A stretch of DNA of 64,000 nt, from the NCBI GenBank assembly GCA_951799425.1, contig OX637397.1, forward strand, positions 16,452,064-16,516,063, in the 5' to 3' direction. This stretch comes from Ilex aquifolium (taxonomy: Eukaryota; Streptophyta; Magnoliopsida; Aquifoliales; Aquifoliaceae). Position numbers and translations under genes: made by a program. Positions 1 to 64,000 of the stretch are shown here, in pieces. The notes under the pieces were generated by a model that saw only the letters and a list, made by a program, of their open reading frames with translations, was not told the origin of the DNA and did not search any database. Positions within the stretch are counted from its first letter, which is position 1. Each line of letters begins with the position of its first letter.

Positions 1-640
1 AATTTAGCCACTAATGATATAAAATTTTAGTGATAATATCTTTTACTTGCACCAAATGTGTCTTGTTTTCAGCGGCAAATTTTTTTTGCCATTGTATGTC
101 AATTTTAATGACAGTATAAGTGGCCATTGGTAAATGAAAAATTAGCCAAAAATAAAATAAAAACGTTCAGTAAAGTTTTTACTCGGTCACGTTGTATTAG
201 GATGAACAATGTTCTCTTTTTCTTTCGTATTTGCCCCAACTCACTTGGGTTTCTTTCAAAGTTCTCTTGAGTCACTCTCTCTCTCTCTCTCTCTCTCTTA
301 AATTTCAATGGTGGTGCCCCTAACCGTTTGAGCATGTTGAGTGTGGTGTCTTGGGTCCTCATTCTTTAGCCACCATGGTATTTGTGTTAAAGAACTTCAA
401 GGTAGGGTTGTTGTTTAGATCTTTTGATTTGTGTCCTCCTATCAATCTCGTGTTTTTGTCCCTCGAAATGCTTGATTTATGGTTCAAGTCCATGAAATTG
501 AGTGTGATTTCATGTTTAAGTGATGTTACAGAAATGAATCTTTTTTCCCTCCCCCCTCTCTCGTTTCTTTATGTTTTAGGATTTAGTAACCGACTTTGAT
601 TATGAATTTTGGTTGTAATTCATGTTGGTTTTGCGGTTAC
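1..640. other. AT-rich non-genic stretch with a (CT)n microsatellite
   Basis: No gene is supported. A (CT)n run sits at about 275-298. The first 200 bases are AT-rich and resemble the end of a decayed transposon, with short motifs such as TTAGCCACTAATG and GGCCATTGGTAAATG in near-opposite orientation. Short open frames on both strands have no recognisable domain. Confidence 0.5.
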
Positions 641-1140
641 AGTGAATCGATGGGATCTAAAACTTTCTCATAGTATTGTTCGATGAAATCTTTTTTAAAT
701 TTAGCTACAACGAAAATTTTTGCTCGAATTGTGGTTATCTGTTGATATTAACTCGAATCTTGTTGTGTCTGAAAGAAAACTCAGAAATGAGGAAAAAGAT
801 GTATTATTCATTATACCAATTACAACTGCAAGTGTCTCTATTTATAGAGCTAAATCACTTACTATAACTCTCTTAGATATACTAATTATATCTCTATAGT
901 GAGTTATAATTGGTTATAAGAATAAATTAAGTTTGTTAGAGCTCTGCGATCAGTTGCACTTCACATGGTGATCATGTGGATAGTCTATAATACTTGGTTG
1001 TGATTGGTTGAGCAGACCAGCTGAAGATTGATGACATGGACTGTGAACATGAGTCAAATGTGCTTGAGCTGAATCAATTGAGTGAGCTGGATGTTGAGTT
1101 GTATTAGTGGAGTGAGCTGAACCATATGTGTTAATATGCT
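640..1140 (-). repeat. Probable 3' LTR of the minus-strand Copia remnant
   Basis: This region lies directly downstream, on the minus strand, of the Copia RNase H end. A purine-rich stretch (GAGGGAGC, near 1137-1146) could be the polypurine tract. A minus-strand TATA box (CTATAAATAGAG) is at about 838-850. The exact LTR borders are not visible and no second copy is present for comparison, so this is an inference from position and the TATA box. Confidence 0.4.
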
Positions 1141-1144
1141 CCCT

Positions 1145-2990
1145 CAAATTGATGGGGGGAAAACCCAGCATAGGTTTGTCTCTGAGAAGATGAAATCTAA
1201 AAGTAGAGAGACCCTTGGTGAAGATGTTAGCAACCTGGTCTGTGGAAGATACATGGGCCACTTGAAGATCTTTCGAGTGGCTCTTTCTTGGACAAAATGG
1301 TAGTCAATCTCTATGTGTTTGGTATGAGCATGAAAAAGAGGATTAGTTGTGAGTGCTAAAATAGATATGTTATTTGACCAAATCAAAGGTGCTTGAGCTA
1401 GAAAGATATGAAGATCACAAAGAAGCATTCAAAACTAGGAAATTTCAGCTGTAGTAACTGCTAAGACCTTGTATTCAGTTTCAGTAGATGATCGAGCAAC
1501 AGTAGACTGCTTCTTAGCAGCCCAATGTATAGGATTAGAACCAATAAAAATGACATAACCATTCATAGATCTTCTGTCTGTAGGATCCCCTGCCCAGTCT
1601 GCATCACAGTATGTAGATAAATCCAAAGAACATGGTTTGTAGGTAATGCCAAGAGTGGGATGCCCTTTAAGATACCTCAAAATTCTCTTAACAGCCTGAA
1701 GATGCAAATATGTATGAGCATGCATGAACTGAAAAACATAGTTCACAACAAAACTAATGTCTGTTCAGGTAAAGGTTAGACTCTGCAGACCCCCAACATT
1801 GCTTCTATAAAAAGTAGGATCAAGTAAAGAACTCCCATATGAGCTAAGAAGTCTTTGGGAAGTAACACAAGGGGTAGTGCAGGGTTTGCAATTGGTCATA
1901 TTGGTCATATGTAACAAATCTTTAGCATATTTATCTTGACTAACAAAAAGATAAGAACAAAGAAGAATGCTGGATTTCAAGACCAAGAAAGAATTTAAGA
2001 AGTCCCAAAATTTTCATGTCACAGAAAAAGAAATAATAGTAACTTGATCCCGGGCATCTACCATTATACCCACAATGATCGGCCATATTATTGATGTCTA
2101 TAATGGAAAGGAACATTTTCCTATTTATATAACAGATCGTATGGTAGGCCACAAATTGGGAGAATTTGCACCTACTTTACATTTTTGAGGATATGTGAAA
2201 AGGTTCATCAGTCCTAGTGATGATAATGTCACGCATATAGAGGAGGAGGACAGTAAGTGATGAACCAGAAGATCTAATAAACAAAGAGGAGTTTACATGT
2301 AAAGCTTGAAACTGATAAGTGAGAAGCTTGAAACTGATAAGTGCAAAGCTGAGACGTGAACCTTTCAAACCAGGCTCGTGGGGCCTATTTAAGACCATAA
2401 ATGGCTTTTTACAATTTGCAAACACAATGAAGATGCCGAGGATTAACAAAACCCTGGGGCTAAGTCATGTAAACTTTTTCTTTAAGAATGCCATGCAAAA
2501 AAGCATTCTTAACATCAAGTTGATGTAATTTCCACCCAAACTGAACTGAAAGAGCAAGGATCAGCTTAACAGTGGCTTGTCTAACTACAATACTAAAGGT
2601 TTCTGGGTAATCCAAACCTGCTTCTTGGTTAAAACCTTTTGCAACCAACCTTGCCTTATGTCTGGCTATACTACCATTTGAATTATGTTTGAGCTTATAA
2701 ACCCACTTACACCCAATGAAATTATGATTAGAAGGTGGTGGAACCAATGTCCATGTATGTTGATGCTGTAGAGCAGAAAACTCATCATTCATAGCTGACT
2801 TCCATTATGAAAGTTTGGAAGCTTGTGTGTAGGAAGTTGATTCAGGATACTGTGTAGTAGCTAGAAAAACCTTCTTCTTAGAATACCTGACTTACTTCTA
2901 GTTTTCATACGATGCAAAGTTGAAACTGGAACTGATCTAGACTCAGAGATTGGAGAAGTAGAAGATACAAAAGGTGAGGAAATCGGAACT
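1145..2990 (-). pseudogene. Degraded Copia retrotransposon pol (RT and RNase H)
   Basis: Minus-strand pieces in several frames add up to the last part of a Ty1/Copia polyprotein. From about 2960 down to 2800 comes the variable linker after integrase. At 2792-2460 is the start of the RVT_2 reverse transcriptase, with [17 protein letters not shown] and QLDVKNAFLHG. Fragments of later RT follow, in which the catalytic YVDD box reads YMRD. At 1746-1144 is RNase H, with CDADWAGDPTDRRS and RSSTETEY. Frameshifts, stops and the lost catalytic aspartate show it is dead. Gag, protease and integrase are missing on the upstream side, where a plus-strand Tnt1-like element begins near 3000, so one element probably interrupted the other. 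Confidence 0.85.
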
Positions 2991-3009
2991 ATTGGTAGTG
3001 GCTCAAATT

Positions 3010-3526
3010 TTGATTGGTTTGGTGACATCATTGCTAAAAATACCTATTTTAATTGGCTAGCTGACATCATTGCTAAAAACTTATTGGATGATACAAGTGG
3101 AGCAATTTCATTGCTTGAATGAGATGAGAGTTCCTTTGTAATTGGTTAGATGATGCCATTGCTAAAATCTTATTGGAGGATACAAATGGAGCAATCAAAT
3201 GCATTGCTTAAATGCAAAGAAGTTCATTTGCCACCACCTTGAGATGCCTATAAATAGACATGGGTCTCTTGGTTTTGAGATCATTCCGAAAATTGTATTT
3301 GTTTAATTTTCATTCTCTTGTTGAGAGTACGAGAGATTTTCTTTACTAGGGGTTTGAGAGGGTAAGCTTGAGTGGGTTGTGCAAGGGGTTAAGGGCTTGG
3401 GTTTGAGATTTAAACTTAAGTGGTGAGGCTTGTACCATTGTACCCATTTTCTCTCAATAGTAAAGAAAGGAGACCGAATCACGTCTCGTGAACGTAGGCA
3501 AATTGCTGCAAAGTCAATTTCCAACA
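3010..3526 (+). repeat. 5' LTR of the Tnt1-like Copia element
   Basis: The right end is clear: the LTR ends in CCAACA at 3526, two bases before the primer binding site. A TATA box (CCTATAAATAGACA) is at about 3249-3260, followed by a transcribed leader. The left border is uncertain. The first 200 bases contain an approximate duplication around GACATCATTGCTAAAA and ATTGCTAAAATCTTATTGGA (see findings). No matching 3' LTR is found in the window. Confidence 0.65.
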
Positions 3527-3528
3527 AG

Positions 3529-3540
3529 TGGTATCAGAGC
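3529..3540 (+). other. Primer binding site for initiator Met-tRNA
   Basis: TGGTATCAGAGC is the standard plant LTR-retrotransposon primer binding site complementary to the 3' end of initiator Met-tRNA. It sits two bases after the LTR end and 69 bases before the gag start codon, which fixes the orientation of the element. Confidence 0.9.
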
Positions 3541-3609
3541 CAGGTTCATTCGGGAAGATTGTAATTAACAACAAGTGCACATAGTTCTTGATTATCGACG
3601 CTTAGTACG

Positions 3610-6600
3610 ATGATGGGAAAATGTATCTCGATTGGAAAATTCGAGGTGGAACCCTTTGATGGTAAAAAAAACTTTAGTCTATGGCAAAGCACAATTAAAG
3701 ACATCTTGGTGCAACAAGGACTGCCCAAAACAATACTCAAGAAAGACAAAAAACCAGCGGACATGAAAAATGAGGACTGGGAGGAACTTGAGATGAAAGT
3801 TGTGAGTACCATCCATTTATCTCTCGCACCAGAGGTAAAATATAATTTTTTGAATGAAACTTCTGCTCTGGATTTATGGGAAAAATTGGAAAAGATTTAT
3901 ATGTCAAAATCTCTCACAAACAAATTGTTCCTGAAGAAACAATTATATCAATTGTGGAAGGTAGAAGGAACAAATATTGTTGATCATCTCAATCAGTTTA
4001 ACAAAATTTTTACTCAACTTTCTAGTGTTGAGGTTAAAATTGTAGAAGAGGACAAGACTATTCTCCTCTTGACTTCTCTTCCATCTTCTTTTGATAGACT
4101 TGTGACTATACTTTTGGTTGAGAAAGATACTCTCTGGGTTGATGAGGTGATGGCGGCTTTCTTGGAGATTGAGACACTCCGAAGGGTAGGAAACGGTTCC
4201 CAAGCAGAGGGGTTGATGACCAATGGTGAGCCTAGCCAACAATGAGGAAGAAGTAAAAACAAAGGCTCTGGAAATAGAGGGAGGTCACGCTGAAAATCAA
4301 AAGGGAAGAGTGGCAGCAAAATCAACTGTTCTAATGGGTAATGATGCAGTTTGCAGTACCGTTGGGACTGGGACCATTAAAATTAAAATGTTTGATGGTA
4401 TGGTGAGAACACTGGGTGATGTACGACATGTCCCTGACCTGAAAAAGAATTTAATTTCTTTAGGTACACTTGAATCAAATGGTTTTACTTTTATGGAAAC
4501 GGGTGGAGTTCTAAAAGTTGTTAAAGGGGCCATGGTTGTCATGAAAGGGAAACGGCTGGGTAACTTGTATACATTGGTAGGGAGTACTGTTACAGGTGGA
4601 GTAGTTGTGACAATTCCGTTGGATCCAGGTGCTGATAACTCTACTCTATGGCATTTACGCCTTGGCGATATGAGTGAGAAAGGAATGCAAGAACTTCATA
4701 GACGAAAGCTGCATGATGGGGGTAAAAGTTTGTAAATTTAATGTTTGCAAATATTGCTTGTATGGTAAACAGTGCGGGGTGAGCTTCAAGACCGGGAAGC
4801 ATAAAAGTAAGGATGTGTTGGAGTACATACACTCGGATGTATGGGGACCCATGACAGTTCAATATAAAGGTGGAGCAGTATATTTTGCGAAATTTATTGA
4901 TGACTTCTCTAGGAATGTATGGGTCTACTTTATGAAGCACAAAAATGAAGTCTTCAACAAATTCAAGCAGTGGAAAGTTGAAGTTGAAAATTAGACAGGT
5001 AAGCATGTCAAGTACCTACGGACAGACAATGGCATGAAGTATAAACTCTGGGAATTCATGAATTTTTACCAAACAGAAGGGATCACTCGACATTATACTA
5101 CACCAGGTAGGCTACAAAAAAATGGTGTAGCGGAAAGAATGAACATAACCCTTTAAAAAAAGTAAGGTATATGAGACTTCTTGCAGGTTTGCCAAAATTA
5201 TTTTGGGATGAGACGGTTAACATGGTATACTATATTGTTAACATGTCACCGTGTTCAACTAGTGATGCAAACGTCCCTGAGGAGGTGTGGACTGGTAAAC
5301 CAGTTGACTATTCTAATTTAAGAATATTTGGTTGTCCTGCCTATGTTCACGTTCAGGAGCAGCAACGATCGAAGTTGGATCCAAAGTCCAAACAGTGCAT
5401 ATTTATTGGTTACGAAAAAGGCGTGAAAAGTTATAAACTTTGGGATCCAGTTGCACGAAAGGTTGTAATTAGCAGGGATGTTGTCTTCAATGAAGAACAT
5501 ATGCTGAACTTAAATAGGGAAGATGTTGATAAGTAGGTGGAGGCTCATGCAGAAAAATTCTTAGTCTAGATAGAGCCAGATGAAACACAATGGCCCAATG
5601 AAGAGAATGATGTACCAACGTCCTCTCAGGAAGATACATCTGGTGGTGATGACGAGCAACAAGAATCCACAACTCTAGATGCTGGAAGAGAGAAAAGAAC
5701 CCATAATGCACAAGTCAGGTATGGTTTTGAGGATATGGTTTCTTTTGCATTGGTTGTTGATAGTGGAGATCCATCTTCTTTTCAGGCGGCTGTCAATGAC
5801 AAAGAAAGTGAAAAGTGGATGATAGCAATGGAGGATGAGATGGAGTCTTTACACAAAAACCACACTTGGGAGCTTGTTGAAAAACCCAAGGGGAAAAAAG
5901 GTGATTGGTTGCAAATGGGTATATCGAAAAAAAGAACCTACAATAGAAAATGAAAGAGAAAAATTTAAAGCTTGTCTTGTAGCAAAAGGATATTGGCAAG
6001 TTGAAGGGATTGACTATAATGAAATTTTTTCTCCCGTTGTAAATCATTCTTCTATTCGTGTTATGTTAGCCATGGTAGCTATGTTTGACCTTGAGTTAAA
6101 GCAACTTGATGTCAAGACAGAGTTCCTTCACGGAGAATTGGAAGAGGAAATATATATGGAGCAACTAGAAGGATTCAAGGTGCAAGGTAAAGAGAATCTG
6201 GTATATAAACGTAAAAGATCTTTTTACGGGTTGAAACAGTCTCATAGACAATGGTATATGTTTGATTCCTTTATGGTGCATGTTGGCTACATGAGAAACA
6301 GTTATGATAGTTGTGTTTATTATAAGATGCTTGAACATGGTTCTTTTATTATTCTGATGCTCTATATTGAAGATATGTTAATTGCTTCAAATAACATGCA
6401 TGAGGTAGATTTGCTAAAGTCCAGATTGTGGAGTGACATGAAGGATCTAGGTGCTGATAAAAAGATCCTTGGCATGAAAATCCAGAGGGATAGAGAAAAA
6501 GACAAACTATGAGTTTCACAGAAAAAATATGTGGAGAAGGTGCTAGAGAGGTTTAACATGGTTAATTCAAAGCCAGTCAGTACACCTCTAGCTAAACACT

Positions 6601-7092
6601 TTAAATTATCTGCTAGATTATGTCCATCTACAGGTGATGAGGTCGAGGAAATGTCCAGAGTTCCGTACGCTAGTGCAGTGGGAAGCTTAATGTATGCCAT
6701 GGATTACAGTCGACCAGATATCTCACATGCAGTCAGCGTTGTAAGTAAGTACATGGAAAATCCGGGAAAAGAGCATTGAAATGCAGTTAAATGTATTTTC
6801 AGGTACTTGAAAGGTACGATGAATTTCGGCATCATGTATTACAGACAAGATGAGACAAGACATGTTGTGGGCTATGTAGATTCAGACTATGCAGGTGATC
6901 TGGATAAGCGGAGGTCTACTACATGTTATATTTTCACTCTTGCAGGTGGACCTATCAGTTGGAAAGCTATGCTTCAATCAATCCCCACTTTATCCACAAC
7001 TGACGGAGTATATAACAACGGTGGAAGCTGCCAAAGAGGCTCTGTGGTTGACAGGGTTGGTCAAAGAATTGGGCCAAACTGGGATATTATAA
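3610..7092 (+). pseudogene. Tnt1-like Copia gag-pol, internally deleted and frameshifted
   Basis: The polyprotein is read in pieces. Gag (3610-4245) contains FDGKKNFSLWQ and a UBN2-type core. The next frame (4223-4735) gives the pre-integrase region (VRHVPDLKKNLISLGTL). The zinc knuckle and the protease DSG motif expected between them are absent, which looks like an internal deletion. Integrase follows at about 4740-5536, with HSDVWGP, FIDDFSR and VAERMN, and has an in-frame stop near 4993. RT spans 5835-6512 with QLDVKTEFLHGEL, and its catalytic box reads YIED instead of YVDD. RNase H (6531-7092) is frameshifted and ends at about VKELG. There is no polypurine tract or 3' LTR after it, so the 3' end is truncated. 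The element cannot make a working protease or RT. Confidence 0.88.
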
Positions 7093-7095
7093 CAA

Positions 7096-7727
7096 ATGTT
7101 CATAATTAAATATCATATGATCAATCAATATGGGGTACTAATAGATATGTATCTCTATAGATCACCCATCATCGATCGTTGCATTCAAGTCTCAATTCTA
7201 TTTTTACTATTAAAATTAATTCAGTAATTTAAATTCACATCTACCAACATTAATAAATAATATGTAGATCATAAAAAAATATTTCATCGTATAAATTACT
7301 AGAGATTAGGATTTGAGTTGTACAAACACCCTCTACAAATTACAACAATTCAATCAAGGTTGCATCAAAATGAGAAAATAATTGATTGTTATCAGTAATT
7401 TATATGAATAAAACATGTGTCTATTTGTCAACAAGACCCATAAAAAATTAAAAAAAAATTTAATAGGTTGACCAAATATGACACAATCAATTAAAATAGC
7501 AACTCCATCATTATAACATTAAATAAAAGCAAGTTTCTTCAATTTTTAAAGAAAAAAAAAACAAAACAAAAACAAAAGTTCACGACTTTTCGACGAATTG
7601 ATGCACAGGCGTACTGCCATTGGAATTAATACCGTGCATGTATTGGAGTCCTTGAATATTGTAAATATAGGAAATAAAGTTCTCAAATAGGTTCTAAGTC
7701 AATTCTTCTTTGTAGGTTCTACCTACT

Positions 7728-7769
<42 letters not shown>

Positions 7770-7969
7770 TTTTTTGTGTCAAGGTAACTTTGGTTTGAAA
7801 GTAAAAGAGCGTCAGTTTGTTATCATTGACGGCGACTGTGTGATTCAACATTGTGTGTTGAGAAAAATCGGTGCCGCCAACACCACAAAAAAATAGTTTT
7901 AAAATTCTATAATTATATGAATAAAAATATAAAACAAATTTCTTTGGGTTCTAAATTCATATATAATAA
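7096..7969. other. AT-rich spacer without a recognisable gene
   Basis: No coding or structural RNA feature is recognised. It begins at the truncated end of the Tnt1-like element and contains A-rich runs near 7545-7575 and the long poly-C run described separately. Confidence 0.5.
7729..7768. repeat. Uninterrupted 40-nt poly-C tract
   Basis: Forty consecutive C residues on the plus strand (G on the minus strand) lie in an otherwise AT-rich region. A tract this long is rare in plant DNA. Its true length may differ because homopolymers are hard to sequence and assemble. Confidence 0.9.
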
Positions 7970-8415
7970 GCTCTGATACCATATATAAGAATTTATTAAT
8001 GATTTGTATATGAAATTTAGAACACCTAAAATTCAAAGTTTAGAACATAGTTGAGTGAGCCATGATACTCGATCTCCAAGTTTCTTTCGCGGAAGGGCAA
8101 AGTCTTCTTCTCATTCTTTAAAGCAATAGTCAACTCTCAATGGGACAAACCAAATTATGTTATGAAGTAGAGAGGGGACCTAGCATGCTATTTATAATAA
8201 ATCTAATGAGCTCTCCTATTATGGGCCACAATTAGATTAAGGCCTACAGTTAATCGCCTTAACCACATCAATTAAAGAGATGTGCATAAACCCATTAAAA
8301 TAGATCACTTAACAATATTAGGCTTATCTCATTGGACCATAAATTCAGTCCGTTTTTCACAAACCCAAAATTAACTATCAATTAATGGAACTCCAATATA
8401 AAAAAAATTCCAACA
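7970..8415 (-). repeat. LTR plus primer binding site of a minus-strand Copia-type element
   Basis: GCTCTGATACCA at 7970-7981 is the reverse complement of the Met-tRNA primer binding site. The adjoining 430 bases read on the minus strand as an LTR starting TGTTGGAATT at 8415, with a TATA box (TATAAATAG) at about 8189-8197. The element's internal region should lie at lower coordinates, but no coding sequence is seen there, so only this end remains. Confidence 0.65.
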
Positions 8416-9085
8416 ATACATATAACGATCGAGATATAATCAATTTTGCAATGAGTTATTTCTTACAATTTTTATGACTATAAAACATGATATGGATGAT
8501 ATAATTGAAGTATGACGAATATGAGATAAAATACAATTTAGCTACCTATAGGATGGTAGCATACAAGTTGGCCTAATTCTACACTCGGTGGAATTTAAAT
8601 GAGACTGAAAAAGTTTTGCCATGGATTGTAACTCTCTCTCTCTCTCGTTATTTTTTCATTTGGATTTTGGTTTTCATATGAAATTTGATGTAATTGGTTG
8701 TTTTATTTGTATTATTAGTCAACTCATTTTCGCATCTCCTAGTTGAAATTGGAATATCCAATCCTGAACACAATTTACAAAGACGATGGTACTCAATTCA
8801 AGTATTTTGGGGACAAACAAATCAAACTAGATTCCCATATATATTTCATTTGTCAGACACATATTAAACTAAATTAACAACACATCACTATTTATTAATT
8901 AAAACTCCATTAATTGATCCCATGTGTTTCTTGATCATGATGCATAATCAAGAAACGAACTCCATTTGTGACTGTGATACCATGTGGTTATGCAAAAAAC
9001 AATGAACCTTCACCAGATCAAAGCAAGGTTGAGAGAGAGGCAAAAACTTTGATTCTTTTATTATTACTATTTCTCTCGTCTTTTA
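8416..9085. other. Spacer with short (CT)n run
   Basis: AT-rich sequence with a short (CT)n run near 8631-8645. No gene or complete repeat is recognised. Confidence 0.4.
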
Positions 9086-9403
9086 GAGCATCACCAACCC
9101 TTACTCATATTTTGATTCAAATTAAAATTCGAGTGAAATTGCATTCAAAATAAGCTCCAACCTTTTATTCAAACTCATAAAAAAAAGAAGACAGACTTAA
9201 ATTTTTACTCAAAACAAGAGAGACTCAAATCATCAATAGTCAAAATTCATTTTCCTCTAAAGAACCAATGATGATATTATCCCCATTTAAATTTAAAATT
9301 TTTTTGTATCAAATCAAACTTTTTAGTCAAAATTCATTTTTAGTCATATATTGACTTAAATTTGAGTAAAAACTTGACTAGTCAAGATTAAAAATGCTCT
9401 CGT
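9086..9403. mobile_element. MITE of the GAGCATC-terminus type
   Basis: The left end (TAGAGCATCACCAACC) and the reverse complement of the right end (GAGAGCATTTTTAATC) are imperfect inverted repeats of the common plant MITE terminus GAGCATCTCCAA. The interior is AT-rich, non-coding and rich in short inverted stretches such as AGTCAAAATTCATTTT (present twice). A clean target duplication is not visible, so the superfamily is left open. Confidence 0.5.
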
Positions 9404-10515
9404 GAGTATTACTTAAAAAAAAACACGACTCAAGGTTGTTATTCTTCTTAATTTGTATAAGTCTGCTGAAGTTAGAACAATAGTTCTGATTTCTTTAATT
9501 AAAAGTCTTCCATTCGTTTCTATCGTGTAATGTATATTTAAAAAAAAAAAGACTGAGAGCTATTGACCCAAGCTTTACAAATAATTCAACTGAAACGACA
9601 AAAGACAATACAATACATTGGTTTCTACAAATAATACAATAGTGGGTCAACTATTTTTGATTGTTCACATGAGTTCTTGGATGTGTATGTATATTAACAG
9701 TTTAACACGACTGCGCTGCGGAGACATTGACCCGGGCAGCCCTCCGCCTAGGGGGGTATATATGAGCACGACCGTACTCATTCATAGGTCCAGTCGTTAA
9801 GTCCGATATAATGTGAAGGGGATAGAATTAATAAGAAGACATGATCCAGGCTTTGAGGGGGATATTGAATGGCAAGTAGTTGTTTTAAAAAGACTGCTGA
9901 CTCAACAATAGAACCGACATATAATATCATGTTAGCATTGTTATATGATATCACCAATCAATAATAAGAAATGACGGAGGATACCTTCATCAAATTGCTA
10001 CTCATGTATCACATCTCTCATTTCTATCATAAATTTAATCATTTAATTTTTGAGTAATTTATGACTCAATACAATTTTAGTAATCTTAAATACAATGTTG
10101 TGGCTTTGAATGCTTGAAGTCTTATTTTTTTATGACTTAAAATAATATTTCTTTTTTAATTAATTCAAAATTTATATGCTTAAAAAAGTTAAATATAAGA
10201 AAAATAGAATTGTATGATTTATCATTTCTATAAGTATTTATTGTTAATTACGTGTTTTGGGTATTATGCACTAATTAAAAAAATAATAATTTACTTTGGA
10301 TCCTAATAACAAATATTATAGGTAAAAATATAATTGATATGTATCATGGAAAGGATAAAATTGGAAGAAACCATACTATTGATGGAGTATAGGACTTCTT
10401 AGGAATAAATTATCAAATGTAGGAGTTAATTGTCCTAAGGTAAAGATGATAAGACTTCATGATTCTTTTAGAGAAAAAAATAAAACTTATTCGTAATTTT
10501 CCCAAAAAAATATCA
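9404..10515. other. Non-coding region upstream of the DUF247 gene
   Basis: AT-rich, with no recognised gene. A locally GC-richer patch at 9715-9790 has no identified origin. The last several hundred bases would be the distal promoter of the downstream gene. Confidence 0.4.
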
Positions 10516-10518
10516 CTG

Positions 10519-10558
10519 CCTATAAATAAGGATTCTTTCTAGCTCCCACTGCCTATAA
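10519..10558 (+). promoter_or_regulatory. TATA boxes of the DUF247 gene
   Basis: Two near-identical motifs, CTGCCTATAAATAAGGA and CTGCCTATAAATGAGC, lie within 45 bases of each other and 75-115 bases before a candidate ATG at 10631. A pyrimidine-rich leader follows, typical of a plant 5' UTR. The spacing fits initiation near 10550-10590. This is inferred; no transcript evidence is available. Confidence 0.5.
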
Positions 10559-10630
10559 ATGAGCTGCTTCTAGTGCTGCTGCTTCTTGTTCTTTCTATCT
10601 CATCTCACTTTCACCAAATATCCTTAGCAT

Positions 10631-10642
10631 ATGGAGTATCGA
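10631..10642 (+). other. Candidate 12-nt first coding exon of the DUF247 gene
   Basis: ATG GAG TAT CGA is followed directly by a consensus splice donor (GTAAGT, 10643-10648). A consensus acceptor (CCTACAG) ends at 12082. Joining them puts MEYR in frame with ISKENE and then with the Met at 12101. The intron would be 1440 bases. Exon, donor, acceptor and reading frame all agree, but this is a prediction. Confidence 0.5.
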
Positions 10643-11254
10643 GTAAGTTCTTGAAGACCTAATCCTATGAATTTTCTACGTAGACAAGATTACTATTTTT
10701 TTTTTTATCTATATGCTTCCTCATGTGTTATAAAGCTCTGCTAATTTATTTATCAAAATATTTGTTGCTTTTTCCGTCAAGAAGCTGAGTAAATTACACT
10801 TGGACCCCCAAAGTTATACTCCTCATTCCATTTTGCCCCTCAAACTATTTGTTTTTTCATAATGCATCTGCAACTGTTGTTTTAAATTTCACATCGCCCC
10901 AATTGTTAACTTATGTCCAATTTTCGGTAGCAAATCAGGAAAAAAAAAACATAATTTTTCTGGGTGAGGAAGGAAAACATCTCCTACTATTGTTGAATTT
11001 CACGTTTCTCTTGATTTGTTGTGAAGAGTTGGACAAAGTTAAAGATTGTGAAAATTTGAAACTTAAAGCAATAGCTTAAGGTACAATGAGAGAAATTTTT
11101 TATAGTTTAGTGGGTGATGTAAAACGAGAGGTAAAGTTCAACGGGCCTAAATCATTTGTCCCAAGAAGTTTGTAATATTGGAATTTTCTTGATTTTATAA
11201 TGGATGCTCTTCGTCAAGAAAATAATAAAAATCGACCATGTCCTAAACTTAGAT

Positions 11255-11375
11255 TATATGTTGGTATTAGGAGTCCATTTTATGCCTTCGATGAAATTAG
11301 CTTTGATTAGTTTTTACAACCCTAAAATTAGCAAGGTATTACATTATTTCATGTTCATGCCTCAAACAATTGTAA
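11255..11375. repeat. Dispersed repeat shared with 22100-22205
   Basis: About 110 bases, with landmarks GGAGTCCATTTT, ATGCCTTC, GATTAGTTTTT and GTTCATGCCT, recur in diverged form at about 22100-22205. The first 40 bases recur again at 22727-22764. It lies in the probable intron of the DUF247 gene. No coding or transposon identity could be assigned. Confidence 0.5.
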
Positions 11376-11469
11376 CACTAGTGTAGGGATGACTTATCAA
11401 AAGTGGTATATATTTTTAAAAAGGGTAGATGAAAAAAAAACTTGTACTTTGATCTCATTGTATACTGGT

Positions 11470-11600
11470 TGTGACGACAAAGTCTTTCTCTAATTTGTCA
11501 CCTCGGGCCTGGTTAACGACGAGTCCCCATGAGGTGGAGCTCAAATCCTGTGCTTTATCTACTGAATTAAGGGAATAAGGGTCCGCGGTGGAATTGCCCA
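11470..11600 (-). mobile_element. Possible tRNA-derived SINE in the intron
   Basis: On the minus strand, TTCAGTAGATAAAGCAC resembles a Pol III A box and is followed, at tRNA-like spacing, by GGATTTGAGCTCC, which resembles a B box. The match is imperfect and neither a poly-A or poly-T tail nor a target duplication is clear. Confidence 0.35.
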
Positions 11601-12100
11601 CCAAAAGTTTTTGTTTCTAAAAAACTTAAAATACCAAAATCATTCTATTTTTTTTTTTGGGAAAATGTTTTACATATTTACTTGTGCTAATATAATTGAT
11701 GAAAAGTTTGCAAACTGTAAACTTTTTATTTGGCATGCTTTTGTACTTATTTTCTATTATTGTATCTACGCATCGTATTTCTTGCATTTTTGCAAAATAG
11801 TAGTCAAACATGTTATTAAATTTTTTAGGAAATTGTCTTTTCCTTACAAAGGTTATTTAAGAAAATCATTATCTACATTATGAGGATGTAGCTTTTTCCT
11901 TTTTTTAATTACTTTTTTTTTAGTATCTTTAGAAATGTCTAATTATTAGCTAAGCTTATAGCGATTAAAAATCTTGGCTGCAACAAAATCAAGCATTAGC
12001 TATATTGTTTATTTATGCTGAATGAGAAATATAGTCCGTTTTGACAAACTCTTGAGTATTTGTTTATGACTGTTACCTACAGATTTCGAAGGAAAACGAA

Positions 12101-13372
12101 ATGTCCCAGCTTCTCACAATTCGCATCGATAAAATGCTTTCTTCCTCACCATCCATATTAAACTTAGAAACTTACATCTTTAGAGTGGATGAGCTACTAC
12201 ACAAAGAAAACAAAAAGGCCTATGAACCAGAATTACTTGCAATTGGTCCTTATTACTATCACAACTACCAACTAAAAATGATGGAAAGGCACAAAAGACG
12301 CTATCTACAAGAGTTTCTTGAACGAAAAAATGAGTCAAGTGCGGATAAATATGTCAAAGCCATGGAACGGTTGGAAGCAAAAGCAAGGAATTGTTATGCA
12401 GAATCGGTTAACCTTACTAGGGAAGACTTTGTGGAAATGATGATACTTGATGGGATCTTCGTAGTGGAGTTACTTAGAAAATATACGTCTCCAGAATTGA
12501 AAGGCACGGATATTCTACAATCAGATAGAATTCAGAGTATTTTAATTCGAGATTTATTATTATATGAAAATCAGCTACCTTTGTTTGTTCTTATCGGCCT
12601 ATTGGACGTGGCCGCCGAACCAAACTTTTCAGTGGAAAGTGCTTTAAAAAAGCTCCTCAACGAGCGAAGGGATTTTCAACTAGGATACAGTGAAAATCCA
12701 ATTCCGGAAGAAGGTTCTCGTCATCTTCTAGGTATTATGCGGTCTGCCATGCGTCCTTCATTTCCGGATGAATTGGGTCCCCCGGTGTCCTATCCGGGAA
12801 CAAGATGTGCCACAGAGCTTCAAGAGGCCGGGATTAAATTCGATGGGGACATAGTTTGTGCCTCGTATATGGACGTACAGTTCCAAAATGGGATTATGAA
12901 AATCCCATGCCTTTTCATTGGTGATGATACAGAGAGATTGTTTAGAAATCTGATGGCATACGAGCACTATAATCGTGCAAATGAAAGGGCTTATGTGACT
13001 AATTATTTGAAATTTCTAAGTGGTCTCATCAAGTCCCCAAAGGATGTCAAAATACTTCGCCAATGTCACAACATTTTTTCTATGACGATGGACGATGACG
13101 CGATATTTAGCATGTTTAACAAATTGGTCGATTATGTTATCTTGCCTTTTGATGGATTTTACTATTTGAACTTGTGGATTCAAGTTGACAAGCACTGCAG
13201 ACGACATCGGACTAGATGGATGGCTAAATGGAGGCATAATAGAGGCATGTGGATGGCCAAATTAATGCAGGATTACTTCAACAGCCCTTGGTCTGTCATT
13301 TCATTAATTGGTGTTATTGTGTTGCTTATCCTCACAGTCATACAGACTGTATGTTCTATCTTACAAGTCTAA
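12101..13372 (+). CDS. DUF247 (UPF0481-like) membrane-anchored protein
   Basis: A complete 423-residue product, the usual length for plant DUF247 proteins. Family signatures appear in order: AIGPYYY and MMERHKRRYL near the N-terminus, then MILDGIFVVELLRKY, RDLLLYENQLPLFVL, CATELQEAGIKF, IPCLFIGDDTERLFRNL, DDDAIFSMFNKL, and a C-terminal PWSVISL followed by a hydrophobic segment at about residues 398-420, a likely membrane anchor. The biochemical function of DUF247 is unknown; in grasses some members are self-incompatibility determinants, but nothing here shows that role. The ATG at 12101 opens the single long exon; an upstream 12-nt exon at 10631 may add ten residues. A near-repeat WMAKW/WMAKL around 13215-13265 just before the anchor is unusual. 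No stops or frameshifts, so the gene is probably functional. Confidence 0.93.
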   Translation: MSQLLTIRIDKMLSSSPSILNLETYIFRVDELLHKENKKAYEPELLAIGPYYYHNYQLKMMERHKRRYLQEFLERKNESSADKYVKAMERLEAKARNCYAESVNLTREDFVEMMILDGIFVVELLRKYTSPELKGTDILQSDRIQSILIRDLLLYENQLPLFVLIGLLDVAAEPNFSVESALKKLLNERRDFQLGYSENPIPEEGSRHLLGIMRSAMRPSFPDELGPPVSYPGTRCATELQEAGIKFDGDIVCASYMDVQFQNGIMKIPCLFIGDDTERLFRNLMAYEHYNRANERAYVTNYLKFLSGLIKSPKDVKILRQCHNIFSMTMDDDAIFSMFNKLVDYVILPFDGFYYLNLWIQVDKHCRRHRTRWMAKWRHNRGMWMAKLMQDYFNSPWSVISLIGVIVLLILTVIQTVCSILQV

Positions 13373-13763
13373 TTCCAAGTTGATTTACTTGTCATCTTAG
13401 TCAAAAATACTACGTGGAAATAAATTGTATTGATTTCAATTGTTCAAGTAGAATTTCTCTAATTGAAATAAAATTTTCAAGCCACTAGCTGGGGTAGACT
13501 TCCCCACTAGGTTTCTTTCAAGTTACAAACTACTGAGAAATTGTATTAGTTTTTATTGGTCAAATGGAAGCTATTTTATACACAGTCTGTACTATAAGTA
13601 AATAAAATACTATTTGTATTGAATTTGCAGACTTAACTTGGAGACACAATTTATTATAGTTGTTGGATGGAAACTTAACACCATTTGATATTTAGACTAA
13701 CAATAGATCTAATGGTTATAATGACTTATGTCTTTATATTAAGTCCCAACAGCATTTTCTATA
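13373..13763. other. 3' flank of the DUF247 gene
   Basis: AT-rich flank. AATAAA-like signals lie near 13419 (GGAAATAAATTG) and 13465 (GAAATAAAATTTT) and could serve polyadenylation. No other gene is seen before the MITE that begins at 13764. Confidence 0.4.
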
Positions 13764-14005
13764 GGGATATTTGGAGGCCGATTCCCCTCTATGGGCTTAT
13801 TTGGTGATAAGTCCATCAAGGAAACTTATTTAATATTAAGTTCATTTTGATATTCGTTGTCTAAAATTCCTCCAGTAGTTATGTTTAATTAAAATAAATT
13901 TGAAAACTAATAACTCCTAAATTTTAGGAGTTTGACTAACATTAAGATTTTCTCTGTCTCTCATATCTATCTTATGGATATAGAATATGACTATTTATTT
14001 ATCTC

Positions 14006-14053
<48 letters not shown>

Positions 14054-14933
14054 AAAAAAAAAAATAGTACCATTTAATCACAAAAAAAATAGTAATATTC
14101 AAAAAAAAAATAGTAACATTGAATATTACTATTTGAAAAAATAACAGTAGTAACATGCTCAAGAAAACATTAATATGCTCAACAAAAACAATAACATGAA
14201 TAGTAGCATGTTCAACAAAAACAGAAAACCCAAAACTCCAAGTTCTCTCTCTCACACTCTCTCTTTGTCTCTCTCTCTGTCTATATATATATATATATAT
14301 TTACACACACATAATAAAAACTTGGACTTAGCCAGAAAAAAAACATTCACTATACTTCTAAACTTTGGGTTCTAACATCTTCATGACTGGTCTTCAGTAA
14401 TACTTCTTTTTCACTGATTTCTATTACCCTAAACGACAAGTAGTCAATGGAGACAGAAATCATTAGCAAGTTCTTTCTCTCCAACGTCAAAATCAAAACC
14501 TAGACGACAATTCGGAGAAGCCCATGAATGAAAATAAGGTTAGAAAAGCTTCTACCTCCTTGCCAACAAGTTTGATTGTTATTCACAACCTAAAGCGAGG
14601 TGTGTATCATGAGGGCGTCCATCAAGGAAACAAGCGAGCTACAGAGAGAGAGAGAGAGAGAGAGATGATAGTGATGTCAAATTTAAATTTGAATTTTAAA
14701 TTTTATGGGAAAAATGTTCTATTAAGTTTGAATCAAGGGATAACTGTTTAGAAAATTGATTTAATGCTGAAGATTACTTTTAAATTATTACAAGGGTATT
14801 TTAGAGTTTAAAAAAAAATAGTGGACTTAACTACTTGTTAGTAAGATTAAATATGGACTTACCTTCAAATAAGTTTTCTTGGCAGATTAAACTTATTATA
14901 AGTCTCTTAAGGAGGACTCAGCCCAATTTTCAC
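13764..14933. mobile_element. Mutator-type MITE, copy A
   Basis: The ends are imperfect inverted repeats of about 65 bases: the left starts GGGATATTTGGAGG and the reverse complement of the right starts GTGAAAATTGG. The flanks are TTTTCTATA (13755-13763) and TTTTCTATT (14934-14942), a 9-bp target duplication with one change, which is the Mutator signature. The interior has no transposase. It holds a (TA)n run at about 14010-14048, A-rich patches with AACATGCTCAA-type units, (CT)n near 14245-14280 and (GA)n near 14645. A second copy of the family lies at 51576-52992. Confidence 0.8.
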
Positions 14934-15011
14934 TTTTCTATTAGTGAAAAATACAAATTTTTGGTCCTTCCACTACATGAGCCAATCCTGTGCGGCCGGG
15001 TCCATCACCAC

Positions 15012-16290
15012 TAGGGATGTCAGTGGACCGAAGCGGGGGTGGGGGGTGTAGTCTCCATCCCTGTACCCGTTTAAAAAAACTCCGTCCATCCCCGGTCCAC
15101 CCCAGTTAACGGGTATAGTTTTCATCCCCATCCCTGTCCGCGGGTAAATTTCTAATCCCCGCCCTCGTCCCCGCTTCCTCTGTACCCCGCGCAAGCCCAA
15201 GCCCAAGCCTAAGCCCAGGCCCAAGCTCAAACCAACATAATCCAAAATTCTAAATAAATCTAACATTTTAAATAATCCAACAACATTCTAAATAATCTAA
15301 CACAACATAATGTAGCATAACATATTCCAACATAACACAAACAACAAATGTCCAAAATACTACTTGAATATTTGTAATAGAGAAACTTTTCTGTCATATA
15401 ACTTCACACCTGTAATTTAATAAAGAAAATAAATCATAAAAAACTATAATAATTGCATAAAAAATATTTTGTATTTACTAATAAAATTGATTGGTTGAAA
15501 TTGAAAAATTACCAACTCAATCATCTCTTAACACCATCGGTGGTGGTAGAATCTACTTCTTCAACATCATTTTCTTATATATCATTAAAAGAAAAAAAAA
15601 ATTAGATTCTTCCAAAGAGAAATTTTCAACTAAAATGATATACCTCATCATCAATATCAAGATCCTCCAATAATGTGTAGCTCTTCAGGCTCGTCAAAGT
15701 AGATGAACCTAACAAAAAAATAAAAAATAATGCATTAGTCATACTTTACACCCCCCAAAAAAATTATGATGCACATACATATAATATTTCATTACCTCGT
15801 TCTTCAGCCTATAACCAACTTTGAGAGCACATTAAAGCCTCTATTGTAGTTGAAAGAAGTCTATTGCGATGTGGACTGATCACCCTCCCACTTGTGCTAA
15901 AAGCAGATTCCGAGGCAACAATAGAAACAAGAATAGCAAAAAGATCTTTAGCAATAATTTGAAACAGGGGATACTTGGGACCACTTGTCTTCCAAAAAGA
16001 TAGTATATCAAAATCTGAAGTTCTTGGCATCATACCATCTTCTCAATAACGGTCCAACTCAGGCCTCCCACGTGCTTTTGTTATATCTCTTGTTTGTATA
16101 AACTAATCAAAATTAGAGAGATCATCAATTAATGGGCATTTGGAATCAATATCTGATTGAAGAGGGGGAGGAGAAGGCTGCGGTTCATAATCACTTCCTT
16201 GCCTCGCTTCATATTCGCCTACCAATTCCAAGCAAACAGACAGAGTGCTGAGCGTAGCTGCGTAGGAGAGGAGAGAGACGTTCACTTGTT
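15012..16290 (-). mobile_element. Decayed hAT transposon
   Basis: The low-coordinate end starts TAGGGATGTCAGTGG and is followed by GC-rich repeats of the GGGGCGGGTACC type, common at hAT ends. An AAGCCC hexamer array lies at about 15193-15225. The transposase C-terminus is on the minus strand at 15809-16090. A matching right terminal repeat was not found, so the far border is approximate. Confidence 0.6.
15809..16090 (-). pseudogene. hAT transposase C-terminal dimerisation domain (fragment)
   Basis: The minus-strand frame carries the conserved end of RICESLEEPER-type hAT transposases: ARGRPELDRY, then FDILSFWK, YPLFQIIAKDLFAI, and the hallmark VASESAFSTSGRVISPHRN ending in ALMCSQSWL. This domain mediates dimerisation of the transposase. 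An in-frame stop follows ELDRY and another lies further upstream, and the BED zinc finger and catalytic core are not found, so it is a broken remnant. Confidence 0.85.
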
Positions 16291-16780
16291 CTATAGTGGA
16301 GGGCCTGGACTGGACTGAGTGGAGGTGGAGGCGGACTGACTTAGGCTGATATTGGAAGGAGTAAGTTAGGGTTGAACATATATATTATGTACATTATTAA
16401 AAATGTGATTTTAATATCATAGATGATGCTTTATTGGTGGGCTCTTTGATTATGTACATCAAGAAGAAAATTATTACAAAATTTTGCACAGAAATAAATA
16501 ATTTTTGGGACATAATATGAAATCAAGCATTATTTGAATAAGTGATTGAGTTGAATGTACTATGACATGAATATTGTGTCTTTTTTTTTGTTCCATGTCT
16601 TAGTAAGACAAAATAATATTAGATATATTTTCTATATTAGATATATTTTCTTCTAATATTTTAGTTTTGATTATTAACATATTTCTTATGTTTGTGTTTA
16701 AAAATTAGTGAATTTTGTTTATTAATATTTGGGCGTACCTTAAAGTGAAATGTTGGCTGCGCCATTAAGGGACAAGTGAA
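16291..16780. other. AT-rich spacer
   Basis: Nothing recognisable apart from a short direct repeat (TTAGATATATTTTCT, twice near 16619-16651). The Helitron-like element starts at its right edge. Confidence 0.4.
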
Positions 16781-17280
16781 TCTATATAATAAAGTAGAGC
16801 GAAGTTTGAATCTAAAAGACAAAGAGAGGTCCAGATCGTTTTGAGACAAAACATAAACACATCCAACGAACAATGTAATCCCAACATAAAAGATGGTTCA
16901 GATCATCGCAAAAATTTTGATCTAACGGTCTACCGTGAATACTGAAAATTTTTTTCCCGCCTAACAACATTTCCTTTTTTAAGACTTCTATCTCTTTTTT
17001 AACTCTATTTCCCTATCTCATCTATAATAATAAGATAGACTTCTATCTCTTTTTTGAATTCATTTTCACTTCAAAATTTAATCTAATTTTAATTTATTTG
17101 GAAAAGCACAAGAACGATTCAGATTAAATCTATTTTTAATTCAAAGGTCCAAATTTGATCTCAATTCTTCCAACCTAATCCAACAGCTCAAAATGCATCC
17201 CATACAAATGCCAAATCCCGCCCAAACCTTATTCACTCCTACACGTTACACGGTACCCAACCCAGACTCCCACTCAGTCA

Positions 17281-17505
17281 CTCACCTCTCTCTCTCTCTA
17301 TCTATCTATCTATCTCTATCTCTCTCTCTCTCCATGCGATCTGTCTTCTACTTCTCACCCCTCTACCATGACTCAACCCACCACCGATCAGCAAGCATCT
17401 CAGGTACTTCCCTCCCTCCTTCTCTGTCTCTCTGTCTTCATCTCTCTCCAGTTGCACTTTCTCTGTCTCACCTCTCTTTCACACACACACACACACACAC
17501 AAAGG
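17281..17505. repeat. Cluster of microsatellites
   Basis: Runs of (CT)n, (TATC)n and, near 17481-17500, (CA)n. They make the overlapping long open frame (17193-17756) low in complexity (Ser/Leu and Thr/His strings), so it is not called as a gene. Confidence 0.8.
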
Positions 17506-18059
17506 CACTTGAACACACCGACACCCATCGCACATACACATACATATTGCACATCACACCCATCACACACACTCAGATATTGCACATCACCCATCGCACA
17601 TACACATACAGATTACTCTCTCTGCTCAATCGTGGTTTGATTTGGAAGCCGTTTCAGGTCCCAATCTCTCTGCTCAATCGCACGCACACAAAATCATTAT
17701 CTCCATCAGAGGCTCACACTCAACACAGAGGTTTTAGTTATTTCTGTGTTGTTTAGTATTATACTGAACAACACATTGCGTTCTGTTCAACACAGCACAA
17801 CACACACACGACGTTTAACTCACTTTTTTTTTTTTATGTTCACCCTTTGATTTGCTCCTATTTTGCTCTTGATAGATCATCTTTAATGCCTTTTTTGTTC
17901 GGTTGTATTAGTGTTTTCTGTTTATAGAATAAACATATTGCGTTCTGTTCAATTTTCCATTCTGGGAATAAACATATTGCTCTAATGATTTTTGGGGTTT
18001 TGTTCTTCTATTCCCCAATTTCATGTATCCTGTTTTCTCTAATTATTGGTTCTTTGATC

Positions 18060-18391
18060 AGGTTTATTAGGCTAGAGTTCACTGTGAAAGGGCCTGAGTT
18101 TACTGTATCTGAAGGAGATTGGGGCTTTCTCCTTGATTCTCCATATCTTCTAGCGGTAAGAATTCTCATTTCGACTTTGCTCAATCACGTTGAATATCTG
18201 AATCTAATTCCAATTCTCTGATCTTTTTTCGACTTTATCATTTTTAGATTTCGGACTGAATTGTTTCTCTCTTTATTTCACGCACTGAATTTATTTCACT
18301 TTCAGGAAGTTTCCGACGAGTTCCTCCAGCGGCTGTTGCGGCTGTTCTCCATCGATACTTTTCTCTTCTCTTCTCAGTCCTCGGTGCACGG
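18060..18391 (+). pseudogene. Two exon-like fragments, probably captured by the Helitron
   Basis: An open stretch ending SEGDWGFLLDSPYLLA stops at 18153 with a good donor (GCG|GTAAGA). A good acceptor (TTTCAG) precedes a second open stretch starting EVSDEFLQRLLRLFSID (from 18306), which ends at a GTTAGT donor near 18391. The two join in the same frame. A third open stretch lies at about 18982-19163 (ends ALHSVW and a stop) and a short GC-rich one at about 20609-20670. The parent gene was not recognised and no complete gene is present. Earlier, ATGACTCAACCC at 17368 followed by CAG|GTACTT could be a first exon. Confidence 0.4.
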
Positions 18392-21140
18392 TTAGTTTAT
18401 TTCTAATATTCTGAGATTGCCTTTTGTAAAGAATCTCATATTGTGTTTTTTGTTTTTTGTGGCCACTGTTCTATTGATTTAGATTGCATCATCTTTTTGA
18501 GTTTGGGGTTTCAGGCATAAAATGGTGAGGCCTGTCTGTGAATCCTTAAGCAAGAAGCAAACCCTTTAATTCCAGTAACAAGCATAACCCTTGACTTCCA
18601 CTATATAAATTCTGAAGCTGTGGCTTTTCTATTGGCAAAGTAGACCTAAAACCAATACTCCATTCTCTTCCTTCTATTTCCAACTCTTCTATTTTAAAAA
18701 ACTTTTTGATTAATCCTGGAATGAATTTCTATTTTTTGGATATTTGAGGTGATTGGATTACTGTGGTGGTTTTTTTTTTTCCTGGTTTTAAGATCTTTAC
18801 TTTTTCTATCAGAATGTCATTTCCTCTTGAAGAATAATTCTCCATTGAAATCAAGTTTTTTTAAATCCCAATACCAGCATTAAATTCAATATATTACGTT
18901 CATAAAGCTAACAACATGGTAACCAATGAACATGTTGATACCATCAATTTGTTTAAATATCACTTTAAAATACCCTCAGGATTAGGAAGAGCTTCGAGTC
19001 CTTGACGGTGTCTATGGGAACCAATCAGGGAAAATGGGTTACCTTGGATAGCCATTATAATGATGATTATGGTAATGGAGAATCGGAGATGTTACAAGGA
19101 TATGAGAAGGTCAACCTCTCCATTTACTTTGATGACTGTAATATGGCTCTTCACTCGGTGTGGTAACTTTTCTTTGTTTTGTAATTTCTCTGTTGAATAA
19201 ATTCACCAGGAATGTTTTGGCTAAATTTTTGAATATGATATTATGTGATTTTGTATAAATCATTATGAAACTATCAATGGTCATGTGTTGGTTTGGTGTG
19301 GGATGGATTAGGAGCCGTTACTCACTCTATAAGTAGTCATGGATGCATGCGGTTTATATATGGAATGATTAATAATTCTCATAATCTCATCCTATACTCG
19401 GTCACTATACTTTAGTTAATACAAGGAACGTATTAACAAATTGATAATTTTTGGGGTCTATTTTTTGGAAACATGATGTCCTAATTTTTTAAAATAACAA
19501 AGAAAAATTTATTTGATTAAATAGTGGCGATGTTTTTGTTTAGAATAATATAGTGCCTTCAGACACAAACATTTCTTCTAATGGCATAGATTGACTTTTG
19601 CGTAAATCTTTTTGGGCACTATTATGATTTCTAATTAGGCATATAGTTTCAAGCATATCAATTTTATGGATGTTAGAAAACGGCATGAGGAAAAAGGCTC
19701 GGTTTGTTCCCTTTCCTTCTTCATATTCATACCCCCTTTTAATTAAATTTTTCTTTTAAAAATCTATTGGGGGACTACTGCTGTAAAATCTTACTGATTG
19801 AGGGGGTATCAACTGGTTTGCTTTATTTTGGGTTAACTTGGTGTCAGTTCTTCAACTTCTAGCGCAGCCTTAGTATCTTTTTTGGTTCATGTGATTGCAG
19901 AATTAGTGTGTTTAAATTCAATTTAGATTCACCTGTAGCCTTTCAGCAATTAGTGTGTTTAAATTCAATTTTCCTTTGGATCATCTCTTAACTATCAGCC
20001 TTTATATACTGACATAATGTGCAGTTTGCTCATTCTTGGTAGTTGGAAATGTTTTCAGTAGTGACACATTGCTAGCTCTTCATCTCAGACAGAGTCAAAG
20101 TATGGTCCCCTTTGTTATTGGCATTACCAAAGTACTTGAGAATGTTGAATTTATCAGCCAGGAATAATTGACTTGAATTTACTTAAACAATGATATAGTT
20201 AATTACTTACCCAAAAAAAAATGATATAGTTCATATGCTACATATCCAATTTGTTGACTGTTAGACCATTATAGCAGCAAGATGTTGTTATTAGTGTATA
20301 TGTTGTTCTTTTATTTTTTGGTCATTGTGTATGTGTTGTTAAATTCTTGAAATCCTCCTTTACTGCTACCCTTATAGGATAGAAAGTAGAAAGTAGAACC
20401 CAACCTTTACTGCTACCCTAAAAATAATTGTGAGTACAGATATGTACAGTTGTGGAAGATTTTCCAAATCCTTTTTGATTGGGTGCTCAGTCATCCAATA
20501 GTTTTACAACTGACCAGCTTTTTTCTCGCTATTGTTCAATTAGCTTTAATTAGTTTAAATTATTATGCGGTACCTAGGCTTATTGTCCAATTTATGTATT
20601 TTTTCAGTGAACTTCACAACGGGAAGCGAACCATCGACAGTGCAGCTTCAGCGACGACGGTGACCTCCTATGTATTTTGTCCAAACTTTGATATGTTGCT
20701 GTTCATTCATTGAGATAGCGATTGATTTATAAGTAGTTTATGTCATTTTATTTTGTGATTAAAAAATTTTATGGGTTTATTTCAAGTGTGGATGTAATTA
20801 TTTGTGTAGGAAGAATGGTGTTGTGGTAATTGGTACATAGTTGAATTGAAGTTTGCATATGACATAATTTGATTATGATTATGAAATATATAAGTTTTGT
20901 AAACAGGTTGATATATTTGTGGCATCATATTTTTAGAGGATACTTTGCCGAAAAATTAAAGTTTCTTACAAGTATCCACATTTTGATAAAGTATCCAATT
21001 TTTTCAGTTTAATGCATGTTTATATTCATTGTTTGATTATTTCGTGTTTAAGAACTATGTACAGCGTCTTCAGACACGTAATATAGGGTGAGTTTAAGCT
21101 TTCAGTTTAGTACGTGTCCAAGTTCAGTGCTTGATTAACA

Positions 21141-21170
21141 CAGTGCCTTCAGGCACGGGCAATGACTAGT
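21141..21170 (+). other. Helitron 3' terminus with hairpin
   Basis: GTGCC-TTCA-GGCAC forms a 5-bp stem, with GGGCAATGA leading to CTAG at 21166-21169 and the host T at 21170. Related sequences TAGTGCCTTCAGACAC (about 19551) and CAGCGTCTTCAGACAC (about 21063) occur inside the element. Confidence 0.6.
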
Positions 21171-22764
21171 ATTATTATATCTTACATAGGTAGAAAGTCA
21201 AACAGTGTCCAGTGGTTGGGACACGTTACCATACCCTTGAGAAATTAGAGGGTCAATGTGAGACTTTTTGAACGTGAGAGAGAGCAAAGAGGAGTCAAAT
21301 TAAGTACCATTAGCCCGTAAATTAGCTCTTGAAGTGATTATAGCAAATTGTATCTATCTGGGGTAGCTTCTTTCCTAGCCTTTTCAAATCAGTAGATAAG
21401 TTTGACCCGAATTCACATGGCATTTACACTTGTCTTTTTGTTATTGCGGCTTAATTTGCCCGAATACAAATTTGAGAAACAGAGAGATACAAATGACATA
21501 CAGAGTGATTTGCTAAGGGCAGTAACTTTTGAGTTTAAGAGTTGTTAGACATGTATAGTCTTTACTCGAAGGTGCAAATAAACTATTTTCATGACTCAAA
21601 TTTAAAATTACTATTCCTTGATTGTTGAAATTGCTGTGATGGGCCCACGATTTGAGTACTGAGATTTACAATAAAGCGACAAAAATCAAATAAGGCACCC
21701 ACAAATAGACATAAAAAATTTATGTAGTTCTGCAATTGCCTACATCCATGATGACAACAATCGAATATTTTTACTATGGAGTAAAATAACAGTACAAGAA
21801 GGATTGTATTTTGCCTTGCAATTATTCGTTCCAACAAGAGAAAACACACTCTGATCTCATTGCTCTCTCTTGCGTATCACTCAATTTTTAGATGCCTTAC
21901 AACTCTCTACACTCAAAAAACTACTTTTGATTTTCATGCCTACAACCAATGCTTGAGCACCCCTTTATATAGAGGACTTTGGAGAGGAAACGTCCAAACC
22001 ACTGGATCTATGCGTGATTGAGCCACCAGACAAGCCTTAGTCCATTTGCATGCGTATTATCATTCATTTTATTACTCGGATAGAGCTTTTATGCGGCTAT
22101 TGGGAGTCCATTTTGTGCCTTCCATGAGAGTTGCTAGGATTAGTTTTTGTAAACCTATAAAATTCTAGGGCTTTACTTGATTTCAGGTTCATGCCTTGAA
22201 GAATTATCTCTAAGGAAAACGTTATTTGTACTTAATTTAGTGACTCGATTTGGTAACAAGATAAATCATAACCATTGAATTGATAGTGGGTCCCAACTAG
22301 TAGTGAGGTCCACTGTCAATCTAATGACAGATAATGTTAAGTTCACCAAATAAAGTTACTAAAAAAAGTTCATGTAGCATTGTTCTATCTCTAAGGTAAG
22401 GGGATAGTAATAGTCCAGTGCTGCAATTGCATTAATTCTAATTGTGTAATATGAATCAGTTAGGGACTGTTAAAGGTTGTTATGAGATCATGTCATTGAA
22501 TCTAACAAACTCTTATAGCTGTTTGTACACCATTCCACAAACTTATCTCTTCTTCTAGTTTACCTAATTCAGCTGTTCCTAATATGCTAGCAATTTTTGG
22601 TGTTTTGATCCACCAAAGTCAATTGTTCTCCTCATCCAAGCTGAGTCTTTGTAGCTAGTGAAATATCCTTTATCATCGTGGAAAGAAATTGACAATTCCC
22701 CAAACTCAGATAGAGGTTATGGTGGTATTAGGAGTCTATTTTGTGTATTCAATGAATTGGTTAG
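21171..22764. other. Spacer with an LTR-like remnant
   Basis: Between about 21640 and 22040 the minus strand looks like a Copia-type LTR: a TATA box (CTCTATATAAAGGGG, about 21970-21984) is followed by a transcribed leader and by the motif TAGTTCTGCAATTGCCTACA, read on the plus strand, often seen in such LTRs. Borders are unclear. At 22100-22205 and 22727-22764 are copies of the repeat seen at 11255-11375. No gene is recognised. Confidence 0.35.
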
Positions 22765-22901
22765 TGTGAAAGAAGAGAATGGAAAATGAATATCAACTGC
22801 ATATTGCTTTGGTATAATTTTTCATATACATAAGGAGTTGTATTTATACTACAAGAGAATAATAAAGTATCATAGTCTAACCAATGTGGGACAAAGATAA
22901 C
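22765..22901 (-). repeat. Truncated 3' LTR of the Copia element
   Basis: It starts TGTGAAAGAAGAG and aligns with the 29481 LTR over about 135 bases, including TTTATACTACAAGAGAATA. The last 25 bases of the LTR are missing because the pol region joins directly to it, indicating a deletion that also removed the end of pol and the polypurine tract. Confidence 0.7.
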
Positions 22902-22919
22902 GAAGAGTACCCTCCTGTA

Positions 22920-24277
22920 GGTGATGACGCACAAAATGACAATTGATCTCGGTGTGTTTTGTGCGCTTATAAAGACATCATTGTAAGCAATCTAAATAGC
23001 ACTGCGATTGTCACAATAAAGAGAAGTACTAGACTAGTGAGAAACACCCATATCCTGTAGAAGCTAACGAAGCCAAATGAGCTTAGAAGTAGTATCAGCA
23101 AGTGCTCGATACTTAGCCTTAGTACTAGAGTATGCAACAATTGTCTGCTTCTTACTCCGCCAAGATATTAGAGAGTCACCCAAAAGAAAAAGAAAGTTAG
23201 TGGTAGACCGTTGGTTAGTAGGATCACCTGCACAATTAGCATCAGAGTAATCAGGTAACGTTAAGGATGAGTGAGAGGAAAAGAGAAACCCATGGAATAA
23301 GGCGCCCTTCACATAGCGTAAGATGCAAAGAATAGCTGCATAGTGAATAGAACGGGGAGCAGTCATAAACTGGCTAATGAGATGCACAACATAGGTAATA
23401 TCCGGCCTAATAATAGTGAGATAAATTAGGCTTCCAACAAGCTGTTGGTAACAAGTAGCATTTGACAGAAGCTCTCCATCAGTAGGACGAAGTTTGATGT
23501 TGGTCTCTACGAGGCAATCAATTGTCTTACAATTAGTAAGACCTACACGAGCAAGAAAATAAGAAACATACTTGACTTGGGTCAATAGTAGCCATCAGGG
23601 GATTGGGACACTTCTAGTCCAACATGGTAACTAAGAGACCTAAGTCTTTCATCTCAAAGTGATGACTAAAAAATTGCTTAAATTCATGAATGCCAGAAGG
23701 ATCATCACTGGTAATGATCATATCATCAATATAAAGCAGTAGAATAGTAATATTATTATCAGTATGACAAGTAAAAAGAGAAAAATCATAGGGGTTAGAA
23801 GCGAACCCAAGTTGTGCAATAGTAGAGCTGAATTTGCTAAATCAGGCACGTGAAGTTTGCTTAAGCCCATATAATGTACGTCGAAGGTGACACACCTTGC
23901 CAGGAAGATGAGGACACCCCTGGAGAGGCTGTATATAGACCTTCTCATCCAAGTCACCATGTAAGAAGACATTCTTCACATCCATCTGAAATAGAGGCCA
24001 TCGGCATGCAGAGGCTATAACCAAAAGAGAGAACGAACAGAGGTAATGCGAGCAGCAGGAGCAAATGTCTCCCCATAGTTAATGTCATACTCCTGTGTAA
24101 AGCCCTTGGCTACTAGACGAGCTTTATATCGCATCTCAGAACCATTAGAATTGATTTTCTTGTTATATAGCCATTTGTTCCCAACTATAGTCTTTCCAGG
24201 AGGCAAATCAACCAAATTCCAAGTATAAGTTTTGTGAAGGGCATCAAATTCTTCATAATAGCTCGTTGCCAAAGAGG
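22920..24277 (-). pseudogene. Copia RT and RNase H, frameshifted
   Basis: RT begins at about 24272 with [17 protein letters not shown] and [20 protein letters not shown]. It continues in other frames with FQMDVKNVFLHGDLDEKVY and LLYIDDMIITSDD near 23710-23755, where the catalytic YIDD is still readable. RNase H follows at 23585-23064, with CAGDPTNQRST and YSSTKAKYRALA, and a short tail (HTEINCHFVRHHLQEGTL) runs into the truncated LTR. Several frameshifts make it non-functional. Its upstream half continues beyond the nested LTR at 27211. Confidence 0.87.
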
Positions 24278-24282
24278 GTCAG

Positions 24283-27205
24283 TGTGACACCCCAAAATCC
24301 GGGGGTCCGTTGATTACCCATCAACCCGCGGAATACCTGTAGATACCTAGTATCTCGATATCACACTGTTATGCCCCATTTATCGGGGTCCATAACTTAA
24401 CGAAATTTGGGCAGAGTCTCCTTTGTATGGGGAGCTCTACCCAATACCCAACCTGTGCAATACACAATTACCAGATCCATCCGAGGTCAAATATAAAGCA
24501 AAGGCCGCATCGGGTCCATGTATAAGTAAACATTGGCCACACTGGGTCCAATTAACCATACTTAAATCAAAACATGAAAGGCTAATCTAACAATAGTCTT
24601 TATAAGTTCTATTACAATTATTTTACGCATTACATGCCCCAAAATATAGTTTCTAACATGTAATTACACAAAACATTAAGTAAAGCCACATGCGGCTTTC
24701 TTCAAGCATGAGGGTCCAAAATGGAGCCATCCGCCGGTGTATCTCTCCCACCTGAAATGTGTTCCCGTATAGGGTGAGCCAACGCCCAGTAGAGTATTTC
24801 CTACAGAGGCTACTCCTCAACCTATATGCATATGAAATGTTCACATGCAACATCAATAAATCCGTAACCATTCCATCAAATAATATACAATTAAATGATG
24901 TAATGCTATAATGTCATGCCATGAATGAGGTGAGACTCACCCATGTGCACTCAACCCGAGTCCACTCTGACTCCCTTTATATGTCAATGCCATGTATGTT
25001 AAACCGGGCTACCTAAGCCCCATGAAATGAGATGAGACTCATGTACTCAACCCGAGCCCTTCCCGGCTCCTTTCCCCCATGCAATGTCATGAGTATAAAA
25101 ACCGGACTTCTCAAGCCCCCGCCATTGGTATTACTCACCCAATAACTAATTTAAGAAAATCTCCGGGTCTTTCTTTGGGGTGGGCGTTTATGGACTTCCA
25201 CCAACGGAACCCAACCGACACGGGATTTATGGACTCTTTCCACCAACGGTGCCGCGTACACCAACACACTTTATGGGCTCTTATACCAACGGAAGTGCGT
25301 ATCCGAAACACCGGGCCTTGCACCCGAGAGGTCGTCTTGCCCCTTCTTGCTAACCCCGACCCAATCTTTTTCTTCTTTTTCATGCAACCATGCGACTCAG
25401 TTGAATAATCAATCCAACTTTCCCGAGCCCATCCACCAACCACCAAGCATGATGATTGATATATGCAACTACCCCCCCACACTCATGCAAGTTTCCCATG
25501 AATGTGACATCACCTTATGCCCAATATGTCATGAATGCCAATGAGCAATTTATCTCCATATTAGACTCCCATAATACCACATAGCTTGTGGTACAAACAC
25601 CCATGCACAACATCATTATGACACAATGTCCATGTATGTGATGTTCCCGTACATATGCAATGTAATGACCCATTGCTTCTCTCATGCAAGGTTCATATGT
25701 AATGAATGCCATATGAACTGTCTCTACCACATTCCAACATATGGTATTAACAACAACCATGCACACACACACACCACTCATGATGTGAATTCCCCGTGCA
25801 TATGCAATGCGATGTATCATTGCAATAAAATTATGTCACATATGTAATGCATGCCATATGGACTAAATTAACATAATCAATTCCATTCCATGGCAATTTA
25901 CATTATAAACGTGTAAATTCCATGCTTCATCACAACAATTGATATATCAAAATATATATCTGACATTCACAATTTCAACATAAATCATATCGTACACATA
26001 TGATTTTCATTTACCACATAAGACATAACATGTTATTTATCATATAACAATTTCAGTCCATTTAGGTATTTTGTCAAACACCTTCAAGGCAAACAACATG
26101 GTAACACATATCATGCCCAATTTCCACATAATTCAAGAAATTCCAATAAGCAATTTCTACATACCAATTTAGGATAAAATTATTTTACCTAAATTCCACC
26201 AATAGGCAAGTGTAATTTTCTAACAACCTACCCACCATCTTCATTATTCCATAACCATATACATATAAATATATGTATACATAGGTCAATATATATATAT
26301 ATATATATATATATCCAGCCCATTTATCATAGGCATTTCTAGGTAAGAAATCAACCCAAGTAGGAGAACCCCTACCTCTTGTAGCGTGAGAATCCCGTAG
26401 GAAGCTCCCAAGACCCGAAAATCCAACTCGAAGCTTGATTTTTCCAAATCCCGATTTTTCACCTTCGGTGAAAATCTTCATTTTTGGTACCCACGCGTAG
26501 CCCTAGTCGACGTGATCACTTCTCCCTTCTAGCTCGACGGAATCCGAGTAAAGAAATACAACTCGAATCTTGTTTTTCGTACACCCCCACCCGTTCACCT
26601 TCGGTGAAACTTGTTGTTTTTGGTACTCACGCGTAGCCCTCGTCGCGTAGATGAACTTTGCCTTTTGAATCGACGAATTCCGACGGACGGAACTCCCGGA
26701 ATCGGATCGGGAAGGTTGAAGAATTTTTTTCTTTTCTCTTTGGTCTTGGCCGGCTGGTTTCAGTCAAGAAGGAGATATTTCTTTCCTCAAAAAGCTGATT
26801 TAAGAGGGTATATATAGGCAAAAATGTGCGGTCCACATCGCACCACATATTTTCGACTTCCGGGTCCGTTTTTCGTCCCGAAACGATTCATTATACTTCG
26901 GATTAAGTTCAAATTAATTTTATTTGAACTTTAACTTAATTTGAAGGAAATTTTATAAAATACATTATTGGGGACCTTTAAAATGTCATTCGCCACGCAG
27001 TCGCCTCGAACGACGTGCAAAAATTCGACTATCTCGGAATTCGACGAAATTTCTAGTGATTACTAGATTTCGCGTTGCGAATCCAATGGCGCACTCCGTT
27101 TCCTCATCCGAGGTCTAGAACATGATTATTTCAAATACGCATAAGGGTGGAGAATTACCATTTTGCCCTTTTTCAGAAAAAGTTCAAATTTTCCCGGGTT
27201 TTACA
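24283..27205 (-). mobile_element. Gypsy (Tekay/Del-type) solo LTR nested in the Copia element
   Basis: The 2923-bp insert starts TGTGACACCCC, ends GGGTTTTACA and is flanked by the perfect 5-bp duplication GTCAG (24278-24282 and 27206-27210). Both ends and many internal blocks match the LTRs of the chromovirus at 34362-46626, in the same orientation, and the partial LTR at 60103-61533. With no internal region it is a solo LTR, the usual product of recombination between two LTRs. It is longer than the 2289-bp LTR of the complete element, so it belongs to a related subfamily. It contains a (TA)n run at about 26290-26315. Confidence 0.85.
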
Positions 27206-27210
27206 GTCAG

Positions 27211-29469
27211 AACAAGCCTCAGAATAATTACGAGGTTCATGAAGTGTAGAAAGAGTGGAAAAACAATGATAATTACTAAGATGAACAGGAGGATCCCTTA
27301 CCCTATTAGAACGGCAAACATCCAAAGCAGAGGAGGACTCGGGTGGATCGGCTGAGATTACAGGATCAACAGATGGTCTAGATTCATGAGGAGTAGTCAT
27401 TGAGTTATACTCAGATGGATCAGATGTGATGATAGGATCAACAGGTGGTCAGAGCCGTGAGAAACAGTCGTTGAGTTATTACCTAATGAGCTTACATTAC
27501 CTGTATCAGAAAAATCAGGAAAAAGATCTACAGATGGGTTAGGGAAAACAAGAAAAAATGAGAAAGTATCGAATGAGAATTTTAAAACACTAGTGAAGAC
27601 CTTGTGTTCCCAGAACTGAACATGGTGGGAGACTTGAATATGCTTGGTTATAGGGTCATAACACCGATTATCCTTATGTTCAATGCCATTACCAAGAAAG
27701 CAACAGAAACGACAACAGGTTCACGTTTTGTACGCTCATGAGGTGGAAGTAAGACAAAACAAACACAGCCAAAAATTTTTAAAAGAGAATAATCAGGTAC
27801 CTTTCCATAGAGAAGTTCATATGGAGATCGATTAGAGATAGTATGAGATGAAACCCAATTGATAGTGTGAGTAAAAGATTCTAGGAGAGAAGTGGAGAGA
27901 AGGAAAGAACGAACAATGTCAAGAATATGATGATGCTTACTTTTTGCATGACCATTCTATTGGGAGGTGTAAGGACACGATCGACGAGACAATGTGCCTG
28001 CTTGTTTAAGTTCTTCAATGAATGGGGCATCTTTATATTCCATGTCATTATTGGAATGAAAGATTTTAATAGTGCGATCAAAATGAGTTTTTATCATCAG
28101 CTTAAAATCACGAAAGATATTAAGTAACTCAGAGCGATCATGTAAAAGTTAAATCCATGTTTATTTTGAATAATCATCAATAAAAATTACAAAATAACGA
28201 GACCCACCCTTAGTAGAGATAGGAGCATATACCCAGATATCAAAATGAATCAAATAAAAAGGTGCGGAAGACAAAGAATAACTTCTACTAAAAGGTAAAG
28301 TTTTCTGTTTGCCTAATTGACTAGACATATAATTAAACGATTCAAATTTAATATCTCCTAAAGAACCACTAAAAGTTAAAGACTGGACTGGACACGAGGT
28401 AAAGATGTATGACCGAGATGAGAGTGTCAAATACTAGAAGACACAACAACAGCAAGAGGTTGAACTGAACAAAACTTAGGCATATGCAAATATGTAAGCT
28501 CAAAAAGTCGACCAACTTTATGCCTGGTCCCAATGAGTTAACCCATCTTCTGATCCTGCACACCACATCCTTTCTGAGAAAATATTAAGATAAAACCAAA
28601 TTCAACAAGTTGACAACATTAAGAATATTTAGAGATAAGTTAGGAACAACATATGTGTCAGGTACAGAAAGAGTAAGGATAGAAATAAGACCAACATGAG
28701 TAATAGACATGTGTGAACCATCAACAGTATATATATGAGGCATAGAGCTTAAAGACTTATTATGAGGCACCAGGGAAGGATCATATGTCATATGCTTGCA
28801 ACAGGCTGAGTCGATAAACAAGGGAGAAGATTTACCTAAGTAGACTGATAAAGTAGGGGAAGAACTAGATAAGAACCTTGGTCACAATTGCCTCAAAGTC
28901 AGCTACAGTAAGAGAAGACTTACATGAGGAGACTAATAAGGCAAGAGAAGAGCGAGATAGAACCTTAGTCACAATTGCCTCAAGATCAGCTACAATAAGA
29001 GAACACACAGAAGTTGCCACAACGGGAGTGGCTAGAGTAGAGGAGCTAAACAGTGTAGTGGCTATGACTAGATTAGTGATCCGGGCAAGTCGGAACGTCA
29101 CCGAATAGTGACCGAAATGTTGCTAGAGGATAGTCAGAGGTTGCTGAAGGAAGGCCGGAAAGCGATCAGAAAGTCTTCCGAAGACGACCAGAAAGTCGTT
29201 GGAGGGTGGCTGGAGCATATCGGAAGTTCATCGGAGAATGAACGGAGTAGATTGGAAGTTCGCCGGAGGATGGCCAGAGCAGATCAGAACTCCGCTGGAG
29301 GATGGTCAAAAGTTTGCTGGAGGATGGACGGGAGTAGATTGGAACTCTGTCGGAGGATGGCCGGAAGTTGCTGGAAGAGGAAGAGCCTCAAGAGTTCTGA
29401 TCTGGAGGATCCCTCGTAGGGCAACCACATAGCATACTATCATTGGTTAGAAGGATTCATGAGCTTAAT
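27211..29469 (-). pseudogene. Copia gag, protease and integrase remnants
   Basis: Read on the minus strand, this is the upstream half of the Copia coding region. At 28821-28585 is the protease start, with FIDSACCKHMTYDPSLV, the DSG-type active site reading DSA. At 28430-28161 are pre-integrase and integrase pieces ending FDIWVYAPISTKGG and FVIFIDDYSK. Integrase continues in broken frames to about 27500. From 28860 to 29440 is a poorly conserved gag end with two internal repeats: a roughly 100-base unit around GTCACAATTGCCTCAA, and GGAGGATGG-containing units at 29190-29390. There is no intact frame. Confidence 0.78.
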
Positions 29470-29640
29470 CTCTGATACCATGTGAAAAAAGAGAATAAAA
29501 AGCGAATATCAATCATATATTGTTTTGTTGTATTTTTTATAAATATAAAGAGGTGTATTTATACTACAAGAGAATAGTAAAGTATCCCAATCTAACCGAT
29601 GTGGAACAAAGATAAACATATAAACATATGTACATTAACA
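29470..29640 (-). repeat. 5' LTR and primer binding site of the Copia element
   Basis: CTCTGATACCA at 29470-29480 is the reverse complement of the Met-tRNA primer binding site. The LTR occupies 29481-29640, 160 bases, short for Copia, and ends in TTAACA on the plus strand (TGTTAA on the coding strand). Confidence 0.75.
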
Positions 29641-29645
29641 GTTAA

Positions 29646-29956
29646 ATTGTAGAAGCCTACAATGCTGCACTCTCCTCCTACAGTTAATTTGCAAAAGTTA
29701 AGTAATCCCCTAAGTGCGATGGAATGGGAACATCGAGCCATTCCACCTTTGAGAGAATGTTCATGAAAATTCAGTGTTAAACATGTACATCATATGATAC
29801 CAGAACCTGAAAACTATAATGCAATGGTTACAAAAACCCTACAAAGAACATAAGATTAAAGCAATAAGTAGTGGACTTGTTTAAGCATTTGCTTTTATTG
29901 TTATGATACTGTAAGATAACAGATAAGGACTAGCTCAGTATAATGGATACTATTTA
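29646..29956. other. Short spacer
   Basis: AT-rich spacer between the Copia element and the CACTA-like element; nothing recognised. Confidence 0.4.
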
Positions 29957-32751
29957 CACTGCAACAAAAATCGTTTTTTGCGACAATTTTTTTCGTCGCT
30001 AAATTAAAAAAATCGTTACCAATTATTTTTTGCGACGTTTTTTTTCATCCCGTGTTCGTTGCAATAGCCTTGTCGCATAAAGTTTTTTGCGACGCAATTT
30101 TATTTTCATCATAAAAAAAATTTTGCGGCGAAAAAAAAACGTCGCTAAAAGTTTAAAAAACGTAGCTAAAATCTATTCCACCAGTGTAAAAATAATAATT
30201 TAATTAATTTTTCACAACGTAAAAAAATCGTTGCAAATAACTTTTTACGTGAATAAAAAATGTAAAAAATAATAATTCAATTAATTTTTCGCGACGCAGA
30301 CAAATCGTCGCAAATAAATTTTTCAAAAATAAAAAATGTAAAAAAATAATAATTTAATTATTTTTTCGTGATGTAAAAAAATCGTCGCAAATAAATTTTT
30401 ACATAAATAATATCTGAATCCCCAATTTCTCAAACTGCCTCGACAAAACCTTAATCTCCGTAAATTCTCATCCAATTTCTCACTCCTCTCCACTAGATTA
30501 GCTAGCCCTAGAACCACTCGGCCTCGAAAAATCCAAAGAAATTCTCCTCCACTACCTTCTCCTAATCACAGCCCCAATCAAAACGATCTGGTTCGAGATG
30601 GAGGGCAGGAAACACTCTGGTTCGCAGGGGGAGGGGAACAGAGAAAATAGCAAGGAAGAGAGAGAGAAAGGGAGAGAGAGAGAGAGTATTGTGTGTGTTG
30701 ACTGAAATAAACAAAGAGGGAGAGATGGGGAAAGTGAGAATGAGGGAAAAAAGGATGGGCAATGGATCTCGATTTAGTTAGGTAGGTTTTTTTTTTTTTT
30801 TTTTAAATGTCCAAAACGACGTCGTTTTGAATTTTTTAAAAATTATATTCTGCGACAAACACAAAACGTCGCAATTTAATATTTTTATTTTATTTTAACT
30901 TTAAATGTGGTTGTAATTTATATTTTGCGACGAAAATAAAAATGTCACTAATTAATTTTTTCTTTTATTTTATTTTAATTTTTATTATTTATTTTTGAGA
31001 CTAAAAAATTTTGTCGTAAAAAATATTTTCAATTCCCGCTATCGCTCGCGCCAAATCATAGGGAGGGAATCATAATTTTTTACGACGTAATTAAAAAATG
31101 CCCCGAAAAATTACTATAATATTTATTTGTCACAAAATTATAAAATCCTCGCAGATAGTATTATTTTGCGACGTTTTCACATTCATCGCAAAAAATGATT
31201 TTCTGCGACGAACTTATAAAAAAGTCGCGAATTAATATTTTATTTTATTTTACACTAATAACTAAAATTTATATTCTGCGACAAAAAACATAAAACGTCG
31301 TGAATTAAATATTTTGACTTTATTTTAATTTTAATTTTAGATTATTTATTTTTGCGACGAATTAAAAATATCTGCGACGACAAATTTTTGTCCTGAAAAA
31401 TTATCAATTCCCGCCATTTCTCGCGCCAAAAAAAATTAGGAGGGAATCACCTTTTCGCGACGTATTTAAAAAAAGTCGCAAAACAATTGCCAAAATAGAA
31501 ATTTGCGACAAAATTATAAAATCATCGCGAATAGTACATTTTTTGTGACGACAATAAAAACGTCGCTAATTAAAATTTATTTTATTTTATTATATTTTTT
31601 TATTATTTAATTTGCGACAAAAAAATTTTGTCGTAAAATTTTTTTTCATTTGGAAGGAATCACATTATTTGAGGCGGAAATAAAAAACGTTGCGAAAAAA
31701 ATTACCATAATAATTATTTGCGACAACATTATCAAATCCTTGCAGATATTATATTTTTGGCGACGAAAATAATAACGTCGCAAAAAATTATTTTTGTAAA
31801 TTAATATTTTTATTTTATTTTTACTTTGACTCTTACTGAAAACTAAATTTTTATTATGCGACGAAAAATTAAACGTCGCGAATTAAATATTTAGAATTTA
31901 TTTTACTTTAAATTTTAGATTATTTATTTTTGCGACGAAAATAAAAACGTCACGAATTAAATTTTTATTTTATTTTATTTTATTTTAATTTTTGATTATT
32001 TAATTTGTGACAAAAAAATTTTTTCATAAAAAAAAATTTCATTTGGAGGGAATCACATTATTTGCGACGGAAATAAAAACCGTCGCGAAAAAAATTAACA
32101 TAATAATTATTTGCGACAAAATTATCAAATGCTCGCAAATATTATATTTTTGGCAACGAAAATAATAACGTCGCAAAAAATGATTTTTGTAAATTAATAT
32201 TTTTATTTTATTTTTACTTTAACTGTTGCTGAAAACTAAATTTTTATTCTGCAACGAAAAATTAAACGTCGCGAATTTAATATTTAGAATTTATTTTACT
32301 TTAAATTTTAGATTATTTATTTTTGCGACGAGATAAAACTATTTGCGACGAAACAGTTTTGTCGTAAAAAATGTCAATACCCACCATTTCTCTTGCCAAA
32401 AATAATTATGAGGGAATTTTCTTTTCGCGACGTATTTAAAAAAACGTCGCAAAAAAAGTGCTAAAATAGAAATTTAGACTTTATTTTACTTTAAATTTTA
32501 GATTATTTATTTTTGCGACGAGATAAAATTATTTGCGAGGAAAAAATTTTGTCCTAAAAAATTGCCCACTCCTGCCCTTTCTCCCGCAAAAAACAATTAG
32601 GAGGGAATCGCCTTTTCGCGATGTATTTAAAAAAACGTGGCAAAAAAATTGCCAAAATAGAAATTTGCGACAAAATTATAAAATCGTCGCGAATAGTAAA
32701 TTTTTTGCGACAAATTTAAAATCGTCGCAAAAAATACTTTTTGTTGTAGTA
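29957..32751. mobile_element. Non-autonomous CACTA-like element with dense GCGACG/CGTCGC repeats
   Basis: The left end reads CACTGCAACAAAAATCG and the reverse complement of the right end TACTACAACAAAAAGTA, matching the CACTACAA terminus of plant CACTA elements. Most of the 2.8 kb is made of GCGACG/CGTCGC motifs in both orientations in AT-rich sequence, as in CACTA subterminal regions, where transposase binds. Part is an approximate tandem duplication of about 380 bases (31663-32043 against 32044-32330). No transposase is present. At 30400-30780 an insert with normal base composition, including (GA)n, may be a captured fragment. The 3-bp target duplication is not clean (TTA against TAA), so the superfamily call is probable, not certain. 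Confidence 0.6.
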
Positions 32752-34356
32752 TAAGCCTGCCCAAAACCTTCTAGTTTGGCTCCAAACTATTTGAGATGAG
32801 CTGATGTTGGCTTTGGAATGTAATGAGCTCGACTATACTTTCTCTCAAGAAAAAAAATCATATAAATACTCGATGTTACAATGTACCATAGTGTTAGATT
32901 TCGAAAAAAAACTCCTCTCATTGGTTTATCTATAGCGCATTTCTACAAGCTAGCTATTATAAACATTATGAAATGAACCAAGATTTGAATGTCGATTGTC
33001 TCCTTTTAAATAGAGTCTTTTCTATGGATTTGACATCAAAGGGGACTCGAGATGGTTCAAATCCTCGAAAAAGGGTACCAATTAACTTGGGGCTTTGTGT
33101 ATAATTAGACCAAAAAATTCTTGGACATAATACCTAGTAAAATCTCAAAATGGAGTCATCAACTTCATTCCCTTTTCTTTTAAGGTTTCTGGTTTTTAAT
33201 TCTAGGCCAGAAAAGATTAGTTTAGAAAGAATTTCATATTTTCCCATTGTTAGAAGTAGATTATAATTACTTTTTGCCCACTCCACAAATGGTAGAATTT
33301 AAACCATAGTGTGCTCTTACGGTAGTTCCAACTTTACTTGGATGTTGCATTGCAAGGGGTGAGATATTTCCATTTGATTTTGACATTTCAAGTTGTCTTT
33401 TTTAAAAGACCACATATGAAATGAAATAAAACTGATGATGTTCTAAATATGATTAAGCAGTGATGAGAATGTAAAGTGCGCTGAACAGTTATGTTTAGTT
33501 CAGTCTGAGCTCCAAGGTTCTTAGTAATAGGATCTGGGGAAAGGGGTAATCACACAGAGTGTTTATAGTGGTTCACCAACTCGGGAGCTCGGCTAATCCA
33601 CTCTCAAGGGAGTCTCTTGCTCCTGGAGATATTGATAACAGGATAATTTACAGAAAGTATTTTAGTGAGGTTACAATTGCTTGTTGTTTATGTCGAGGCT
33701 TTGCCTCATATTTATAGTTATCCCTGGGTCTAGCTTGATCTGAGGCGAGATCCTTGCCCCTGCCTTGTAACGGTCGCCCTTATTGCGCAACGGCTGTGGA
33801 AGGTGTTGGGGCGGTTACGAGACTTGCGTCTGCTAAGTAACTGTTGCTACAAAGGGGGTACTTAGTGGAATCCAACTGTCCTCTGCACAGCCTTCCTTGA
33901 GATGCAGACACAAGGAGTTTGAGTCTGAAGTCGAGGTCTGCATATAACATAAATGAGCTGAGCTCCCGACCTAAGTGAGCATGACCTGCATTACCGAGCT
34001 CAACCTTGGGCATATTCGTTGTACAATCATTTTCCATTGAATATGTAACAAAATTGGGGCAATATGAAACTGATCACTTAGTTGAGAATAAGATATAAAA
34101 AATATGACAGTTGAGTGGGCAAAGTGAAAAAAAAGATGGTAGTTGAGAAGTCCAAGTGTAATTTGCCCTTTTTATGGAGAAATGTATATGAGATATGAAC
34201 CCATCCACAGATAAGTTTGATGCTGTTCATGTCAAAACTATGCTTCATGTCTGATATTGTCCTCTCAATTATCACAATTTTTCGAATTGTACAACCAACT
34301 ATGATTGTTGGATACAATTATTTATTACCTTTTTACGAAATGTTTCTCATGTTACA
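32752..34356. other. Spacer with an LTR-like block
   Basis: No gene is recognised. From about 33460 to 34040 the sequence has higher GC content and resembles a minus-strand LTR leader, with TATAAATATGAGGC on the minus strand near 33710 and a phrase like GTGGTTCACCAACTCGGG near 33570. The borders could not be fixed. Confidence 0.35.
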
Positions 34357-34670
34357 ATTATTGTGACGCCCCAATTTTCCGGGGGTCTTTTATTCACCGT
34401 TGATAAACCCATCAACCCGCGGAAATACCCGTGAATGTCACTTAACCCGACACCAAGTCACCACATTCCCTTTACCGGGACTTATAATTATATGTGAAAG
34501 AATCCCAAGTCTAACTTCTTTTGGTTGGTTGACCCATCCGAGGTCCAATATGCCACCATTGGTATCCTATTATTGTTCATTTATAACCTTTAAAGGAAGG
34601 AAACAATAGCCCAAGGGTTTGGCAAAAAAAGAAAAAAAAATTAAAATTTCAGAAAATTTTGGAGGGCGTA

Positions 34671-37306
34671 TGATTAGCACTCAAAAGTAGCATATTGTTA
34701 TGCTCTTTTTGGACTAATTATACTTTGATGGAGTTTAAATGATGATATTTTAGGTTCTAAAGTGAAGGAAAGTCCAAAGGCATCCAAGAAGTACATCTGA
34801 GGGACAAATGCCGAATTAACGCAAGACCAAGGGAGCAATGTCAGGAGAATGCAAAGAATGAAGGACAAAGTGTAATAAATGAAGGACAAAGTGTAATAAA
34901 AGCATTTGAAAAATCAGCATGCAAAGCACCACCGTTCACTTGCCCACTTGCCCACTTGCCCACTTGCCTTCCCAAGCCTATAAATAGGCAGCTCTTCTTC
35001 AGCTTTAAAAAGGCCAAACCTGAGGGAGAAATTAAGAGAGTATTTTTTTAGAGAGTTTTTAGAGAGCAAAATTTCTTTCATCTTTTGTAGTTTCCATTTC
35101 AATTCATGTATTGAAGATTTTATGCTTATGTTCTTATGGTAAGAGTTCTTTCTTATAATTGTCATTTCTTTATAGCTTTTATATTTACTTGCTTATATAA
35201 ATATAATGGAAGGCTGAGCCTCCTCTACTAAGTGTTTTCTTTTATGTTTTTATTATATCTTGGTTGTGAATTAAACACCAAGTAGTTAGTGTTTTTCTTT
35301 TATGTATTTTTATCTCTTGGTTGTGAATTAAACACCAAGTAATTATTGCTTTCTTTTAATTTAAGTATTGTTTTCTTTTACTTCCATTGTTGGAGCTTCC
35401 TTCTTCCCCTTAGAGGAGTGAAACTCTTCCACCTTTTTAGTGCTTTACCAAAGTCGGGAAGGGTGGAACGTGATTCACTTGTTCTTTGTCGAAGAACGAC
35501 TCCTTGTTTAGATATTTTACTTTAGAGTATTTTACTTTGTAACACCTTTTGGGGATGAGTACTATTCATCATTCTAGCTTTACCATAGCTATGAAGGGTG
35601 AGTAGTCCTCATTCACTCTTTGGGAAGGGATGATAGATATGTAAAAGATTAATCCGGACATTATGTTTGTGTATCACCTTTATGCTTAAATGTTCTATAC
35701 TCCACTTGATTTTTGGGTGATTGAATGCACCTAGCAAAGTAAAGGTACTTTGTATAATCAACGGATCTTTCTATGATAAATGGATGACTCCTACACGGAA
35801 AGATCCATTGATTCAAGGCAAGTACCCTAACTAACTCTTCATGACAAACTTTCAATGTCCACCATTATAGCACTTCATTCCTATCTTCCGATTAATTTGT
35901 CGTTGACACGGGAGTTAATTGAGTTATAAAGCATAAACATAATGCACCGGATAATCAACTACATATTCTGATTCCCGGACCAACGAGTGTTTGTTACATT
36001 TAATCATCTTATATGTAGTTGATTATCCGGTGCATTATGTTTATGCTTTATAACTCAATTAACTCCCGTGTCAACGACAAATTAATCGGAAGATAGGAAT
36101 GAAGTGCTATAATGGTGGACATTGAAAGTTTGTCATGAAGAGTTAGTTAGGGTACTTGCCTTGAATCAATGGATCTTTACGTGTAGGAGTCATCCATTTA
36201 TCATAGAAAGATCCGTTGATTATACAAAGTACCTTTACTTTGCTAGGTGCATTCAATCACCCAAAAATCAAGTGGAGTATAGAACATTTAAGCATAAAGG
36301 TGATACACAAACATAATGTCCGGATTAATCTTTTACATATCTATCATCCCTTCCCAAAGAGTGAATGAGGACTACTCACCCTTCATAGCTATGGTAAAGC
36401 TAGAATGATGAATAGTACTCATCCCCAAAAGGTGTTACAAAGTAAAATACTCTAAAGTAAAATATCTAAACAAGGAGTCGTTCTTCGACAAAGAACAAGT
36501 GAATCACGTTCCACCCTTCCCGACTTTGGTAAAGCACTAAAAAGGTGGAAGAGTTTCACTCCTCTAAGGGGAAGAAGGAAGCTCCAACAATGGAAGTAAA
36601 AGAAAACAATACTTAAATTAAAAGAAAGCAATAATTACTTGGTGTTTAATTCACAACCAAGAGATAAAAATACATAAAAGAAAAACACTAACTACTTGGT
36701 GTTTAATTCACAACCAAGATATAATAAAAACATAAAAGAAAACACTTAGTAGAGGAGGCTCAGCCTTCCATTATATTTATATAAGCAAGTAAATATAAAA
36801 GCTATAAAGAAATGACAATTATAAGAAAGAACTCTTACCATAAGAACATAAGCATAAAATCTTCAATACATGAATTGAAATGGAAACTACAAAAGATGAA
36901 AGAAATTTTGCTCTCTAAAAACTCTCTAAAAAAATACTCTCTTAATTTCTCCCTCAGGTTTGGCCTTTTTAAAGCTGAAGAAGAGCTGCCTATTTATAGG
37001 CTTGGGAAGGCAAGTGGGCAAGTGGGCAAGTGGGCAAGTGAACGGTGGTGCTTTGCATGCTGATTTTTCAAATGCTTTTATTACACTTTGTCCTTCATTT
37101 ATTACACTTTGTCCTTCATTCTTTGCATTCTCCTGACATTGCTCCCTTGGTCTTGCGTTAATTCGGCATTTGTCCCTCAGATGTACTTCTTGGATGCCTT
37201 TGGACTTTCCTTCACTTTAGAACCTAAAATATCATCATTTAAACTCCATCAAAGTATAATTAGTCCAAAAAGAGCATAACAATATGCTACTTTTGAGTGC
37301 TAATCA
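34671..37306. mobile_element. LTR-ended palindromic insertion (two 1296-bp inverted arms)
   Basis: Arms 34671-35966 and 36011-37306 are inverted copies of equal length; one mismatch was noticed (35798 against 36179). The spacer 35967-36010 is 44 bases. The insert starts TGATTAGCACTC, ends GAGTGCTAATCA and is bordered by GCGTA on both sides (34666-34670, 37307-37311), absent as a duplicate from the other LTR. TG/CA ends and a 5-bp duplication indicate LTR-type integrase. Each arm looks like the U3-R part of an LTR: a TATA box (CCTATAAATAGG) lies 307 bases in, at 34977-34988 and mirrored at about 36989-37000. The short open frames occur twice as mirror copies and resemble no known protein. Confidence 0.88.
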
Positions 37307-37308
37307 GC

Positions 37309-37394
37309 GTACCGGTACGGTATGCCCACTGGACCTCTGCGTACCGGTACGCTCCACCTTCTGGCTGTCGCCGTACCGGTACGCGTACCGGTAC
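37309..37394. repeat. GTACCGGTAC palindrome cluster in the 3' LTR
   Basis: Four perfect copies of the self-complementary decamer GTACCGGTAC start at 37309, 37341, 37373 and 37385, spaced 32, 32 and 12 bases. The first overlaps the right-hand copy of the target duplication of the palindromic insert. Confidence 0.9.
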
Positions 37395-39290
37395 GGTTCT
37401 GCCACTTTTGCCTTTTTCCTTTGTTTTTCACTTCCAATTCATTCAACACACAATCTTTTCCATCCAACACATATTTAATGAAGTTTTTCCCATAAAACAT
37501 GATACATATAAATTCTATTACAAACATTTATATGAATTTACATACCAAAACCAAGTTTTTATAATAATTTTACAAAAACTCAAAATAAAGCCACATTCCG
37601 ACTTTCTTCAACCTTGGGGCTCGAAATGGGAGCCGTCCACCGGTGTAAACCCAGCACCTGAAATATTTTTCCCACAAAGGGTGAGCCACGCTCAATAGGG
37701 TATCTCCTAATGAGACTACTCCCCAACCTATATGCATATGAAATGTTCACATGCCATAAAACAACAATTCATAACATCCCAAGCAAGGAAATATATTCAA
37801 TGATGGAATTTGCAATGCCATGCTATAGAATGAGGTGAGACCCACTCATGCATATCAACCGAGCCCTTCCCGGCTCCTCTACACATGCAAGTGTCAATGT
37901 GTACTAATCCGTCATTTATGTTGTACATCAAATGACATTTCATTCTAGGGTCTTTCTTGGGGTGGATATTTATGGACTTACACCAACGGCACCCAACCGA
38001 CACGGAATTCATGGACTTCCACCAACGGTTCCGCGTACACCGACACACTTTATGGACTCTTATACCAACGGAGTGCGTATCCAATCACCGGGTCTCTCAC
38101 CCGAGGGATAGTCTAGCCCTTCTTGCTACCCCAACCCTAACAACCGTGCAAACCGTGCGACTCGATTAGGTCATCGACCCATCTTACCCGAGCCCACTCG
38201 TCATCCACCATGCGTGGTGAAGACAACCACCATGCACACACACCCACTAAATGCGATGTTCCCGTGCATATGCAATGTGATGCTCCATTGCAACAATATT
38301 ATCATGTTCAATATGCTATGAGTAACACATGAACATTCTAATCACGTTTTACATATTTCATGGAAAAATATAAGCACATAGCATGTCCACAATTCACATA
38401 ATCCAAGAATTACATTAGGTCAATCCCATATACCCAATTCTAGAAATTTCATTTAAAAATTTCTAATTACCAATCCAATTAGAATTGATCTTTACCCATT
38501 TCAATACCCATTTCAACACATTACCAACAATAGGCAAGAGATATACAATCTATCATCCTACCCATTTCATAAAAACATCCTAGATTTGGAATAAACCTTA
38601 GTAGGAGGGAACCCTACTTCTTGTAGTGTGTAGAATCGTCGTGGGAAGCTCCTAGAACTCAAAGCAAGCTTCAATCCTCCACTTCCAACTTTTCGGCCTC
38701 CCAACGTTCGGTGAAAGCCGTCGTTTTTGGTACCCACGCGTAGCCCTCGACGAGGAGAACAACTTTTGTTTTTGGCCCGTGTGGATTTGAGCTCTCAATC
38801 TCCGTAGATCGTAGAGAGAAGATGGAGAACCCAAGCCCTTTCCCTCTCTTCCTCTCTCACGTTGATCGGCCGAACAAAATGGATTTTCTCCCCTTTAAAT
38901 ACTCTTTAAATACTTGGCCTACAACGCGCCACACGGCCCTTATTTCCCGGGTCCGTTTTAACCCCGAAACGATTAAATTTCGCTCCGGTTCAAGTTCAAA
39001 ATATTTTTATTTTAACTTGCCGTCATTTATTTCCCAAAATTTAAAATTTTATTCAGAATTTCGTTTTTGGGTCTCCCGAGGTCCGACCGCCTCGTAAAAC
39101 GCGAAAAATCCGATTAACTCGGAATTCAATGAAATTTAACAGGCTAACTAGATTTCGCGAGACGAATCCAACGGTGATGTTCGTTTCGTCATCCGAGCTC
39201 TAGAAAAATTCAGGTTTACAACCTGTACCATAGTGGCAAATTACATTTTTGCCCTTTTTCGCAAAAGTTCAAATTTTCTCGGGTTTTACA

Positions 39291-39303
39291 TTCTTCCCCC
39301 CTT
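39291..39303 (-). other. Polypurine tract of the chromovirus
   Basis: On the minus strand AAGGGGGGAAGAA lies directly before the 3' LTR start (TGTAAAACCC). It primes plus-strand DNA synthesis in the Gypsy replication cycle. Confidence 0.85.
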
Positions 39304-39384
39304 AAAAGAATTTCGTCCCCGAAATTCACACAAGCATGCACATACAACCACATGCATATGCAACAGTCCTATATCACTAAATGA

Positions 39385-42300
39385 CTATAAGAATGTACCT
39401 CCATCCTCAAATAAGAAAGGATAATTGGCACGTATGGTGTCCTCACGCTCCCATGTTGCCTCTTCCACTCCTCGGTGCTGCCACAACACCTTCACAAGCC
39501 TCACGGTCTTGCCTCGCAAAACCTGATCCCGGCTATCCATGACACGCACTGGCCCCTCCTCAAAGGTTCCATCCGTATCAACGACAAGCTCGCCCCAATC
39601 CACAACATGCGTCGGATCTGGAGTATACTTCCGGAGCATGGAGACATGGAATACCGCGTGAACACCCGATAATGTTGGCGGTAACGCCAATCTGTAGGCC
39701 ACAGTGCCCACTCTCTCAAGTATCTCGAAGGGCCCAATATACCTCGGCGACAGCTTTCCCCGCTTGCCGAATCTGACCACTCCTCTCTTAGGCATCACCT
39801 TCAAGAAGACATGATCCCCCACCTCAAATTCCAGAGGCCGTCGCCGCCTATCGGCGTAGCTCTTCTGCCGGCTTTGAGCCGTGAGAAGACGCTTCCTTAT
39901 CAGATCCACCTTCTCCGAGACGTCTCTTATCAATTCTGGACCCGTAGAGGGTCTTTCTCCAACCTCAGTCCAACAAACCGGAGAACGACAAGGCCTCCCA
40001 TAAAGTGCCTCATAGGGTGTCATCCGTATGCTAGCCTGATAACTGTTGTTATAGGCAAATTCCACTAAGGGTAAATGTTCTTCCCAGCTACCCTTGAGGT
40101 CTAGGACGCATGCCCGTAGCATGTCCTCTAATGTCTGGTTGGTCCGTTCTGACTGACCGTCCGTTTGGGGATGGAAGGCTGTGCTCATCCTCAACTGAGT
40201 CCCCATGGCTCGCTGGAAACTCTCCCAAAAGTGAGCCGTAAACTTGGGATCCCGATCTGATACTATAGATACGGGTACCCCATGCAACCGGACTATCTCC
40301 CTTATGTACAACCTGTAGAATTCCTCCAGAGTGAAGGTCATCCGCACCGCCAAAAAGTGTGCCGACTTCGTAAGCCGGTCCACTATCACCCACACCGCAT
40401 CGTGTCCCCGCGATGTCCGTGGCAAGTGGGTCACAAAATCCGTCGTGACGTGCTCCCACTTCCATTCAGCCACCTCCAACGGCTGAAGCATACCAGCTGG
40501 CCTTTGGTGTTCAGCCTTAATCTGCTGACATGTGAGGCATCTACTGACAAAGTCGCCAATCTGCCTCTTCATCCCGCTCCAATAATACTGGCGACAAAGA
40601 TCATGATACATCTTCGTGCCGCCTGGATGCACTGCAAAACGAGAGCAATGGAACTCCCTGAGGATCTCCTCTCTCAGCTCCGTCGACTGGGGAACCACAA
40701 CCCTTCCCCTAAACCGAAGACTGTCATCCGAGTGAATGGCCCAGCCCTCGTCACCAGTACCCGCCTGCACTCGGTCCCTGATGGATGATAACTCTGAGTC
40801 CTGTCTCTGGGACTCAATCACTCTGCTCAGTAGGGAAGGCGTAGCCACCAAGCTTCCTAAAACACCCTGAGTCCGACCCCGATAATGCAGCCCAAATTGG
40901 CCCACGGTCTCAAGCATCCGCCACTCCCGGGAAGCTACACTAGCTAAGACACCCCGTGACTTCCGGCTAAGTGCATCAGCCACCACATTTGCCTTACCAG
41001 GGTGGTAATGCAAAGTGAAGTCATAGTCTTCTAGGTACTCCATCCACCTACGCTGCCTCATGTTGAGGTCCCGCTGAGTGAAGATGTACTTCAGACTTTT
41101 GTGGTCCGAAAACACCTCAAATTGTTCACCATACAAATAGTGGCGCCAAGCCTTTAAGGCAAAGACAACGGCCGCCAACTCCATATCATGCGTAGGGTAA
41201 TTCTGCTCGTGATTCTTCAACTGTCGAGAACCATAAGCCACCACTCTCCCGGACTGCATCAAGACACAACCCAGTCCGTCCTTGGAGGCATCGCAATACA
41301 CCGTGTAGTTTTGCCCCCTCTCTGGAACAATTAAGATAGGAGCTGAAGTGAGCCTCCTCTTTAGTTCTTGGAATGCCTTCTCACACGAATCATTCCACTC
41401 GAACTTGACCTCCTTCCGGGTCAATCTAGTCATAGGTGCGGCTAGTCGGGAGAAGTCCTCGATGAACCTCCGGTAATACCCTGCCAATCCCAAGAAACTA
41501 CGTATCTCGAAGACTGACCTTGGCCTCTCCCAACTCATAATTGCTTCAACTTTCTCCGGGTCAACTGACACCCCCGAAGCTGACACCACGTGTCCCAAGA
41601 ATTTCACCTCCGTGAGCCAAAATTCACACTTGCTGAACTTGGCGTACAACTGGTGGTCCCTCAAGGTCTGGAGAACAATCCTTAAGTGACCCTCATGCTC
41701 CTCCTCTGTCTTGGAGTAGATCAGGATGTCATCAACAAACACTACGACAAACTGATCTAAATAGCGCTGGAACACCCTATGCATGAGATCCATGAATGCC
41801 GCCGGGGCATTCGTCAACCCAAATGGCATCACTGTGAACTCGAAATGCCCGTACCGCGTTCTGAACGCCGTCTTAGGGATATCTGCCTCCCTAATTCTCA
41901 ACTGATGGTAGCCTGTGCGGAGATCTATCTTTGAATTGACCCGCACTCCCCTCAGCTGATCAAACAGATCATCGATCCTCGGCAAAGGGTACCTATTCTT
42001 GATGGTGACCCGGTTCAACTGCCGATAGTCTATACACAATCGAAGGGTCTTATCCTTCTTCTTGGCAAACAGTACCGGAGCGCCCCAAGGTGAGGTACTC
42101 GGTCTAATAAAGCCCTTGTCCAATAATTCTTGTAATTGGACCTTGAGTTCTTGCAACTCAGCTGGCGCCATCCTATGTGGAGTCATAGAAATGGGCGAAG
42201 TACCCGGATGCAACTCAACGCTAAAGTCCACATCCCTATGGGGAGGTAATCCTGGTAACTCGTTCGGAAAAACGTCCTCATACTCGTACACCACCCGAGG

Positions 42301-42399
42301 TAGACCCAATTCTTGTCTTGCCTCGTCCTCCAGGGTAAGGCTCGCAAGCCAACCCATCAATTGCCCATGCCATCGTGAATCATACACGACTTGAGGCAA
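39385..42399 (-). CDS. Chromovirus pol: RT, RNase H, integrase, chromodomain
   Basis: 1004 residues without a break. Reverse transcriptase is at about residues 90-260, with catalytic FVDD at 221-224. RNase H has D370 (YCDAS), E407, D432 (SDHKSL) and D475 (VADALS). Integrase has an HHCC zinc finger (H584, H591, C621, C624) and the DDE triad D654, D715, E751. A GPY/F-type module ([15 protein letters not shown]) follows. The last 50 residues ([19 protein letters not shown]) are a chromodomain, which in chromoviruses steers integration to marked chromatin. The true pol start is upstream: this frame is the same as gag-protease, separated only by one TAA at 42412-42414, so the Met at 42399 is merely the first Met after the stop. 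All catalytic residues are present. Confidence 0.95.
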
Positions 42400-42411
42400 A
42401 GCATCATGCTT

Positions 42412-43980
42412 TTACCCCTGAAACTTGAAACAAACACCGTCCGGTGTATAGGTAGTGACCCTCTTCCTGTCACAATCAATAACGACCCGATGCGCCGCCA
42501 ACCAGTCCATCCCAAGGATGACATCGAATTCTGACATGTCCATAACCCTAAGGTCCACGGTGAGTAGAATCCCCGAGATCTCTAGCTCACAACCCCGACA
42601 TATCTGATTCACACACACCCTAGCTCCTAGGGGCGAATTCACATATAACGGCTCCTCCAAGGTATCAACCTCTAAGCCCAAATCCCTCACACATGATGCA
42701 GAAATGAATGAATGCGATGCACCAGAGTCAAATAACACTTTAGCCCATAAGCGAGAAAGTAGAAATGTACCCTGAATGACCGACTGGTCCACTGGCTCAG
42801 CCTGAGGTGTAATGGCGTAGACACGCCCCTGGGTCCCCGAAGTCCCGGCCTGCATGCCCTGTCCTCGGCCTCGACCCATGCTTTGGCCCATCTGGCCCGA
42901 CTGTGGAGTCCCCGCTCGAAAAGTGGTAGGGGCCTGAGTATTGTCCTGGAACTGATACTGGCTTCCCTGGCCCATGGTGGGGTAGGGAGGAACAAGGTGT
43001 GTCTGCGACTGTCCCACTGATGACTGGGACTGAGGTGTCCCATAGCTCTGGGATCCTTGCCTCTGCGGACAATCCCGCTTCATATGCCCCGGTTGGTGGC
43101 AATGGAAACATGTCTTCTGGCCTGCCTGGTGGGTAGTCCTGAAGTTTCTCCCGCCCTGGGAAAATTGACCTTGGCCTTGGCCTTGATAGCCTCGGCCCTG
43201 TCCTTGTTGTCCTTGTGGAGTAGAAGTCCGCTGCTTCTTCCCCGAACTAGAAGAAGAGGATTGGCCCTCCTTCTTCTTATCCTTAGCACCCGCCTCACGG
43301 ATGCTTCGAGCATCGTCAACCTCCCTCTCAATGGCCATAGCTGTCTCGACCATAGAGTCCAAGTCTTGCAGGCGGAGGCCCACAATCTTTCCCCGGATGG
43401 ATAGCTTCAACCCATCCTCGAACCTTCTTACCTTGGCCATATCCGTGGCCACGTAATCATCAGAAAATCGGGCTAATTCGGTGAACTTAGCCACATACTC
43501 CATCACCGTCATTGACCCTTGCTTCAAATCTAGAAACTCTCGGGCCTTTGCATGTCGAACGGCCGTTGGGAAATATTTACCCATGAAGAGCTCCTTGAAC
43601 TCTCCCCATGTCATGGCCTCTAAGTTCTTCGAGGCCGTCACCCAATCCCACCACAATTGGGCTTCTCCTTCTAGCTGGAATGCAGCTAGCCTTATCTTAG
43701 TAGCGTCTGAGGTGACCTCCATCGCCCCTAAGATCTTGTTGACTTGCCGGAACGAATGGTCGGCCACCATAGGGTCCGCCCCTCCCATGAAGACTGGAGG
43801 TTTGTGTGCTTTAAACAGTTGGAGGTTACTCGCGCCTCCATGTCCGGCCTTTGCACTAGCTTGTGCAACTGTAGCCGCCATCATGCCCATGGTTTCCGTA
43901 AACGCTTGTTGATCGAAGACCGGTGGTGGTTGGTTATTGTTCCGCCCACCGCCTCGATGTCCTCTTCTTCCACTTGCCAT
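42412..43980 (-). CDS. Chromovirus gag-protease
   Basis: 522 residues starting MASGRRGHRGGG, typical of Del/Tekay gag. The retrotransposon gag domain is at about residues 75-200 (LEGEAQLWWDW, WGEFKELFMGKYFP). A Lys/Ser linker and a Gly/Gln-rich region precede a CCHC zinc knuckle (C291, C294, H299, C304), which binds the genomic RNA. The aspartic protease follows, with its active site DSGAS at 418-422 and ILGMDWL near the end. The start is the first ATG after a leader of about 350 bases from the primer binding site. The frame ends at TAA (42412-42414), beyond which the same frame stays open through pol. The stop is either a recent mutation or a readthrough point. Confidence 0.95.
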   Translation of the reverse strand: MASGRRGHRGGGRNNNQPPPVFDQQAFTETMGMMAATVAQASAKAGHGGASNLQLFKAHKPPVFMGGADPMVADHSFRQVNKILGAMEVTSDATKIRLAAFQLEGEAQLWWDWVTASKNLEAMTWGEFKELFMGKYFPTAVRHAKAREFLDLKQGSMTVMEYVAKFTELARFSDDYVATDMAKVRRFEDGLKLSIRGKIVGLRLQDLDSMVETAMAIEREVDDARSIREAGAKDKKKEGQSSSSSSGKKQRTSTPQGQQGQGRGYQGQGQGQFSQGGRNFRTTHQAGQKTCFHCHQPGHMKRDCPQRQGSQSYGTPQSQSSVGQSQTHLVPPYPTMGQGSQYQFQDNTQAPTTFRAGTPQSGQMGQSMGRGRGQGMQAGTSGTQGRVYAITPQAEPVDQSVIQGTFLLSRLWAKVLFDSGASHSFISASCVRDLGLEVDTLEEPLYVNSPLGARVCVNQICRGCELEISGILLTVDLRVMDMSEFDVILGMDWLAAHRVVIDCDRKRVTTYTPDGVCFKFQG

Positions 43981-44337
43981 CTACACACACGTCAAATGGC
44001 AATGGCACACTAACTTAGTATCCCGAGGTAGGGACCAAAGTTAAAACATTTATAATTTTCTCATCGTCTCACTAGTAGAGCGTATGCCTCTAATAGTAGA
44101 CATTTATTCTTTGAACTTTCCCGTTCATTTGCTTTCCCACTCCCAAGGTTAAGTTCTCTAACCCTAGTGTGTCCATTTTCCATATACAGTCTATCACGCA
44201 TATAATACACATATCACATATCACATAACATGTAGCAATTTAAGCACAGAACATGTAATGTACAATGTATGCAATGGTCTAGACCCATGCCCCATCAAGC
44301 CCTAGGTAAATCGCATACCTATGCTCTGATACCAAGC
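43981..44337 (-). other. Untranslated leader of the chromovirus
   Basis: Non-coding sequence between the primer binding site and the gag start. No conserved structure was recognised by eye. Confidence 0.6.
44323..44334 (-). other. Primer binding site of the chromovirus
   Basis: GCTCTGATACCA on the plus strand, i.e. TGGTATCAGAGC on the coding strand, three bases inside the 5' LTR. It matches initiator Met-tRNA. Confidence 0.9.
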
Positions 44338-46626
44338 TGTGACGCCCCAATTTTTCGGGGGTCTTTTATTCACCGTTGATAAACCCATCAACCCGCGGAA
44401 ATACCGGTGAATGTCACTTAACCCGACACCACGTCACCACATTCCCTTTACCGGGACTTATAATTATATGTGAAAGAATCCCAAGTCTAACTTCTTTTGG
44501 TTGGTTGACCCATCCGAGGTCCAATATGCCACCATTGGTATCCTATTATTGTTCATTTATAACCTTTAAAGGAAGGAAACAATAGCCCAAGGGTTTGGCA
44601 AAAAAAGAAAAAAAAAATTAAAATTTCAGAAAATTTTGGAGGGCGTACCGGTACGGTATGCCCACTGGACCTCTGCGTACCGGTACGCGTACCGGTACGC
44701 TCCACCTTCTGGCTGTCGCCGTACCGGTACGGTTCTGCCACTTTTGCCTTTTTCCTTTGTTTTTCACTTCCAATCCATTCAACACACAATCTTTTCCATC
44801 CAACACATATTTAATGAAGTTTTTCCCATAAAACATGATACATATAAATTCTATTACAAACATTTATATGAATTTACATACCAAAACCAAGTTTTTATAA
44901 TAATTTTACAAAAACTCAAAATAAAGCCACATTCCGACTTTCTTCAACCTTGGGGCTCGAAATGGGAGCCGTCCGCCGGTGTAAACCTAGCACCTGAAAT
45001 ATTTTTCCCACAAAGGGTGAGCCACGCTCAATAGGGTATCTCCTAATGAGACTACTCCCCAACCTATATGCATATGAAATGTTCACATGCCATAAAACAA
45101 CAATTCATAACATCCCAAGCAAGGAAATATATTCAATGATGGAATTTGCAATGCCATGCTATGGAATGAGGTGAGACCCACTCATGCATATCAACCGAGC
45201 CCTTCCCGGCTCCTCTACACATGCAAGTGCCAATGTGTACTAATCCGTCATTTATGTTGTACATCAAATGACATTTCATTCTAGGGTCTTTCTTGGGGTG
45301 GATATTTATGGACTTACACCAACGGCACCCAACCGACACGGAATTCATGGACTTCCACCAACGGTTCCGCGTACACTGACACACTTTATGGACTCTTATA
45401 CCAACGGAGTGCGTATCCAATCACCGGGTCTCTCACCCGAGGGATAGTCTAGCCCTTCTTGCTACCCCAACCCTAACAACCGTGCAAACCGTGCGACTCG
45501 ATTAGGTCATCGACCCATCTTACCCGAGCCCACTCGTCATCCACCAAGCGTGGTGAAGACAACCACCATGCACACACACCCACTAAATGCGATGTTCCCG
45601 TGCATATGCAATGTGATGCTCCATTGCAACAATATTATCATGTTCAATATGCTATGAGTAACACATGAACATTCTAATCACGTTTTACATATTTCATGGA
45701 AAAATATAACCACATAGCATGCCCACAATTCACATAATCCAAGAATTACATTAGGTCAATCCCATATACCCAATTCTAGAAATTTCATTTAAAAATTTCT
45801 AATTACCAATCCAATTAGAATTGATCTTTACCCATTTCAATACCCATTTCAACACATTACCAACAATAGGCAAGAGATATACAATCTATCATCCTACCCA
45901 TTTCATAAAAACATCCTAGGTTTGGAATAAACCTTAGTAGGAGGGAACCCTACTTCTTGTAGCGTGTAGAATCGTCGTGGGAAGCTCCTAGAACTCAAAG
46001 CAAGCTTCAATCCTCCACTTCCAACTTTTCGGCCTCCCAACGTTCGGTGAAAGCCGTCGTTTTTGGTACCCACGCGTAGCCCTCGACGAGGAGAACAACT
46101 TTTGTTCTTGGCCCGTGTGGATTTGAGCTCTCAATCTCCGTAGATCGTAGAGAGAAGATGGAGAACCCAAGCTCTTTCCCTCTCTTCCTCTCTCACGTTG
46201 ATCGGCCGAACAAAATGGATTTTCTCCCCTTTAAATACTCTTTAAATACTTGGCCTACAACGCGCCACACGGCCCTTATTTCCCGGGTCCGTTTTAACCC
46301 CGAAACGATTAAATTTCGCTCCGGTTCAAGTTCAAAATATTTTTATTTTAACTTGCCGTCATTTATTTCCCAAAATTTAAAATTTTATTCAGAATTTCGT
46401 TTTTGGGTCTCCCGAGGTCCGACCGCCTCGTAAAACGCGAAAAATCCGATTAACTCGGAATTCAATGAAATTTAACAGGCTAAGTAGATTTCGCGAGACG
46501 AATCCAAAGGTGATGTCCGTTTCGTCATCCGAGCTGTATAAAAATTCAGGTTTACAACCTGTACCATAGTGGCAAATTACATTTTTGCCCTTTTTCGCAA
46601 AAGTTCAAATTTTCTCGGGTTTTACA
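44338..46626 (-). repeat. 5' LTR of the chromovirus
   Basis: 2289 bases, uninterrupted, the reference for the enlarged left LTR. On the coding strand it starts TGTAAAACCC at 46626 and ends GGCGTCACA at 44338. A likely TATA box (GTATTTAAAG) lies near 46235-46245, followed by a leader. Three approximate repeats around ACCAACGG lie at about 45300-45410. Confidence 0.9.
44645..44730. repeat. GTACCGGTAC palindrome cluster in the 5' LTR
   Basis: Four perfect copies start at 44645, 44677, 44689 and 44721, spaced 32, 12 and 32 bases. The left LTR has the same number in a different order of spacings (32, 32, 12). Confidence 0.9.
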
Positions 46627-46631
46627 ATTAT

Positions 46632-47409
46632 TACTACAATTATTAGTTTGTTTCTTAAATTATGCAACCGACTATGATTGTTGAGTTTGCATTGGCCAAC
46701 AACTATTATATTTCTCACATTGCAACTCTATCTAGAATTATTAGGTTTGCATTAACCTAGTTATGGATATTGGAAACATGTATTTTATTAAATACTAGTG
46801 AAGAACCGGCGTGCAAGGCATGCTAGTTAAATTTTTTTTTTTTTTTTGTGAGATAGTAAAATTTGTTAGACTAATATAAGGGTAGTTAGATATAAATACT
46901 TCTTGATTATAGGAATGCACTAAGTTGTGTAATATTATAAAGGTGAAATGATATGTCTAATTAGACGAATTCTTATTGTTCGGTAACAAGTAGATGCTCC
47001 CAAAGATTAATTACAATTAATTGCATGAATGAAATAAATTTTTTGATTTGTTTTTATATATAAATTTTATGATTACACCACTATCCAGCTTTTAATATAA
47101 AATTTCGATTGTGTCCATGAATGACATAATGTTTAGCATAATTATATGTAAGCAAAAATTTGACATATTATTTTAATTAAATAAATAACAATAGGTATCT
47201 CACAACCGAACCCATCCACCTAAACCCGTGCCTAATTCACGAAAATAGATCCATTGTTGGTGAGGTATAACAATGGTGTTTTTTTTTTTTTTTTGTGATG
47301 TAAGGATGATCTTGGTGTTGGCCACAAATGAAGAAATGAAATCCAAAACATCTGCGACTATTAGACTCAGGTTAAAAGGAAAGGACAATAAATAATAAGG
47401 AGAGAGAGG

Positions 47410-47466
<57 letters not shown>

Positions 47467-48190
47467 GTGGGGCGGTGTGGTCACAAGTTGGTGTGGGGGA
47501 TAAATACTAATATGATAATTAATTACTAAAGTTTTAATTATAATGATATAAGTAGAAATATAATTTCTAAAATTTTAATTACTCTGGTGGTTAGTTGTCA
47601 AAATTATTTAATCAATAACAACGGAAAAGAATTCATTTAATGTTATTGATTAATTACTCAAATTGTAATTAATATGGTATAATTAGAATTGAAAATTACA
47701 ATTAGTGTGGTGATTAAAAACAAAAAACAAAAAACCATAGATGTTGATTAATTACTCAAATTATAATTAATATGATATGATGTTGTGGTTAGAATAATGT
47801 TATTTGGCAATATTAGTTGCTACATCATCAGGTTAGTAAATTAAATTATTTTTTTAATTTAAAGAGCATTACTCACACTTTATTCAAACAGAAGAAAGAA
47901 GAAATGTGAACTTAATGTATTAAGAGATGAGAAATGTATGTAGGGTCGCCAATAAATCAAGTTGCTCATGCATAACTCGGGATCGGCTCATGTTGGAGCC
48001 CATTCAAGTTTGTTCATATATTAAAATTTAACCTAGCTCTAGCCAAATTTTAAAATTTGTTGAATAAATGAGCCAAGTATGAATAATACATTGTTCAACT
48101 CAAAAGGCTCATGAACAAAGAGCTCATTTATGTATGCGAAGACTAAACACTCTTAGGAAGCAATAAGGTACTGCTAACAAAAATGCAGCA
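46632..48190. other. AT-rich region with a possible Helitron end
   Basis: No gene. At 46795-46830 the minus strand reads GCATGCCTTGCACGC followed by CGGTTCTTCACTAG and then T, which resembles a Helitron 3' end; no matching 5' end was found. Further along, several copies of AATTACTAAAGTTTTAATTA-like sequence recur (47520-47770), an AT-rich dispersed or tandem pattern. Confidence 0.35.
47401..47462. repeat. (GA)n microsatellite
   Basis: About 60 bases of nearly pure GA repeat with a GGG interruption near the left end. It creates a Ser/Leu frame on the minus strand that is not a gene. Confidence 0.9.
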
Positions 48191-48194
48191 ATGC

Positions 48195-48310
48195 AGGAAG
48201 GAGTGGCCCATTGGTAAGGGCTTACCCCCGTCCCGCTTGTGATTTTGGGTTCCAACCTCTTTCTATTCTTCGTTCCCAAGAAAAGACATACAAAAATAGA
48301 TACAAACAAC
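48195..48310 (+). mobile_element. Possible tRNA-derived SINE
   Basis: GAGTGGCCCATTGGTAAGGG fits a Pol III A box (TGGCNNANTGG). About 40 bases later GGGTTCCAACCTC fits a B box. The spacing is like a tRNA gene, but no tRNA fold is complete, which suggests a SINE head. An A-rich stretch (AGAAAAGACATACAAAAATA) follows. Target duplications were not found. Confidence 0.45.
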
Positions 48311-48803
48311 CCACATTTGACACCACATTCGGATACAATTCTAGCCATTGCATTGAACACATAGGTTTCCCTATAGGTTTGTTTCACATTTATGTAATTT
48401 AAGAAAACTTCCAAGATGTGTAATTAGTGTACTTCCAAACTCCGAAATATTAAATGCGAAAAAAGGAATCAGGTAGAATAAGTGTAACCATGAGACCAAC
48501 CCTTTAGTAGAAAGAGCTAAAAACAATGTCTTTAATGTACATCATATATATCTATATTTTAACGGCTATACAAGTGCATACATTTAGCAATAAACTTGTT
48601 GAAAAGGATTGCATATTACCTTTATAATGTTTGTTTTTAGCAACCACAAAAATTTGTTTAACAGATTAAGGTGGTTTAATATTTTTCAATGGTTCTCCAC
48701 GTGTAAATGCCATAAAACAAGCAATTGTGTAGGCTCACAAATTCAAATTTTATGTTAAGTACTCACCATTGTTTTTACTAATGTTAAATAATTGGCTTGC
48801 CTC

Positions 48804-49101
48804 TAGAGGTGTCAATCATACGTGTTGTGTCATTTTCGATCATGTTATTTTTTAATTATTTTATTTTGATTGGTGTCTTGTTCGTATTAATAAAAATATT
48901 TAATTCTAAAATAAGTCATATGATACTATGTAAAGAAATTTAAAAAATTATGAAATAATTATTTTCTGTCTGTAGTATCAATTAATTGTGTTGTTCGTCT
49001 CTAATTTTAATTTTGTCTATTTATTATTCGCATTAGTTAGTCATGCCATTTTTAGGTTTCTTGTTGTTTTTGTATGTAAGAGTAAAATTGGCATCCCTAT
49101 T
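48804..49101. mobile_element. Small hAT-like MITE remnant
   Basis: The left end (TAGAGGTGTCAATCATACG) and the reverse complement of the right end (TAGGGATGCCAATTTTAC) are imperfect inverted repeats of the TAGGGGTGTCAAT type common in plant hAT MITEs. The interior is AT-rich with no coding. Flanking duplications are not clear. Confidence 0.45.
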
Positions 49102-49318
49102 TGTAAGGATGTCCATGTGCTGGGTTGCCCACGGGTCCCGTTACCTGGCCAGAAAAAAATAGGCCTGAAGCACAAGAGGCCCAATAGTTGGCCTGCCCGA
49201 ACCCTATCTTGAGCCTAATATCTTTCAAGAGAGGTTTTGAGCTTGCCCTCAAACCCATTACTCGGTTTGAAACCTGGTCCATGAGCTTGCTCGCAAAAAT
49301 CCGACCCATGAGCCCGCC
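49102..49318. mobile_element. Left part of a GC-rich hAT-like element split by a solo LTR
   Basis: AAGGATGTCCATGTGCTGGG at the left edge, then GCCC- and GGCC-rich sequence as at hAT subterminal regions. It is cut at CCGCC by the solo LTR and resumes at 51507-51575. Confidence 0.35.
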
Positions 49319-49842
49319 TATAACACCCCGTATTTTTCTTTTATAGATATGTATAGAGATATATATATAGAGATATATAGAAATAATATTTGTAAAGATG
49401 TAGATATATGTAGTGACATGAATAAACCGTAGGAATAAATGCTATGGAGACAATTTGATTGGGAAGTTACGTGTCGAAGATGTTTAAACTTGGAAAGGGT
49501 GATTAGACAAGTTTCTAAAATTTTGTAGGTCAAAATAATGATTCCATTGAATCCGGAAGGTCGAAAAACATTGGGAGTGGTAATATGGATGTATTGGAAG
49601 TTAGGAAGTGTCCTGGAGTTAAAATACACTTTAGCGAGAATTTGGGGAAAAATGGGTATTGAATACCTCTTAGTACTTTGTACATAAATTTTTAGTCTTA
49701 ATTCCAAATGACCTGAAATTTGGACAGTAGATAGTAGACATCTAGAGCTACAAAAGGGTATCTAATGAAAATTTTCCAATTCGACCTCTAAATGGGTCAA
49801 AAATGCATTGGAAGTGGAAGTAGAAAAAAATCTGGGTAGTGA

Positions 49843-49998
49843 CTACCGGTAGCCAAAATCAGCTACCGGTAGCCAAATTTAGCTACCGGTAGCCAACCGG
49901 TAGCCGATGGTCCAGTAAAAATCAGCTACCGGTAGCCAACCGGTAGTCGAGGGTCCCGTGTGTCCGAGCTACCGGTAGCCAAAATCAGCTACCGGTAG
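49843..49998. repeat. CTACCGGTAG palindrome array upstream of the LTR TATA box
   Basis: Six perfect copies of the self-complementary decamer CTACCGGTAG start at 49843, 49863, 49883, 49926, 49969 and 49989 (spacings 20, 20, 43, 43, 20), with two AACCGGTAG half-matches at 49895 and 49938. The array ends about 50 bases before the TATA box. Confidence 0.92.
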
Positions 49999-50685
49999 CC
50001 ACTGTAAAAATCCGAATTTTTCTGTTCGCGAACCCTCGATTTTTCCTCCACTATAAATAAATTTTGTCACCTCCTTAGCCTTCCTTACACCACTCCAAAC
50101 CCTAGAAAACATAAGAGAGGAAGAGAGAAAGAGAGAAACACAAGATCAAGAGAAAACAAGGGATTGAAGGGTTGATTCAAGATCAAAGCCCTAATTTTTC
50201 CAAGAACATTAAGGTAGGGGTTTCCTCTCACTCTCTTACATTGAGGCTAGAGTATTTATGTATGTATGTTTTGGCTATCAATGGTATATATATGCTAGGA
50301 AATCATCTTCTCTTGGGCTTTTTGACAAAGATTTTATGTTTTACACAAAGCTAGGGTTGTATACCCATGAAATCCCTCTCTTGTTTGAAAACCCTAGTTT
50401 TCAAGAGTGATGGGTTTTCCTTTTTGAACTCTTCCTTTATTCTTGATTTAAAAACTTTAGTGTTTCATATTGAACAACAAAATGGTATTTATGATGATCT
50501 CTTGTATTTTCCTTCATTGTTCTATGGAAATTGCCTCATGTTGGATGTGTGGAATTTTATGAAAACTTGCTTGAGAAATTGGGGATTTATGGTATTGTTG
50601 GTAATGTGAGGTGAGATGTTTGTTGATATGTTATCTCTTGCGTAGTTGTACGATACTACCATGGTTTACTATTGACCGGGTGTCA

Positions 50686-50800
50686 TGTAGTGGGTAGACG
50701 GCTTTGTATGTCACGCGGGTATGAACTTTTCCTACCACATGGTGTGGGTAGACGTCTTTGTACGCCGTGTGGGTACGAACATTTCCTAGCACTAATGATA
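50686..50800 (+). repeat. Tandem duplication within the solo LTR
   Basis: Two diverged copies of a unit of about 55 bases, with landmarks GTGGGTAGACG, CTTTGTA and TTTCCTA, lie in the transcribed part of the LTR. Confidence 0.65.
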
Positions 50801-51506
50801 ACGGTGTAGTAACGTGGGTTGTGTCGGACATACAGTGTGGGTATCGTGCATTGTACCAAAAATGGTTTCGACAAGAGTTTCGGGAAGTATGGGATTCCGC
50901 GAGAACTTGTTGGAAACGGTTTATGGTAGAATGGATTATCAATGGTATATTTTGTTTAATTATTCATTTCAATTATTGTTGCTATCTAAACTAGAGATCT
51001 GTTAAAATGTCCTCATTTTACTTCAAATGTTATATATGTTATTTGTGAAATGAGACCGACCGTTTTATATACTTTTCTAAACCTTGTTTGGGTTTGGGAG
51101 GATTTTCTACAGAGCTTCGTGCTCACCCCCTACCGTTGAATATTTTTTTTCAGATTGTGTGCCAGAGGATGAGCTCGGTGCTCATGAGCCGGGCCAGGGA
51201 GAGGCTTCACTAGAGGGATACTTGGATCCCGAGTGGGACATCTAGAGATGTCGCTTACTTTTGCTCTAGACTAGGATATTCATTGTAAACCTTGTAAAGT
51301 CTAGTTTTCTTTTGTAATTCCGCTGCGCTACATTATTAAATTTTTGAGATGTAAATGCCATGGTTGGGCATATTCTTTTGGATGATGATGTAAATATTTT
51401 ATGGATGAGGAATGAAGTTTAATTTAATTATGGATGATATTAGTGCTCTCATGACGTGAATGTTTTAGAATGTAATGCCGTCCAGGGTGTGTTTTGGGGC
51501 GTTACA

Positions 51507-51575
51507 CCGCCAGCCTTGACCAGGCCGCCTGCCTAGCTTGTCTGCCATTCCACCCCATTGTTTGAAAAAAAATTA
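51507..51575. mobile_element. Right part of the split hAT-like element
   Basis: GC-rich sequence (CAGGCCGCCTGCC) that resumes after the duplicated CCGCC. It ends where the MULE-MITE's target duplication begins. Confidence 0.3.
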
Positions 51576-52561
51576 GGGAAATTTGGAGGCCGGTCCCCCT
51601 ATATGGACTTGTTTGGATTTAAGTCCGTCAAGAAAACTTATTTGCTATGAAATCCGTTTTTTGTCAATTTTACCATACTATCCCTTCCCTTTAGAAGTGA
51701 AATAAAACTAAAAATTTAAAACTCCTAAATCTTAGGAGTTTGACTAACATTAAAATATTTTCTCTCTCATATCTATCTATATCCATATATAGGTTAAGAG
51801 TTTGACTAGCATTAAAATTTTACCTCTCTCTTATCTATTTATATCTATGTATAGGTTAGGTGTATATATATATATATATATAGTAACATTAAAATTAAAA
51901 AATAGTAACATTCAAATACAAAAAAAAGTTATCATTTGGACACAAAAAATAATTTTTTTAAACACAAAAAAATAGTAACATTTAAACATAAAAAAAAATT
52001 GAAACATTCAATATTAATATTTTTAAAAAATAACAACAGTAACATGTTCAACAAAAATATTAGCATGTTCAACAAAAATAGTAACATGTTTAACAAAAAC
52101 TGTAACATACTTAACAATAATTATTTCTCTCAAATTCAAACGCAAAAAATAGTAATATTCAAAAACAAAAAAAATAATAACATTGAATATTAATATTTAG
52201 TAAAATAATAGTAGTAACATGCTCAACAAAAACAGTAACATGTTCAACATAATAGTAACATGAACAGTAATATACTCAACAAAAACAGTAACATGAACAG
52301 TAACATATTCAACAAAAACAATAACATGAACAGTAACATAATAAAAAAAATAGAAAAATGAATTTGAATATATATATATATATATTTCGATATATATATA
52401 TATATAGAGAGAGAGAGAGTTTTGAATTTGATATATATATCTATATATATAGAGAGAGAAAGCTTTGAATTTGATATATATATATAGAGAGAGAGAGAGA
52501 GAGTTTTGAATTTGATATATATATCTATATATATAGAGAGAGAGAGAGAGCTTTGATTTTG

Positions 52562-52608
<47 letters not shown>

Positions 52609-52681
52609 AATTTGAATTTTAAATTTATGATGGAGATTTTATATATATATATAGAAAGATAGAGAAAGAGCTTTGAATTTG

Positions 52682-52738
<57 letters not shown>

Positions 52739-52992
52739 TGAATTTGAATTTTAAATTTATGATGGAGATTTTATTGGCATATTTTAATTGACCTTGATTT
52801 AAGGGATAACAATTTTCAAAATAGGAAATTAATTTAACTTCCTTTCAAGGAAGGGTATTTTTGAGATAAAAAAAAAAAGTGGACTTAAGTCATTACATAT
52901 AATTTTAAACATGGACTTAGCCCCTTATAAGTTTCCTTACAGGACTTATCTCCAAACAAGTACATGTAGGAGGACTCACTTCCAATTTTCAC
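51576..52992. mobile_element. Mutator-type MITE, copy B
   Basis: Terminal inverted repeats of about 65 bases match copy A: the left starts GGGAAATTTGGAGG and the reverse complement of the right starts GTGAAAATTGG. The 9-bp duplication AAAAAATTA is perfect (51567-51575, 52993-53001). The interior contains AACATGTTCAACAAAAA-type units (about 52040-52340) and a compound (TA)n(GA)n minisatellite. No protein is encoded. It is 247 bases longer than copy A, almost all of it from internal repeats. Confidence 0.82.
52370..52740. repeat. Compound (TA)n(GA)n minisatellite
   Basis: Six or so units of the form TTTGAATTTGATATATATAT followed by (TA)n and then (GA)n, each about 55-75 bases, with unit length varying mainly through the dinucleotide runs. 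Confidence 0.8.
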
Positions 52993-53001
52993 AAAAAATT
53001 A

Positions 53002-54700
53002 ACTATTGAAACTTTGAAGGTTTTGTGGTAATATATGACTCTACTTTATTTAAATAAAATTATTTATTATTCACTTTTTGTCCATTTTTGAGTTTACTTT
53101 TAATTAAAAAATATAATTTAAAAAAATATTAAGTTGAAAACATTTGTGCTGAGATAGTGAGAAAAATCAAACAATTTGTCTTTGCACAAAAATAGCGAAG
53201 ATGACCAAATGTTTATGTCTTTGACGCTCGACATAACATATATGAAACAATTAAATGTCGTCTTAGTTGGAGCTAAGATAATACCTTTAAAAGGTCGACC
53301 ATAGAGTATCTCCAAAATTCTATGTACCCTACATAAAAGCCATATGTGAGAGTTCAAGTGGGCGTTGCAGAGTAACTAAGCTAAAGTTCAAGTTATGCGC
53401 TTGATCAGCAACTAGAGCGCTTGATCAGCAACTAGACTAAGATCCATATTATGTTTTTTTTATTCTTTTCTGATTGAGTAGATGCATAACAATTAGATTT
53501 TAGTCTTGAATTTTTTATTCATGAGTTATATGAGTCAACTCGAATACGACATAATAACAAATAGGCCGATATGATCAAGGGCAGAGCCATAATACTTTTG
53601 TAGTGGACGCAGCTTATTACTTGTTCATGAGTTAAAATCATAATGAAAACCAACCAACAGGAATAATTTATTCCAAAATATAATTTATGACATTCAAATA
53701 TCATAATTTAATTTTTGATGAAGCAAAAATTAGGAATTCAATTATCGAAAGAGCACTGATTGAGAGAAAATTAAAGAGAACGACTAAATGACAACCATCA
53801 AAATTGTCGAGATTTCGCAAACATATTTTAAGTAATAATGATTGATAACTTAGTGTGTAAGGAAACAAGAGAATTAGAGATAACATAGAGACTAAAGAGA
53901 GTGCGATGACTTTGAATCGTATAGAAAGAAACTTAAATCTAAATATTTAAGTCACGAAAGAATTCAGTTTTTTACTAAAAATGAATAGTACAATTAGGGT
54001 CTAAAAATCTATCCTAAATTATTGATCTAATGCCGCGATAGTGGAGATGTTAAAATAGTACTTTTTGGGTAGTATTATTCTAATTAGAGCTCTTTGATTG
54101 ATTCTTTGAGATCACTTCACTTAAAATATTATTAGTAGGTCAATAAATTAGTTTAGATTTAAATTTTTAGACCCAAAAGTGTTATTGAAATATAAAAGTA
54201 GCAGTATATTTATACAAATTTTCAGTGTGGCAATTTTTTTAAAATTATAAATTTATAAAAATTTCAAAACTAACAATTTTTTTTTTAAAAAAATGTGCAC
54301 TTAGGGGCTGTTGCCCCCACTGCCCCAGTGTAAATCCGCTTTTGGATGTGATTAATTAAATTGGTTGAGTTAGGAAATATGGTTCCCTCTGGATAGTTCA
54401 TTCGTGAACCGGTGTTGATTTGATGATATTTGTCTATATGGATAGTATACATGAATTTTGGGTACCAAGAAATCAATAGACCAATATTCAAACAAACCTC
54501 TTTAATTGGGGAGGTAAGGTAAGGTTGAGGCGAAAGTACGTGGAGTTAATATTTTTCAAAAATATTTGGGAAAGAACAAATTTATGAAATTGTGTTCAAA
54601 ATAAGAAATGATTAACTTTACCAAATTTTATATATATATACTTGTATAAAGATTTTTCACTTCGTACTTTGTAAAATCTATGGTGTTACATTATGTTTTA
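53002..54700. other. AT-rich region with decayed repeats
   Basis: No gene. A 21-base direct duplication (GCGCTTGATCAGCAACTAGA type) is at about 53376-53420. GGGCAGAGCCATAATAC at 53579 and GGGGCTGTTGCCCCCACTGC near 54304 are phrases often found at ends of decayed plant hAT elements. Short minus-strand frames show no domains. Confidence 0.35.
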
Positions 54701-55618
54701 AGAAGAAATGTTTTATAGTGTTACATTGAGATTTGATTTTGATGTGATAAATTCCTTGATGTTTTACTTATGTATTTCAAATGATAGTATGTAGCGTACT
54801 TTAAAAAATGCTTACTACTTGTCGTGTATTTCAAATGATAGTACGTAACGTACTTTAAAAAATGCTTACTACTTGTCGTGTACCTAGACTTATTGATTAA
54901 TTATTTCATTGTCTATCATTATGATTGTGAACTGTTGGTATTTAAAATATTGTATATGCTTGAAAAAATGATTATCCTACTGAGCGTGTGGTTGCTCACC
55001 TCTATCATTTAACATTTTCAGTTATGTGCATATGTTGGTGGACTGCATAGTGGGAGTATCGAGACAGAAGATAGTTGTTATGATTTTTATATATTTAGTT
55101 AGACTATATAAAGAACAATGTACAATGATGTATATTATCAAGAATTTATAAATGACTTATATATTGGTTAATTTAGGGGAATATGTATAAATTGTGACCT
55201 TTTAAATGGTTTACTTCTAAAGATTTTAGATACTTTGTATATTATGTTCATGACAAAGAATTTTGGATAGTTAGATTATAACCAGGGGTTGGGAGGACTG
55301 TGTGGGCCTCCATTTGTTACCCTTATTTTGAACAGTAATGATTTATTCGTGGATGTCATCAGAAGGGATGTTTATGGTTGATATGATGTGAATGACTAAT
55401 CAGGTATGATTATTCTATTTAATGTTCTCACAGGTAGCTCTCACAAATTATCTGGATATCCGATTTTCAAAGGAAACTCTGCCGAAATTTTATAAAAAAA
55501 ATATTTATTTAAACTAAAGATATACTTTTTTAGATATTTTTATAACAACCCAGCATGTGTTTTTGGAATAAACAAAGTTTTTTTTTAATCTCGCTTTTGT
55601 AAAATTTAAGGCGTGACA
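54700..55618 (+). repeat. Truncated 5' LTR of a Del-like element
   Basis: The right end is defined by AATTTAAGGCGTGACA followed by GATTGATATCAAAGCTTA, a mutated Met-tRNA primer binding site. Inside, TACTGAGCGTGTGGTTGCTC resembles the 3' part of Tekay/Del LTRs. The left border is lost. Confidence 0.5.
54772..54880. repeat. 54-bp tandem duplication
   Basis: GTATTTCAAATGATAGTA begins at 54772 and again at 54826. The two copies differ at two or so positions (TATGTAGCGTAC against TACGTAACGTAC). Confidence 0.85.
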
Positions 55619-58600
55619 GATTGATATCAAAGCTTAAGGATTAGGTCTTATATGGGAGCTATAGGAAAATGAGTGTACCACTATTGGAGATAATTAGGAG
55701 ACATGTGTGGTGACAAAAAAATATTTTTGCATCATGAGTTTTGGATGTCATATAGAGTATTAGTGTATTTTTGTTAAGAAGGTATGAAAAGTAAAAGGAT
55801 TCAAGGTAGGACGATTTATGATGTTATAACTTTTTTAGGTTATGTCAATTTTCATTATTTTGTCTGGTCCTTAGTTGCTTTAATTTGTAAAGTCAATGAT
55901 GTGTGGTAATTCAGTTTTGTTGCTTGGAGAATAAGGCCAACTCTGGCGTCATTTATATAATTTTTGTTAGGTGAAGAGATGGAATTGATAGAGAGATTAA
56001 GAATTGAAGAAAGATTGGAAATTTTGGTTTTATGGTGAAAACTTTGAGTTGTACATGCCTTCCATTAAGGTGATTAAGAGACTATAAAATAGTGCAATGT
56101 TAAAGTACAATCAATTGGAGGGGCATGATAAAATGAATAAGTATTTGTGCCGATTTTGAAATAAGTGTACAAATTATGATTTTGCTTCTGAGTGGATTGG
56201 ATGTTATTTTATGACCATTTATTTGAGGTTATCAATAGTTGTTTGGAATTAGTATGGATAGTTGGCTAGTGTTGCTTTTGGGTAAAAATTAAATGTTAAG
56301 TGATGACTTATTTTTGTACAATTGGGTTATAAAATTATTCAGAAAGAGTATGATTGGAGGATCGTGGTGCCATAATTGATGAATTATATTAGATGACCTT
56401 GCTTGAAGATTGATTGAAAATGACATAGTAAGCCTTCGAAGGGAAAAAAATATGGAGTAAGAAAATTACTCATTACATGAAAGGGTAGGAGGGATTGGAC
56501 TACGTGTGAGAGTTATATGACCATAAATCTCCTAAGTACATGGAAGGTGTTATCCTTGAGGACAGACCGTGAACTTGTTTTGGTTATTATGTGATTGTAT
56601 TTTATGGTATTTGTAGTTCGCAACATTTAGACCATCTAAAACTAGTGATAATCGGGAATCCCTTGGTTGAATATGGGGTTGATAGTTAAGTTGTACTCAT
56701 GGACTTTAAATGAAAATGGAGATCAAGGGTATGGATTAAAATTTTTGAAGTCCCGCGCCAAGGAAACCTACAAAGTTTAATAAATTTTTGGCCATTAATA
56801 TTGCTGGCGTGTGGAGCATAGATGTTCAAAAATTTGAGATCATTTGTATTGAGTAACTAATAGAACAATGATGATGTTCAATATTTGACATAAACTTTTA
56901 TCATGGTGTGGGATCTTTTAATGTCTTTGGAAGTTAAATATTGTACAAATATGAAAGTTTATCTCCAGCTCTTTTCCATCTATCATTAGGTTTGATCTTG
57001 ACAGGCCGGAGTTGAGAATAGTTGGTATTGAAGATCATAAATTTTTGAAAAGAAATCTTTGCAGTTGGTTGTGATGTTAAAAGGATTTAATACGGTAGAT
57101 CAATGTAGAAAATTACACTTGGTGGTTTTGATATTAACGAATGAATGGTTAATTAAGTTTCAATCAAAGTACGAGATTACTCTATTAGCCAGTGAATGGT
57201 TATCTTCTCATAGGTCATGAGAAATTTTTAAGGTTATGGTGATTATTGGTATGGAATTGAAGAATTATTTGGACCCCTAGGAATATAAATTTATATTGAT
57301 TATATTTTATAGTTTAAGAAATATTAAGGTGATGGATTAAATCATGGGGACTTAAGAGTTTTTCGTAAAATGTGTTGTTATAATATTGGGCGTAAGGACG
57401 AAGCTATAACATTTCGATATGGGTTATTACTTGAGCCGCTTTCTTGTTATGATAACGACATTGTACATCTAACTCTTGGGAGACAATAAAGACTTTTAAA
57501 TTGAAATAGACATTAGGCAAGGACCCAACACTCAAATACAATGTTTGACAATAAATCTTATTGGGAAGTTGAAGAAAGATATAGGGTAGATCGAATTGGT
57601 TAAAAACGTGGAGATATTATGATAGTTCTAAAAACATGTAATAATAATCATACAAAGATATAAATCAAAAGGTTTCAAATTCATCTTGTACTTATGAGAG
57701 ACAACCTATGAGAAAGTTTATCGGTTGTTAGTTCTTATTATAATGGATTGAAAAAATGAATTGAAAAATTATAATTAATATCAGAGTGTGCAGTGAAAAT
57801 ATTTGGTTAGATTTTATATTATTGGAGTTAACCATTTAGTTATAATTACACGGATGAAGATGAAAAATATAATTGAGATGTAAAAATCAATTTCTTGGAT
57901 AACTAGGTGTCTACTTTGAAAATTATCACTATCAACAATCTTGTGGTGTTCACCAAATCACAACGACTTGAGGTTTTTCATAGGATTTAATGCTACGTGG
58001 TAGATTTAAATAGAGGATATATTATACAAGAAAGAAAATGAGAGTTTTCCAAAACTTCTTATTTGATTCTCTAGTGGTAATATTGAAACGTTAAAATATT
58101 GTGACGATAATGCTAAATGTGTGTGAAAATTCTCTAAAAGTTGATAATGGTATTTGATCAGGTATGAGAAGTATATGAAGTAGGTATGGTTAAGAACTTG
58201 GGTGGATAGGATCATACACGTCTTAGGTCGGGCCATATCATGTGTCGTGCCATGTCTTGAGCCGTGCAATCTGGAGCAGTATGGATGGGAGCATGGTGGA
58301 TGAGAACAGGGGGCAAGAGTGTCATGGTACCTTGAATGACTATAATATCGAGAATGAAATGATTACCATAGGTGATGAGTAACAATGAAGTCGGCGACCT
58401 AGTGGTGAACGTGGTGAGATATTAGTTTTGGTAGTCGCACAGGTTATTGAAAAAGTTTGATAGCTTAAAAAGAATGTGAATTTGAGGACTTATGATAACT
58501 GTGATGATGAGGCAAACATGGAAAAATCTGAGGCGTTATCATGGGACATGAAGCAACATTATAAGAATGAAACTGAAGTGAAGAAATGTGATGGCAGGAA

Positions 58601-58837
58601 TGGACTTGAAAATATTTAATTAACTGTAATACTCATAGTTTGAGACTGGTGGATTGGTTGATTATCAGCCTATATAAATATGTGATGGTAAAGGTAGTGA
58701 ATTCACAAAAAAAAACTTGAATATATCTTCTTGTGTTGGTGAATGGAGTTCACTTGGTTATATTGGTGGTTAACAATTGAGACTTAGACGAGGGAGCCTG
58801 AGTTTCGAGGACTGAACTTAATTTAAGGGGGGTGGAT
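55619..58837 (+). pseudogene. Degenerate internal region of a Del-like Gypsy element
   Basis: Bounded by a mutated primer binding site on the left and, on the right, by TTTCGAGGACTGAACTTAAT and a purine tract (AAGGGGGGTGGA), the Del/Tekay hallmark. The 3.2 kb between them is AT-rich, without an open frame of note. A stretch near 57270-57325 weakly resembles the RT catalytic region, but no domain can be claimed. It is either an old decayed gag-pol or a non-coding derivative. Confidence 0.5.
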
Positions 58838-59928
58838 TGTGAGATCCCATATTTCATATAAATATAAATGATATTAATTTGATAGTATTTTTTTTAAATG
58901 ATTAAAATGATGAGAGAAATTTTGAATCGTTGTTAAAAGAATAGTAGCATAAGTTTGAGTTACAGACGTATTGACTTTTGGATCAAATTTAATTTTTGAG
59001 TTGTTTAAGGTTGATAAGTGTAATAAAGTAAATTTATTAAGTTTTTCATGTTAAAATAACATTACCATTGAATACGGGAGATCCGAAAACTTTGGAATAG
59101 ACGTTTAGCTCATACAGTAGTTCAAATGGGTAAAATAGTAATTTTAGTGTTTTGGGTATACATTGACTTTAATTTTGAGATAAATTATAAAACTAAATAT
59201 TTTTAGGTTAAAATAACATATTAAAAAAGAATCTGGAATGTCGAAAAATCTTAGGGTAGTCATCGGGATCAAATTGGAGATATTGAGTGGCAAAACTGTA
59301 ATTTTGGAGAAAAAATGCAATTTTTGGCACTACGAACAGTAAAATTCGAGATTTGCTTGTTTTAAAACACCATTTTCAGCCCTATTTGTCCCATTATTTC
59401 TTTCCATTCTCACCCAATACATCTTGGAACCCTAGGACAATATAAAGGGAAAGAGAAAAGAGAAGAACAAGGTCTCTAGAGCTTGCGTTTTTGTTTGAAA
59501 ATCTAAGAACATTAATTGTGATTCTTGGATCCACCTGAGCATTTGAAGGTGGAGCTTGAGTTCTTGAGTTTTGAGGTAGAGCTCTCATTTCTCTTGCATA
59601 TACATTGATGTATCTCATGTATGTTCTATATCTATTTGTTTAGTATGAGCAAAATACATGTTTTCATACTATGAGTCTTAATTAAATGAAGAGTTTACTA
59701 TGAATTTGTAAACCTACATGCATTAAATGAATTTGAGTATTGTGGGTTTGAAACCCTAACTTGATTTTTGTTATGGGTGTTTGATTGAACTTAAGATTTT
59801 GGATTTTTTAGAATATATGTGATTTTATATATAATGTATTTGATTTGTCTCTTAAGAATAAGTATGTTACTTTGTAAATGTGTATTTGGAGATTTTATAT
59901 CTACTATGTGTTTGATAAAATGTCAAAG
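58838..59928 (+). repeat. 3' LTR of the Del-like element, truncated
   Basis: It starts TGTGAGATCCC directly after the purine tract and carries a TATA-like box (CAATATAAAGGG, about 59440) with a GA-rich leader. It is interrupted by another LTR at 59929 and is not seen to resume. Confidence 0.6.
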
Positions 59929-60102
59929 TGTAACACCCCGCATTTTTCTTTTATATATGAATATAGATATATAGTAAATAATTGTTTTAAAACTGTAGAT
60001 ATATGTAGTGACATAAGAATAAACCGTAGGAATAAATACTATGGAGATAATTTGATTGGGAAGTTTACGTGTCGAAGATGTTTAAACTTGGAAAGGGTGA
60101 AT
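59929..60102 (+). repeat. LTR start fragment, same family as the 49319 solo LTR
   Basis: TGTAACACCCCGCATTTTTC and the next 150 bases match the first part of the LTR at 49319, including ATATGTAGTGACAT and GTGTCGAAGATGTTTAAACT. It is cut at 60103 by another LTR. Confidence 0.75.
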
Positions 60103-61533
60103 TGTGAAACCCCGGAAAATTTGAACTACTTACAAAGGGGCAAAACAATAACTTGCCACTATGAACGGGTTGCGAACCTGAATTTTTCTAGAGCTCGGAT
60201 GACGAAACGGACTTCGCCGTTGAATTCGTCTCGCGAAATCTAGTGACCATGTAAAATTTCATCAAATTCCGAAATAGTCGGATTTTTCACGTTTTACGAG
60301 ACAGTCGGGTCTCGGATGACCCCAAAAACGAATTTTTTATTAAAATTATAAAATTTTCTAATAATTGAATTAAAGTTCAAATAAAATTAATTTGAACTTA
60401 ATCCGAGGTATAATGAATCGTTTCGGGACGAAAAACGGACCCGAAAGTCGAAAATATGCGGTGCAATGTGGACCGCGCAATTAAAAGTATAAATAGGGGC
60501 TGAATATCTGAAAAATCAGATTTTTCAGCCCCTTTAGCTGGCTGTGTTCAGACGTTGAAGGGAGAGAGGAGAAAAATTTTGATCTCCAAGCTTCCCGCTC
60601 CGATTCCGGGAGTTCCGTCCGTCGGAATTCGTCGATTCAAAAGGCAAAGTTCATCTACGCGACGAGGCCTACGCGTGGGTACCAAAAACAATGGTTTTCA
60701 CCGAATGTGAAAAGATGGAAGTGTACGAAAATCAAGATTCGAGTTGTATTTCTTTGCTCGGATTCCGTCGAGCTAGAAGGGAGAAGTGATCACGTCGACG
60801 AAGGCTATGCGTGGGTACCAAAAACAACGAATTTCACCGAAGGTGAAATTTCGGGAGTTGGGAAAATCAAGCTTCGAGTTGGGTTTTCGGGTCTTGGGAG
60901 CTTCCTACGGGATTCTCACGCTACAAGAGGTAGGGGTTCTCCTACTTGGGTTGATTTCTTACCTAGAAATGCCTATGATAAATGGGCTGGATATATATAT
61001 ATATTGCCCTATGTATACATATATTTATATGTATATGGTTATGGAATAATGAGGTAAATGGGTAGTTTGTTAGAAAATTTCACTTGCCCATTGGTGGAAT
61101 TTAGGTAAAATGATTTTATCCTAAATGAGTATGTAGAAATTGCCTATTGGGATTTCTTGAATTATGTGAAAGCTACGTGAAAATTGGGCATCATATGTGT
61201 TACCATGTTGTTTGCCTTGAAGGTGTTTGATTAAATGTCTTGGTTGATGTAAATGTTGTTATTCGATGAAATTGAGATAACATGTTTAAGTGTGTTGAGG
61301 TACGTGAACTTATGCACTATGATATGCCAATATATGCTCTTTGATGTATTGACATGGTTAAGAAATATGGTAGTTATATGCTATTGATATAATTGCCATG
61401 AATTTGAACATGTGAAGTTGTGAATTAAATTGTCCATATGGCATTCATATCATATGGCACATGGCATGGATATGCAATGGTGCATTACATTGCATTGGCA
61501 TGGAATCATTTATTTCATGGGTGAGTGCATGGT
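60103..61533 (+). repeat. Partial Gypsy LTR, plus orientation
   Basis: It starts TGTGAAACCCCGG and is the inverse-orientation relative of the solo LTR at 24283-27205: CACGCGTAGCC-type blocks, ACGTGATCAC and the (TA)n block near 60992 all correspond. The 3' half is missing, cut by the element that begins at 61534. Confidence 0.7.
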
Positions 61534-62907
61534 TGACGTCGATACCCGGCATGGTAATTGACGCAAGGAGTAGTCCAAGTTGCATACATTGTGCTTCAAC
61601 TTTAAAAGTGTAAACCCAAGCGCAGGTTGAGCAAAGTAATATATTCTCGGAAGTCCGAGGTCGATCCCACGAGGAATTGTAACAAGGAACAATCACACAA
61701 ACAATAAAAGTAATTTGAAAGGAAAAAGAATTGTTTGGAAAGTTGTTGATTTGGGAAAAGTGATTTTGGTAATTAAAACAGTAATAAAATAAATACTAGA
61801 GCATCAGGTACTCTCTCTCAACTTCATACAGTAATAGTTAAAGACTCAAAGCTTGACTTGAAAGAGGAATTAAATGTCAGTTAATCCAACTAACAAATCA
61901 AGTGATAAATCTAAAGGTTATAATCAAATAACTACCAGGAACCTGAATAATCATTCAATCATATTATTCTATGAAATAATGTTAATCCTTCCAGCGTGGA
62001 ATAACCAGTGATTTATACGCAGGGAAAGTCAAGCAATCGATGTACGTGGCACAACAACTCAAGAGTTTATACAGCATAAACACTTTGCTAAAAGATTAGG
62101 AATTAAATTAACACAATAACATAAATCCTTAAGTACAAGAGTCAATAAAAATACCGTACTCCGTTGAGAGGTTTTCCCCTAACCCTAGCTTAGCCTTCTA
62201 GCTAGACATGACGAACTAAAAATAAAAAGATGGAAAAAAGAATAAATAAAATAAATCCTAATCTAATTTTCCTCTCTCAATAGATGAGAGCCCTTATTTA
62301 TAGTAAAATAAATCCTAAGTACAGGTTGGAAGGAATTCCTTTCCCAAAAAGATGTCTTGTAAGGTTAAATCCCGTGCATAAGTCTTGGGGTCCGCGGGTA
62401 CAAAATCTGTCCAGACTTCGAGCTTGAATTTCGCATATTTAGAGACTGAATCACGAAATTTTCGTGAAATACACTTTTGTAGCCCTTGAAGTCTTCTTTC
62501 CAACCCCACAAAAATCAGGTCAATCCGATATCGGAGTCAAAAGTTATGAATGAAATACTGAAGACGTGTCAAATCCTTATCTTTTAGGAAACTTTCCTAA
62601 TCCAACTTTAAATGAGTTTTCTTCTCACTTAAACTCTTATAAGGATTAAAATTCTGATTTATCTTCAAGTCTTCCTATCCCAATCTTGACTCTTCAATCC
62701 TTATCAATTGTGATTCTTCCTCTAGTGATTGCTTCACTTGCATTATCCATTATTACTTTAAATCAACCAATTTACCTGCAAAATAAACCAAACAACTAGA
62801 AAAAGTATCAAATTAGAAAATCAAGGAATTTAACACATTTAATCACAAATAATATGCAATTAACCAATTATTAAATATAATAAAATAGCACTTTTGATGG
62901 TTAATCA
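61534..62907 (-). repeat. 3' LTR of a Tat-like Gypsy element running out of the window
   Basis: On the minus strand the LTR begins TGATTAACCATCAAAAGTGC just after a purine tract (GGTTGGGGGGTG), has a TATA box (ACTATAAATAAGG, about 62295), and ends GGTATCGACGTCA. The phrase GGTCGATCCCACGAGGA near 61660 is typical of Tat/Ogre-type LTRs. Length is about 1374 bases. The 5' LTR is not in the window, so the borders rest on the TG/CA ends and the purine tract. Confidence 0.55.
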
Positions 62908-64000
62908 CACCCCCCAACCTGAATATTACTAGTCCCTAGTAATACATGTATCACAAAATCTAAAAACTAAAAAATAAAATAACCTAATAAAATAAAATAC
63001 AAATCCACTTTCGTAGGACTCACGATTGCATTTAGCATATGCAACAAGCCTTTAAACCCCTAGGTTCCCCCTAGTGGACGAGTATAGTCTCGTGAAGGTT
63101 TCCAGAGATGATACCCACAAACATCAACCTGTAATCAAATATCTAAATAATAATTTTATAACACAAATTGCTACCACAATCTAAAAATTCTAAGATGCAA
63201 ACTCTTTATAAGCACATGCAAAACAAAATATAGAACTATGCGCTATATAAATGTATGCACTTATCATATTCTCATATAAACTCGTGTGTAGTGTGAATTA
63301 ACTATACCAAGTCAGTAATTTATCTGGTAATCACCTCTACAACTATCAACTATTCGTCTCAATGCCAAATCTCACTAGATAATTCACTCATAAAAGATTC
63401 TCTCAGATTATAGTGACTATTCCCTCAAATATCACATGTGAGAAGAAGATATTTAAGTCAAAACAAAATAATGCTCACATGTTCCATTAAAATAATTGTA
63501 ATCCAAAAGAAATTGATTTGACATAATCTCATGAAAGGAAATCAACACACAATAAATAAATAATCACCATTTTCTTCCTTATTCACACAAGTCATGCATC
63601 CATCAATACACTCTTGAGATCAAATAGGTCTTTATTTAAGGTTGTAATGGGGCCTTGGGATTAGGGTTTTGAAACGAAGGATATTCAGGAATTCAAAAAA
63701 CTATCCCGAGAGAACATGTACATTACACAACCAAACTTCTTTCCATAGCCTTTCACTCTCCATCCTTTAGAAGCACAATTTACATCACTTGCTCATATTT
63801 TTTTTCTTTTCAAACACATGCTTGCTATTTTTTCTTTTTTTTCTTTTTTTCAATCTGTTTTTTTCACTGCTAGACATATTGTCTTTCTCTTTTTTTTTCA
63901 ACTTTTTTTTTTTTTTTTTTCTTTTCTTCTTTTTTTTCAGCAAGACATCTAATGCAAATATTCACAAGTATGTAAAACTCTTTTTTTTTCTTTTCTTTTC
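62908..64000 (-). other. 3' internal region of the Tat-like element, with a pyrimidine-rich tract
   Basis: Non-coding sequence next to the LTR; CCAACCTGAATATTACTAGT resembles the 3' untranslated region of Tat elements. From about 63798 to the window end the plus strand is almost all T and C (T-rich runs). No gene is seen. Confidence 0.45.

What the first reader, a model, noticed from the sequence alone, without database searches (positions are those of the whole stretch)
34671..37306. Near-perfect 2.6-kb palindrome inserted like an LTR retrotransposon
The sequence shows two 1296-bp arms of exactly equal length, one mismatch noticed, a 44-bp spacer, TG/CA ends and a 5-bp target duplication (GCGTA). 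LTR retrotransposons make such duplications, but their two ends are normally different (U3 and U5) and the LTRs are direct repeats. Here both ends are the same U3-like end. One inferred route is plus-strand strong-stop cDNA that folded back, primed itself and was copied into a palindrome, then integrated by its two identical ends. A conventional fold-back DNA transposon is the alternative.
Basis: partly seen in the sequence, partly recalled or inferred. Interest (0 to 1): 0.88.

Follow-up and report, generated by a model that had tools for sequence, protein, structure and literature searches.

The report
Back-to-back LTR palindrome, integrated U3-to-U3
A plant retrotransposon's DNA copy was joined tail-to-tail to itself and then inserted into the genome by its two identical ends; several other copies in the same genome carry similar inverted joins, so this looks like a recurrent by-product of its copying cycle.

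Summary
The palindrome is real: 34671-37306, two 1296-bp arms, one mismatch, 44-bp spacer, TG/CA ends, 5-bp duplication GCGTA. A sister repeat shows the empty site with one GCGTA at 44643-44647. The arm is not a whole LTR. It is bases 1-1296 of the ~1560-bp LTR of a ~13.5-kb Ty3/gypsy-type element found elsewhere in direct-repeat form. The spacer is the next 44 LTR bases. The sequence then turns back through a 4-bp microhomology, ATAT. Both outer ends are U3 ends.
Three more U3/U3 insertions were found among 185 U3 ends, plus two larger U5/U3 insertions with internal fold-backs. All six carry matching 5-bp outer duplications; an array on C7 yielded outward pairs without one. One insertion holds the LTR plus the 18-nt tRNA-Asp primer-binding site, breaking off 2 nt beyond it, near where plus-strand strong-stop DNA should end.
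Best reading: before integration, a plus-strand cDNA 3' end switched onto a plus strand (itself or a sister), and integrase used two U3 ends. Fold-back versus end-joining of cDNA pieces is unsettled. A DNA transposon, chromosomal rearrangement or assembly error fits poorly.

The parts
34666..34670 (.). 5-bp target-site duplication, left copy (GCGTA)
34671..35966 (+). left arm = LTR positions 1-1296, U3 end outermost
34979..34986 (+). TATAAATA, TATA-like box in U3 (promoter inferred); mirrored in the right arm, so both point inward
   Evidence: position; promoter role is inference
35967..36010 (+). 44-bp spacer = LTR positions 1297-1340, contiguous with the left arm
36011..36014 (.). turnaround: 4-bp microhomology ATAT shared by LTR 1341-1344 and the reverse complement of LTR 1293-1296
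36011..37306 (-). right arm = LTR positions 1296-1 in reverse complement, U3 end outermost
37307..37311 (.). 5-bp target-site duplication, right copy (GCGTA)
34362..39290 (.). target: 2.29-kb LTR-like repeat of an older element (starts TGTGACGCCCC), split by the insertion
44338..46626 (.). sister copy of that repeat; empty site with one GCGTA at 44643-44647

Best explanation
Inside the reverse-transcribing particle, a plus-strand DNA of this element, begun at the U3 tip, stopped in the downstream part of the LTR (position 1344 here). Its 3' end annealed through 3-4 bases to a plus-strand LTR, either its own (44-nt loop) or a sister's, and was extended back to that strand's U3 5' end. The product is a tail-to-tail LTR palindrome whose two outer ends are both U3 ends. 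After second-strand synthesis, integrase inserted it with a normal 5-bp target duplication. Shown: LTR identity, U3/U3 ends, target duplication, empty site, turnaround microhomology, parent element, and further separate insertions with inverted joins. Inferred: plus-strand identity of the switching strand, the RT-driven step, self versus sister template, and conversion of the hairpin into an integrable duplex.
For: Arm = LTR 1-1296 of direct-repeat elements; one parent copy's internal sequence has no match in the window. Turnaround at ATAT. Empty site. U3/U3 insertions at C17:7996095-7999611 (TSD TTGCA), C12:23196704-23211532 (GAGTG) and C15:17932046-17950422 (ATAAT), and complex U5/U3 insertions at C6 (GTGGT) and C4 (GAAAT): these five and the window copy all have matching 5-bp duplications at the outer ends. 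Joining two plus strands necessarily puts two U3 5' ends outside. C17 holds the full LTR plus the 18-nt PBS complementary to tRNA-Asp(GTC), then leaves the parental sequence after 2 more nt, close to the expected strong-stop end. C12 junction: 3-bp microhomology TGA, 68-nt loop. Short loops: if the two arm lengths were independent, a difference of <=48 (C7) or <=71 (C12) would have chance 0.06 or 0.09.
Against: The turnaround region is not unusually foldable as single-stranded DNA (z 0.78, 160 of 200 shuffles fold as well). C15's re-entry point lies 332 bp beyond the strand's own end, and C17 has an extra direct-orientation LTR piece with short filler at one junction and a blunt join at the other, so simple self-priming does not cover every case. 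In C12 and C15 the inverted copy runs on through PPT into the internal region, so that template was a longer plus strand, not strong-stop DNA. Outward U3 pairs in the C7 38.2-Mb array are not such insertions as far as tested; the nearest pair shares no duplication. The U5/U5 control has little power: none with a shared duplication found among 100 listed ends, out of 883. No sequencing reads could be checked.
Confidence: 0.65

Rival explanations
1. Two separate cDNA pieces, each broken in the LTR near its U3 end, were joined tail-to-tail by the host's microhomology end-joining before integration; integrase then used the two U3 ends.
For: 4- and 3-bp microhomologies at C7 and C12, 3 bp at C15; blunt join in C17, short filler at C17's other junction and at C6; C15 needs a second LTR template.
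Against: The C7 and C12 arms differ by only 48 and 71 bp (chance 0.06 and 0.09 each if independent). C17 breaks off 2 nt beyond the 18-nt PBS, close to a natural strong-stop end.
Confidence: 0.25
2. An ordinary LTR or element was integrated first and the palindrome arose later by chromosomal inversion or replication fold-back.
For: Such events make inverted repeats; C4 shows nested large palindromes.
Against: A later inverted duplication would not place a matching 5-bp duplication outside a second U3 end; the window, C17, C12 and C15 have one. The empty site for the window and uninterrupted copies of the C12 target sequence show clean insertions.
Confidence: 0.05
3. Assembly or library artefact: a read that folded back on itself.
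For: Palindromic reads are a known artefact (recalled); no reads could be inspected.
Against: An artefact would mirror the flanks too; here the mirror stops exactly at the LTR tips, different flanks follow, and a 5-bp duplication is present. C17, C12 and C15 end in the same way.
Confidence: 0.03
4. A conventional fold-back DNA transposon with long terminal inverted repeats.
For: Long, nearly perfect inverted repeats and a target duplication.
Against: The arm is the LTR of elements with LTRs in direct repeat; one copy read has gag, RT, RNase H and integrase domains, and PBS and PPT are present. The duplication length matches the parent's 5 bp (8 of 8 pairs).
Confidence: 0.01

Closest known systems
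Complex LTR-retrotransposon insertions by abnormal template switching (Sabot & Schulman 2007, PMC1950507; outline, section 3 part 1 of 2 and found passages seen)
   Same: Single insertions with 5-bp target duplications whose odd structure is laid to reverse-transcription template switching before integration.
   Different: The described cases have three LTRs and two internal regions. The words invert-, palindrom- and hairpin do not occur in the main text. Here the join is inverted and both ends are U3.
Solo LTR
   Same: Only LTR sequence, TG/CA ends, 5-bp duplication.
   Different: A solo LTR is one complete LTR with U3 and U5 ends; this is two truncated LTRs tail-to-tail without U5 ends.
Self-priming of retroviral strong-stop DNA (recalled; papers seen only in the search listing)
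   Same: A reverse-transcription intermediate that folds back and primes on itself.
   Different: As recalled it involves the minus strand and its R hairpin; here plus-strand sequence from the U3 tip, followed by integration.
Plus-strand strong-stop template switching inferred for HIV-1 proviruses with asymmetric LTRs (PMC9278108, passages seen)
   Same: Plus-strand strong-stop DNA switching to another template.
   Different: There it switches PBS to PBS on the co-packaged genome copy; 'palindrom' does not occur and the one 'inverted' is a laboratory step.
Mu killer of maize (PMC2563033, passages seen)
   Same: A natural inverted duplication derived from a transposon; its transcript forms a long hairpin that silences the family.
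   Different: It derives from a DNA transposon; for the present locus no transcript or siRNA has been looked at.

Membership tests
LTR retrotransposon insertion (derived, non-autonomous) | TG..CA ends and 5-bp target duplication like the parent's | tested here: met
   parent duplications 8 of 8 LTR pairs compared
LTR retrotransposon insertion (derived, non-autonomous) | Arm matches the LTR of elements with LTRs in direct repeat | tested here: met
LTR retrotransposon insertion (derived, non-autonomous) | Parent has gag, RT/RNase H, integrase, tRNA-primed PBS, PPT | tested here: met
   Pfam hits in one copy; PBS complementary to tRNA-Asp(GTC); PPT
Canonical LTR retrotransposon | One U3 end and one U5 end, LTRs in direct repeat with PBS and PPT between | tested here: not met
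   both ends U3, no internal sequence
Solo LTR | One complete LTR | tested here: not met
   LTR 1-1344 plus 1296-1 inverted; 1345-1560 absent
Template-switched complex insertion (Sabot & Schulman type) | Third, internal LTR and two core sequences | tested here: not met
Template-switched complex insertion (Sabot & Schulman type) | One outer target duplication round a cDNA rearranged before integration | tested here: met
Fold-back DNA transposon | Ends belong to a transposase-encoding DNA element | tested here: not met
Hairpin silencing locus (Mu killer type) | Transcribed into a long hairpin processed to siRNA | not testable with these tools
   no RNA data; only an inward-facing TATA-like box per arm seen

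The most novel reading that the evidence does not exclude
Plus-to-plus strand switching is a recurrent side pathway of this element's reverse transcription. It yields mobile U3/U3 palindromes that integrase accepts as readily as normal ends, and each insertion becomes a self-made inverted-repeat locus. Its inward-facing promoters would make a ~1-kb hairpin RNA that silences the family in trans, so the retrotransposon seeds its own Mu-killer-like repressors.
Probability: 0.2. Interest if true: 0.85.

Novelty: new variant of a known kind. Interest (0 to 1): 0.62.

Why it matters
It is genomic evidence that plant LTR-retrotransposon integration can use two U3 ends, and that inverted cDNAs form and integrate repeatedly. 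The junctions are fossils of reverse-transcription errors, making stall sites and strand-switch rules measurable. Perfect LTR palindromes are potential sources of hairpin RNA and possible sites of chromosome instability (inference). Annotation pipelines that look for direct repeats would probably miss them (inference).

Tried and rejected
DNA-transposon reading: rejected. Arm as a complete LTR: rejected, the LTR is about 1560 bp. My early idea (note) that the spacer itself held a PBS: rejected, it is ordinary LTR sequence. A strong pre-formed hairpin at the turnaround: not supported. C12 duplication as a PPT remnant: the C12 left flank ends GGGGAGTG like the family's PPT, but the joined flank sequence occurs uninterrupted at 4 other places with 1-2 mismatches and looks like another element's PPT/LTR junction (my reading), so GAGTG is taken as real. 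C7 38.2-Mb array: outward pairs 38206318/38215443 (9.1 kb; flanks share no 5 bp) and 38198413/38215443 (17.0 kb; flank not fetched) were dropped. U5/U5 control: among 100 listed ends of 883, 1 outward pair within 20 kb, no shared duplication; 2 pairs at 38 and 43 kb tested, none; three other pairs at 35-58 kb not tested; inconclusive. The G-variant PPT slice did not complete, so joined-type cases are under-counted. Literature searches (open PMC library only, several listings capped) listed no paper that I recognised as describing U3/U3 palindromic LTR insertions.

Full report
OBSERVATION. The window holds two arms, 34671-35966 and 36011-37306, 1296 bp each, one mismatch, 44 bp between them. 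They are flanked by GCGTA on both sides, and a sixth base does not match. The insertion lies in one of two 2.29-kb repeats (34362-39290 and 44338-46626; the main aligned stretch 98.2% identical). These look like the LTRs of an older element: both begin TGTGACGCCCC, and the outer flanks read ATTAT on each side (printout, read by eye). The uninterrupted copy carries one GCGTA at 44643-44647, a direct empty-site control. [quoted passage not shown]

WHAT THE ARM IS. A genome search (G000, 800 Mb, 103 contigs, unnamed) gave 41 scored matches out of 3263 first-look candidates, many in same-orientation pairs about 12 kb apart (counts are lower bounds). Eight such pairs align over 1552-1562 bp with 0-6 mismatches, so the true LTR is about 1560 bp, beginning TGATTAGCAC. 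All eight pairs carry 5-bp duplications (8 of 8). The 3' LTR is preceded by a purine-rich tract ending GGGG(G/A)GTG. The 5' LTR is followed by TGGCGCCGTTGCCGGGGA, the complement of the last 18 nt of mature tRNA-Asp (CCA added): two of 20 matching genomic sites were fetched and ARAGORN calls both tRNA-Asp(GTC). One copy encodes gag, RT, RNase H, integrase zinc finger and core, with integrase after RNase H, a Ty3/gypsy-type order.

ANATOMY OF THE TURNAROUND. The left half runs LTR 1-1344, then the sequence is the reverse complement of LTR 1296-1. The two overlap by ATAT. LTR 1345-1560 and, as far as one parent copy's internal sequence shows, PBS, PPT and the interior are absent. Both outer ends are therefore U3 tips. 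The region is not specially foldable.

OTHER COPIES. A 28-base U3-tip pattern with up to 3 mismatches occurs 429 times, 0 in the reversed control; 100 places were listed. To list those not preceded by the PPT I split an exact 21-mer by its 5' neighbour: A 35, T 57, C 58, (A/C/G)G 34, each listed in full (the combined C/T list showed 100 of 115). With the C12 end added, 185 ends were compared. Outward-facing pairs within 20 kb: the window; C17:7996095-7999611; C12:23196704-23211532; C15:17932046-17950422; and two pairs in a tandem array on C7 (38.2 Mb), of which the nearer shares no flank and the other was not tested. The first four each have a 5-bp duplication: GCGTA, TTGCA, GAGTG, ATAAT. Two complex insertions noticed's list end U5/U3 and contain internal fold-backs: C6:5926396-5941727 (GTGGT) and C4:13286117-13314040 (GAAAT).

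C17 is the most telling. In one orientation it reads full LTR (1585 bp in this copy), PBS, two further nt shared with some parental copies, 3-nt filler, a direct-orientation LTR piece (own positions 276-876), then inverted LTR from own position 1296 to 1, joined bluntly. It breaks off 2 nt past the 18-nt PBS, near the place where plus-strand strong-stop DNA should end (established model of retroviral reverse transcription; the stop at a modified tRNA base is recalled). C12 is a full element carrying an extra inverted LTR (own positions 1-1471, turning at 1400, TGA overlap) on its U5-truncated 3' LTR. C15 has the extra inverted LTR (own positions 1-1127, re-entering at 1459 of a 1720-bp LTR, AGA overlap) followed by tandem 3' LTR units. 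C6 turns at about own position 807 to 201 with a few filler bases.

MECHANISM. Two plus strands joined 3' end to 3' region always leave two plus-strand 5' ends outside, that is U3/U3. Two minus strands would leave U5/U5. Even numbers of switches give U5/U3, as in C6 and C4. The matching outer duplications place the rearrangements before integration, like the template-switch complexes of Sabot & Schulman, but inverted. Short loops at C7 and C12 favour self-priming; C15 requires a second LTR template. RT switching and host end-joining of cDNA pieces remain the two live options. The U5/U5 control is too weak to help: none found among 100 listed ends, from 883, and covering wider subfamilies.

CONSEQUENCE (inference). 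A TATA-like box in each arm points inward. A transcript starting in one arm would read into the other and fold into a ~1-kb hairpin. The maize Mu killer precedent makes this worth testing. No RNA evidence was available.

LIMITS. This does not change the reading or the odds.

Noticed in passing
L047:1694-2146 (G000 C17, inside the parent element between pol and the 3' LTR); related matches in L031, L034, L038, L039, L040, L041, L044: A 150-aa ORF matches Pfam Viral_NABP (E 1.5e-13) and Carla_C4 (1.1e-6), i.e. a carlavirus-type nucleic-acid-binding protein, carried inside an LTR retrotransposon; a second diverged match (69% aa) lies in the same stretch L047.
   Followed up: partly
G000 C4:13286117-13314040 (L034, L040, L041): A 28-kb insertion with TSD GAAAT made of nested palindromes of the same element; one palindromic stretch is ~14.7 kb long, 99.6% self-complementary.
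   Followed up: partly
G000 C15:17932046-17950422 (L049, L050): Besides the fold-back, 3' LTR plus PPT-adjacent internal fragments are repeated in tandem within one insertion.
   Followed up: partly
G000 C7:38182606-38215443 (L052, L053; part of the array fetched): Four U3 tips of the family at ~7.9-kb spacing in tandem, with LTRs head-to-head ~140 bp apart in the fetched parts and a final outward inverted U3 end.
   Followed up: partly
G000 C6:5926396-5930035 (L038): Two head-to-head LTRs of one insertion, both cut near U3 position 50, separated by 536 bp that is 91% identical to the element's own internal sequence.
   Followed up: partly
26068-26958 and 60165-61236: Two unrelated ~1-kb inverted repeats, matched pieces 76-92% alike, 33-35 kb apart.
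   Followed up: no
30188-32752: Diverged AT-rich direct repeats with spacings such as 77, 190 and 393 bp.
   Followed up: no
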